Below are positions 1 to 64,000 of a stretch of DNA of 64,000 nt, in pieces. A program made the position numbers and the translations under genes. The notes beneath the pieces are model-generated. The model made no database searches and was not told where the DNA came from. It saw only the letters and a program-made list of their open reading frames with translations. Each line of letters begins with the position of its first letter. Within the stretch, counting starts at the first letter, position 1. The DNA is from Apostichopus japonicus (taxonomy: Eukaryota > Echinodermata > Holothuroidea > Aspidochirotida > Stichopodidae): NCBI RefSeq assembly GCF_037975245.1, contig NC_092563.1, forward strand, positions 20,320,594 to 20,384,593, in the 5' to 3' direction.

Positions 1-1349
1 AAATCAACTGTAATTTGTTTTGGCAATAGTAGTTAAAACCCCACATCAAATAGAAGTGTAAATGATATACCGTTATAACTAATGAATTGAAAATGCCTTC
101 TTTTTTAATAATGTATTATTTATCCTCAGAAGAGAATACCTCATATAAGAAAAGGTTTGGCATTTACTGAATTATTCAAGTTCATTGGCATCATTCGGTT
201 GAGTCATATTTTAAAGATAAATAATGGAATGAAAAGCTACTCATTGCATAGGGCAAAGTCAAGGCACCCTAGCATTAAGGTCCCAAGTTCAAAGGGTCAA
301 TTATCAACTTCCTATTGTTTCGGTTTTTGCCTCTTTGCAACTCTTAATGAAGGCGGGGAGAGGCAGGACGTCTGGTGTGCCTTATGGCACCTGAGCGCAA
401 TAATCCGGCACATCTGAAAACCTAGGTATCCATATCACAAAAAGCCTGTTGTGTTGTCCTATTTGTGTACGATATAACTAATCGCCCATTTGTATAAGAC
501 GACGAATTGCTATGTTTCAATTCTAATTCGACAATGAGGGAAGATAAACAAAAAATCACATTGGAAGCGAAATTGCAGAATCTGGTTCCTCTAATGCTAG
601 ATATGTTTGTTCGATGGCCTACGACTTCGCCAGATACACCCTTCGACCAGATAAACACGGTGGTTTGTGACGTCATAAAGACGCAAGTTTGTAATATGTT
701 TACTCAAGGTTGCCTTCTCTTTAATCTAGGTATTGACTTGTCCTTGAAATGTAATAGAAATGTAATCCACGCTTATAGTTGACCGTCCCTTGTTTTAATT
801 GAAAGGTTTCTCAAAATAATTATTTCTTAGAATATGGTTTGCATCTACAGACTGAGGCTTAATGATTCTCAGATTATGCCAAAACAGAAATACATTTTCA
901 GCCGGCTAAATTTGGCATGATAATGTCATGCCCTCACTCGACTGTTGCCAGATACATTCATAACACGTAATCATACTTTAATAAAAACAAAAACATACAT
1001 GTCTTTGTCAATCAACATACTTTATATTGATGAGTGACGTCTGCGGCTAGTACAGATAACAATGCAATCACATTGTTATTTCAAATTAACAACATGAGAA
1101 CCGCTGGGTGACATTCGACACCATTTGTCCTCTTAATTGACAAAATTATACATGTTTCATTGTAAACGATTTACATTAAACTGGTTATAGGAATGGTCGT
1201 TCCGAACACTCTCCTTAAGTGAATGATGGTTCCTTAAAAACGTGACCAACACCTCTCTAATGAGCTTTACATCTGCACCCAACTATTATACAGTGGAATC
1301 GTTATCGAATTAAAATGCAAAAAGAGTAAAAACCAGTTATGTGTAATAA
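1..1349. other. No supported gene
   Basis: AT-rich sequence with only short ORFs that lack family resemblance or splice logic. I see no RNA gene or bounded repeat here. Confidence 0.5.
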
Positions 1350-2045
1350 TTATTCCATACAAGGATACTTAAAGCCAAGCGTATAGTTACAGGACATGGT
1401 TTCGGAGGCGATCACGTTAATCGGATTATCACCAAAGAGCATGAAATCCCGGAAGTAATCTGTTACAGTTCCAATTTGAACTGAGGTAGCGCAAGAATGT
1501 AAATCTAGTGGAATCCAAATTTGGCAGAGATTGGGCGCATAATGGCTCACTGCGCATTTCAATCTCTCTGCAGCTGCGCAGAACTTGTTAACAGTGGGAA
1601 GACGGTAACAATACTCGAAGTTCGGTTCCGGGGTACCAAGTTGCAAATCCTCTTGAACAAATTCGTCGAATTCGTGACGGACGGTATTTGGTGGAGGAAT
1701 ACATGGATGGTTTTGTTTTTCAAAAGTAACTCTCATTTCGTCTTCACCTATCTGAATGAAAGCCCCGCAGTCATCTAATTTGAGCTTATCAGCAGCAAGG
1801 TATGGGTAATGGATGTTCGGCTTGGGAAACTCGCCACGGCTTCGATCATAGAAGTTAGCGAGGGCCAAAGAGTATGATGGTGGTCCGTCCGGTTCGGTAG
1901 TCAGTAGCGGTATACTGACTGCGACTTCTATACCATAGTAAAGAGGGTTGTAAGGGTCGCTGTTGTCTTGGAAATCATAAAAAGTCATGTAACCAAAATC
2001 AATATATAGTGGGTGTTGTTTTTCTGTGAGTAACTCTGGAAACAC
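1350..2045 (-). CDS. Unrecognised cysteine-rich protein, probable terminal exon
   Basis: An uninterrupted minus-strand frame of about 230 codons ends in the stop after residues KYPCME. I do not recognise the family. The frame is rich in Cys, Pro, Tyr and Phe, with about nine cysteines spread through the second two thirds (for example DCGAF, HPCIPP, EYCYR, PNLCQ, HSCAT, MSCNY). This looks like a folded secreted or luminal domain rather than a chance ORF. The first codon of the longest frame is GTG, not ATG, and TGA lies in frame four codons upstream. The true 5' boundary is therefore probably a splice acceptor; CAG sequences lie at the start of the frame (CTCACAG before the codons KQHPLY, or TTTCCAG just upstream). 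It may be the last exon of a gene whose other exons lie at higher coordinates, or an old retrocopy. No partner exon was found. Confidence 0.5.
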   Translation of the reverse strand: MFPELLTEKQHPLYIDFGYMTFYDFQDNSDPYNPLYYGIEVAVSIPLLTTEPDGPPSYSLALANFYDRSRGEFPKPNIHYPYLAADKLKLDDCGAFIQIGEDEMRVTFEKQNHPCIPPPNTVRHEFDEFVQEDLQLGTPEPNFEYCYRLPTVNKFCAAAERLKCAVSHYAPNLCQIWIPLDLHSCATSVQIGTVTDYFRDFMLFGDNPINVIASETMSCNYTLGFKYPCME

Positions 2046-3734
2046 ATGGTAGTTTGGTCAAACTAACCTGGACCCTGTGCAAAGAGAAACGGTCAATATC
2101 AAAAGTTCAGTAGACAAGGAACATATAAGTAAAGCGATCACGAACCTAACTATTACTGTTGTGTATGGTAGACATTCAACTAGATTTAAGAATAGGAATA
2201 AAAATAAGAATAAAATAGAAATTTATGCTTTGTGTTTTTGTACTTTTCTTTACATGTTAACTCTTTTAAAGATAAGAAAACGCGCGAATATACTTAGAAT
2301 ATTGAAACAAATATTTTACGCAAGCTCGCGATGAAACTAGGTTAATATTTGATCTGGTAAATATGCTATGGAAGTGAGTGGGCCTAATTATTAGGACCCT
2401 CATGCACGGCCCGTTTGGCAATAATCATCTTACATTCGTTAATTTATTTATTTATTTACCTATTAATCGTTACATTTTGTCGATGGTAAGAGGTGAATGT
2501 GTACTTAATTTCGCATACGTCAGATTTAGACTCTTGCCATTCGTCTAGCTTCATCTGAACAACTTCTCTGTTTACTGGAATATAAAATCCTATCCCCTTC
2601 CCAGTGACCGCGAGTTACACTACCAATCACCGCCTGGCTCTATACTGCATTAATATCAAACAAATCCATAATGAGGAGATACAAAAGGTTTCGTATAACT
2701 CCATGATGGGGAATCAAAATAATATACGATTGAGTAGAGTGCTTCGACTGATAACGTTTAGAGCTATCTGTTGCATCAGTATATTTATATAAGTAAGAAT
2801 TTAGAAGGAAATATTGTTTTCGCATTAACAGCTGCCAAGTTTATGATATACTTCAACCGCAATGTTGCAGAGCCTTTAGTTGAATCATGTATGCTTGAAT
2901 GAATGAAATTCACTACATTTACTGGTATATACATGTGTGCTATACAAAAGAAAAAGAAAAATGTAATACTTTTCCAGACAGAATATACCATAAACACGCC
3001 CACACACTGTTTGGAAGCAATTTTCTGTGTGTTCTATGTATAATAAAAGAATATATCATTATTTTGCTGCTACTTTTATTGATACCCACGTTAACTACAA
3101 TTATATTAAAATATTAATATATCCTTATTCTTGAACCCTTAATTAAGAATCTTCTTCTCTTGCTTCTGCATGGCTACCAATCTATTCCGCAAAGTTAAAG
3201 GTACTGTATTGCCTCTTAAGACTCGCCTGGCTTCACTGGCTGGGAGAAGGCCGCAGTTCTGGCATATGGGGAAGGGAAGGAAATCCCCTGGTCTAGGAAA
3301 TACAGTGACCAGAGTACTTACAAGCTAAAGCCGTCGACGGTGGACGGCAAAGTCACCAAGGGGGTTGGGTGGGGGTGAGTGTGGGGTGGGGTTGGTATTA
3401 GTATAGAGTGGAAATTAGTGATGGGTGATGCCAAGTCTGAGGGTCCCAATGGCTGAAGTCAATCGCTCCTCTCCCGCTCGGTGTCCTGTTCTTGTTTTGT
3501 TTCTTTTTACCCGCCTTTTTTTCCTGCTGCCATCTGTAACAAACAGTATGTCGATATGTAAAGCACTCTTCGTCTATACTACTATCAAAGTCATGTTTAT
3601 GGGTTCAGAATCCAAACTTTTACTCCTCCCGAAGGTGTTTCACGGAGTGCATGCAGCTAGAACCCGGTCGATTTCCTTATACACATCAGAGGGCGGGGGG
3701 GGGGGGGGAGCTCACAATAACTCGTGGATCTCAT
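2046..3734. other. No supported gene
   Basis: AT-rich non-coding sequence with short ORFs only. A G homopolymer of about 14 bases lies near 3695, just before the LINE begins. Confidence 0.5.
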
Positions 3735-5592
3735 TAAGGGAGCTCAAAATTCGTGCTATGTAATCAGTAGTTTCACTTCTGAAATTGGGAAAACTACGTG
3801 GGACAATGTCCTAAACGAACCAGATGTTAATATTGCTTATAATACATTTTACTATTATTTCAATACTACGTATAATAATTGCTTTCCTACTCAAGTGTTC
3901 AATCCAAAAAAGAAACGTACTAAAAAACATCCCTGGATCACTAAGGGCATTTTAAAATCAATCAAAAGGAAGAACATATTATTTAGACGTTATTTGAAGA
4001 ATCCTACTGAACATACTAAGTCTATTTACAAAATGTACCGTAATAAATTAAACCATGTTATACGATGTTCCAAACGATTATACTTTTATGATAAATTCAA
4101 GCAGAGTAGAAACAACGTAAACAGTACTTGGAGTACAATTAATGAAATTCTCAATAAAAACGGTAAAGACTCATCATATCCAGCAACATTTAAAAATGAT
4201 GATTGCGAAATTAGCAATGATAATGACATCGCTAGCAACTTTAACAAATACTTTGTAAATCTTGGTTATAACCTCGCTAGTAAGATTAATATTAAACTAA
4301 AAGCGGACCATTTTTTACATAATAATGACAAGGTATGCCATTCCATATTTACATATCCAGTAACAGTAGAAGAAGTTTTAAAAGTTGCTCACACAAATGT
4401 GAAACCAAACAAAGCAGCAGGCTATGATGACTTTAAGCCAGGTATTATCAAACAAGTTATCCCATACATTGTAAAGCCTTTAACTCATCTCTGCAATATT
4501 TCTTTTAACACCGGCATTTTTCCGGATAAGCTTAAAATAGCAAAGGTAAAACCAATCTTTAAAAAAGGAGACCCCAGTCATTTTGAGAATTACCGCCCTA
4601 TATCTTTATTGTCAGTCTTTTCAAAAATCATTGAACGATTAATGTTTAATCGTATATACAGTTTTCTATGTAAATATAATGTTCTTAATAACGAGCAGTA
4701 CGGATTTCGTCCTGACCATTCTACAGAATTAGCTTTAGCAGATGCAGTCAACAAAATATATAATAGTCTTGATAAGAATAATACCTGTGTAGGCGTATTT
4801 CTCGACCTATCCAAAGCCTTTGACACCATCGATCATAAAATATTACTAAGTAAATTATTTTTTTATGGTATCAGAGGAACAACCCTAAATTGGCTAGATA
4901 GTTATCTTTCAAATAGATACCAGTACACTTTATATAAAAATTCTAAATCTGAACTTGCTAAAATCGCTTGCGGAGTTCCTCAGGGTTCTATACTAGGTCC
5001 ATTACTATTTATAATTTATGTCAATGATATCGTTAATGTCTCCGATATTGCTAAAACAATATTATTTGCCGACGACACAAATATTTTCTTCGATTCCCAA
5101 AATCTACTCTCATCACATAAAACTGTTTCTACTGAACTAACTAAATTTTCCAGCTGGTTTGCAGCAAACAAATTATCTCTTAATATAGAAAAAACTAATT
5201 ATATGGTGTTTAATGCTAGTCACTCATTCAGATGGGATCACAATATTACCATGAATGATAAAATTATTAATCGGGTTAACACTACTAAGTTCTTGGGTGT
5301 ACACATAGACAATAAACTTTCGTGGCGTGATCACATATCAGCAGTCTGTAACAGAGTGGCTAAAAACACTGGTATTATATGCAAATTAAAACATCATTTA
5401 CCTCCAAATATACTCAGAACACTCTATATAACTCTGATTTTACCCCAATTAACTTATTGCACGACTATTTGGTCAGGAACCTATTCTACAAATCTTAATC
5501 ATGTGTCCTCCAGAAGAGAGCTATCCGCCATATATCACATGCTGCACCACGTGATCATACTACCCCATTATACAAAAGATTACATTTATTAA
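3724..5592 (+). pseudogene. LINE reverse transcriptase, frameshifted
   Basis: This is the reverse transcriptase of a non-LTR retrotransposon, which copies element RNA at a nicked target. Visible RT blocks in order are KAAGYDDF, PIFKKGD and NYRPISLLS, the catalytic FLDLSKAFDTIDH, the block GVPQGSILGPLLFIIYVNDI, and the catalytic FADDTN near 5065-5082. A thumb region with TKFLGVHID follows. The first dozen or so codons are probably flanking DNA read through in frame. A frameshift lies near 5500-5515: downstream of it the family-like reading (QKRAIRHISHAAPRDHTTPLYKRL) continues in another frame, so the annotated end is not the natural one. It is further disrupted by the transposon at 5605, and is therefore dead. 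Confidence 0.9.
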
Positions 5593-7605
5593 AACTAAAT
5601 GATATAGGCCATCAGCTGAAGCTTAAAATGTGGCTGTAAAATCAGTTTCGTTCCAGCAACACCGGGTCTAGACTTTTAATGCATTTTTGGGTAGTTTAAT
5701 GCATCACAAACATTATATCAAAAGTTCTCCAAAAAATTTCCTGCAGTATTTTTGTAACGCACCCTTGAAATTGGGTGTGTTATGTAGACATTACGTGCTA
5801 CGATGCTATGTATTAGGAACACATGTGCTAACGTTAGATTTGGTACAGTGGTGCATACTTACCACTCTTTTCTTATATGTTTAATTACGACTGATATGTT
5901 TTTGTATAATAGTTGGGTCAGGGTTACAAGAATGGTGGAAGAGGATTCTGGTCTAAGGGTCAGTGAGGGTTGTTTTCAGGCATTACAAGTTGTGCCCTCC
6001 CTCCCCCCCCCCCCCCCTCCATTTTCGCCAAAATGGTAAAAAATCACAATTTCAACTTTGAAATATGAAATACAATTTTTGCACATTATAACTTAAGGGT
6101 TTTAATTATAAAAATGTACCACTTTTAATAAACTCAGATATAATGCTTTGTAATAAATCAAATATTTTTAGATTTTCCCCCTATGATATGAATGCATTTC
6201 GTCTGTGCATGTATGCGTAAATATACACATATAATGAAAAGTTCCTCTCCATAATTGTTACACTCCCCATCCAAACTGTTTTACACATGTGACCCCCTCC
6301 CCCTCTACTTTACATGTAGCTAAATCCCTAGTTACAGTGAGATGTGCCAATGCCCCAAGACCAGTGAGTTATTTCTTTTGTATAAATCAATATATAAGTT
6401 GGCACACTAAGACATCATGGCATATCGTAGATGTGAAATAAAGTTAGTCGGTATATATCCGTTACCTTAGTACTCTTTCTACAGTCTTCTGCAAAACTAG
6501 GTACTTTCTCCATGTTACGGAAACGACATGTTTATAATTCGTATTCCTGCAAAAAGTGTTTCCAAGGGAGTTAACGTATAAAAGAAAAGATCGACAAGGT
6601 TTCGAATGGTATTTTGAATAATAATAGTTCTATATTCTACAAATAATATGAATAATAAAGGTGAATGGTACAAATAAGTGAATAATGAAGACAGTTAACT
6701 TAAGCCCCAGATAGAAAGAAATAATGTATCTATTAAGACTGGGTCGATACACTCAATGGTGTAGTAGAGCTGGGCCTTTGCGATGATTCAAGATACAGGT
6801 TCTTCATCAAAAGGCGCGGCGAGGAATTAATAAGTGATTAAAAGTTCATCCAAGGACAGTTGTACTAGTTATAACAGGATCCACTTCAATTCACTGCATG
6901 GAAGTCAGATATGGTATGGAAAAGGGAAAGTCCATTCCGTAGTAGAGGTAAAGATAATTAGATGAAATAAAAGTCACTAAAGACTTGAATATCCTTCAGT
7001 CAAAACTTGAACAGATGCACAAAACGTGTTAACAATATGAACAAAACAGGTAACGAAATGTTACGGCAAAACAATAAAGAACCGTGATATTGGAACAGGG
7101 GCAGGGGCGATGGTTCCCCAACAACAGTATATAAATCTCTGACTGGTTTCAGGACGTGGTATTTGCGTCATCGTCTTCAGTAAATGTAGTTGTGAATATG
7201 CAAGAGGTACAGTAAAGCATGCCCATAACACCCTCCTCCCCCTTCCCCTCTCAGCAAAAAAAGTGTGATTTGAAGAAAATGTGGATATTTATCATAAGGT
7301 GTCTGGTAGGTAGGGTAATCTATGTAAAACTACTAATAGCTAAAATGAATATATGAATAAGATCATGTTTTCTGGTTCCTTTAAACTCTGGGGAACAAAA
7401 TAATGACAACATGACTTTGAAAAAGTTAACCCTCTTCACAAACTTCAAACTTGATTAAAATTTCAGACTAAGATATCAAGATTTAACACCATCACAGTTC
7501 ATCCTCCAAATCATCTTCCCCTGCATCAACAATCTCAACATCTTCTTGGAAGTTGCTGCAATTTCTATATTTACATAGGTCTGTACACGGTAGTTGTGCA
7601 TTCAT

Positions 7606-7890
7606 TCAGGAACATCTTCCTTTAAGACATTTGCCGACTCTACAGCTACTGCTGACACACTGAAGCAAAACATCTGGGTCAGGTGGCTTCGTCATCCAAG
7701 TGATTATAAGGTCATCATTTTCAAGTTTCCATCCATGTCCCTCTGGTGAGAGTGCATCAATCCTTTGCTGCAATGCCCTACTGTGAATAGCAGCCTGGTT
7801 GGTGCAGCGCTTAACATGCTGGATCAGAGCATCTTTTGTTGGTGGTAAACTCTGCTCTGAGGAGGAGATGAACAGAACACCTTGTACCAT
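7606..7890 (-). pseudogene. Degenerate C-terminal ORF of the transposon protein, Cys-rich end
   Basis: Ninety-four codons: PPTKDALIQHVKRCTNQAAI, then RALQQRIDALSPEGHGW, then DDLIITWMTKPPDPD, ending in a cysteine cluster (LLQCVSSSC-x5-C-x4-C). The last part resembles the Cys-rich tail of uncharacterised repeat-encoded proteins found in many copies in invertebrate genomes. It is on the same strand as the pieces at 8884-9442 and probably belongs to the same broken gene. Confidence 0.5.
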
Positions 7891-8883
7891 GAAATTGGAT
7901 ATTTTTGAGTCTCACATTTTATGATGGGGTACCAATATAATCACAATTCAGCTAGAAATATGTTGCAAATTACTTTAATAATTTCAATGGAAAGATTAAC
8001 CTGATATTGCATCTCAAAGCGTTTAGAGAATTTTTTAATTTTCCTTGGGGGAGGACCCCCATATTCCAAAAGTCCTAGATCCACCCCTGAACACTCAATG
8101 AACCACACATTGAAGAGAGTACTTTACCTTTCAAGATCTGTATGTCTTCCTTGTCAAGAATTGTATCTAGTTTCTTCAACATAGAGAGTGGTACCTCACT
8201 TCAATGGCAACACGGTCTTTTCCTCTAATATTCATAAAGTCTGGGCTCATCTTTTTTCCGCTCTGCTGCTTGTCGAAGCAATGCTTTAATAAAATGAAAT
8301 AAAAAAAGCAAATTGTTTTGCATTTTCTGTTGATCAAAATGTAAGTTTGAACAAATAAGAACTAAGACAATTTTATTTATATACCATGTGATCTGCTCAT
8401 CTTCTATGGACAAACAAAGACACATTCAAATTTTGCAAACCAGTGTCATGCAAAAAAGAATTAAAACAGGCTTTTTTTGACAGTACAGTACATTATCTCT
8501 AAATTTTATGGTTTAAATTATACAATGGTAGATTATATCTGTTACTAATAATAAAGGAGACAGATACTTGTTCATTTTGGTAAAGCTAGACAGGCTGACC
8601 ATAAGACCTTGCAAACCTAACCTTATTGCACCTTTGTTACACTTATTTTTCTAACTAATATAATATCTCTATCATTCAAATAAAGGGCCACAGTAAGAAA
8701 ACTATGAAGCCTGTATTTAACACTTAGGCTAGTGCCCCAGATGGAGAATTTGAAACAAATTTCCGTTCCTACCACCTTATAACAAAACAAATCAGATGAC
8801 CATCCCACTAATTATATTATGTTCAGGTCCAACACTGTGCCCTTTGACTTGGATTCTATCCCTCAAGAGCTACTGATCTGGCA

Positions 8884-9442
8884 TTATGCAACTTCTCTTA
8901 ACACTTCAACTATGACACAGAAGTACAAGTAGAGTCGTGTAGTATGCTTAGGCTTACCTCCATCGAAAGTCTCTGCCTGCTGCAGCTTGTCCTGCACCCG
9001 TTTGCAACGCCGAGTAATGTATTGTTTCTTTTCCCACATATAATAAATTGAACAGGCAATACACCAGAGCTTCTGCTTGGTTTCCTCGATCTTTTCCGTC
9101 AATTCTTCGTTTAAAATCATATGGGGTCTCCTCTGGAACTGTCCGTTTTCTTGCAGCAATGTGCTTACTATCAATGAACCGCCTGTAACACTTATCGTGG
9201 AACCCCATCATACTATGCTGTTGAACGCACGCTTGATCGTAGTAGGCCATGGAGTAATCAGTAGTACGGCAATATCACTGTCTCCGCCGCTGAGATTAAG
9301 CCAATCTTTAGCGCAGGAAGTAACTTAAGTCCATCGTTTATTCGTCAGTGCCTTGACTGCTTCAAATTTTACAGATTCAATGTGCACTGAGCACTGTAGA
9401 TTTCCGTGTGTCGGAGACTGACTAGCGCCCGTGGGAGCCGCC
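8884..9442 (-). pseudogene. Degenerate N-terminal ORF pieces of the transposon protein
   Basis: An ATG near 9442 opens MAAPTGASQSPTHG followed by CSVHIESVKFEAVKAL. After a break another frame (8954-9250) reads MMGFHDKCYRRFIDSKH, then KHIAARKRT. The histidine/cysteine pattern H-x3-CYRRF resembles N-terminal regions of uncharacterised transposon-linked proteins common in marine invertebrate genomes; this is from memory and unverified. Frame changes between the pieces mean either decay or small introns. The pieces read inward from the right TIR. Confidence 0.45.
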
Positions 9443-9747
9443 ATGTTTGTTGTTTTCTACAAAGATTGCACACAGAACTCATGGCTCATTGGACAATTCA
9501 TATCACATGGTACAGATATCTCACTGGCGCACAACTTTTGAACGTAAAACGGCAGGTTTCTTAACATACGCAATAAAAATATAGTTCGATCTTTCGAACG
9601 GAATTGCAAAAAAACTGCAGGAAAGTACATGGAGAACTTTTGGATCATTAATCTTAGTTAATTTATGTATTCAATGCTGTAGAGAAATTTTAGACCCGCA
9701 GTTGCTGGAACGAAACAAGCGAATTTCGACCTTCAGCTGATGGCCTA

Positions 9748-10297
9748 ATATTATAAGAGTCCAGCTTGCAACATTTGCATATAAAGCATGGAATGGATTG
9801 CTACCCGAGGCTTTTAAAGATTTTATATATAGTAATAGACTAATCCACAACCATCAAACACGCCTTTGTAATAACGCCCATGTTTTATCCCAACGAAGTA
9901 CTTTAAGTTCTTTTAACCCTCGTATTCGTGCTATAAAAACGTGGAATAATCTCCAGGATAATGCTAAGAATAAGCCTTCTTACTCTGTATTCAAAAGGAA
10001 TCTCCAAACTGTAATTATTTCTCACTATTTATGGATTTATTCTTGTGTGTGTTTGCGATTAAGATCATTATAAAGATTGTTAGGATTGCTTATTAACATT
10101 ATTAATTTCAAGTAAAGTCAATTCGATTATTTCATCATTGTAGATGCTACTATTAACTTTTCTTTTTCTATTCTTAAGTTTTTCTTTCTTTTTCTTTTTG
10201 GGGAGTCTCCTACTTTGTTAAGCCTTACAGGCTTTATAGGAAACTTCCCGTCACACTGTAAATTGTGATGAAACAAATAAATATACAAATACAAAGT
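9748..10297 (+). mobile_element. 3' part of the split LINE
   Basis: The frame at 9798-10073 (pseudogene remnant) reads LPEAFKDFIYSNRLIHNH, then STLSSFNPRIRAIKTWNNL and SVFKRNLQ, the usual C-terminal pattern of CR1/Jockey-type ORF2. The 3' UTR includes CAGGCTTTATAGGAAACTTC and ends with AATAAA-rich sequence. A C homopolymer of about 16 bases follows at 10339. Confidence 0.85.
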
Positions 10298-12045
10298 AGT
10301 TTTTATTTTTTATTCTCATCTTCTCAGCCTCGCACCCTCCCTCCCCCCCCCCCCCCCCCGAAGAAGAATATAACTTTTCAACTGAGTTGGAATAAGATTT
10401 TTTTTATAGCGTAATTTAACTAGGAACCGCGCCTGTATAGACCGTCGAGGCTATATGCCAAGTCAGCAGAATTAGCTAACTCATTTCCACTATTTTTAAT
10501 TTATAGTATATTTTGCACGTACATGCAACATAACAATATATGAAATTATACTGTTCATTCAGTTTGGTCACCAATGCAACTCATATATATAGTAGTTTTG
10601 AGACAGCTACCGATATGGTGCTAAGCCTGGGTGCTAGGCTGGTAGTCATGTTGTTGTTATAACCATGTTACTCATTATACCTCAAGTTCTAGCTTAGTAG
10701 TTATGTACATAATTATGTTCACATTTTTTTTGATATGTGATTAAGTTAACTGGTGCCAAGTACAGGACCGTAGCCTGCGGGAGCGGGGCAGCTGCCCCTG
10801 AGATTTCCACTTCCTAAATGAAAATGAAAATAATGTGAACAGCTGGACAGTATTTCAGTTAGTTTTAGCTAAATTTTCATATCATTTCTTCTGATTTCAT
10901 AAGTCAGTATTGTGCAACTTCAATATTTTCTGCACGTATTGTAGGAATGGGGTTAAAGGAGAACAGTTAATTTCAACCGCTCGTAGCTTATATGCACGAT
11001 CGCGGATGCGATGACAATGCGAATGTTTTGGGTTTTAAGAGTTTGGTTAGAATAACAATACACGTAGAGAGCTCCTAGGATATAACGTCTAATGTGAAAC
11101 AAAGGTTCATAGATAATATATGTATATTTCATGTAGGCCAATCAGTCCGTTATAAGCCTCTATATCGGTACCACAATGTTTTAACTAAGAATATTGATGC
11201 ACAGTCCCCTATATACACGGCCCACTCACTCATCTCATTGCCAAACCCCAAGCCCCTTTTCTGTTTGGAAGTGTGAATTTCTAAACATGATATCTCAAAA
11301 TAAAAATAAATGTTTAGATGCAACTTACAAGGCTTGGCAAAATGGGAGACATTTTTGGCAACAAGTGTCTTGCTACGCTACCCGCCAATTAATGGTGGCG
11401 CTCCGTTTAGATAATGTCATGATGGTCGCTTTTCGGAAATGGCCCAACCAAATAATAGTTTCTAAAGGAAGACCCTGATATATAGGCATATCAATGCATC
11501 ACTGTGTCACATTTGATGATACGTATGTTTCTCGATGCTCCCGGATGTTCAATAGATAAGTATTTCTTAATTAAAGTCCAATCACTTGTCAGATGTGACC
11601 AGGGACGTCCCTAGAGGGGGGTTTGGGGTGTCTCACCCCCCCCCCAATCTTGGTAAAAATGACGATAGTTGGAAAATTTGAGTGCGACAGTCGAAATTTT
11701 CGACTGTCGGAATTTCCGACTGTCGCCAGCTTCAATTTGGAATTTCCCACTATCGTACTCTAATATTTCTGACTGTCGCACTCTAATTTTCATATGTTCT
11801 TTTAATTTGTGAATGACATAAAATTTTCGATCAAAATTAACCTTTAATCAGTCATATTTACCACGTTTTCCTCGTCACATTGAGAAATTGTATCTCGCGA
11901 TCCTTATACTCCACCATACAAAACTTCGTATGATTTTGAATACTCTAAAAAAAATACAACGTTCGCCAGCTTCAATTCGGATAATTTATGTATTAATTTT
12001 GCTATTAGGTGGGTCGACCCTGTTCGCTTGCTTCAGGTAAGTTCA
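10298..12045. other. No supported gene; repeat debris
   Basis: Contains fragments resembling MITE ends (CAGGACCGTAGCCTGCGGG near 10763, CCAGGGACGTCCCTAGAGG near 11600) and the compound inverted repeat at 11674-11789. No coding family was recognised. Confidence 0.5.
11674..11789. repeat. Compound inverted repeat built from GACAGTCG
   Basis: Outer arms GAGTGCGACAGTC (11680-11692) and GACTGTCGCACTC (11771-11783) are perfect complements and extend further with mismatches. Inside, CGACAGTCGAA and TTCGACTGTCG form a tight hairpin, followed by another CCGACTGTCG. Probably a MITE core. Confidence 0.75.
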
Positions 12046-12053
12046 AGATATAC

Positions 12054-12924
12054 CAGGGACGTAGCCAGGGGCAGCAGGGGAGCGATTGCTCCCCCCCCCC
12101 TTTTAGTGTCGAAAAAAATGTTTAAAAAATGTTGTTTTTTAGCATTGTATTTTGTTAGTGCTCTTTTGATCTTGAATACTCGTCAGCTCCGTTAACTCGA
12201 TTATAATCGTAGTAACTTTCATGCCTACTGATTCAACTACTTACTTAGTTTGGCAGATGCAATTAGCTAAATTGAACCTATAGCCTTTTTCAAACCTACA
12301 GTTGGCTACTGCGTAATAAAATACATATTGCCTACCTTACCTCACTCGATGGAGTGTCACGAACCGTATGCACAACGACGTCGACAACGTCCGTTCTCAT
12401 CCTTTCTATGATTCTTCCTAAGTTGTTGCACGAACAGCATGTTATGAAGCTTAGCTAACAATTTCGTACGTGATACGCACTTCCTATAAATAATTATTAC
12501 ACTGCTAACACAATATATCGATAACGATATTTTTTTAAGGCCACTGCGCATCTGGCTGTCTTGCAAAGTATGAAAGTTTATATTGTCCACCAGTTAAGTT
12601 CGCCAAATGTATTAAAGTCCAGACATTGGACAATAAACAAGAATCTCCTTCTGGAAAAATTGTAAAAGAGCACTTTGTTTGTCTTTTTGATATATTATGT
12701 AAAAGAACATGTAACAGAATTCAAACAGGGAAAAAAATCTGCTGATAATATGATATCATATGATAATGATGAAACTGGCAACAAATTGCACCAGATCGCA
12801 TCTAAGGACCTTCAATTGTTCAAAAATATCTCAAAGGGGAGGGGGAAACCCCTCCCCCTTAGACCCTTCCCCCATATCAATCGCAAAAAGTACTCCCTCT
12901 TTCAAATTCCTGGCTACGTCGTTG
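12054..12924. mobile_element. Non-autonomous hAT-like element (MITE), 871 bp
   Basis: Ends CAGGGACGTAGCCAGG and, inverted, CAACGACGTAGCCAGG (14/16). Flanks AGATATAC (12046-12053) and GGATATAC (12925-12932) are a 7/8 match, as expected of the 8-bp hAT target duplication. Carries a C tract at the left end and an AGGGGAGGGGG/CCCCTCCCCCT motif at the right. No transposase ORF. Confidence 0.75.
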
Positions 12925-12932
12925 GGATATAC

Positions 12933-13388
12933 ATTGTCTCTATGGTATACAATTACCCCCCCCCCCCCACCGGGGTTCGTCCTTGGAACCCATCTTTTCC
13001 CCTATGTCAGGCCCCTGGACCCCATCCGATAAAGGCTTTGCGGCAAGGCGCACGCGGTGTCCCCTCTCCCGCACTCCTTCCACAAGTGACCTTGAAAATG
13101 GATACGTACCATTGTAAAAGTGACACCATATTTCAGTAATTGATTTTTTCTTTCAAGATATAAGTGCACCCTTTGATCACGGTAGAGTTGTCAATTAGAA
13201 AGGTACATATAAATGTTTTGAATCACCAAACCTTTTCTTTTATTTGTTCCCGCAAGTTTTATGGTCGGATTAGTTGTGACCGTTGTTGGAGTTTGGCGGT
13301 AACAAAAATAAACCGAAATTACCCACCAGTTCGTCTAGAACAGCAAAGATAAACTCCGGTCCACTGCGTTGTCCGTTGCGAATGAATT
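12933..13388. other. No supported gene
   Basis: Begins with a C tract (about 12957) and then shows no recognisable coding or RNA feature. ORFs crossing the MITE/C-tract junction are chance frames. Confidence 0.5.
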
Positions 13389-13440
13389 TAAAGAACAAAG
13401 TGGCTATTCTTACAACTAATCGTAACAATAATTCCCTTTT

Positions 13441-14435
13441 GGAATATCTCCCTGGTGACGATAGGGGATTTCCCGGTTGATTATCGTCATTGGGCGCTTC
13501 ATGGCGTACTTTTCATTGGTGACTTGATTGATGAAAACGGACATTTTCTTCCTTTGATTCACTTTCTGGAGAAGTATCCCATTAAAACCAATTTTTTGGA
13601 ATATCATGGCCTTTTTCGGTCTGTAAAAACCAGGCTGCGTAGTTTTACAGATGCCTGTAATGTTGAGTATCTTTGTGGCCCTGTTAACAGTTTCATAAAT
13701 ATACTATTGAATATGGGTAGCTTTGATTGTAAATATGTTTACAATCATTTGCTGTATTCTTCTTACCGCCCGTGTAAATCTTATCTCAAATGGACAGAAT
13801 CGTTCAGTATTACTAGTGCGGATTGGGCTAGGTATTGTACAGTCCCTTTTAACTCTAGTAGTGATATTTACATTCGCTGGTTTCAGTATCGTATTCTTCA
13901 TAGAATCATCCCGACAAATTATTATTTGCAAAAGACTGGTATTGTTGCATCAAATATGTGCACTTTTTGCCTGCTTAATCTTGAAACAATAGAACATTTG
14001 TTTTATCATTGTGATTTTGTTCAGAGAATTTGGAAATTCTTTGAAAACCTTTTCATTAATGTTGATATTAATTTTCATCTGGATATTTCTGAAGTTTTGT
14101 TTGGGGGCGACTTTTCACGTGTCCTCAATTTAATGCTCATTTTGATAAAATGTTACATTTTTAGTTGTAAGAAAATTAAGATTCTTCCCACAGTGATTGG
14201 CACTGTGAAATATCTGAAAGAATATTTTATGATACAAAAATTGATTTTTCAAAAGAATATGGATGAGTTGGTATGGGAGAAGTATTGGCTCCCTTGGGTA
14301 CTTTTACTTTAATCGTGACTGTTCGTTTATTATTTTTGTTGTCACTTGTTGAGTTCATCCTTTTATTGTGTATTGTATGATTTTCATGAGCAATAAAAAA
14401 AATAAATAAATAAATAAAAAAAATAAAAAAATAAT
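13441..14435 (+). mobile_element. 5'-truncated L1/Tx1-like LINE with 14-bp target duplication
   Basis: Perfect direct repeat AATAATTCCCTTTT at 13427-13440 and 14436-14449 flanks the insert. The 3' end is an A-rich AAATAAATAAATAAA tail (about 14391-14435). The only ORF is the C-terminal zinc-binding end of a reverse transcriptase, so the copy is heavily 5' truncated, as usual for target-primed insertion. Confidence 0.9.
13455..14312 (+). pseudogene. LINE ORF2 C-terminus with zf-RVT-like domain
   Basis: An open frame of about 285 codons ends at the natural stop before the A-rich tail. The cysteine-histidine pattern CTFCLLNLETIEHLFYHC, followed by W, is the zinc-binding motif found after the RT domain of L1/Tx1-like elements. 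The conserved RIIPTN upstream also fits. RT and endonuclease domains are missing because of 5' truncation. The intact frame suggests a fairly recent insertion. The start codon given is only the first ATG in frame and is not the real protein start. Confidence 0.85.
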
Positions 14436-14517
14436 AATAATTCCCTTTTGCGCGTGCGCAGTTGCTATTTTTACAACTAGGAGTACTATTTTTACGACCA
14501 GGAGTAACAACAATTTC

Positions 14518-14567
14518 CGGTTAGGGTTAGGTTTGGATTGAGGGTTAGAGTTAGGGTTAGGGTTACC
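14518..14567 (+). repeat. Interstitial telomere-like TTAGGG repeats
   Basis: Degenerate run with several TTAGGG units (GGTTAGGGTTAGG, then GAGGGTTAGAG, then TTAGGGTTAGGGTTA). It lies inside the MITE at 13389-14695, so it is probably part of that element rather than a chromosome-end relic. Confidence 0.75.
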
Positions 14568-14904
14568 CCTACTACATGCGCAGTTGCTTTACTTTGAATT
14601 CGCATGAATTCGCCGATGTTGTAAGAATAGTTTATAAATAATTGTTACAACTAGTCGTAAGAATAGCCACGGCCTTTAAAGAAAATACAGGATCCATCCA
14701 TAATTAAAAGTATGTTGAGATCCTTCACAAAATACGAAAAGTTTGTATAACGAAAAAAAGAATGCGGTTCAAAAAAAAAGTCGATAGCGGTCGGATAGGA
14801 ACGTTTCCCAACTCGATGAGAATTATCCGATCGAAAGTAATAATAAGGCGATTAATGTAGGCGATTAACGTAGTTGGTAGCTCGTCGTGTTGAACGGTCG
14901 AAGT

Positions 14905-15015
14905 CGAAGTGTGTAAAATCCTGACGGAAACCAGAGCCGTATATAGAGAGAGTTTGGCCAACTGGCGATTTGTGACGTCACGCAAACCATGGGCATCAAA
15001 ATAGGTCCAGTTGTC
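14905..15015 (-). repeat. Dispersed repeat, copy 1
   Basis: Shares, in inverted orientation, the blocks CTGACGGAAACCAG, GCCGTATATA, GAGAGTTTGGCCAAC and AAAATAGGTCCA with 18478-18625. Probably a MITE; the ends are not defined. Confidence 0.65.
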
Positions 15016-15509
15016 GTTACCAGTTGCGCGAAACACGAAAAACACCACACACAATATATAGCAGCTTTGCACACTGTGCTCGTTGCGAACAAACGAAGCG
15101 ACTCAGAATGTCAGATTTTGACAGGCATACGAGGAACAAAATGGATATCAGGTAATGAATTAGAGTATGCGTTAGTTAATGACATTTACGCTTATCTTCA
15201 CACCTGAAATGCATAGAAAACTAGCTGAAAACCTGTCATTACACTTGTTTTATTTTACGCCTCATACTACTAGTCCTACTTTAGTCATACAAATGAAAAG
15301 CACACATCACAGTCCTGGCTAGGCTAGATTACAGACGCACAACTATAGCATCAGGCCTACATTAATAGATCCTTCAATTAAATAAAGTAGGCCTACACAC
15401 AAAATGCAAATTTATGCTTCACTGATCTTTTCAGGTTTGCCAAAAGTAGTTGTACCAGAGGTCATTGTATTAAACTCCATAAGTTACATAGTAGGATTAA
15501 TATTCGGCA
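15016..15509. other. No supported gene
   Basis: AT-rich, with no family-like ORF or RNA. Confidence 0.4.
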
Positions 15510-15752
15510 TAACTTTTTCTCTAAAGTCTAATACAACTTATACAAGGGTTGTGAATGGATGGAATGGTTTGCCTGAGAAGGTTGAATTGCAAGTAGTGTG
15601 AATGGGTTTAAGAATACTTTGGATGAGTACATTTAGCATTGTAATTGGGTATGACATTTGATGTCCCCGGTTTTATTCCTCTCATATAGTCTTAGGGTCC
15701 TTAATGGGGACTTGAGTGTCTCTCCTGGTCTTTTTTTCTACTAAACTAAACT
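15510..15752 (+). mobile_element. LINE 3' fragment (RT C-terminus and tail)
   Basis: The frame reads YTRVVNGWNGLPEKVELQVV, a stop, then NGFKNTLDEYI, the decayed C-terminal pattern of CR1/L2-like ORF2 (normally RVVNxWNxLPxxVV...FKxxLDxY). The 3' end is the short tail TACTAAACTAAAC. Confidence 0.65.
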
Positions 15753-17231
15753 ATATACTTGAGTGTAGGAGTTAGCAATAGTTGGGAGTCTGTGGGCAAA
15801 CCTAAGACTGATATTGTGGTGTTAATTTCTCAGGAATGTACAGTAGTACTAGGCTATAGTAAGTGCAACAGATTGAATGGGTCTGTCAAGAAAAAAAAAC
15901 CGGCAACAACTGAATACTGGTGTATGTTGTAGCTTATGTATTTTCCATTAACATATATACTATACGGTCATGTCCTTAATAAGGTTTCATGGATCACACT
16001 GACATAGTGTGCCTTCTTGTCAGTGTTGTCAACTGAGCACAGGGCTGATGACATCATTCAGTTTGTTATTATGCAGACAGCAAATGGCCATAATGATAAT
16101 TATTAATTGTTACTTATTCTTCATACTGCCCTTACTGGCCTTACCTGAACAGTGATGTATAAAAATGCAAGAAGTCGTTAAGCTTTTCATTTAAGAATCG
16201 TTTCAGCCTGTCCTATTTCAAACATATGATTGGCAGGTTTCCACGTTACATAGCTTATCAAAATGGAGCTGTTCTGTAAAGCAAGAAAATCACACATATG
16301 CATGCATACAAACACACTCATATAACAATTTCTGAATATCTTTTCAGCTGCCCAAAGGTACTGGAATGCAAGCTCTGTTGGGTGAATTAAAAAACCCTCA
16401 TTGTACTCTTTTATTATGGTCGGCGTAACTGGAACCAGCAATGATGGTGATGTGGATTTGACAGTACCTAGACAAGAATTCAATAGCTGCTTTGTGTTGA
16501 AGTGGGTTCAACTTGCTCAAGGCCATGACAGGATGACGACTAGACATCAGGATGAATTATCTGTTGCAGAGCTCTATAAACCAGGCAGTTGTTAAAACAT
16601 CCATTGGGTGACCCTCACAGTCTACCAGGCACTGCACCGCAGAAGCAAAATGAAGTGTGTGTGATACCTTCATCTTATGAGAGTGCAATGGTATCAGTGT
16701 GGCCTCTATCAATTTGGCTTCAAGTCTTTGTTTTCTTGAAAGCTGAGAAGATCTTTCAGTGGTTTCACACTGACCTCTGTACTTGACAATTCATGTGTAT
16801 TTGCCAGCTCAGGAGGAAGCCAGATTTTAATTACATTAACCAATGCTGACTTTTTTTTGGACATGTGGTACATCTGCAAGGAGGTGAAGGAAGCAGTTGG
16901 ATGTGGAATCTTGTTGATAGTCTGGCAGTCTTATCCACAGATTATCCCAAAGCTTCTCCACATTGCCACATTCAGAACTTATTACATTGATAAACTTGAA
17001 AATTGCAGGAATCTAACGAAGCACCAATCAAGGGAATTTGTTTGTATAATTATTGAAAGCTGTGACCTTCTGATGTGACAGACTAATGTGAAATAAAGGG
17101 CAGTAGATTACCTTGTAAATGAACCTTGTTATTGTTTGATTGTATCTAATGTTTGCAAAATTTTAAGTTGCATGCTACCAATTGAAACATAATTCTTTCT
17201 CTATTAATGGGATATAAATACTTCTCCTTCA
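15753..17231. other. No supported gene
   Basis: Several short ORFs occur around 16187-17078, but none shows a recognised family or a conserved exon boundary. Composition is ordinary. Confidence 0.45.
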
Positions 17232-17512
17232 AGGGTGTGAAGACTCCCGCACAAAGAAACGTCTCATGCCGGTTATCTGACCTAGTTTCGAATGCGGTGT
17301 AACAGAAGTGTTAGACACCACCATTGATCCCAGAAAATACACACACAGCTTGCTACCATCTGTAAATAGACATTAGTGTACAGTCAATACAAACATCACG
17401 GTCAATACCCACAACACAGTGCACATAGCAGCGTGGACGTCTCAGGTCTAGATAAAAGATAACAAGGTATCAGGTTTCATTACTGTCTGCATTTTCTAGC
17501 GACACAAAACCA
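17232..17512 (-). mobile_element. TTAA-type MITE, truncated inverted copy
   Basis: Collinear over about 280 bp with the reverse complement of 55990-56280, estimated 80-85% identity by eye. Shared blocks include AACAGAAGTGTTAGACACCA, CAATACCCACAACACAGTG and TAGATAAAAGATAACAA. The terminal region is decayed (GGGTGTGAAGACTCCCGCAC) and the other end is lost. Confidence 0.8.
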
Positions 17513-17519
17513 TACCATA

Positions 17520-18060
17520 ATTAGCCTTGGCCTAGTGGTCTTAGAAATGTAGCCTAGGCCCCTGCTACTTTGATAAATGATAGTTGACTGCATCCAAATC
17601 AAACCAAGGCCTAGGCTATACTTTTGAAGAAGAAAAAATTAGGCTGAATTCATGTTAGCCTAAAAAGGCTAGGCCAATGCTGACAATTAACACAAACCAA
17701 GATCATTTAACCATTTGGGCACTTGTTTATGGCATACTAAAAGGGTCTATATAATTAGGCCTGTATGTGTACACAACCCACAAGTTGCCAATGAGTATAG
17801 ACCTAGCCTAACTAGTTTAGGCCTAGGCTACTTTGGTTTCCTTAGGCCTAGTTTAATTGGGCCTTATACTGTGCCATATTATGTAATGTGCTATAACAGT
17901 TGTAGTAATAGCAAGAATGGTCCAGGTCTAACTAAGCCCAGGCTTAACCTATGCTTCGGGCTTAACTAAGGATTAGGGCTTTACGTGATGCCTAGAGGCT
18001 AGCCCACCCTTTTACATTAAACTAAAAGTGATACTTTTTTAGGCTAGGCATACAATAACT
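17520..18060. repeat. Region dense in AGGCCTA-type words
   Basis: Contains many irregularly spaced copies of GGCCTA/TAGGCC (for example TAGGCCTAGGCTAC, CTTAGGCCTAG, AAGGCCTAGGCTA). There is no regular period and no coding frame. Similar words recur more thinly to about 20700. Confidence 0.5.
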
Positions 18061-18477
18061 AGGAATTAGGATAACTATGTGCGACTGAAACTGTCATGCC
18101 TATGATTAGGAGAGCTGGCATAATGAAATCGAATTTGTGGATCGTAAAACGAGAGAGAATAGCCATGAATGTAATTACAGAAACCAGTCTGAACGTAAAA
18201 TTCTCGCATTGCTTGTACATTACTCGTATTACACTAGGGCCTATGGCTAGTATGGGCCTAGCCTACACAGACTTTTTTTCATTAGATCTCCATCTTGTTC
18301 TTTCTACTTCCAAAAAATTCCTCTTCTTTTATGGTCAGTCGGAAAATCAAACAACAATATCCATGTTCTGACCGATTGCAGCATCCCCAGCACCATTTCT
18401 TTCATAATTTCGTACTTTTTTCGTGTACACAAACGATAGTCTATACACTGTGGGTATGCGTGTCGTCTGCTATAAAG

Positions 18478-18625
18478 TTTTCAAGTGGACCTATTTTGCC
18501 ACCCTGTGTGGGCGTTTTCCCTCTCGACCAATCCAAATCGGTTACATGGTTGGCCAAACTCTCTATATATACGGCTCTGACGGAAACCAGGGCCGTATAT
18601 ATGGCTCTGACGGAAAACAGTAGTG
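18478..18625 (+). repeat. Dispersed repeat, copy 2
   Basis: Inverted relative to 14905-15015. It contains two near copies of a short module, ATACGGCTCTGACGGAAACC, then CGTATATATGGCTCTGACGG. Confidence 0.65.
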
Positions 18626-19590
18626 GTGTCAAATTACGCCGCTACAGGAGCAGGCTTAATGTCCACGGGGTCCCCGTTACGTTTGTGCTGCATCCCGTTC
18701 TGTTACAAGACTGCCAGAAATCTTTTCTGTCACTTTCCCTCCCATCTTATGTCTAAGTTAGTACTCCTACCCCATCGCCATCCCCATATCCTTCTAAACC
18801 ATAGTCGGGTTCATAATAGTTGTAGTAGGAAACTCGCATTCACGTAATGCATGCTGGTCCAAGCCACGAATCGCCGTCCTGGCCGGGAGGGGTATAATGG
18901 GAGGGGGTGTCCCCCTCCCCCTTTTGAACATTTTTTTAGCATCCTGGTGATGCCTATAAATAATGGTGGCACTTAGAAAGGCTTTGGTCACCCAAAATTT
19001 TCTGAGAAATATGCATTTTATGCATTATGCTAAAGAAATGATGGTTGCTAATTCAAAATTTGATGCAATTTTTTTTATAAATACTTGACAATTACAATGC
19101 GGGTTTTTCGGACGCTTGCGCGGGTCAGCCGGTTTGGGTGTTAGAATGCGGGTCCAACCCGCGAAATGCGGGTCAGTTGGGAGCTCTGGTAATTAGGTAA
19201 ATTACCGCTGACAGCAAAGAAGAAGCAACTTAACTTTGTGTTGGGGAGGGCAGAGGGGAATGGGATTTCATATAGTTAACATAAACTAAGTTTCCACTGG
19301 AACCTTTGACTGGCACTACACCAAAGTTATCGGAGCATGAATCATTTGTACACGGCGACTACGACAGGATTTAAACAGGTAGTGTAAAATCCGTTACACC
19401 TACCTGATTTAAATAAGTCATACAAACACAAGGAATATATTAATATCTGATTTTCTAAAAGCAATCGAAGTTGCTCGGGAATCACTAGAGAGGGTGGTAC
19501 TCGATGAACTGGTGTTATAGTACCTATCCGCGCCCGAGGAATTCCAGACGAAATTGCAAAACTAACCAAAACGACTGGTCAAAGTAGGTT
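18626..19590. other. No supported gene; PIGT upstream region
   Basis: Contains MITE-like debris (CCGGGAGGGG... CCCCCTCCCCCTTTT near 18880-18930; repeated AATGCGGGTC near 19145-19170). No TATA box or initiator can be assigned with confidence. Confidence 0.4.
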
Positions 19591-19653
19591 ATGCCCATGA
19601 GCAGCCAAAATGAAGATAGTTTCGATAATATCAGTGTTTCTTCTCTCGTTTGA
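19591..19653 (+). other. Possible upstream ORF overlapping the PIGT start
   Basis: ATG-CCC-ATG lies 19 and 13 bases before the PIGT ATG, in another frame. It opens a 20-codon ORF that stops at TGA 19651-19653, inside PIGT exon 1. If these ATGs are in the mRNA they could reduce PIGT initiation. The transcription start is unknown. Confidence 0.35.
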
Positions 19654-19781
19654 GTACGGTTTTGCCTCAGACGATGACTATTTTATTGAGGAATTGTACA
19701 TGAATCCCATGCCAAATGGTTTTGTCCACTCTCACTTTCAGTTCAGCATCTTTTCCAATTCTAATTTGTTTCGGTCATCAG
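19610..19781 (+). CDS. PIGT: PIGT exon 1 (signal peptide)
   Basis: The ATG opens a hydrophobic signal sequence followed by [20 protein letters not shown], which matches the human EELVITPLPSG region. The donor TCAG|GTTTGT leaves phase 1. Confidence 0.93.
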
Positions 19782-22700
19782 GTTTGTACATCTACGTTAG
19801 CCTATCAAGCAATGCTCATGTTAATACTGGTGGCCTAGCCTATTGTCACTTGAAAATTCATACAGGCTATAGCCTGAGCCTAAGCCTTTGTTACGGTGAT
19901 TTTGAGAATGAACAATTCCGTTAACAAAAGAGTGGATTGTTCGAAATCTTAATGCCAATATATCACGATGGTGAAATACCTGCCCTGACGTTGATACCGA
20001 TTTGATACCGATTTGATACGTGTGTAACAAAGGAAATAGGATATTGGGAGTTCTTCGTAGAAACTTATCCCCCTCTTCGAAGGATGCAAAATTGGCTGCA
20101 TATAAAGGTCTCCTCCTGCCAGTATTGGAATATGCCAGTTCTGTCTGGGATCCCCACCAAGCTTTCTTGCAGCACAACCTCGAAAACATTCAGAGGCGTG
20201 CAGCCCGTTTCATCGCTTCAGATTATTCAAGAGAGCCTGGCTCTGTCTCATCTCTGTTACGGGACCTGAACCTGGTGCCCTTGGCAGAGAGGCGCAGACA
20301 AAGTAGAATCATCTTATTTGCTAGGGGCATCTATGGTCAGGCTCAGATCCCTATTGACTGCCTAAGAAAGTCTCTGCGTACGAGTCGGAACATGCATGAT
20401 ATGCATTTCTGCCAGCTGTATGCCAGTACCAATTGCTATAAGTATAGTTTTTTTCCAAATACAATTAGGGATTGGAATAGTCTGCCTTCAGACCTCATTA
20501 GTAGTTCCAGTGGTTCTGTGAATCCTGTCACTTATATCAGTACTCGGGTCAGATCTAATTAATTACTCTCTTGACGTGTGTGTGGTGAGATATTGTCCCT
20601 TTTTGCGGATGTGTCACCGTATCGAAGACGAAGACGAAGAAATTCAGCCATAGCAACTGCAAAAGTACTGTGTGTCTAGGCTGGGCCTATTCCCTAGACG
20701 CATGGTAACTAGGAGGAGGAGAGAAATTTTAACACATTCTCAGGGACAAAAGAAAGCTTACAACTCCAACTGAGGAAAGGATATGGCCTAGCATAGGTCT
20801 AAGTTTTGGTTTAAAAGAATCATATGATATCTTTCTGGCTGTCTGGAGCAAGACTAGTATCAATGCCTAGTTAAGAACAGGTACCGTTATTTTCCGCACA
20901 TGTTACTTCCGCTGAAACAAAACGGTGATTTCCGCAAACAATTTTGTCAGCGGAAAACAACGTTCTTTTCAGCGGAAAGTACCGTTTTTTGGGGGAGGAA
21001 CAGAATGACTTACTGAAATGATTAGGCACATGGAAGGTATATATTTAGGAAGATGGAGAAGATAGGATTTGACTGTAACAGGATAAAATGTAGCTTCAAG
21101 ACTAGATTTAGGATAGCTAAGGTTGTAGCTTAGGCTGTAAGCACTAGCTTAGGCTGTAAGCACAAGTTTAATATTAGTTAAACAGTGCCATCCTTTTGGG
21201 TTGTAGTTTTCGACATGCCTTACTTAGTTATACAGCCATTTCCAGCGAAAATCAAAGATACCGCCTTTTTTTTGAAACCGTCATTACGCGGACCTCAGTT
21301 TTAATACTTTATTAGATACTCAATCCTTCATAACGCGAGCGTCCCTTTGCCCTTTTATCCGCCGACCGCCTCATACTTCTTTAATAATTCCCTAATTACA
21401 AACACCCCAAGCCTCTAAATTATAAGCAGCTTAACTTTTCTGACATGAACTCAGTCTAACCATCCTTGATCGACGTTCTTTGATACTTCCTCATTTTATT
21501 TTAATCATCCTGCCTGAATTTGGTATCCTAAAATTGCGGAAAAAATATAGTGTACAGGTAAGTGAAAAAAGGGTATTTTCCGCAGAAGAATTTTTTCAGC
21601 GGAAAGTACTAACGTATGCGGAAAACAACTGAAACCGTTAAGAACTAATCACATAGACCTAGGGGCTAAAAAATGTTGAACTTTAATTGGTAACTTGTTG
21701 TTTGTACACAAGTTTTAAATCTCCCTAGATATTCAAGGGGCTTTTTAAAGCAGATTTCAATGTTTGCAGTGCTAGGCCGAGTTCATTCCATGTTAGCCTG
21801 TACAATCTGTAGCAATGCATCTCATTAGCTATTAAAGATTGCGCTTGATTATTTACTCTCAAATTAACCAAATAATAAAAGTTAGAAATAGAAAGTTTTC
21901 GAATAATGTTGTTTGCATACATGTACAAATTTTACAAATACTAATGTGAGAGATTGGTTGAAGAAATATTTAAGAAGCAATCAAATTCTTAAGCCTGCAC
22001 TTGTCAGGTTTTCTGATTGCAATCGGTTGCAATCTTATTTAGACAATACTCGGTCGGTTTGATAAAATTGTTGACCAACTTCTGGCAAATTATATTGTGA
22101 ATATTAAACTTAACAGAATTAGTGAAATCTACATAAATACATATTCTAACGAATGGCAAAGAAAATTTAAAAAGTGAGCCAAAAAAATTCATCAGTGTTT
22201 ACATCGACTCCAGAAGCTTGCCTGTCGAGATCAAGTTTTTTTTTTCAACATAATTGCTACAGTAGAAGGTACAAGTGATTTCTAAACTGAAACATGTTCC
22301 TTAAAAAAAATCAAAACACCCTACCAACAAGATTTCAAGAGAAATTTGGCTATTGGTTTGCATTCAGATATAATGAAAGCTATCAATAATATGGAAAAAC
22401 TGATGGGACACTATAATCACATTCCGAGACTGAAACCTGGTTGTGCAATTTAATTGAAATGTACCTTGGTTCCCAAATACAGGTCAACACTACGACTTGT
22501 TTCCAAAAGCTGTTGGACAAATAATTGAAAGTCATGATGTGAAAGAGTTGCACCTGTCATTAACCCAGGGTCTGTGGAGGCATGACAAATGGGGGTATCC
22601 AGTCCGATCATCACCCCCCGGGGCCGAACTGTGGGCATGGTTTAACGAAACACCAGCTAGAAGGTAAGTCACAGCTCTCTTTGTTGTTTGATTGTTTTTA

Positions 22701-25700
22701 GTTTTTTTCTTCTTGCACTCACATTTATGCAGATCTTATGTTTTCTTTAAAAACTTTTGCATTTTCTACATTGTTGTTGAAGTTGAAAATGTTATCTTAC
22801 AACTGTTCATTTGTGTGATCTTTCTGTCACTTGTACTGCAGCAATGCAAACGTGGATAATCTTGTGTATCAATAGTTCCATCATTCCGGCTTCTTTTTAC
22901 ATCACTTTTTCTTCATTGTCTAGGGATCACCACTTTCTGTTTTTGTTGGGGATTTTTGGGGGTTTTTTTCAGATAAGACCAAAACATTTTCAACTCAGTC
23001 TTACAAGACTGAGAATTTTGATCTTTCCTTTTTTCTTTTTTCTCAGTATTGATGAATCTTGGGCAAATCTAGTAAATTCATTATCAGGACTCTTCTGTGC
23101 TTCCTTGAATTTCATTGACGCCACCAACACAGTCGTACCTAACCTCTCCTTTCGCCCATCCGGAGTTGTGAGAGGTAAGTTTGGAACTCTGTAGCAGAGT
23201 TATAGTTAAACCCTCTTAAACATTGATTAATGTCCAAGATCTAACTTAGGTTCATTGGTGGAAACAGTAAGATATGATGCACCAATGCAGTTTGTCTAGG
23301 AACTCAGGGAATTAAGTTAATGTTCAAAGTTTACATCTGCAGTCAGTTTTGAAGGCTCTCTCATTAAATACTACCGTTCCTGTGTACAAAAACTGCTCTA
23401 CGTTATAGCAACTATAGGTACATTTCCCTGACCGAGTCTCAAGTGTAAGCTTGATATAACCAGCAGTTTGTGGAAAGGAATACTCTTCACATAGGACTCT
23501 ATATAGCGACCATTAGTTATAGTCTCAAGAAATGGTCCGAATGTAGCTTTATCTTGTAGCACCCATCCTCAGCGAGCTGACCCCCCCTCTCCCCCCCCCC
23601 CCATCTTTAATCTCTCTCCCTCTTTCTATTCCTCACTTGGTTGTAGAACTGCATGTTTTGTTTCTCTTGTCAACTTTGCAGGAGGCGAATGTCCAGACCA
23701 AGATTCGGTGAGGTATGCCAGTCTACCCAAGGAAAATGTTTGCACAGAAAACTTGACACCATGGCAGAAACTTCTTCCATGTAATTCAAAGGTAACTCTG
23801 CTTTTATGATGATAACGATATATTTATTTTAACTTATGGAGGAATTGTAAAAAACTTACTGATACAGCATAAAATTGCATAAAGGATTTGCATATATTGC
23901 ACATGATTCTTTGAATAAACTCAGCTTTAACCTACTGCAAGGTTTTTTTGCAACAAACACCAATCCAAGTAAACAGTGCAGTTAGGTTGGTGTCACCACA
24001 AAATTCAGACTATTTTACTGGCTAAATATGCCAGTGGATTTTGCCGTTTACCAGTAGAAAAGAAAAGGCACTTGCATTTCTTCTGCCAGTAGACAGCAAG
24101 AACATCAACACGGTAACAGTCGTCAATAACAAAACTGTACATGAACCAAGAATTACCGCTTATTATCGGCAGATATGATCAGGATGCTCCCATGAGCCCT
24201 AGGTACAGCAACTTATCTTTACTCAGTTGTTTGCATGATGATGATCTGAATTCCTTCATCTCAAACTCAGCCGGGACCCTGCAGGATTAATACACTGTAT
24301 GTGGAGTCCCATATGTAACACATCTAGGAAAATATCAGAGACTTTGTGGAAAAAAAGTCACTTTAAACAATTTTATGATTTAGAAGGGACTTTATTGAGG
24401 CCCTGAGTTATCCAGGGCATCACCTTGTTTTGGTATTATGATAATAACGATAATGTTTGCTCGATTATGATCTAAGTCTTTTTCATAATTCTGTCATCTC
24501 GACACAGGCAGGATTAAGTACACTGTTGAATGCCATCAGGCTCTACAATGCGCACTACCACACCCTGACTGTCGACGTCCAACCTGTCTGCCAGTCTTAC
24601 CCAGCATGCACCAGTACAGTACTTCGTCTCACACAGAGCATCAGCGTGGTCTTCAGACCTACTCTGAACGCGGGCCACCAGCAGTGGTCACTGCAATCAC
24701 TGTTTGATAGGCCTTTGAAAGGGTCCTGCCCATTGGCTGTCAAGAGCTACATCCATGTGGACATATCTAACGAGAGCGTAAGTTCGAGATATTCAAATTG
24801 CACCAGCTAGCTGGTATAGAAGCCAGTCTGAACTGGATGTGTCTTGAATTATCACTTCTTAACATTCAAATTGACAGGACTAATCAGTTTGAGAGTAGAG
24901 GACGGATAGGGGAATGAGGGATAGGGGAGGAGGGATAGGGGGAGGAGGGATAAATGAAGAGGGATGTGGGAAGGAGGGATAGAGGAGGAGGGATGGGGAA
25001 GCAAGGATAAGGGAAGGAGGGATAGGGGGATGATGGATAGGGGAAGGAGGGATAGGGGAGGATAGATGGGGGAAGGAGGATAGATGAAGTAGTGGAGGAG
25101 GGATAGGGGGAGGAGGGATAGGGTTGAGGAAGGATAGGAAGGAGGGATAGGGACGAGAGATAGGGGAGGAAGGATGCGGGAAGGAGAGATAGGGGAATGA
25201 TAATGGGAGGGGGATAGAGGGAAGGAGGGATAGGAGAGAGACTTTATGAAACATCAGATTGAACACATGTAATTACTTTATTGTAAGTGGAGGCAGTAAA
25301 AAGTATTTAAATGAAATGTCTTTTGACATGTCAGGCTTTATAGTCTTTTCATTTCTTGAGGGGTAGATCCTGGTCTACAGACATGTATTGGACTACAGTA
25401 GAGATATATATATATATATGTGCAGCAAGATGCAATTATTGAAATATAAGATCTGGGGGATTTAGGATGCAGATTGTACAGGCTCCCTTGCTACAAAATG
25501 TTACAGTTTTTCAATATTAGGATAATTGGAATTCATTCTGGGATATTTCTTTCAGATATCTCTTGACTATACATTAAACCCTCCTCCCAGCAAAGTGACC
25601 TCAGATGATCACGGAAAGGTGGCCAGTTATGATGTTGCTGAGATGACCCAGGGGCGGTCATCCCTGAATATTAAGTTCAAATGGACCTCCAAGGTTATTT

Positions 25701-28700
25701 ACGGTGAGTCACTCTTAATATACTGCTCCAATCTCTAAAGTCTCTTTGATGCATAAAATTAATTTCCATAGATTATTTTCAACATGCTATCTAGAACTTA
25801 AAAAGTTCAGTGTCACATTTTCCCCAATGTTGTATCTCTTAAGAATTATGCAGTTAATATTATATATTGCAATAACGGCACTTTTGTCATTCATGAAAAC
25901 AGTTATTTTCAAGCATTTTTCAATGAGAGAAGAATGTTGTATGTTGTCGTACTTCCTGTTGGGACAACAGAAGACAATGTTAATAACGTAAAATGACTTG
26001 CATCGAAATATGTGAAGTAATATTTCATTTTCATATTTGAAATACAAAATAATCCTTAATTCCAGCAAGATATGTAGGAGTATCATGTTTTGCTGCTGTA
26101 TGTACGGACAGCTTGAAATAGATTTATCATAATATTGTCTCTTTTCCAGCTCAGTTTGTACTCATCTTTGCATGTTATGTGTTAGTAAATCAAGAACTAT
26201 TGCTTTATTGGTCATCATTTTAACCCTAGATATATGCTAGAGAGTAAAATAGTGGTCACCTATACTCAAACTTCTAGCAGCATTTTGCTGTCAACCTTCA
26301 AAACATATTTTGGTTCACTGAGACTCAGACATAAATTGTCTTCTTAACAATAACAACCCCAATGTCTGTGAATAATTTGGCAGTTTAGAACCAACAAGTT
26401 CTTATGAACACCGACACAATTTTGGTTCATTGAGACTCAGTCATAAATTGTCTCCTTGAACACTCCTCAATTTCTGGGATTTATTTGGCATGTTCAAGTT
26501 CTTATGAACACTTTTTAGCACTTACACAAATGCTAAAACCGTGTGTGTCCGGTATCGACATGAACCGATTGATACTGTTTGATGCTATTTGTGGGTTTCT
26601 TTCTGTATACAATCACAGGTAAGGCAAACCCACCGACTCTTCACGCTCACCGATTCATTGCCGGTTACGGACAGGAGAACGGGGGCATAACGTGCATGAT
26701 ATACAACAATGACATCTCCAACGCTGTGGACGTAGTGTACATGGAGACACTCCCCTGGTACGTTAGGTTGTATCTCCACACCATGAAGATCAAAACCGAG
26801 AATGGAACGGATGTTAAGCCAGGTGAGCCTTACCCCCTATTCAAAGGGTGACAAGGGATAATCATTCTATCATGTTATCCAAACGCAGACGACGTATAGC
26901 AGTTTGTACACCCCGAACCATAGTATTTGAAGTGTATATGTATTATGCATGTATGAGTGTATGTATGTATGTATGTATGTATGTATGTATGTATGTATGT
27001 ATGTATGTATGTATGTATGTATGTATGTATGTATGTATGTATGTATGTATGTGTGTGTGTATGTATGTATGTATGTATGTATGTACGTATGTATGTATGT
27101 ACGTATGTATGTATGTATATATGTATATTAGATCCTCCTGCAAGCACCCAAACGCAAAAGACTTATAGCAGTTTTGTACACCCCAAACCATAGTATTTAG
27201 AGGGTATATGTATTATATGACCAAAAATTCATGAACCTTCAGACTTAACCAAAAGACATTAGGACCAGTCCAATGCTGCCAATATATAAATGTCGTTTGA
27301 AGACGTATTTGTTTTTAAAGTTATTTTACGTAATATTACCTTTTTAAAATCTCTTGTTTGTTATCGCCTCTTATTGTACTTTTATAACCTCCTATTGTTT
27401 ATTATATAACCTCCTATTGTGTTTTTTTTATATAACCTCCTATTGTATTTTTAATAACCTCTTAATTGTTTTTTACTTTTTTGTGTTGGTATTTTAGGAT
27501 TATTTTTATTAGGTTATTATTTGTTTTCACTGTATTTATTTCCTTTTTATCGTTTATTGTTTTATTGTGAAGCGCTTTGATACTTTTGGTGATTTAGCAC
27601 TATATAAATGACGCATTTATTTATTATTCTACACAAAACTGGAAACTAAACTATTCACTGAAATAAACCATAGAATGGAGTTGATCATAGATAGCCTTGA
27701 TAAATAGCATTTTGCATCAAATGACCTGTTTTAAAGTAGTCTTCAAAATGAAAGAAAATGAGCCGTTAAGTGAGACTTTAGTCGTAGTAAGTGGGGTTCA
27801 ATTATGGCACACTTAAAACATTGAACCGACAATTTTTTTGCATTTGTTAAATTATAGTTCTTCTCTCTGTGTTAGAAACATACACCTCTATATATTTACA
27901 TAGTTAAACCAAAACATTAACTAAACTCTTGGCAATATCTGCAGAAGCATCCTGAGTAATAATGATGCTGTTTTTCTTTACACCTTTTGGCACATATTAC
28001 TTAATAAATTTACATTTGGACAACCTCAAATGAGTCGAAAAATACCATCCTTTGTTTGAATGCAAATATGATGAGTGGAATAAGAATAATTTTAAGCTAT
28101 AAAGTCAAATAGGTTACTGGATGATGCTCTGATTTGGAAATGCATTTTGAGCCTAGCTTTGCAAATTAACATCACCCTCCCTTTTGAGAGAGAAAAAAAG
28201 GGTATGGAGAGACATTCCGCAATAGAACAGTACAAGTTTGGCTTCCTTCTTCTGCTGTACAGATATGCTACGGTTTGTGCCAGGGCGAGATCGGGGGAGG
28301 CCTTACCTCTTGGAGTTAATGTTCACTTTACCACCAGCATCTGTCATAACTTTCAGCATCCAGTTTGACAGGGCCTTCCTGAAATGGACGGAATACCCAC
28401 CAGATGCTAATATTGGTTTCTATTTAGGGTAAGGGCAGATATTTTACTGTGCTTTTTGTAAAACAGCTGAATATAGAAATGATGGCAACTGGGTTTATAG
28501 GAAAATAATTACCTAACCATGGAAGGTGTTTGATCATTTTGAATTTTAACATCTCCAGTTGTTCAAAGAAATGATCCCTAAGTAAATCGTTAACTTGTGT
28601 TCTGCATCCATGTCACGCACATGTAATAGTAATACTCTGAAAGACGAATGTAGAGTTAACCCTTCACTAATTTTTGATTTGCAAAATCGTTGTGAAGGGG

Positions 28701-30607
28701 TCAGATGTAGCTCATGGCCTAGCCTGATTTGCATATAAGAATCAGGGCAGAAATTGTTATTGACATTAACTGCTGTGGTTAATTTTGGACCTAAGAAACA
28801 CTTGACAGCATTCATAATGCACTAGAAGCGCTAGGATGCATCTGATGGAAAATGTAAGGAAAATGTAAGGCAGTTACGTCATCTTAATGAGGAGACATCC
28901 CTCTGCTTCAGAGAAGTTTAGTTGATTTAGCTTTAAGGTCTAACATAGACCTACATGTTTTGATTTGTGCTGTCAAATTTCTGCTATGTTTCGTAGCATC
29001 TCTATCCAGAAACACATGTTTATTGTGAAGGTATGAACTTTTTTAATGTGTATTCATATTATTAGAATCTGACATCCATGATGGCTGATCAGTTAACAAT
29101 GGCTTTGTTTTTCTTTGTAATAAATCCTGCTTTTGGAAGAAAGCCACAGATTGTAAAGATATTCAATAGAATAACTCTCTGATATTTCGTTTTCCTCTAT
29201 TTCCATCTCTAGGTCTGCAGTCATCAGTGCCAATTTACCATCTTCTGCCAATTTTACAACAGCACGGCAGCTCCAAGATGCATCCTTGCCATCAAGGTAT
29301 ACCTGATAACATCTAACCCATGAAAACTTACCCCTTAAAGCTTAAAGCTTATGATGTAATGTAACCAAAAACGGATCCTTCTATCACTTCAAAACTGTTT
29401 AATTCTAATCTGAATTTGATTACATTCCCATGAGTAAAATCTATTTACAGAGGAGTTTAGAAGGATCTTCCTTCTATATTTTCCTAATCCCAATATCTTC
29501 TATCTTGACATAAACCTTTCTTGCGCGTACTTCACAACAAGATCCGAAATGACCTGTGACAATTTATCGTAGTGCCTCTTGCCTCTCGATAGATTCAGTG
29601 GCAACAAATAATGAGAGAGCAAAGACGTTTGGTGCCCTTTGAAGTCGTCCAGTGTAGAATATCATGCTAACTAGTGACTATTTTCACTATGGTCACAATG
29701 ACTATTTATAGCATTCTTTTTGGAATCATTGTTAAATACAACTTCTCTGAACATTTGCTTCATTTTTCTATCCCAATTGCAATTTGATGCTTCACAGTTC
29801 TTTAATCGTTGATGCATTTGAATATCAACATCCAGAAAGAACAAACATATTTTAAAAAGAAATTGCAATTCAAATATTTGATTTAAAAACAATTTTTTTA
29901 AAAAAGCAAATATCTATCCTGACAGCCTAGATTATTACTTTCTGTGCACCGAAGTACCGTAGACTAATATCAAAATGATGAGGTAATTTGTTTTCTGCAG
30001 ATAGCAGCAATTTTTTTTCAAAGATGAAAAAAAAATTGAAATGATTTTAAACACACTGACCATAGTTAGAAAGGCCATCACAATGGAATGTATTTTACTT
30101 TTGAGTGTTTTATAATGAAAAGTTAGAAAAGAATATTAACCAAATTAATCAACCTTCCCCCTGTTTATATGCCTGTAAATGAAATGACATGACACTTCTC
30201 TCTGTTTCTCGTTCCTTGTCACTCTCAGTTCAAGCAGTTCCCCAGGGTCAGAGCAGTTCATTCGGATATACACGGAACCTCTATTGCTGCAGCTCCCTCT
30301 ACCAGACTTTAGCATGCCGTACAATGTCATATGCTTAGTCTGCACGGTATTCGCCATCGCGTTCGGCTCCATTCACAACCTGACGACGAGACGGTTAGAC
30401 TACGAGAAGAAGAAAGAAACGATATGGATGAAGGTTAAGAGAAGGATTCCATTCTTGGGAAAGAAGGAGAAAAAAGACTCCAAGGAGAGTAAAGAAGAGA
30501 AGAAGGAGGATGGAAGAGCAAGAGATGCCTCATCGACGAACGAAGATGCTACCGGTGATGCGGGAAGAACCAAAGAGGATGTTGCGAAAGGTACAAAAGT
30601 TGATTGA
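19610..30607 (+). CDS. PIGT: GPI transamidase subunit PIG-T, complete, 10 coding exons
   Basis: PIG-T (yeast Gpi16) is a non-catalytic subunit of the ER GPI transamidase, which attaches GPI anchors to proteins. Joining ten exons (1842 bases) gives a 613-residue protein; every junction is GT-AG and in phase. An N-terminal signal peptide ([14 protein letters not shown]) leads to a large luminal domain with family blocks [64 protein letters not shown] and [15 protein letters not shown]. The Cys in CTENLTPW (residue 181) matches the human Cys182 reported to bond PIG-K. One membrane segment lies at about 518-536. The cytosolic tail is Lys/Glu-rich, which accounts for most of the length beyond the human 578 residues. 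Introns hold a LINE fragment, a MITE and simple repeats. Confidence 0.97.
20015..20641 (+). mobile_element. CR1/Rex-like LINE 3' fragment in PIGT intron 1
   Basis: The frame (20020-20562) encodes the RT C-terminal region: [44 protein letters not shown] and [17 protein letters not shown], then a stop. The 3' UTR ends in GAAGACGAAGACGAAGAA, a short tandem tail typical of CR1-like elements. The frame is open but the element is 5' truncated and in the sense orientation of PIGT. Confidence 0.85.
20879..21637. mobile_element. Non-autonomous element with perfect 8-bp target duplication, PIGT intron 1
   Basis: TTAAGAAC occurs at 20871-20878 and 21638-21645. The inverted ends are imperfect (AGGTACCGTTATTTTCCGC against CGGTTTCAGTTGTTTTCCGC). 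Several subterminal TTTCCGC/GCGGAAA words lie near both ends. hAT-like by duplication length. Contains a direct repeat, CTTAGGCTGTAAGCAC, twice near 21130-21165. Confidence 0.7.
22483..22663 (+). CDS. PIGT: PIGT exon 2
   Basis: Acceptor AATACAG|GTCAAC, donor AGAAG|GTAAGT. Encodes [34 protein letters not shown] and GAELWAWF, closely matching human PIGT. Confidence 0.97.
23047..23174 (+). CDS. PIGT: PIGT exon 3
   Basis: Acceptor TTCTCAG|TATT, donor AGAG|GTAAGT. Encodes [14 protein letters not shown] and [20 protein letters not shown]. Confidence 0.97.
23682..23791 (+). CDS. PIGT: PIGT exon 4
   Basis: Acceptor TTTGCAG|GAGG, donor CAAAG|GTAACT. Encodes [20 protein letters not shown] and KLLPCNSK, including the conserved Cys181. 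Confidence 0.97.
24508..24777 (+). CDS. PIGT: PIGT exon 5
   Basis: Acceptor CGACACAG|GCA, donor GAGAGC|GTAAGT. Ninety codons from [18 protein letters not shown] to [17 protein letters not shown]. Phase 0 at both ends. Confidence 0.96.
24895..25240 (+). repeat. Purine-rich GGGATAGGGGAGGA minisatellite, PIGT intron 5
   Basis: About 340 bases of degenerate GGGATAGGGG-AGGA-type units, almost all G and A on the plus strand. It begins about 120 bases after exon 5. Long G runs on one strand make G-quadruplex or triplex structures possible. Confidence 0.85.
25556..25703 (+). CDS. PIGT: PIGT exon 6
   Basis: Acceptor TTTCAG|ATATCT, donor TACG|GTGAGT. Encodes [13 protein letters not shown] and [15 protein letters not shown], matching the human NLNIQLKWKR region. 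Confidence 0.95.
26308..26515 (+). repeat. Diverged tandem duplication, period about 112 bp, PIGT intron 6
   Basis: TTTTGGTTCACTGAGACTCA at 26308 recurs as TTTTGGTTCATTGAGACTCA at 26420. Both copies end with AAGTTCTTATGAACAC. Confidence 0.8.
26619..26822 (+). CDS. PIGT: PIGT exon 7
   Basis: Acceptor ATCACAG|GTAAGG, donor CCAG|GTGAGC. Encodes [16 protein letters not shown] and [20 protein letters not shown], the best conserved block of the family. Confidence 0.97.
26957..27123 (+). repeat. (ATGT)n microsatellite, PIGT intron 7
   Basis: About 165 bases of ATGT with few interruptions (GTGTGTGT near 27050, ATGTACGT twice). The long ORFs here are artefacts of the tetranucleotide in all frames. 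Confidence 0.97.
27360..27625 (+). repeat. TATAACCTCCTATTGT minisatellite followed by a repeat tail
   Basis: Four imperfect copies of TATAACCTCCTATTGT plus T-rich spacer, period about 25-30 bases (27360-27470). They are followed by GAAGCGCTTTGATACTTTTG and ATATAAATGACGCATTTATT, resembling the 3' end of a SINE or MITE. Confidence 0.55.
28263..28428 (+). CDS. PIGT: PIGT exon 8
   Basis: Acceptor CTGTACAG|ATATG, donor TTAGG|GTAAGG. Encodes [20 protein letters not shown] and [19 protein letters not shown]. Confidence 0.96.
29213..29296 (+). CDS. PIGT: PIGT exon 9
   Basis: Acceptor ATCTCTAG|GTCTG, donor CATCAAG|GTATAC. A short exon encoding [20 protein letters not shown], then QDASLPS. The least conserved exon, but phases match both neighbours. 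Confidence 0.9.
30229..30607 (+). CDS. PIGT: PIGT exon 10 (membrane segment, tail, stop)
   Basis: Acceptor CACTCTCAG|TTCAAG. Encodes [20 protein letters not shown], the membrane helix [19 protein letters not shown] and a basic/acidic tail ending GTKVD. Confidence 0.97.
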
Positions 30608-31017
30608 CCGAGAAGTCCAACTTCCAAGGTACGCTGAGGTCCCTGAATGTTCCAGGTCGACTGGCACGTGAAGAATGCGCATCTGTTTTTGACTGTCTTG
30701 AATGGCATAAAATAGAGAGATTTTATTCAAAGGTTTGGTGGCAATTCATGGTAAGCTTGATGAGACAAAGAGACCAGTCACTGGTGTGCATGTATTCAGT
30801 GGTTTAGTATGCAATGCGTATAGCCAAAGATGGGAATGGCCAAACAGAAAGGAGAGAGAGATGATAGCACTATCATGTGAGGACAGCCTTTTGACCCAGT
30901 GAATCGAGACTGTACAGGACAAGCCCTGTCAGAACTTTCTGGCAAGATAACTTATCCTTATGCTTCCTCTAAACCTTTCCCAAACTCAAACCAGTTTTTC
31001 TAAGGATTCTGACTTGC
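30608..31017 (+). other. Probable PIGT 3' UTR
   Basis: Follows the PIGT stop. No AATAAA is present close to the stop; the first clear one on the plus strand is near 31724, so the UTR end is unknown. Confidence 0.4.
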
Positions 31018-31450
31018 AGGCTCCTCCTCCTCCTCCTCAGTAATATGAGATAACCCCCTGCCCCCTCTCAGTGTGGTGAGATAGGCACCCCTGCCTCTTC
31101 TAAGTATGATGAGATACTAATAATAATAATCAGCAGTTATTTTTACGACGCTTAAGCGACCACAAATGTGGGAGAACCTGCAAGGGATTATGAATTACAA
31201 CTTACACTTCGGGGTTGGCTTCCAATTCAACATTTTAACTCAAATTTGGAATGTTTTCAATTTGAAAAGTCATTTCAGATGGGAAAACCTCCTGATTGCT
31301 AAGCCTCATTGCTTCAAATGCCACAGCCTTTATCCACTTGTTAAAGATAGGCCCCCCACCCCACTCTCCTCAGTATGGTCAGATAGGCCCTGCACCTCCT
31401 TAGTATGGTGAGATAAGTCCCCTGCACCTCCTCAGCATGGTGAGTAGACA
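31018..31450 (+). repeat. CTCAGTATGGTGAGATAGG minisatellite, interrupted
   Basis: About six units of CTCCTCAGTATGGTGAGATA followed by a C-rich spacer, period 30-40 bases. The array is interrupted at about 31117-31345 by unrelated sequence starting CTAATAATAATAATCAGCAG; GATA lies at both junctions. Confidence 0.65.
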
Positions 31451-32281
31451 ACTCCCCCCCCCCCACCACCACCTCTCAAATTCAATATTCTGGGCTAACA
31501 TTCTGAATTGATGGGATGTCCATTCACAAGGAAGAGTAATTTATTTTCAACATCCAGCAGCTAACATTGACAAGAAACCTATTTGATGTTGATGTATTTT
31601 GTTGCAATGATAAATGTCTAACAGAGACTCACTCCAGGTACATAGGAAGGAAAATGAGAGAGAGTTCATTAGGCTGCGCACACAATGGGCAATAAGAGCA
31701 TGGAAAAGAGGGGTGTCATGAAAATAAATCTTTAGAATATGGAATTGAAATTTGTCAACTTAAATCGGTTCAGATGCATTAATTTTGAGTTTTCAAGATT
31801 TTTACCTTTAGAATATATTAAACATCTGAAATTTATAAATGGGGTGATAAAATATTTTATTTGAGAGCACAAAATTTCGTGTTCATTTGCAGGACATTTG
31901 GATAGCTAACTTCTTTGTTTGTTTGTTTTTGTGGTAAATTTAAGAAGTCCAGTTACTGATTAATATCACATGTTTCAAGGGTAATTTGTTCAGTGGAAGC
32001 TACGTTTAGAAGGATTGGACATAATACGTCAACACTCATGCTAAAAGCAGACATTACATTGAATTATATCTTTACAGGAAGATATTCCGTACTTTAAGAA
32101 CAGCAAATTTTTTCGAATAAGTCAAACGCTGAAGAAAGTTCAGTTGAGCTTTGAGACAATGTTGTATAAAGGAATCATGACCTGTGTCACCAAGTTCCCA
32201 AAAGTAAACCTTCCTGGCCAAATTCCCACTTTTTTTCTTTCCTAAAAGAGTTTTTGCAGTGACTTCATTCCGTGACTTAAA
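31451..32281. other. No supported gene
   Basis: AT-rich non-coding sequence. Contains AATAAA near 31724, a possible polyadenylation signal. Confidence 0.4.
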
Positions 32282-32475
32282 AGTAGTCAGTATAGGCCCC
32301 AAATTATATCATGCTATAATTACTAGGAGTTTTCAAAGAGTACTTTTCTGGAGGTCTTTACTCTCTAAAATGTGAGGAAAATTTCATTGAAGGTTGTAAT
32401 CAAAACAGTCTAAGAAATTTGACCAAAGGTGACCATATTTGAATATCTATGATATTTAGGGCCCGTGCAGCATAG
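32282..32475. mobile_element. MITE copy A (shared with 36492)
   Basis: Direct-orientation match to 36492-36740: GTAGTCAGTATAGG, CCCAAATTATA, GACCAAAGGTGACCATATTT and GAATATCTA are shared. Lacks an internal segment present in copy B. Confidence 0.75.
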
Positions 32476-34107
32476 CTATTAGTCAGCTTGAAGTCCTGGA
32501 AATGACTCGAAGTGACTCCTTACAACTCTGCTTTTGAGGTTTAATATTTGTATTATATACCTGTACTTCTATAGCAGTTGTTTGGGAATGTCTGTAATAT
32601 ATCTAATCTTCCTTCTTTAGTGGTTTTATTTATCTTGATCACTGAGGTTAAATGTTAGTCGTAAATTTTGCAGCATCAATTTGTCAATTTTGAATCGATT
32701 TTAGTACATTCTTTGCTTTCAATGTTGTTTGACACTCCAAGCTACCTAGTCAAGGGTTACTTCAAACAGAGATTAAAAGTTAAGAAACTACTATTAAATT
32801 GTGCTAAAAGTACCTTGACATAAAAGAATCTAGGAATGTGTCTTCGTTTTGGTCAAATGTACACTTATCTTGAGTAAAATGATGTTCGGGTTGAAAGATA
32901 TTGCGGATGGAGCTCAAAGCTCCTTCGCAGGGAGGGATTGGGGGGTGGAGGGGGAGACTGATTGCGTTTCTGAGGTAAACCCTATCTCGCCATAAAATAC
33001 ACTATGGCAGACACTATAATTACCATTCCGTTTGTGGCAGAGAAGAGACACAGCAGATGTTTATAAATTAATTCATAAAAATGTGTTTTTTTCTGCCAAT
33101 TAACTGTTTCCAGAAAATGTTACTGCAACATTTTGAACATTCAACTCCGATTGAAATATTTCTTTCTTTGGTTGAGTAGTTAACAAACTATATGGAACCC
33201 TTGATTTTGTCAATTGACACTTGCATACTACAGTACTATACGTGAGAATCATTAATGGTTAGTTTAATTAAGGCATCTAGCAAACCCGTCTTAATAATAA
33301 ACGTGTATGAATGATATATGCAATTTTGCAATAAAAGGTAAAAAATAAATGGTTTTATGTTTGTTTCTTTGTTTACAATTATCGAAAACACTCACAAATT
33401 CATATTGCGAGCTTTGCCACCATGATGTTTATGGCCTTTGAATACAGGGGCTACGGACAAGGAGGGAGGAATGGGGTAAGGCCCCATTCCCCTATAAATT
33501 TGTCAAAAAGGCTCCTTTCTATATTGTCCATGTATAGTGTCCATTGTTTGTTAATGAAATAAACTCTTATCCTTATGTAAGCTATAAGTGCAGTCTTTGA
33601 GGTTGGTTTTGTGGTTAACCCCATCAAATCAAAATCACACCACACACCCAGACTACCCCCGCCCCCCCCCCCCTTTCCCAAATTCATTCCTATTCCGCCG
33701 CCTGTGTATAAGTCTGTAAATGGGTATTTCAACCTATCCTATAGCCCCCTAAGCTCAGAAATAATATCTGATAACAAGGCCTTCCAGCCATTATAATATG
33801 GTCATATATTATCATGATAACTTGAAAGCAAAAGTTTTGATTTTTTACTCCTGTTTCGACTATTTTCTAGAGTTCGTTTCATATTTTGTCAAAAGTCAAA
33901 ATTTCGGATTATGAGGTATCTGAAACGAAAAAGTAATCTTCTTCGTTTCCTGGCACTCTCGTATACAGAGACTCAGTTGAAGGATAAAATTAGGCCTACC
34001 GCGGCCGTAAAGGGCATCTCAACTTGAAAATGTGAGGACGGAGTCCCGACTCACTTTGAAAAGTGGGATCAGCTGATTCCTCCCATCCCCCGTTCATCAT
34101 AATCATA
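32476..34107. other. No supported gene
   Basis: AT-rich; a C tract near 33660 and G-rich debris near 32930 and 33460. No coding family recognised. Confidence 0.45.
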
Positions 34108-34115
34108 TTTGTGTA

Positions 34116-34496
34116 CATAGGCGTAGAGAGGCGGGGGCTGCAGCCCCCCCCCCCACCAAATATTTTTTTGTGATATTTGGGCAATATGCTGAGAATTTTC
34201 GGGCACCTTCGGAAAGAAAAATAATTTGCAGTGTTTTTCAATGGTTAAACATATTATTATTATCATTATTATTGTGACGTCTTCCCCAATAATTATAACC
34301 AATATGGAAGGGTAATAACACGGCAAATGACTCAAATGAGGGTATGTTATTAGCATGCGATGTAATAACCGATGCATGCTCTGTATGATATGCACATTTA
34401 CATGTTGAACGCGCGCGGATCGCGCGAAAAGTTTTAATTATATTTTTCGGGCAAGTCGTTACAGCCCCGAAATCAAATTGGGCTCCTACGCCTATG
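34116..34496. mobile_element. hAT-like MITE, 381 bp
   Basis: Inverted ends CATAGGCGTAG (exact 11 bp). Flanks TTTGTGTA (34108-34115) and TTCGTGTA (34497-34504) match 7/8. The left end holds a GGGGGCTGCAGCCCCC palindrome. No ORF. Confidence 0.75.
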
Positions 34497-34504
34497 TTCG
34501 TGTA

Positions 34505-36491
34505 TGATTATCAATTACCACAAATAGTGGTGAAAAATCAGCCCAATGCAATAGCAATTTCGGACACCTAAATATTAGTGGATAACGAAGTAAGTGCGAT
34601 TACTAAACCACTGCAGTCAGTCGACTTCGAATAGAGCACCTTTTCTTTCGCGAATCGTGGAGAAGTTTTGTAAGTGTGATAATAAAACTAGTTTGCCAAT
34701 GTCGTTTATGCAGTGTGGTGTGCTTTACCATTGATTATCCAAGTTTATGTTGCACTTATGGGCTTCGATTAGTAGAGGGTTTTTTTTTCTTCTTTTTTTC
34801 TCACCCGCTATAGTTTACGTTCAACTAGATCGTGATGGCCACAAATAATCAATGAAATAACGCCACAGTCACTACCTTAATAAGCCTACACGTATACACA
34901 TACGAAATCACTTCTTGAAGTTTACTTTTGGTAGAAAGACCATCACTTTTAACGTGTTTCTTCGGAGACAACAACATTTGGCCCTTCTTCCCCTCGGCAA
35001 AAGGGTGGTCAAATGTCAGTCCCAGCAAATTGCTTAGTTTAGATAAAGCCCAGTTTATAAACCGTACCAGTCTTTAAGGGGGAGATTTTGGGACCTCCGG
35101 ACCACCCGAATTGATGGTGTAACCAGTCTGTATATATACAAGCCCAAAGTTATCTACTGTAGAAAGTTGTAGTATAATTTGAGCTGTTTATGCCAAGTTT
35201 ATGCAGTTCATTACAAAAATATATAAAAATGTAGATTGAATAACATATCGAGGGACATATAATATAATTAAATGCAAGTTAATTCCTGAGCTTAAAGAAA
35301 AGACAGACGAAAACATCAAATTCGTTCGATAAAGTCGGTTACAAGACCCGTCTAGAAGACTGTTCCATTATAAATATTGTGTAGGAGAAAAGTAATTTCT
35401 TTTTGGTAATGACACGGCAACACTCTGGAAAATTTGACTCAACAGTGACGTTGGTATATGAAAAGAACACACACTGAATGGAGAGGAGAAAAGATTAACT
35501 CAGTACAGCATTTTAGGCCGGAATATATACTAAAGTAGCCAAATATATTCCAATTGAATCCACCCTCCTTCTAAGGAATCAGTCTGTCCTGAAAAATATG
35601 CATGGTATGCCAGCTAGCATAGCTAGGTTCCGTCAATGATGAGAACCATCGTTCGGTGATGGAAAATAGTTTGGTCGTCTGTGTGATCCCAGTTGTCAAC
35701 GCTTCACGTTAATTAACAACACTGCGTAGCGGATTGTGTGGGGCGCTCTTCGTGAATCTAAATGTAATTCTTCGAACGTGGGACGTAGTCGAGTGGGCCT
35801 GTAGGAGTTGCACGTAATATACATAATAACGGTCAGGAACTCGGATTGTCACCGGAAGAGCACAAATGACATCATAATAGGAACACTTTTCGCTGGTATC
35901 TGAGTTCTTATATCAATAAAAATGAAACAATATAGCCCTAAATTAATAATTAATATGATTACTTTGGCAAAACATAATCAGACGGAGTCAAACATTTCAC
36001 CCGGTTCTTGAGTCATACCTCGAATGACCTATTAACAAATATCAAATAACACGATCTTAAGAACAAATTGAATTACATCATGGTCTATTGTGCCCATATT
36101 GTCGGACTGCCATGGATAGTACACCTTGTTGTTCCAAAGGTGTATGTCCTCCCCCCCCCCCCTCTTCCCTGATATATAAACTGACTGAAAGAGGAAAACA
36201 GGGAACTTTCCAATGATCATATATTCAAATAAATGAAGATTCATAAAGAAGCAAATTATGTTTCCATGCACATTTTATTCTAACTGATGTTATGCTAAAT
36301 TTATGCTGAGTCAGTTGCTTCCCAATGTTTCTATTGGCGTTCCTTCCATATAGTCTAGACTGTATACTGTCCAGAGTGCTCTGTCTAGTTCATTAGGTTT
36401 ACTATTCAGAATCATGTGTTGATTTTTGCCCCCCCCCCCCACCTTCCCCTCTATTTCGTTTGCAGACTACCTCTGAAGATTTCCTATTGCA
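34505..36491. other. No supported gene
   Basis: AT-rich sequence with two C tracts (about 36150 and 36430). No ORF or RNA feature supported. Confidence 0.45.
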
Positions 36492-36741
36492 AGGTAGTCA
36501 GTATAGGTCCCAAATTATAGCACGCTCGGTATAATTGCTAGAAGTTTTCAAAAAGTACTTTCCTGGAAGTCTTTACCCTCCAAATTGTTCACAGACATTT
36601 TATAAGTAACACACGGGATGACTGAATATCCCAGTGAGGAAAATTTGCTCGAAAGTTGTAATAAAAACAGTTTAAGAATTTTGACCAAAGGTGACCATAT
36701 TTGAATATCTAGCATATTTGGGCCAATACAGCATACCTTTA
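36492..36741. mobile_element. MITE copy B, TTAA-AGG end
   Basis: Left end AAGGTAGTCAGTATAGGTCC and, inverted, right end TTAAAGGTATGCTGTATTGG form imperfect inverted termini followed by CCCAAAT on both sides. TTAA is intact only on the right. Confidence 0.7.
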
Positions 36742-39700
36742 AGATTGAATCATGAATCCTAACAATTTTTTTTTCAATATACCTGTACAGAGCTGGCCTT
36801 TCCAGCACTTCGTAATCATTCTGTTCTCTCTTGGTTGTATTTGTGTTACAGTGATGTATACCGTACCACAAACAAATCCACCCCTGTATTTTGCGTCGTG
36901 TATTTTACTACAAAGAATACCGTTAACATAGGCATAGTGATAAAAAGGAAGGAAACTTGTTAACGAGACCATGAAACAAACTAAATATCTGTCACAGTTC
37001 TTTGTTTAAGATTTACGGCATGCACTTTGCCAGGAATTCTGACGGTTGGAAGGGTACACAACAATTTAAGGAGGGAATTACCATAATAATAATTCAATAA
37101 AGATAATTTAAGAAGGGGTATGTCAGCACTTTAAACCTTGGATAACAATCTTGTGAAGCGTTTGTACACATAATAGTGGCACAGATGAGGGTATAGCCCC
37201 CCCCCCCCCCATCTCCCCCCGCCGGGCTAGTTGTTCCTGGCCTGGTTTTATGCCCGGATCTATTATAAGTAATTCTCAAGGTATGTCTATTACTAACACG
37301 TAGGATACATACATGCAATATAGACTATAGGCCTACGTAACAAATATATTATTGAAATATAAGTTTATCAAAGAAACGCTCACAAAATTATGATAACATG
37401 CTTAATCCAGAAAGTGTCTTCGCTCAGACCACTTTTACATCTTATGATAAAGATATACAAAAGCCAAATCGGAAATGTTCATAAGCAAAATTAAAGGTTG
37501 AATTTGAAATGAAAGCTGGCGGTCATGATTATGAACTGCGTTTTCGATTTGGGTTTTATTTAGCAAATATATCTTTGCAAATCATATACAAAATCAAGCG
37601 GTTAATTAAGTAAAATAGAAAGTTCCGGAAAGAATAACGTGATAACGCCCTCTATACAAAATTGAAGCTATTTTAAGCAGATACTGGCATATAGAACAAT
37701 GAATGCTTATGTTATGTATATAGAACTTAGCAATGTCACAACACAAGTCATACCCCAATGACATGATAGATGTATACATTACTTTCTATAGAAGTTTACC
37801 ATGTGTAGAACACGCATCGGATCTCTTCTTCAAGAAACGAAGATATCAAGATAATTAAGTGAGGTTTAAAATTTACGGCCAATAATATTGGCTGAAGACA
37901 AGTCAAGACGTAGTAAATTACAGCCAAGCACTTGGATAATTCCTTCTTTTATGTCGTCGATGGTCCTACATGGCTACGGTGATAACTCAAACGCACATCA
38001 AAATTGCAGTCATACGTCATTTTCTGGCGGGAGAGACAGAAGAGAGATAAATGTTGACGGAGTCTAGGTATTCATATGAAGGTAAAAAAAAATAAAAAGG
38101 AAGGGCTATTAAATGCCACTTCGTTATAGCCTTACAGAGAGACACACAAAGAAATAAAAGGGGGAAAAAGCTGTCGGGAAGCTATGACGGTCGACGGTAT
38201 TCTCTGGTCGTTGTAATAACCCAAGGATGGATTATGTTGCATCGTAAATATAATTTACGTTGACAAATCCATCTACTAGGTTTAGCACAGGCAGTGAAAT
38301 TTATTTGCATTGTCAATGCGTAATATCTGAAGTAATAAAGACGATTGGTCGGGCTTTATGTATTTGTAATCTGCCGGTTTACTGTGCCTGATTGCGAAGG
38401 CCACTGACATATACTCTCCTAAAAAATTTAAAATGACAGAGTATATACAATCAGTACCGTATAGCTTATAACGTATAACAAACTCAGAAGCAATGACGGT
38501 GCACGGGATTTCAAAGGTAGAGACTGGGAAGGGGGAGGGGGCAGGAGGGGGAAGTTCCAAACTTTCCGGTTGTATTGACTTGTAGACAAATTCTTCCAAA
38601 AGGAATATTAGATAAGAAACAAAAAAATATATAATAAAAGGAATATTAAGGCCTGTCCCAAAGTAATGGCAGTCGTTTGTCAAAATTACCGGAGAATCAG
38701 CCTTTCACTTCTTAAATGATTCATTTGATTTGAAATAGGTTCCATAATGCGACACATGTCCACCATGATTTCTGATCCACTGTCCTAAAGGTTCCTCATT
38801 TCATGCTGTACAGTTTTATACAATGAAAGAAGAAACGATAGAGATAAATGTCTAACTTTAAAACTCTATTATTTATTAGTGGGATTTTCCCTTATTTGTG
38901 TTAAATATACAATATTTCATGAATACATCCATTGAATGATATACACACATCTACAAGAAATATATAATTGCATGACGTACTGGAAGTTAATTGTTTTTTT
39001 TTGTGATTAACTATACACCGTGAATACAATACATAAAAAGTCTACGTTCACATAATTAATCCCTACACAAGAAAAAAAAAGGAACCGTATCAAAAATTAC
39101 ATCATGATCGTGAATAGGTCGAAGTGAAGTTGATTGTGATTAACCATTGAAAGTATATCATCCCTGACCCTCTTCACCCTGCCCCAAGCAGCCCGTATGC
39201 AAGGCATACATTGGTTGAAAGTTCATCAATGTAAATCTAATTATTGTTCTATCTTTGATAAAGTCTTCAGTTTCTTTTTCTTCTTCTTTTGTTGAAAAAA
39301 AATTCTCGAAATATTACTATAAATACTAAGTTTTTATAATCGACAGTTAAAGTTGTAACACACAACCGGATTCGACCGCGTTCTACTGTATATATATATA
39401 TTAACGGTCTCCTCAGTAATTATAATGATAAGAGCTAATTATATTAGTACTTTATTATTAGTATTTAGTATTTAGTATATTAGTATTAGTATTTAGTATA
39501 TTAGTATTAGTATTAGTATATTAGTATTTAAACATTCATGTAAATACCACATCAATATATCAATCGAGATGTCAAAAGACTCCAAACGAGTCCTAATTTA
39601 ATATTCACCTGCATTGGGGAGACATTAGCGGACCATTCAGGGTAACAATATAACCCACAAGTATAACCATCCGTGTATAGCTAAACGAGATAAGCAAGTT

Positions 39701-42700
39701 TGAGATAAATAATCAATAAGATTGGTTTTTCCTTTTATCCGAGATTGTCACCCTGACCTGTATTAAGTCCCAACAGTTTTAGAACTGTTCAGAACGCTAG
39801 CAACCTAAATCGATAAACTGATCTCAAGAGAGGGACTGTAACAGTACCAGTAAACAGTTATAGTTAGTAACCATCCTATAGAGAAGAAATATAAATATAT
39901 AACTGATTCACATTTGTTCCAAGTCTCCAATGGTCTTTATTTTGTGTCTGAAATGTCTTGTTCTTCTATTGTTTTGTTTTTTATTTGTTTTCTTCTTTCG
40001 TCCCTTCATGTTATTATTTATTGTTTAATGTGCTGTTTCTGCTATTTTTAAAAATGTCATTATAACTTGTGTGAATTTGTGTCCAAATTTTGTTGTACAT
40101 GTATTCTTCTTGTCTCTTTATTTTAATACATACGGCTTATCTATTGTTTCTACTTTTCTAATGGAAGGTTATATACGAGTCATTAACATGACAATTTGAT
40201 CCTATATTAACCCATTCTTATAGGTTTATCTATGTCATGTCGAGATCAATAAAAGATCATGTGTGGTCTATAGGTAGGACAGACAAGCTAGTATACCACA
40301 CCTCCATAACTAACAGACTAACCAACTAACAGTAATATTCTGACATGGTTTTACAGCCATTGAATATTTCACCTAAATCTTTGTCAGTGACAATGATAAT
40401 TTCGTTTTATACTGACAACTAAAACCAAACAAACAGTGACAACGATAATTTTGTTTCTAAACAGACATCTAAACTAACAAACATAGGAAAACAACAAAAT
40501 AATTGGGTTTCACACACAAGCTATTCAAGCCAGCAGCACAACATTAATACATATTTAAAAGCTTAAATGTGTCGTAGTGTGACATAGAACACAATGTTGC
40601 AAGACTGGCTATAACTTATACTTTTAACTTTAAATAACTTAGTAATTTGGATGCAAGATATTAAACTACTGCGATATTTACTCACAAAATGCAGACAATC
40701 GTTTACATGGTAACTTGCTGCTTAATTCTTGACAAATAAAATACTTCACAATGATCACTTCTTAGGTGCTTTGTAAATTCATAATTTACTGTGAAATGTT
40801 CAACTACTTGATAGCACTCCCCGTAGGTTTAACAAATGATCAATGGATCACTTGTATATCTTTGATTACAGTGCTAATTTCCGGCAATCTCCGCAGAACA
40901 GAAAATATGTTATCATTTAGTTGTCCATTATTGCTGATGAGTTTTCTTAAACTAAGTCCCATCCAGTGAAGGTAAACAAAGCCACTATCTCTATTTTAGT
41001 ACAAGCACCTTCTTCTCCCTTTGTTCCCATCCCAACAAAATGAAACTGGCTTTTATGTGACAATTCTTTCAGAATACTTGTAACCTTGTAAAGCTGTAAT
41101 AATAGAAGATGTTTGCATATAGTTTCCTGGTATCCCTTTGTACAATGAGACATAGATAAATTGCACCTGTAAAAATATTCTTTATCGCCTTTAATGCCAG
41201 AGGTATAAAGTAGTAATTGTAAGCCCACACATTTCCAACAACTATGGAATATGATTGTGTTTTGAATGAATCGTGATTTCAAGGAAATTACCATCCATGT
41301 AACAATCCCTAAACAAACATTATACACACTGCAATTAATACCAGTCAACGAGGGACACTTCAAATATTAATTGTGCTTGAATTGATATGATAGAAACATA
41401 CTGCCATCGAGTATAAACAAACGTTTGCGCTGAGACTAATGGCTATTAACTTATGAATACAAGCCTCTATGTATACTTAAAAAGTTCTGTATTTATGAGC
41501 ACCAAGATCACCAATAAGTGTGTTATCACCATAGTGGTTATATTACTAGCATAGCATTATACTGTTCTTCCCAAAAATGTTGCACTCATCATAAAGGAAC
41601 CTTTCATGTTTTTTTTACGTAAAAATACAGCCGTATAATTTTATTACAAAAATTACTGACCATAGTCCATTACATCTGATCTATGCACTGGAGTAAGTAG
41701 TGAAATGTTGTGTGAAAGCTATATAGTGTTACTCAGAAGAGTCCAATAATAAATAATGTTAATTAACGATTTTCCTGTAAAAAGTTACATAACACTAGCA
41801 GAAAAGGCTAGGGTGAGATGAATCGCTGTGAAACTTTTGTATACATGTTGCAGTGTCTACTGTTAATATTTTTGTTTCGTGTTCTGTGTTTTACTGAAAA
41901 TACCCACAGTAGGTTATGCATAGCATATCCACACATAGTGAGGTAGAGAACAAATAGGAAAGTAGCATTATAAAGCTACTTAACTGTACCAGTTGAAAGT
42001 CATGTGCTACGAAACCCCATGATACATGTACAGTTATATTTGCTTGAAAAAGTCTCACAACAGAATTGTGGGAGTACATGTCGATATTTAATATGTTACT
42101 CGGAATAAAACAGACACTGCACAGGTAATCTGAAGTCCTGTCCGTCAATTATCATTACAGACAGTGCTTGATTTACACACTCTGGAGCCAGAAGGCATCA
42201 TATGATTGCCCTCTCACCCCCTCCCCACACCCCCTCCCCTCTCCACTACCTGTTAAGTTTTAAAAGAAGGTATGTCTTATTTGGCAAGCATGTGAATATG
42301 CCCCTTGACTTTTGACCTTCAAGCCCTCTAGCACTTTGCTCATTTACATAGTAAATAATCAGCCATTGGGTACAGAAGAGTAAGGCTGGCCAAAGTAATG
42401 AAAATTGTAAGCATCACACCTGTAGCAATTTGTTTATAAAACAACAGCCATGCAGGACAACTAAACAAGTTGTCATTCTACAAGACATTGGTACAATTTA
42501 GGAGTGAATGGTATTCAGGCAAAACTAGACAAAAAACAATACAATACCTTCTTTGAAATAGTACATGATTTGAGCACTGCTGACCTAAAATAGTAGCACA
42601 CAACAAAACAATCAGCGCTCTTAATTCAGGAAGATTCTGTCAGAAAAGTGGCTGCTAGAGAAATGGAATTACTGGTTATTGGCCATCGTTTTAAATTCTA

Positions 42701-42985
42701 AATCATGTTTTTACATTAGCCTACAAGCTAGTCTGTGTCCCATTAAACTAGTTACAAAAGTAATTCCCATTTTCCCATCACCATCTCCAAACACCATCCA
42801 TACCTTCTCCTCAATGAAAAAAAGAAAAACAGGGGGGCATGCTGACTTTGAGATAAAATTGCCAGGTACATATAAATAGAGCACAATATCTAGAGAAGAA
42901 TATGAATTTTAATTTTTTAAATCTCACAAAGATTGCACTTTTTAATAGTATCATGGCCTCTAGTAACTCAACATTCACTGAACTT
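36742..42985. other. Gene-poor interval between PIGT and MATCAP
   Basis: Six kb of AT-rich sequence with no supported gene. Contains a C tract near 37199 and a TAGTATTAGTATTTAGTATA-type simple repeat at about 39448-39532. The ORF at 38282-38683 has no family resemblance. MATCAP 3' UTR must lie at the right end; its polyadenylation site could not be fixed. Confidence 0.45.
39448..39532. repeat. TTAGTAT simple repeat
   Basis: Irregular mixture of TTAGTA and TTTAGTA units over about 85 bases. Confidence 0.85.
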
Positions 42986-43269
42986 TCAAAGTTGATGCAT
43001 CTCTTTAGGGAAGATCCCCTTCAGGTCCAAATCGCTCAGTCCATTCTTCAAGAGTATATCTGTCAGTTTGTTTCGGTAATGATCCAAGTCCAGCATGAAT
43101 GAGGGCAGTATGACAGTGGAGGGATCCAAGACCGCATCCTTCTTCAGCCTATCCACGTCCAGATAGGACACTTTACCCAATCGCACCAAGCTGTGGAAGT
43201 CAATTTCGTTGCGGTAGCGCAGAATCTGGAGGACGCCGTCGAGGTAGACTTGGTCTTTGTTGAAACAAC
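42986..43269 (-). CDS. MATCAP: MATCAP exon 4 (C-terminus)
   Basis: Acceptor GTTCTCAG|GTTGTTTC. Encodes CFNKDQVYLDGVLQILRYRN, FHSLVRLGKVSYLDVDRLKK and ends FPKEMHQL before the stop. Confidence 0.96.
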
Positions 43270-46200
43270 CTGAGAACAGCAGTGAAATATGTGTAAAGTT
43301 GACAAACATCGCAAGGTTGTACAAAGATTCTTCTTTGAATTTACAGTTTAAAGGTTTATAGTCTTGTCTCAAGGCAAGGGCTTCTCACACAAATTTAATA
43401 CATTTAACCCATGGTCATTGGTAACTTGTCACACCCACACACCCAAGTGTGCACAATTCAAACAGTCGCTCCTGAGGCACTGCAGTGTGACATATCAATG
43501 CGTCCCATTTTGCAATTCCTATAGGGTGCACCCACAATCCAGTGTTACAAGTTACCTTGTAGGTCCCCATTTATACCCCTGGGTATAGAGAGGCAATGGA
43601 GATATAAAGTGCCTCATCCAAGGACACAACGTAATGATCTGGCCAGGACTTGAACTTCTAATCTTTTAATAGATCTCAAGTTCACTGTCTTAGCCATTTG
43701 GCCATGACGCCCTCCGTACCCATTTAAGCAATATTCAGAGGATACAATTCTTTATCATAAACATAACCAGATTGTTAAGATGTAAGGAAAAAGAAATCAG
43801 ATATCGGCGGGCAGTCAGTCTCGATAGTCAATTCTACAAAGGTAGTCACACAACCAATCAAATTACTACACAAAACCTTGTTATTGGCGGCACTTAGCTG
43901 CAAACATGTAGGATATTAGGAAGAGTTTGAAATAGATATTGAAACTGCCTAAACTTAAAATTGATGATATTTTCAAGTTGAAGTTAACTTAATATTGATA
44001 TATAGTAAAGATGTGAAAATATAGTTTTTTAACATTAGTAGAAACTTTGTTATTTCTAGAGCCACAAATATTCACAGACTCACAAGAACATTGTTCACAG
44101 CTGTAGAAACCTTTTTAAGCCACCAACCAGATTTCTGAATGTAACCCTTTATAAACAGGTGAATACATCTAATTATGATCTAGATCAGAAACCCAAGTAA
44201 TGATCATATTGCGTTAAAGCTGTGTCAAATCCCAACTTAGACAGAACATGAAAATTCACCTTTTTCTTACTCTAAAACGGTCAAAATTCCCAACAATACC
44301 AAACGGCAAAACAATGAGACAACAATAGAGTCCAGTTATGTTGGAGGCTCCTATGTACACTTTATAAAATACATGAAGGCTAGAAACTTCATTTTCTGAG
44401 AATATAATTCTTCTCAAGCCTTACTATTAATTATTAAGTTTAATATTTATAGAGTGAGGCAGTGAAAAGGATGTAAAGCTATCAAAATAAATGTTCCCAT
44501 TCCCCGTACAGGCCATTACCACACGAATTGCTTTATCATTTTATACAACATCCCCCATGCTCTCTAGCTCACCTGGCTTGGAGGTGTCAACCTGTCCTCG
44601 CTTTGCCCTCATGCAGTAGTCCCATCTTACCTCTGGATCCTGAAGGAACCTACCGAGCCTCTCGAAGAGGTCTGCGAACGATAACCGAGAGGCGTTGTAA
44701 ACAGTGAAGTATAGCAATGCCGCCCTCCATAGACAAGGGTCCTTGCGTCCCAGGACGCTGTGAAGGCTGGCGAGACCTTCTTCTGTAGGGTTCAGAGGCT
44801 GGAGGCCAAATTTTCTCTTGCCTTTGCTTCCTCGCCATGGCTGTTGTCTGTTGTTTTGTGCCCTCGTGAAGTGAGTACCTGCAGTAAGAACAAAGATACA
44901 AGCACATTAATATACCGCAACATTTCAACAGACCAAGTTCTGTAATTTGTAACAATCATGGTCACTATATTAGACAATAGTTTAATCAAGAGAGAATTCC
45001 TCCCCCCCCCCCCTTTGCAGAATATTAACGTTTCCATAACTGTAATATTAGCCAATGCAAATTTCAACAACACTTAACTGTACACAGATAATGAGCCTTC
45101 AGTCAGTGATGTAGGCTTGCCTGATTTGCCTAAATACTGTATGCACATTCACAAGTTTAATAATGTGACCAAACTCTAGCTGGTGGCACTTGAGAAGTAA
45201 TGCTTAAAGGGTCTGATGTATAGACCCCAACTATAGCTCGCTATCATGGAAACGTTTCTTGAGATTACGTAATCGACCTGCCTTGGTCATAAAATGACCT
45301 CTTTTTACCAGTTAGTCTGCAACGTCTGCCACATATTTTTTCTTGTATGAGGGTCTTTGTGTGAACGCTGTATGATTAACTACACTGTAGACATGAACAT
45401 ATTTCCACATATTGTTTACACAAAGAGCCTAATGGTGTTAAGAGGATATGCAGGCTAGTTGTTGAGCCTGAGGTCGATTTACAACCGTGGCAGGTTGATT
45501 AGGAAATAACATTGATACATTCCTAGCTATAGTGTGCTACAATTGGAGTCCATAAAGCAGATCTTTAAGTTGTTCATACAGAACAATCTGTGAGCCCTGC
45601 AATGACACCAGCGATTGCAACTGATGGGAAAGGCACTCAGAGTTGTATAAATAGTGGACATTAATATATTATGGAAAACATTTTACCGAATACAACAACA
45701 CAGATTTAGTTAAAAAAAAATAAATGACAATGTTTCATTAACTTTCCATTTACCTATTTCATGTTGTAAAACCCATGTGCCTAGTTATCTCTCAGTAATT
45801 GTTAATTAAATATCCATTTACCTATTTCATGTTGTAAAACCCCTTGTGCCCAGTTATCTCTCAGTAATAGTTCATTAACTATCCATTTACCTATTTCATG
45901 TTGTAAAACTACTTGTGCCCAGTTATCTCTCAGTAATTGTTAATTAACTATCCATTTACCTATTTCATGTTGTAAAACCCCTTGTGCCCAGTTATCTCTC
46001 AGTAATAGTTCATTAACTATCCATTTACCTATTTCATGTTGTAAAACCCCTTGTGCCCAGTTATCTCTCAGTAATAGTTCATTAACTATCCATTTACCTA
46101 TTTCATGTTGTAAAACCCATGTGCCCAGTTATCTCTCAGTAATAGTTCATTAACTATCCATTTACCTATTTCATGTTGTAAAACCCATGTGCCCAGTTAT

Positions 46201-49200
46201 CTCTCAGTAATTGTTAGTTAACTATCCATTTACCTATTTCATGTTGTAAAACTACTTGTGCCCAGTTATCTCTCAGTAATTGTTAATTAACTATCCATTT
46301 ACCTATTTCATGTTGTAAAACCCCTTGTGCCCAGTTATCTCTCAGTAATAGTTCATTAACTATCCATTTACCTATTTCATGTTGTAAAACCCATGTGCCC
46401 AGTTATCTCTCAGTAATAGTTCATTAACTATCCATTTACCTATTTCATGTTGTAAAACCCATGTGCCCAGTTATCTCTCAGTAATTGTTAGTTAACTATC
46501 CATTTACCTATTTCATGTTGTAAAACTACTTGTGCCCAGTTATCTCTCAGTAATAGTTCATTAACTATCCATTTACCTATTTCATGTTGTAAAACCCCTT
46601 GTGCCCAGTTATCTCTCAGTAATAGTTCATTAACTATCCATTTACCTATTTCATGTTGTAAAACCCATGTGCCCAGTTATCTCTCAGTAATTGTTAGTTA
46701 ACTATCCATTTACCTATTTCATGTTGTAAAACCCCTTGTGCCCAGTTATCTCTCAGTAATTGTTAATTAACTATCCATTTACCTATTTCATGTTGTAAAA
46801 CCCCTTGTGCCCAGTTATCTCTCAGTAATAGTTCATTAACTATCCATTTACCTATTTCATGTTGTAAAACCCCTTGTGCCCAGTTATCTCTCAGTAACAG
46901 TTCATTAACTATCCATTTACCTATTTCATGTTGTAAAACCCATGTGCCCAGTTATCTCTCAGTAATTGTTAGTTAACTATCCATTTACCTATTTCATGTT
47001 GTAAAACTACTTGTGCCCAGTTATCTCTCAGTAATTGTTAATTAACTATCCATTTACCTATTTCATGTTGTAAAACCCCTTGTGCCCAGTTATCTCTCAG
47101 TAATAGTTCATTAACTATCCATTTACCTATTTCATGTTGTAAAACCCCTTGTGCCCAGTTATCTCTCAGTAATAGTTCATTAACTATCCATTTACCTATT
47201 TCATGTTGTAAAACCCATGTGCCCAGTTATCTCTCAGTAATTGTTAGTTAACTATCCATTTACCTATTTCATGTTGTAAAACCCCTTGTGCCCAGTTATC
47301 TCTCAGTAATTGTTAATTAACTATCCATTTACCTATTTCATGTTGTAAAACCCCTTGTGCCCAGTTATCTCTCAGTAATAGTTCATTAACTATCCATTTA
47401 CCTATTTCATGTTGTAAAACCCCTTGTGCCCAGTTATCTCTCAGTAATAGTTCATTAACTATCCATTTACCTATTTCATGTTGTAAAACCCATGTGCCCA
47501 GTTATCTCTCAGTAATTGTTAGTTAACTATCCATTTACCTATTTCATGTTGTAAAACCCCTTGTGCCCAGTTATCTCTCAGTAATTGTTAATTAACTATC
47601 CATTTACCTATTTCATGTTGTAAAACCCCTTGTGCCCAGTTATCTCTCAGTAATAGTTCATTAACTATCCATTTACCTATTTCATGTTGTAAAACCCCTT
47701 GTGCCCAGTTATCTCTCAGTAATAGTTCATTAACTATCCATTTACCTATTTCATGTTGTAAAACCCATGTGCCCAGTTATCTCTCAGTAATTGTTAGTTA
47801 ACTATCCATTTACCTATTTCATGTTGTAAAACTACTTGTGCCCAGTTATCTCTCAGTAATTGTTAATTAACTATCCATTTACCTATTTCATGTTGTAAAA
47901 CCCCTTGTGCCCAGTTATCTCTCAGTAATAGTTCATTAACTATCCATTTACCTATTTCATGTTGTAAAACCCATGTGCCCAGTTATCTCTCAGTAATTGT
48001 TAGTTAACTATCCATTTACCTATTTCATGTTGTAAAACCCCTTGTGCCCAGTTATCTCTCAGTATACTAAGCTTGATGTTCATCACCGATCGTCCTTTGC
48101 TTCTTGTCATCAAAGCCCTTGACAACAGATCAGGCGTCATATTCAAGAAAACTTGGTTTTCCAATTTTTCTGCTTTCAGGTAGGAATCGAATCGCTCCTG
48201 AAACTCATGCGGTGCTAGCCTCCTTCCAGCTGTGGTCTCTTCAAATTTTTCGTAACAGCCGTACTTCTGTAAAGCTATATCCATGATCCGCACAGCCTGC
48301 AGGAAGGGGGGAAAAAACAAGAAAATTGACTGTTACATACTGTAAAGAGTTAGACTCCATCGAAAATTAGAAAAAACTTTTCAACGATGAACAAACAAGT
48401 TTTTCTTCCATGCTTGATGATATTATACCTGAGTATGAAATAACATATATACAGTAGCACCAGTAACTACTCATTTCATGTTTCTCATATATCTTTTAGT
48501 TCCAAAGGTACGGTACAATACCATTCAAAATTTACAGAATCACCATCAAGTGACTGTATGTTGTGTAAAGTAACTGCCTTTTGAAGTCCTGTTTTAATGC
48601 ACATATTTACTGCACCAGAGATACATTTCAAAAATTCTCAATGAAATGTTACTTACTTTTACATGATTTAACTATTTACAATGAGGAATGACATGTACAG
48701 TACTAGCCCCATTGACATTTCAAGCAAGGCAATTGATGTTCAATTATGGCAGCATCATTACAAGCAAATAAAAGTGATTCCAACTTTTCTTTTGAACATC
48801 AGCTCTAGTTTGAGTTATGATGGGCTACTGCACTATCAGCACAGCCTCCCTTTTAATTGTTGCACTTCCCAGGCTAGGCTAGGGAGAAGAAATGTTCTGC
48901 TATGAGCCAGTACAAAATTTATAAGAGGAGTGCGACTGTCTACAACTCATCAAATTTGGTTTCGATATGTGAGAAATTTTATGATTTGATTACAGAGAAT
49001 GATGAGGTAACTGCATAATGGCTTCATTGAGTTTGGGTCTCTTCTCACTCTCAGCACAAAAACATGATGGTATGGTGAAAGCCAGGATTACAATATATTT
49101 TTTAATGCTAATTTGTCTGTCTTTTTTTCTATACAGTTTTGTATATTAGCAGGGATCCAGCATGTTACAATACAACGGTCTTGGGAATTTTCACTTTCAT

Positions 49201-49889
49201 CAAAGTTCAAATTATCTCATTTTGTATAATATGTGACCCACCTGTGGTAAAAGCGTATAGGATGCATGATTGTAGCGAGCCAATGTTGATTCGTCTGCTG
49301 GTGTGTCATACACAAAGACAGGATTGCACTTGTATCCACTGGCAAAAAAATTCCTCTTTTCCTCAAGCAAGTTACTAGGCATAATAGCATATATAATGTA
49401 TGGAGACTTCCCCTTTCTCTTGGTAGCTTTGGGATTCTCGCTATTTCGTGAAGTTGTACCATTTCTTCCCTTCGAAGTAAGTTGCTTCGACTTCAACTGA
49501 GATGAAAAAGTATGGAGGCTTAGCCTTATGTCAGTTGTTGACTTCCTCCGGTTGAGAGGAAGGCTTACGTTAGTTTTACTGGTTGATTGTCTGGTGCCTG
49601 TTGTTACATTCGTAGTTATTTTCGGTAATTTTACATTGCAAAATTGCTTTGTTTTATCAGATTTCCTTCTCGGCCTAGATGGAGTTTGGCATCTTGTTTC
49701 CGCTTGGGGGGAGGCCAGAGATCGTCGTGTCGCTTGTGTAGGCCCGTTGCTACGACGTTTAGCCGCTTTCTCTTTACCTTGGTTATCTGGCTCCAATCCA
49801 TCGCTGGTAGCTACTTGCTGTTCCTTCTTGAAAATCTGTGGACCCTTTGCATATGGTATACTGCCAGGTAAAGAGTCAACTGCTAACAT
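42986..49889 (-). CDS. MATCAP: MATCAP (KIAA0895/DUF1704) tubulin tyrosine carboxypeptidase, complete, 4 coding exons
   Basis: MATCAP metallopeptidases remove the C-terminal tyrosine of alpha-tubulin on microtubules. Four exons (1515 bases) give 504 residues, similar to human KIAA0895 and KIAA0895L. The N-terminal ~150 residues are basic and low-complexity, as expected of a disordered microtubule-binding region. The DUF1704 domain starts near YIIYAIMPSNLLEEKRNFF and includes NPVFVYDTP, AVRIMDIALQKYGCYEKFEE, the zinc motif HEIGTH (residues 306-311), NNRQQPW, NPTEEGLASLHSVLGRKDP and GCFNKDQVYLDGVLQILRYR. His306, Glu307, His311 and Glu342 align with the known zinc ligands and catalytic Glu. The start is well supported: TGA lies in frame two codons before the ATG. 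Introns are phase 0, 1 and 1. Intron 2 splits HEI-G|TH and holds a minisatellite made from the exon 2 edge. Confidence 0.97.
43370..43715 (-). mobile_element. tRNA-derived SINE in MATCAP intron 3
   Basis: Read on the minus strand, the head GGAGGGCGTCATGGCCAAAT resembles a Ser/Leu-type tRNA. Box A-like TGGCCAAATGG is at 43694-43704 and box B-like AGTTCAAGTCC at 43647-43657. The body includes CCTTGGATGAGGCACTTTAT and GGGGTATAAATGGGGACCT, typical of SINE tRNA-unrelated regions. The 3' end is approximate. It is in the same orientation as the gene and ends about 100 bases before the exon 4 acceptor. Confidence 0.7.
44573..44878 (-). CDS. MATCAP: MATCAP exon 3
   Basis: Acceptor TTACTGCAG|GTACTC, donor CCAG|GTGAGC. 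Encodes THFTRAQNNRQQPW (second metal-binding His), NPTEEGLASLHSVLGRKDP, CLWRAALLYFTVYNASRLSF and RWDYCMRAKRGQVDTSKPG. Confidence 0.97.
45204..45568. mobile_element. TTAA-type MITE, 365 bp, MATCAP intron 2
   Basis: TTAA at both ends (45204-45207, 45565-45568). Inverted termini TTAAAGGGTCTGATGTATAG and TTAAAGATCTGCTTTATGGA continue imperfectly into CCAACTATAGCTCGCTA. No ORF. Confidence 0.75.
45735..48063 (-). repeat. Exon-intron boundary minisatellite, about 34 x 68/69 bp
   Basis: The phase marker CCATTTACC recurs every 69 or 68 bases from 45746 to 48012 (33 intervals: 22 of 69, 11 of 68). Minus-strand units contain CTGAGAGATAACTGGGCACA, then AGGGGTTTTACAACATGAAA, then TAG|GTAAATGG and an AT-rich remainder. 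The last unit (48012-48063) is the true 3' end of MATCAP exon 2 with its donor, so the array is a tandem amplification of that junction. Three core variants (ACCCCTTG, ACCCATG, ACTACTTG on plus) and three tails form a four-unit higher-order pattern. The 68-bp variant has lost one base in the former coding part. Confidence 0.97.
48020..48296 (-). CDS. MATCAP: MATCAP exon 2 (first half of the zinc motif)
   Basis: Acceptor CTTCCTGCAG|GCTGTG, donor ATAG|GTAAAT. Encodes AVRIMDIALQKYGCYEKFEE through SILRDNWAQGVLQHEIG. Its last 43 bases are the template of the adjacent minisatellite. Confidence 0.97.
48297..49241 (-). other. MATCAP intron 1
   Basis: Phase 0 intron with ordinary AT-rich sequence and no repeat recognised. 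Confidence 0.85.
49242..49889 (-). CDS. MATCAP: MATCAP exon 1
   Basis: The ATG follows an in-frame TGA. The donor TTACCACAG|GTGGGT is phase 0. 216 codons: a Lys/Arg/Ser/Thr-rich N-terminal region, then YIIYAIMPSNLLEEKRNFFA, NPVFVYDTPADEST and LARYNHASYTLLPQ. Confidence 0.95.
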
Positions 49890-50432
49890 CTTTCAGAAAA
49901 TGTTGTCTTGATCGCATTCATCTTTACTAATAAACAACTGTGCGATGAATTCAAATCCCAAACTAGAGCCTACAGTCTCGAACTCCGGTTAGGCTATCGG
50001 TATATAGGCTATGCGTACACTATTGTAACGGTACGCAGTTACGTGTTGGTTTGTTTACCGTGAACTTGTTTGGTTGTCATTCTCATGTCAGGCTTGTTCA
50101 AGTCGTTTTATCTGTACGTTGTGTCTAGACCGTTTCATACCACAGAAATGCATACATACTTAGCACTATAGATGCCATTAGGGTGAATTGCGATGTGAAG
50201 GAATATAAAGTTGAAAAAGACAGAGATGGAAGCTTGCGCGGTAGGGTGAGGAAGTATAAATGTAATGAGAAGGGTGAGTGTGAGCGGGAGAGGGGTCATT
50301 TTCTTAGGAGAAATTATCCCTCGAAGCGTGAATAAACCATGCACAGCTCTGATGGACTAGTCTATTCCAATGTTTGCTGAGGGTTTTTTAATTTGCTGAG
50401 CTCTGAAAGAGTAAACTCTAATTACAGGTGGG
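49890..50432. other. MATCAP upstream region
   Basis: The 5' UTR and promoter of MATCAP should lie here. No TATA box is clear and no other gene was seen. Confidence 0.4.
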
Positions 50433-50976
50433 CAGAGGCGGACTGGGTCTTAAAACCGGCCCGGGCATTATCCACCTAGACCGGCCCATTATTCTTTGAC
50501 ATGTTACTTACATAGTGCTCGCCATCTCGGGGCAGGGGTCTAAGAGGAGAGGGTGTCCCCGTTAAGATTTTTCTGAATGCCTACAATAATCCTTTAAAAA
50601 AGACCCAAAAATAATTTTACAGAAGCAACACTTGATTAAACTGAGAAAAGTTAAAAACGTTAACGATAGACAAAAATATATGTTTGATTTTACTTAGTTT
50701 TTCAAGCATTTTGTGGCAACATGCTTAAAAAAAATGGAAGAAAACCTAAATAAAATCCATTAGCACGGACGGGTTGCCAATAGCACGTTCTTTTGTTACG
50801 AACTAAAAGACTATTTAACGTGGTGATTTCATGAGCTGATTCCCAAAGTTAAAAATATATTTCTACACAGCCCGTCTGTATTTTATTAACTACTGTGAAA
50901 TGCCAGGCTCACCAGCCCACCCGGCCATCGGCTCACCGGGCATTGCCCAAATGCCCGTGTGGCCAGTCTGCCACTG
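50433..50976. mobile_element. hAT-like MITE, 544 bp
   Basis: Inverted ends CAGAGGCGGACTGG and CAGTGGCAGACTGG (12/14). Flanks CAGGTGGG (50425-50432) and CAGGTAGG (50977-50984) match 7/8. Confidence 0.75.
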
Positions 50977-51011
50977 CAGGTAGGCTGCTACTACATAGTA
51001 TTTTGGAAAAA

Positions 51012-51012
51012 C

Positions 51013-51091
<79 letters not shown>
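51012..51091. repeat. (AT)n microsatellite
   Basis: About 80 bases of AT with one GT interruption near 51036. Confidence 0.97.
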
Positions 51092-51094
<3 letters not shown>

Positions 51095-52638
51095 AGGCAG
51101 GCACATGTTGTTCATTGAATGGAGCACGTTACAGAATTTAACAAAAGATACATATACCCCTTGAGATCCCCCTACCACACCACCAAAACCATTCCGCCAC
51201 CGCCGCCACTTTGTGAATATTACCTAGACCTACGTCTTTGTGACGCAACGTTGGTTAAGAACCCAACATAGGTAAAAACCACAATGTGTAATTGCAATTT
51301 TCCTTGTTCAATGTGCAATGCGTCATATCCATGGCCGCGGGAATCCATGTAGATTTTCTTTTCATATGTGTTTTATGTTATATCCTCATTTCTTCAATAA
51401 TAATCATAATAATAATATTCCGATGATACCACTCATGCTAAACGTTGGCCGTAAATTATTTCCACTTTACAACATGACAAAACAAAAGATAACAATCTTG
51501 TAAAACAGTAAAAAGTGTAAATTTTAACACCACTGCATGATCAAAATTCCATGAAATTAGTCTCCGTAAAAGTCGACGATAACGTCAGATAAATAATCCC
51601 AATGGGATTATATGATTGAGAATCAGGGCGTGAATTCTAATTTTTATGTCGTCATCCTCTCACGGAGGCTCATAATCTCACCATAAATCATTTACGTAAG
51701 CTTACTAGAACAACGGAAACAGAACCAACTTCTGCCAGGTTTCGTTCCAGTGAATTCAACAAATGAATGGGTTTAATTTGCATATAAAGTCGATAGCATG
51801 TTATCTTTCATTTCGGGGGAAGGTGTGCGCATGTGTGTGGTGGTTTGGGAAGGGGGTGTCACATCTTCCATAACCTTTGTTCTTACTTAACTATGCTGAT
51901 TCTCTTAAATGCCTTATTTCACTTGTTCTTTTCTTTGTGTTAGAGGAGAGGATTACTACTCCAATCATATATGCATACTGTAAGCTTTTCCTTGCAAGGA
52001 TAGATAGATGTAACGCTCTAATGATTAAAATAATTGCTATCGTTACAATTCATCATATTGTAACTCTTTTGGAGACGGACTACATAGACAAAACAAGAAA
52101 TGCAGAGTAGTGTCAGATAAGCTATACATATAACTACCTTTCGCGGCTATACTTAGTTGGGGGGGGAGGGGATGGGGATTAGATGTTAAATCATCCAAGG
52201 GAGGGTTCTTACCTCCCCTTTTAGAAATTTCAGTACAATGGCGGGTGCTTAGATGCAAATGGTGCTATATTTTGTAACTCTTAAAATAATATTGAAGAAT
52301 TTTCGTTTGGTTATAGCCTAGGTTGTTCCTCATTCATATTCTTCTAAATTTATGTACTATACACCGGGAAATTTTGTAAGGGATTTCCTCTGGAGGTAGA
52401 CTAAAGCCGCCCCCCCCCCCTCCCACACTCCAGATGTATACGTGGCTAAGAAGATTTGATGATTAAATTACTTGGCTTATCACATGGGGCACTATAATAC
52501 TATAATAGGCTAAATCATTAACCAGAGCATCTTTTACAGAAGGCAAGAGGCTCCCTCAAATTCAGATCTATCATCATACAAGGTTTCTTTAAGGCGGTAG
52601 CAACGAATCTATATTTACAACACGGGGCATTTTCGTCA
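51092..52638. other. No supported gene
   Basis: AT-rich, with G/C homopolymers near 52158 and 52411. No family-like ORF. Confidence 0.45.
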
Positions 52639-52646
52639 TCCCTAAT

Positions 52647-53638
52647 CAGTGGCGTCGCCAGGGGGGCACGTGCCCCCCTGGAAAACCTAGTGCCCCCCGA
52701 GTGCCCCCATCTGAGATTTGGGTTGGTAAAATATATATATATATATTTTGTTATATTCAGCTCCCATCATCTGAGTTGGTTTTTCATAAGGACAAAGAAG
52801 CACAGTAATTCGTATTTTCTTCAAATGAGCTGCGAGAAAAATGAAAAAGTTTATCCTTGACCGTCATATGGGTGAGAGTGTTTGTCTGCTGTCTGTGTGT
52901 GTCTTTTACCTCTCGTGAATTGGATGCCTGTGAAATGCCGAAAATCCGGACCTGCTGTGAGAAGGGAGGGTACTGCAGTATGTTGCCTTGGTCTGAGGTT
53001 GACAGGTTAGGAGCTGACGAAATGTGAGAATGTGAGGGTCCGCAGGCACCATACTTGCCTATATTTGTGGACCCATAAATTAACCCTGTTGTGTAGGGGG
53101 TGCAGAGGTCATTTGAGGTCAGATGCTTGTAGGAACAAATGGCGAATGTGCACCTGCATACTGAGCCATACTCGATGTGTGATCAAACTTTGGATTGCAT
53201 GGTGAGATCCCTGATAGGAGCCAATAACGATGCTGGAACCTGTTACATCTTAATAGATAATGGGAGAAAACGAGGACAAGAAAGGAGTCGGGGGTCATGC
53301 ACACATTAATTCAACAAATGTAGGTTCTATTGATAGGGTTAGGCATAATATCGACAGCATGTGGTTCATATCCTCTGCAAAATTCTGCGCGTTGTTAAAA
53401 TCATTACCTCAAAAATAGCAATTTCTGGAGATATCTTCAGATCGCATTTAGCATCAAATGTTGCACCATTTTGCATCTAGCCCATCCTCCGTATGCGAAA
53501 ATTTTCCAAAGGGGAGGGGGACATCCCCTCCCCTTAGACCCCTCCCCCAGGACGGCGATCCGTATCCACCTAAGTGCCCCCCATCAAATGCTGGTGCCCC
53601 CTGTGCCCCCCAGACTGAAAAGTCTGGTGACGCCACTG
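52647..53638. mobile_element. hAT-like non-autonomous element, 992 bp
   Basis: Inverted ends CAGTGGCGTCGCCAG and CAGTGGCGTCACCAG (14/15). Flanks TCCCTAAT (52639-52646) and TCCGTAAT (53639-53646) match 7/8. Internal ORFs are short and unsupported. Confidence 0.8.
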
Positions 53639-53824
53639 TCCGTAATACAAATAAATCATGAGTTTGTAGCTAAAACCTATTTTTCATCAATTTAAAATGA
53701 AGAGAGATAATATTAAAGAAATCACTGGAAGTATGAAAGACAAGGATACTTTTTTCAAAATTATTTATTTGAAAAAAAAAGAAAAATTACAGAAGAAAAC
53801 AAAAAGGTGAAAATGTATTGACAA

Positions 53825-54477
53825 CAAGGGCGGCGGAACCGGGGGGGCACAGGGGGCACGTGCCCCCCCACTTTTCCTCAGGTTAAAAATGTGCCCTTTT
53901 TCTACATAAAAATTGAGGTGTCTCAAGTAAGCAAGAGGCCAGGGAAGCAGCATGAAAACTCGGGAAGGGCCGTTTCCGGCCATCTGAGGGGTTTGTAAAA
54001 CCAAAAAGTTTTCTAGTACGCTCCGCGCCAACCGATGGTGGCGCTCCGCTCAGATAGTCGTGCATACAACTTTGCAAATCATGGCTACACCCCTGACTTT
54101 TAATGAATTTCTGTGGGTCAAACTCAAAGCTATTTCGAATGGAAAAGAATCGTTATGATATTAACAAGAAATAAACTCTCATTTGGAAGATTCCTACATT
54201 AGCAACTAGCATGGTTTCACCTCATTTTGTCTCAAAAGAAAACTTGTTCCTTGTTTCCCAATTTGCACATTGTATATTGCAGTGCTAGTATGCATATTTT
54301 CCTTGAGGGAGGGGGGGGGGTGGGCGTTGATGTAGTGATTTGTATACGCAAATAAGGTAATGTAATAAGAGTTATAAAGGGTACTAAATGTAAGGCTGCA
54401 TCAGTCCACTCGAATTTCTGCAAAGTGCCCTTTGATGTCGGTGCCCCCCCAGATTAAAAGTGCTTCCGCCGCCCTTG
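53825..54477. mobile_element. hAT-like MITE, 653 bp, perfect target duplication
   Basis: Inverted ends CAAGGGCGGCGGAA are exact over 14 bases. ATTGACAA is present intact at 53817-53824 and 54478-54485. Both ends run into GTGCCCCCC-type sequence shared with the neighbouring element. Confidence 0.88.
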
Positions 54478-54485
54478 ATTGACAA

Positions 54486-55920
54486 ACATTTCATTATTGT
54501 ACATATATACTACAATATTATAGGGCAAGGTAGTAAAAGTATATCAAGGTTTTGGTAAGCATTAAACATCTCTCGAGAGGTTAAAACAAACATTAACACA
54601 GTGTACAACATAGGAATGGTCTGCATTGTAAATGATGTGAATAATCATTGAAGAAAATTCGAACCAAAATTTTCATCTTGTGGCCATTTTCTAAGTAATG
54701 GAATTTCCAATTCTGCCAGCCAGCTTATTGACAGCTGGTCCTTAGTGCAGTTTCATTTAAGTTCAAATTATAATTTGAGTTTGGGGGAACCTGTCCCCTC
54801 CCCATCCCTAAGTTTTATGACATAACCCTAAAGTTCACCTTGCCATAGAGAGTCAAAGAGTCCCCTTTTTGTTAATGGAAAGGACAATTTTTACACATTT
54901 TGTAATGAGAAAGTTTTCTTTTATTGTTCAAAAATGATTTTTTTTTTGTGGATAAATTAAAGGAAACTGACATTAGAAAGGTCCTTTACTTGGGAAGTTA
55001 AACCAAACATAATATTAAGAAGTGCTATTTTTGTTGCAAAACATTCAAATACTGGAATTGCTTGCACAGAATTCACAGAGGGGAATTTTGAGGTGATTTT
55101 GCAGTTTGTATCCTCAAATCAAATCAAAGTCACATGTCCCACTGCACTTCAAAGTTCTTGGCCCCTAGATTGAACCCTCTACCTTTTGCCTCTGACTATT
55201 AAACTCCCCCATGAATATTCAGAGGCTTTGATTGGTTGTTGAAACTTTGATTGGTTGTTGAAACTGAGGCTTTGATTGGTTGTTGAAAGTGAAGTTCAGA
55301 AGTACTTCTAGTATTGGATTTACAATATTTATTTGACTCATGCAAAATCGTGTGTTGACGATAACAAATATCAAACTTTGATTTCTTAATTCCATTTAGT
55401 CACAAATATATAATATATAATAAATAGTATGAATGACTGTAAATGTTTTTGATGATGTATTTATTTATTTTTTCTTTTTGTTTTTTTAAACATGTTGAAT
55501 GAAAATTGAGAATGAAACCCTGATGTTCAGCTTAATGTTCAAGGTGCTTTGCTTTAAAGAAGGGGAGAAAGATACTATTGTGCAAATCCGGTATCAAATT
55601 GTAACTTGTAAATTGTTGTAAATTGGAAAGACTTAAATTGACCTATAGTTCTACTTCAGGACACAACCATTATTCTAAACAATGATGCAATGAATATGCA
55701 TATCGAGAGTGAGAATCATCACAATAGTATAGTGGACAAGGAAGTGGTTACCAGGTTACCCCCTCCCCCTTCCTCTGTCATACAGGCTATTATGCCTCTC
55801 TGTCATATTTAAGCCCCTTCCTCTGTCATATAGGCATATATGCCTCTCTTTCATATTTTAACAACCACTCTTACACAGAGGAGTTCAAACTCCTTTAACC
55901 GCACTGATTCTGTTCTGTAG
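54486..55920. other. No supported gene
   Basis: Contains three copies of TTTGATTGGTTGTTGAAA near 55228-55288, and a repeated CTCTGTCATA(C/T)AGGC module near 55775-55845. No coding family recognised. Confidence 0.45.
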
Positions 55921-56285
55921 TTAAAGGCATTAAAGACTCGCCCCAAACCGCGTGCGGCCATCTGAAAAAGTTAACTTTCCATTGCTTGCAAGTGACGTTT
56001 TGTTCGTGTCGCTACAAAATGCAGGCAGTAATGAAACGTGATACGTTGTTATCTTTTATCTACTCCTGAGATGTCCATCGCTGCTATGTACACTGTGTTG
56101 TGGGTATTGACTGTAGCTGCATGTATTGACTGTGCACTAGTGTCTAATTACCGACGGTAGCAAGTTGTGTGTGTATTATCTGGGATCGATGGTGGTGTCT
56201 AACACTTCTGTTACACCTCATTCGAAACTAGGTCCGATTACCGGCAAGAGACGTTTCTTTCTGTGCAAGTCTTCAATGCCTTTAA
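55921..56285. mobile_element. TTAA-type MITE, 365 bp
   Basis: TTAA at both ends (55921-55924, 56282-56285). Inverted termini TTAAAGGCATTAAAGACT and TTAAAGGCATTGAAGACT (17/18). Inverted copy of 17232-17512. The TTAA duplication fits piggyBac or Kolobok-type mobilisation. Confidence 0.85.
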
Positions 56286-56533
56286 GGGAAGGATGACATC
56301 AGCTAATGTGCAAACTTTCTCTGCTGTAATATTCAAGAGCCATTCCAGTTGTGTGATCCAAACTATTCCAACAAATGTGATTTTGATTATACCTACTATT
56401 GAATAAAGGAACATATCATGCCAGACCACGACCTTTGACCCTCATTATCATAACACAGACATGTGTTAACAAGGTTCCTCTGCCATAATATTCAAGAAGC
56501 AGAGTCCAAACTTCCCCAATAGCTCAGATTCTG

Positions 56534-56539
56534 TTTATT
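56534..56539 (-). promoter_or_regulatory. Possible CEP76 polyadenylation signal
   Basis: AATAAA on the minus strand, about 340 bases after the CEP76 stop. It is the nearest downstream match seen. Confidence 0.35.
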
Positions 56540-56840
56540 CCTATGTTGAGTAAGAACTGTGACATTCACTGTCATAACACACACTTGTTTTTGCAGGGCT
56601 GCTCTCTACCATTCTAGTATCGAGAGACCTCACCTCAGCTGAAGGGCCATGACAGTCATTAATTGACCTTTCACTACAAAGGACAATCATCTATTTGAAA
56701 GGCTCCTCTGCCATAATCACAGACACTCCCTGCAATATTCAACAGCCATTCCATTACTGAGGTGTCCAAGCAGTTTGAACTGCTTTGATTCCATTTTTCT
56801 TTGTTGCTGGTGAGCGAAGGACCATATCGGCCAAGTTCAC

Positions 56841-56888
56841 GACCTTTGACCTTCACCTTCATAAGACCTTTGACCTTCACCTTCATAA
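56841..56888 (-). repeat. 24-bp tandem duplication over the CEP76 stop codon
   Basis: GACCTTTGACCTTCACCTTC followed by ATAA occurs twice without spacing. The CEP76 stop (56883-56885) lies in one copy. Because the unit is 24 bases, an in-frame TGA is repeated in the other. Confidence 0.9.
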
Positions 56889-57021
56889 GACAGACTTATA
56901 TTTGCAGGCAAACATGATCCAAACAGCGCAGGCAGACTCTGGGTAACAAAACACCCTGACTCTTAAACCTAACCTTACATGGTCTCCACGGCAACAGACT
57001 ATCTCTTCACAGACGGGTGAC
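56883..57021 (-). CDS. CEP76: CEP76 last exon
   Basis: Acceptor AAACCACAG|GTCACC. Encodes SPVCEEIVCCRGDHVRLGLR and VRVFCYPESACAVWIMFACK, then YKSVL and the stop. The first base completes the Arg codon split by the GC-donor intron. Confidence 0.95.
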
Positions 57022-60000
57022 CTGTGGTTTGGAAAAAGGACAAAACTTCAATATTACGAAGGTATAAGGTGGGGAAAAAAATCGTTTTCATCTGCTAAAG
57101 TAAATCATTCAAAATTATGAAATTGAAAAATTACGAAAAAACTTATGTTACAGCTGCAGCTTAATAGGATTCGATTCGCAATTGTAAAAATGTTATTTCA
57201 CTTTCCCGGCAAATTTTTGAATGAAAGCTGAATTTTTTGGGCCCTTAAAATTCAGGCAATTAAATGAACTATAAACAATCTATTCCATGACTGTAAACTT
57301 CCTTTCTGGTTTCTGCTGTATTTTCACTCTTGACAGAATTTTCACGTGATAGTACAAATTTCAATTAAAACATAACAACCCGATAAATGGGAACTTATTA
57401 AGACTTTCAAAGGATGACTTTATGAAAGAAAGGATATCTTTGACACATGTGACATTCCCTCGAAAACTAAAAACTCCACACATTTTAAGATGATATCACA
57501 TTCTCTTCTTAAGAAAAACTGCCCTTTTAATATCAAACAGTCATAAGGCCAATTAGATTGGCTATCAGGTTTAGCATGGAGCCCATAAATTCAGCTCTCC
57601 AAAGAAGACAACCAAAGAAAAAAGAGATTGTTCCAAGCAATGGGTGAATGAGATGCAAATGATCTCTGATAACATGTTTACAAGGTTCCATCAACCCACG
57701 GTGTTGGGTTCCATCCTTCATCACCATGTTGTTGATATGATACTTACAGTTGTACATAATTTATAGCACACAACTCATTAGCATAATGCATGAACAGATA
57801 AACAGTTAACTGTGCCCGAACATAACCCGCAAACTCACCGACCAAGTTTACAGTAATAAAGCATTCCCCAGCCAGGAGAGGGCAAAAATGTTACTGCACC
57901 AAATTAAAATGTGGAAGCACAGTCTGTTGTACGTTTAAGCTTTCGCCTCTCCCTTCCATTTATAACAAACTTTTTTCACGACAGATTTTTCAAATCGACT
58001 TGCCTGAAACATGTTGAGAATGCCCTCCTTGCGTTTCTGTGTACAAACTGTATGGGAAAGCCTTTGAAAGTGTGACCGTCTGGGATGGCTTTGCGTATCG
58101 CGTGCTGGAATTCCTCGTTGCCAGCCGTGACCCCCGTTGACCTCTCTAACTCGTACGCCGCCAGTGCTTGATTCAAGAGGTAAGAGAGTTCGTCATCCCA
58201 AACGGTGGTTAACCCCATATCCTGGAGAGATGCAAGACGAAAAAATAAAAAATAACTCACGTCGACAAGCTGGCTGAGTTTGTTAACCAAAATATGCACA
58301 ACCGATCTCTCTTCTTTGTTTTGCTTGCCACGTCATAACGCTACTAAAATACTGCTGAAGGTAGCATTTAACTGTTCAACTTTGAAATGGTTTTATACTC
58401 ACCAATTAGTGACCTTTGAGAGTAAAGAACCAAAGAGGGTGCCCAATTTTGATCGACGGCAATCATATTATGAGCGACATACGGTAGATATTTATGGCAA
58501 TAGGCCATTACATGCTAAATAAAGCTCTTGTTTGTTTGTGATTGTTTAGTGACAATCTGGTAGTTAAATAGCACACCAACATATATGGCATTCCCTTCCC
58601 CTGCACCTTAAAGTGGTTACCTGAAAGAAAGTCAAGCTAACAGTGCAGAACTCAGCTCACATACATGGGCAACATAGGAAACAAAGTTTACAAAGAAGCT
58701 TGCAGTGCACTATTTTGGTGTATTTTCTCTCACCTCGCCCCCTCTTCCAATGCCCCCTCCTCCCACCCCAAAGTCTTAACCCCACTGGTCTGTAATAGTA
58801 GTGCATACATACCTTTCTTTGATCTACCACAAGCGCTCTCAGCTGCAGTTCCAGGTCATTGCTTGCTAGAGACGAGTCCAAGAGATTGGATATTAGAGGT
58901 ACTGGGTGGGGCCACAAAGACTGATTGAAAAGAAAAATATTGGAAATTTGAGCTAAAAATCATTCTACTGGCTTCTCTTTTTTTGTTCAACAGGTAAAAT
59001 GCTCTATTTGTGATCATTTTACAATACATTCTCCATTGTTTCAAGGGTAACATATAGAAATTGTCCAGGGCTACAAAGCATTATCACAACAACATGAATC
59101 AAAAAGTGAAGTCAATAACAGAAGTCCCCCCCCTGGCAATTATTGACCCCTCCCAAGAAACCAAATGAATAATAAATAAAATAATTCCCAAAGCAAGTTG
59201 CTCTCCATGTCTTATATACTGTACCTCTTCTTTTTTTTTACCGAATGATCCCCTCCTAAGAATCAAACAGAGCTCCCCTCCCCCCTCGTCCCCTCCCCAC
59301 CCCCCCCTTTGATCATCATTATCTGTGTTATACATTCAGCTCTGAAGAAGATCCTGCTAGGATCGAAACCTCAGGCCCACTTACTTTTACACCATTTTAT
59401 ACTGAAGAGTATCCAAATATATGTAAGTATTAAAATGTTCATAATTATACAAGTTATAATCTATCTTAAAACAACACGTTCTATTAAACAAGTAGCAAAG
59501 GTTTTGCTACACATATTTAATTTTTCTGTAAATTATGTTTGATGTTGTTCTTAACAATTCTTGCAATCATAAACTAAGAAGTAAGTTTGTCTTCTTTTGC
59601 TCTCCAGACCCTGCCACCATCTTCTCGATTTGACTGGACTCACTCCCAGAGGGAGAAAGAAGAAACAAATCTCTTATTAGTGAGATTCGTCAAGGTTGGA
59701 TAAACTCCACATATTTTGTTGAAGCAATTTGCAATCCTTAATTGCCAGTACATTTCAGTTCTTAGAATTTTGTCTTGAATTTAAAATTGGCTCTCTCGAC
59801 GAAATGATCGGATCGTGACTTAAGGAATCAAATTAAGTCTGAGGCCAAGCCCACAAATCAGTGTCATAGAGAGGCTATAAATCAGACTCTACTTCCCTCT
59901 AAGGTATCAAATTCTGATACATTTAACTTCACAACTTGCCATGTGTTTTTTTTTTGTTAGTATCTTCCAAACTATTTTCCATGTAATGAGATCTATACTG

Positions 60001-63000
60001 GTTCCAACTTTGTTTGAAAGATTCAATTCTTTTTAAGAACAAAAAAAGTTTGCATGTGTCATGTTTCATTATCATTGTTAGGTTTTAGAAACACATGGCA
60101 TGTGTATGTCATGTGAACTCTTGAGTGTGTAAATACATCAACTTGACGGAAACTTGACATACACCCTGAACTGTGGACAGAGGAAGCTGGAGAGGGGTTT
60201 GGAGGAGGGTTGGAGGGAGGGAGGGGTACTTTTTTGTACCTCCTTCGCACCATTTAGTTGATCATACAAATCCAAGTAGCCTGTGGTGTGGTGTGAGAAA
60301 ACTGATCTTTTTTCTTTATTTGACGTGACACATCTTGTATGGGTGTAATAAAATAGGAATGGAATTTGCACTTTCTACACCGAAAAACCTAGTCAGTTTT
60401 AACAATTGTTTTTTTCTTCAAAGACAGAAATACGGACGAAATATTCTATGACGACCGCCAACTTGAAACGAGAGAGCATTAAGGAAAACCAGGGTCCATT
60501 TGTGAATGAGCTACTCTGTGGCTTTCTAACCAACTTGGTTATCCTGCACTTAACTATACAGCTATACTAAACTCAACATAGGTAAAACACACATACGGGT
60601 GAAAAAAGAAGGTGTTCCTAATCTTACTTGACTTGAGGTACCGCAGACTGACTGGATTGCGTCTGGACTCATCGACTTCCACAGAGATTCATCGTGGAGA
60701 TCGAAACAGCAGACGTCTACGTTGTCTGAAGGCTGCCAGAAGAAAATCAATATTCATGAAGATACAGCAAAGTCCAAAGGATCCAACTGAAAACATTAAC
60801 GACTACCGTTTTACTCGGCAATCCTAAAAGGGTCCTACGCCACCAAAACTTTGGGAGAGAATATGATACTTTTGTAGTAATAAAATTATTACAGCAAAGA
60901 ACAGCAAATACTTTGACAGCTCATATGCCATTATGAAGTCACTCACTATAGGGTGTGCCCAGATCAGACCAGAAAATGTTATAACATTGTTTTAAAGAAT
61001 TTTTATGTGGATGTAAAAACTTCACTGAGTGAGGATGAAAATATATTTCTTCATAAAATCCAGTTGGGCCAAGTTTTCCCACTGAAACACTTGACTATGC
61101 ATTGCATTATTAACACAGACAACTGACAGCCACCCTTAATGGACCTCAACCAATGACACACAGCCATAATTAAAATCCTCAACAAGGTACATTTTTTGTC
61201 ACGAAATTGAGGTGTCTTTCACAGAGAATGAGAGTGTTGTAAACACAGGTCGAACAAGGTGTCATGAATAACACATTGTTTCTGTTATCTTCCACACGTG
61301 TTAGTTTTCTGGCTCTACTGGTTCATAGTACTACGGGTCCATGCTAGGTTTTTTTTTTTGTCAGTTCGCTACATTTTAAAGTTTGTTTCATAATTTCAAT
61401 TCTAGATGCTCAGACTGGTCAAAATTACTGCTTCTATCTTAAATTTAGGTAAAAGAAAAAGAAAGGGTGGAACATAGCACACACAAAAAAAAGAAGGTTG
61501 GCTGTTTGTTACTTTGGTAACTACACAGTACATCAACTAATAGAATGATGACCAAACTGAGTTGTAGTATTTGGACAACAAATTGTGGACAATTTGTAGC
61601 AAAATGTATTTATGGATGACAGAAGGAGCTAAAAATAACTTTCATGACATTTTTGGTACAAAATATGAGCACATTGAACGCAAACAAGTGTGACAAATCA
61701 AAAGAATTTAGATTACCTGACAATTAGCAAAGAATGTTCGATGGTTGAAAATACAGCCGATCGTCCTGAATGGGTACTGCGGCCTCGGTAGCTGGACTGA
61801 CGGAGGGTCATCGGGGTTGACTGGTTGATGGATGTACCTATGAGAGGAACATACCAGGTAGTAGCAGGGTAGTGACCATTCTCCATGGTATGATTTAACA
61901 GTGGTACCTAATATCAGGACATTTTCAGGACCGGAGGTTTGTCCGGTTTGGGAGAAAAGTCTAGATAATCTAGTCTACTAAACGTTAGTGAAGTTTTTCA
62001 TCGTTACAGACCCTTACATAGTACAATGTGCTTTAAAAGGTCAGTCTGCAAACTTTCAGGCCTATGAACCAGTATCTTCCATCAGGACTAAGCCACAATC
62101 CATTTATAGACCCCCATCCCTCAGAATCAATGCTTAAATTGTACCCGAGCTGCTTTGGACTGTGGACATTTGATGTTAAAACAAGAACTTTCCATCAGTA
62201 AGCTGTGAAAATCCTTGATAAATTATCTGACTTCTCTGACTGTTTATGAAACTTTGCTTTTGAATGTCGACTACAATACGGTCAAGCGCTCGAAGCTTAT
62301 CTAGTATTTTTTTTCTCTGTGCTTTTGTTGTGCATTTGCTGTAAATGAACATTAGACTAGAAATGGTAAAGAAAACTATTTTCCTCTACTCTACTCACAC
62401 CAATCTTGATCATATTTGCCTCTAATTTCCTACTCAAATTTTCTGCTGTTCAGTTACTAGAACATATAACGATTGAACATGAAAATGTCAGTATTGGACA
62501 AACTGTAGAAACTTGTTTTTTGACAACAAAATGCACTCTATTACAGTAGTTATCTAAATTTTAAATACTGGCATGTAGTAACATGAATGTGCAGTATTAT
62601 AGCGATAAGACTGTTTGGATAACAGATCCGAATAATCCAGGATTAGGGTAACAAATCTAGGGATTAGTACACAAGATACACAATGAATGATATCTTTAAA
62701 TAATACCTGTGACCAGAGAGAGATTCCCAAAACGTGACCAGGCCATCAGGGCTGATGGTGACCACCCAGGTTTGAGCCGCACCTTTCACTTTGGTTCCGA
62801 CGCAGACAAAAGCATTGAGACCAAACCCAAGAAGAAGGTTACATAGTAAGATGGCGTGGTCTTCGCAATCCTAAAGAGGGTCCGAACAGAGAGGGTTATG
62901 CATCACATATCAAAAGTACTGCATCATAAAATTCAAAACAACCTTAAATGGTAAACACGCTAAACATTTCGCAAGGCTTCTTGCGTTTGGTCCGCAGTTT

Positions 63001-63279
63001 CACTCATAATAATGTTGCGATTAATCAACCTCAGATTCCTTCCTGGATTTCTTTTCAGCAAATTTTCGGTAAAAAGCTACGACATACCCCTCTATTTTTA
63101 CATAGGAAAGCGTGCGAGGAGTTCCACTGTTCCTTTGGTTGGCCGCCGCCAACCGTCGAGGACCTCTCGAAACCGATCACGCTGATGAAGCGGGCTGCTT
63201 GGCGAGGTGTGTCCAATAATCTACCAGCTCGTAGTGGCTTCACATACAAACACACAAACCTATTGGCAGCATTTTCATC
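56883..63279 (-). CDS. CEP76: CEP76, C-terminal half, 7 coding exons; 5' end outside the window
   Basis: CEP76 is a centriole-associated protein that in human cells limits centriole reduplication. Seven exons (1047 bases) encode the last 348 residues; human CEP76 is about 659, so the N-terminal exons lie beyond 64000. Conserved blocks are YVKPLRAGRLLDTPRQAARF, the transglutaminase-like segment DCEDHAILLCNLLLGFGLNA, GLVTFWESLSGHRY, CCFDLHDESLWKSMSPDAIQ, GLTTVWDDELSYLL, GNEEFQHAIRKAIPDGHTFK, FPIQFVHRNARRAFSTC and the terminal YPESACAVWIMFACKYKSVL. All phases agree. Six splice acceptors and five of the six donors within the span are canonical; the last intron begins with GC. Transcription runs towards the MATCAP promoter, about 7 kb downstream. 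Confidence 0.97.
58004..58221 (-). CDS. CEP76: CEP76 penultimate exon
   Basis: Acceptor TCTCTCCAG|GATATG. Encodes GLTTVWDDELSYLLNQALAA, then GNEEFQHAIRKAIPDGHTFK. The donor is TTTCAG|GCAAGT, a GC donor with an otherwise consensus match. Confidence 0.95.
58813..58920 (-). CDS. CEP76: CEP76 exon (36 codons)
   Basis: Acceptor TTCAATCAG|TCTTTG, donor AGAAAG|GTATGT. Encodes SLWPHPVPLISNLLDSSLAS, then NDLELQLRALVVDQRK. Confidence 0.92.
60628..60732 (-). CDS. CEP76: CEP76 exon (35 codons)
   Basis: Acceptor TTCTGGCAG|CCTTCA, donor AGTCAA|GTAAGA. Encodes PSDNVDVCCFDLHDESLWKS and MSPDAIQSVCGTSSQ. Confidence 0.95.
61717..61837 (-). CDS. CEP76: CEP76 exon (phase 2 to 0)
   Basis: Acceptor CTCATAG|GTACATC, donor TGTCAG|GTAATC. 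Encodes YIHQPVNPDDPPSVQLP, then FRTIGCIFNHRTFFANCQ. Confidence 0.95.
62707..62870 (-). CDS. CEP76: CEP76 exon, transglutaminase-like core
   Basis: Acceptor CTCTTTAG|GATTGC, donor CACAG|GTATTA. Encodes DCEDHAILLCNLLLGFGLNA, FVCVGTKVKGAAQTWVVTIS and FWESLSGHR. Confidence 0.97.
63088..63279 (-). CDS. CEP76: CEP76 exon (64 codons), most 5' exon in the window
   Basis: Acceptor CTTTGACAG|GATGAA, donor AGAGGG|GTATGT. Encodes DENAANRFVCLYVKPLRAGR, LLDTPRQAARFISVIGFERS and ends HAFLCKNRG. The acceptor at 63280-63281 was chosen because DENxxNR matches the human protein. A nearer AG would drop these residues. Confidence 0.94.
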
Positions 63280-64000
63280 CTGTCAAAGAAAGATGAATGA
63301 AAAGAGAAGTGGTCGAAACAGAAACGGTGACATGCATTGGTAATGCTATGCATGAAACAATGTTGCCTCACTGCCTGGTACAGGAAATGATGAAATAGTT
63401 AATTGAACCTGAGCTTGGTGGAATGGTGTGCAAAAAATAGGTGCAAAGGTGACTCTAAAATCATGCAAGTGGATGTTCTAGAGAAAGCAAATTCTGGGCC
63501 TTTCAGTTATAAAGAGTATCATCTGAACTTTTCAACGTTACAAACTACTTGGCACGATTCCTTCTTGTCTCATTGTTTTTCAAATCAAAATTTCAAATTC
63601 AAAAGAAAAATATATAAAGTGAAAGAAGAGTAGATAGTATAGGTCCACTGATCATATTTGAAGTATCTATTAACAAAAAAGATATGGCCACAAATAGTAG
63701 GAGAGTATAAGTTGGCTTTATCTAAATGTGATTTTATTATGACTAAGCATCTGGTTCTGCGGATACAACATAACATAAAAATAGTATTTTCCATACATTC
63801 ATATACATGAACACAATATATGAGGTAGAATATATACTCCTTTAAGATTCTTTCCACAAATGACACAATATTCAATTTGAACAACAATTGTGAGGGATTT
63901 GGTGGAGAGTACAAATAGGGTTGAATAATTTTAGAAATGAAATGTCACCAGTTGTGAAAGCTATCAGAGTGTGAAAGATAACTCAGTAATAAAACTGATA
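63280..64000 (-). other. CEP76 intron, partial
   Basis: AT-rich with no further CEP76 coding block. The next upstream exon should lie past the window end. Confidence 0.7.

Follow-up and report, generated by a model that had tools for sequence, protein, structure and literature searches.

A 34-unit, mirage-like minisatellite at the exon 2/intron 2 boundary of MATCAP in Apostichopus japonicus

The MATCAP locus

The window, a 64,000-nucleotide stretch of Apostichopus japonicus DNA, contains a four-exon MATCAP gene on its minus strand (Table 1). The protein obtained by joining the four exons matched human KIAA0895L/MATCAP with E values of 4.9e-102 (7z6s) and 3e-101 (7z5g), and all three exon joins were gap-free in the alignment with human KIAA0895L. 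The joined protein also matched the Pfam family PF08014 (MATCAP; E 6.9e-13), and Pfam searches with exons 2 and 3 singly gave no match. Within exon 2 the alignment to the human protein is ungapped through LRDNWAQGVLQHEI/GTH. Because exon 2 ends in CAT GAA ATA G and exon 3 starts with GT ACT CAC, as read in codons across the junction, intron 2 splits the motif HEIGTH, an instance of HExxxTH, which we take to be the motif of the MATCAP family. Judged from these alignments, exon 2 is a genuine conserved exon of MATCAP (KIAA0895L, TMCP; tubulin carboxypeptidase).

The assembly that was searched comprises 671,581,487 bases in 35 contigs, with the window at positions 20320594-20384593 of contig C3, and the best candidates were scored. 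For MATCAP, 16 candidates were scored and two matched at E 0.01; these are exons 2 and 3 of this locus, which is thus the single MATCAP locus among them, and a second MATCAP gene was not found among the 16. Two MATCAP homologs are stated for a sea urchin in an excerpt of a published study (PMC10499314). Upstream of MATCAP and on the same (minus) strand lie exons of CEP76 at 57976-58332 and 62664-62870, recognized by the Pfam families CEP76_C (E 1.8e-32) and CEP76 peptidase-like domain (E 6.5e-20).

Table 1. Features of MATCAP and of the array at its exon 2/intron 2 boundary (window positions; a slash marks an exon boundary)
Feature	Position	Strand	Remarks
MATCAP exon 1, coding part (start codon putative)	49242..49889	-	Ends ...SYTLLPQ/gtgggt; ungapped join to exon 2 against human KIAA0895L
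MATCAP exon 2, 277 nt	48020..48296	-	Ends CATGAAATAG/ within the HEIGTH motif
True splice donor, AAATAG/GTAAATGGAT	48010..48025	-	Intron starts at 48019
MATCAP intron 2, 3141 nt	44879..48019	-	Array makes up about 2.29 kb of its length
Mirage-type minisatellite, 34 units of 68/69 nt	about 45730..48064	-	TRF and cutting into units
Unit 1	47996..48064	-	True exon end (48064-48020) plus first 24 intron bases (48019-47996)
Last unit, most diverged (4 private changes)	45730..45797	-	Borders unique intron sequence; final donor at 45753
MATCAP exon 3	44573..44878	-	Starts GT ACT CAC (completes HEIGTH), ends CCAG/gtgagc
MATCAP exon 4, final coding part with stop	42986..43269	-	Exon layout and alignment

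Units, variants and higher-order structure of the array

Tandem Repeats Finder (TRF) delimited an array at 45734-48064 with a period of 69, 33.9 copies and 95% matches, and reported a second period of 275 with 97% matches for the same array. Anchor-based cutting divided it into 34 units with 34 donors. These results bear out the description in the initial annotation of an array of about 34 copies that begins at the end of MATCAP exon 2 and runs into the intron with the true exon end as its terminal unit, since the last 45 exon bases are unit 1. The proposed division of the unit into 43 coding and 26 intron bases was replaced by one of 45 (or 44) nucleotides of exon end followed by 24 nucleotides of intron. 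Purines make up 63% of the array on its transcribed strand. When units were folded, A and C units contained a 6-bp hairpin (ATAGTT-AATG-AACTAT) in their intron part right after the donor, and B, D and E units did not; units of the hairpin type end in GTTAATGAACTAT (for example, 47995-47928 and 47721-47653).

In their exon part, 18 units are identical to the exon, 10 carry a deletion of 1 nt, 5 have GG replaced by TA and a single unit combines the deletion with another change. Read in the place of the exon, the exon-identical and GG to TA versions preserve HEIGTH; the deletion version shifts the frame and runs into a stop, and the active site would be destroyed. The exon itself is free of the deletion. 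The earlier statement that every copy re-creates coding sequence consequently holds for the 23 of 34 units that keep the frame and fails for the 11 that carry the deletion. Similarly, the exon end had been equated with the commonest variant, which is correct for the 45-nt exon part but not for the whole unit: at its full length of 69 nt, the copy at the exon end belongs to variant D, which accounts for 4 of the 33 units cut and is outnumbered by the commonest, variant A of 68 nt, with 9 of 33.

Six private changes, each confined to one unit, were detected; four are in the last unit, one is in the penultimate unit and one is in the interior unit starting at 46964. Three interior units match unit 1 exactly; together with these positions, this shows decay to be mainly at the intron end of the array, with none at the exon end. 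The pattern of homogenised units flanked by diverged boundary units, typical of mirages but not a defining feature of them, is therefore present at the intron end, where the last two units have 1 and 4 private changes, and not at the exon end. Overall, 12 of the 69 unit columns are variable, 5 of 45 in the exon part against 7 of 24 in the intron part, a difference that does not significantly support slower change in the exon part (P 0.09).

The units are further arranged in a four-unit higher-order repeat of about 275 bp. Exact matches between units four positions apart were found in 15 of 30 comparisons; the mean for shuffled orders was 4.5, and none of 20000 shuffles reached 15. When the best of lags 1-12 was taken, the observed fraction was reached by 1 of 5000 shuffles.

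We then compared the array with other repeats in a sample of 264 kb, composed of 20 segments of 10 kb taken at 5 Mb on contigs C1-C20 (200 kb) together with the window. The MATCAP array is the longest with a period of at least 20 in this sample; the two that follow it in length span 865 bp with 2.2 copies and 550 bp with 3.9. In copy number, the runner-up in this period class has 13.8. The window also holds an array with a 15-bp period and 22.8 copies. In the genome-wide search, the best candidates scored included 34 unit matches, all of which are this array's own units, and a repeat family spread through the genome is thus not supported among those candidates. Among the repetitive sequences of the window are a degenerate polypurine minisatellite of 341 bp at 24898-25238, with 15- or 29-bp units (AGGAGGGATAGGGGA), and two microsatellites of considerable length: 190 bp of (TATG)n at 26937-27126 and 79 bp of (AT)n at 51013-51091. 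On the plus strand at 20017-20562, a 181-codon open reading frame resembles the terminal part of a LINE-type reverse transcriptase, a putative assignment; no Pfam match was obtained at E 0.001.

Splice donors and predicted transcripts

The donor sequence ATAG/GTAAAT is identical in 34 of 34 units. Compared with the donor consensus MAG/GTRAGT, it deviates at positions −3 (T) and +5 (A), such that the consensus donor attributed to each copy by the initial annotation is indeed one and the same donor throughout but falls short of the full consensus. Pairing with U1 was computed as duplex energy, as opposed to a trained splice-site score, and amounted to −7.0 kcal/mol for the array donor, −11.9 for the exon 1 donor, −11.4 for the exon 3 donor and −14.6 for the consensus. 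Of the 176 GTs in the stretch of exon 2 and intron 2, just one that lies beyond the array equals or exceeds the array donor in U1 pairing.

Downstream of the true donor (donor 1), 33 further donors follow in steps of 68 or 69 nt, the last one 875 nt before exon 3. Any exon that ends at one of these includes the intron piece of unit 1 and reads ...VLQHEIGKWIVN followed by a stop; with a downstream donor, HEIG would thereby be followed by the five codons KWIVN and the stop. This stop, at codon 99 of exon 2, was seen directly in 7 of the 33 extended forms and is present in the remaining ones because every extension contains the intron piece of unit 1. Eight of the 33 extensions are divisible by three, yet have the same stop inside, and coding extension isoforms are thus ruled out. 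Because all 33 other donors bring KWIVN and the stop, a functional protein requires donor 1.

The accessibility of donor 1 (0.45) lies among the values for the other 33 donors (0.16-0.77) and hence does not distinguish it. With a weak donor and unremarkable accessibility, the sequence features examined offer no reason for donor 1 to win. Nor does the uniformity of the donors point to selection: given 12 variable columns in 69, invariance of the donor 9-mer is within chance (P 0.16).

Comparison with amphioxus mirages and proposed origin

The original paper on mirages, which concerned amphioxus Adh, is said to be that of Canestro in 2002. According to an excerpt of a later study, mirages are minisatellite-like tandem duplications of exon-intron boundaries in amphioxus Adh3 and the globins BflGb6 and BflGb9; regular splicing is not disturbed by them, their length is unstable, and in BflGb6 there is concerted evolution inside the cluster with the boundary units excluded (PMC3087553). 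An excerpt of the lancelet PGBD5 paper adds PGBD5 to the mirage genes and cites TnC (PMC3902484). The MATCAP array fits both structural features of a mirage: as in amphioxus, the unit consists of host exon and adjoining intron sequence (here 45 and 24 nt), and the authentic boundary lies inside the cluster (here unit 1). It shares the copying of a donor-side boundary with BflGb9, in which there is one duplicate as against 34 units; in BflGb6, by contrast, the acceptor side is copied, with haplotypes of 6 and 3 units. Also particular to the MATCAP array are the four-unit higher-order repeat, the echinoderm host, the catalytic-site exon and the exon end without decay. The novelty implied by the initial annotation is weakened by these amphioxus precedents, known from excerpts of two papers (PMC3087553; PMC3902484). 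The kind of structure is already known, as the rare mirages, and what is new is its presence in an echinoderm, at this copy number and at an exon encoding the catalytic site. In the open-licence papers searched, which do not include the founding papers, we found no report of a mirage in an echinoderm.

The array is a genuine, large minisatellite of the mirage type, most likely carried as a tolerated, and probably unstable, passenger. We assign a probability of roughly 0.82 to the reading that it arose from a duplicated exon 2/intron 2 boundary, grew in blocks and is tolerated without a useful task. The initial proposal of tandem amplification of an exon-intron boundary holds up, as the exon is conserved, its end is unit 1 and the best candidates included no other source of the unit; the latter two observations make exon to array the simplest direction. 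This direction and the age of the array are matters that we infer, and later conversion between array and exon may have occurred. In the proposed sequence of events, a segment across the boundary would have been tandemly duplicated and would then have expanded blockwise, mostly four units at a time, through slippage or unequal exchange, a process suggested by the observed period. The true exon end would have been kept as unit 1 through selection on the active-site codons. Normal mRNA would result from the splicing machinery picking donor 1 among 34 identical donors, and transcripts that use another donor, which contain the stop, would presumably be dead and prone to decay. The array would be tolerated since the donor next to the exon prevails, in line with reports on amphioxus mirages; the dominance of donor 1 is what we infer from that analogy and from the fact that a working enzyme is required. 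As side effects, one would expect the copy number to be polymorphic and the exon to be at risk of conversion that breaks its frame. Counted against the passenger reading are the weak donor, the ordinary accessibility of donor 1 and the lack of decay at the exon end.

A regulatory role of the array is possible. The downstream donors could act as a splicing rheostat, competing with donor 1 and diverting a share of transcripts into a form prone to decay; MATCAP output would then be tuned by the number of copies or by the levels of splicing factors. The identity of all donors, the unit 1 stop contained in every extended form and the near absence of equally good GTs outside the array would suit such a device, but we consider it unlikely, as the invariance of the donor is not beyond chance and amphioxus mirages, in the excerpts cited above, are reported as not disturbing splicing (PMC3087553; PMC3902484). 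Equally doubtful is the bolder version in which an unstable array of identical poison donors, variable in length, sets MATCAP output in a heritable and perhaps somatic manner, with more transcripts lost to decay as the array lengthens and the 11 frame-broken units occasionally converting and disabling the active-site exon. It is still less probable that the intronic donor copies serve as redundant U1 binding sites that aid donor 1 or suppress premature intronic polyadenylation; donor 1 is weak and adjoins 33 identical copies, but the gene must presumably have spliced before the array arose. Least credible is an assembly artefact in which copies were made or multiplied by misassembly, for although assembling tandem repeats is difficult and one assembly was examined, the unit versions are ordered, the end unit is diverged and, if the assembly is that of PMC10344927, an excerpt of that paper gives 64-fold HiFi coverage with a mean read of 14.7 kb, much longer than the array, and a QV of 48.86.

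The MATCAP array suggests that mirages exist outside cephalochordates and are able to grow large. It also provides a natural competition test, in which 34 identical tandem donors are offered and one alone yields a working protein, and raises the question of how the spliceosome tells the true exon end from its copies, given that the donor sequence is uninformative. Splice signals are likewise supplied in intron gain by tandem duplication of a boundary or of a segment holding AGGT, and an excerpt of one paper describes a new potato intron derived from a boundary-crossing tandem duplication (PMC4974935). In MATCAP, unlike in intron gain, no new intron or exon is evident and the copies sit inside an existing intron. 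The minisatellite of the human 6-16 (IFI6) gene was reportedly found by Turri et al. in 1995 to provide multiple splice donors; the MATCAP units likewise carry donor sequences. Its units are said to be about 12 bp long and near the donor consensus themselves, whereas the units of the MATCAP array, whose donors are predicted from sequence, are 68/69 nt long.
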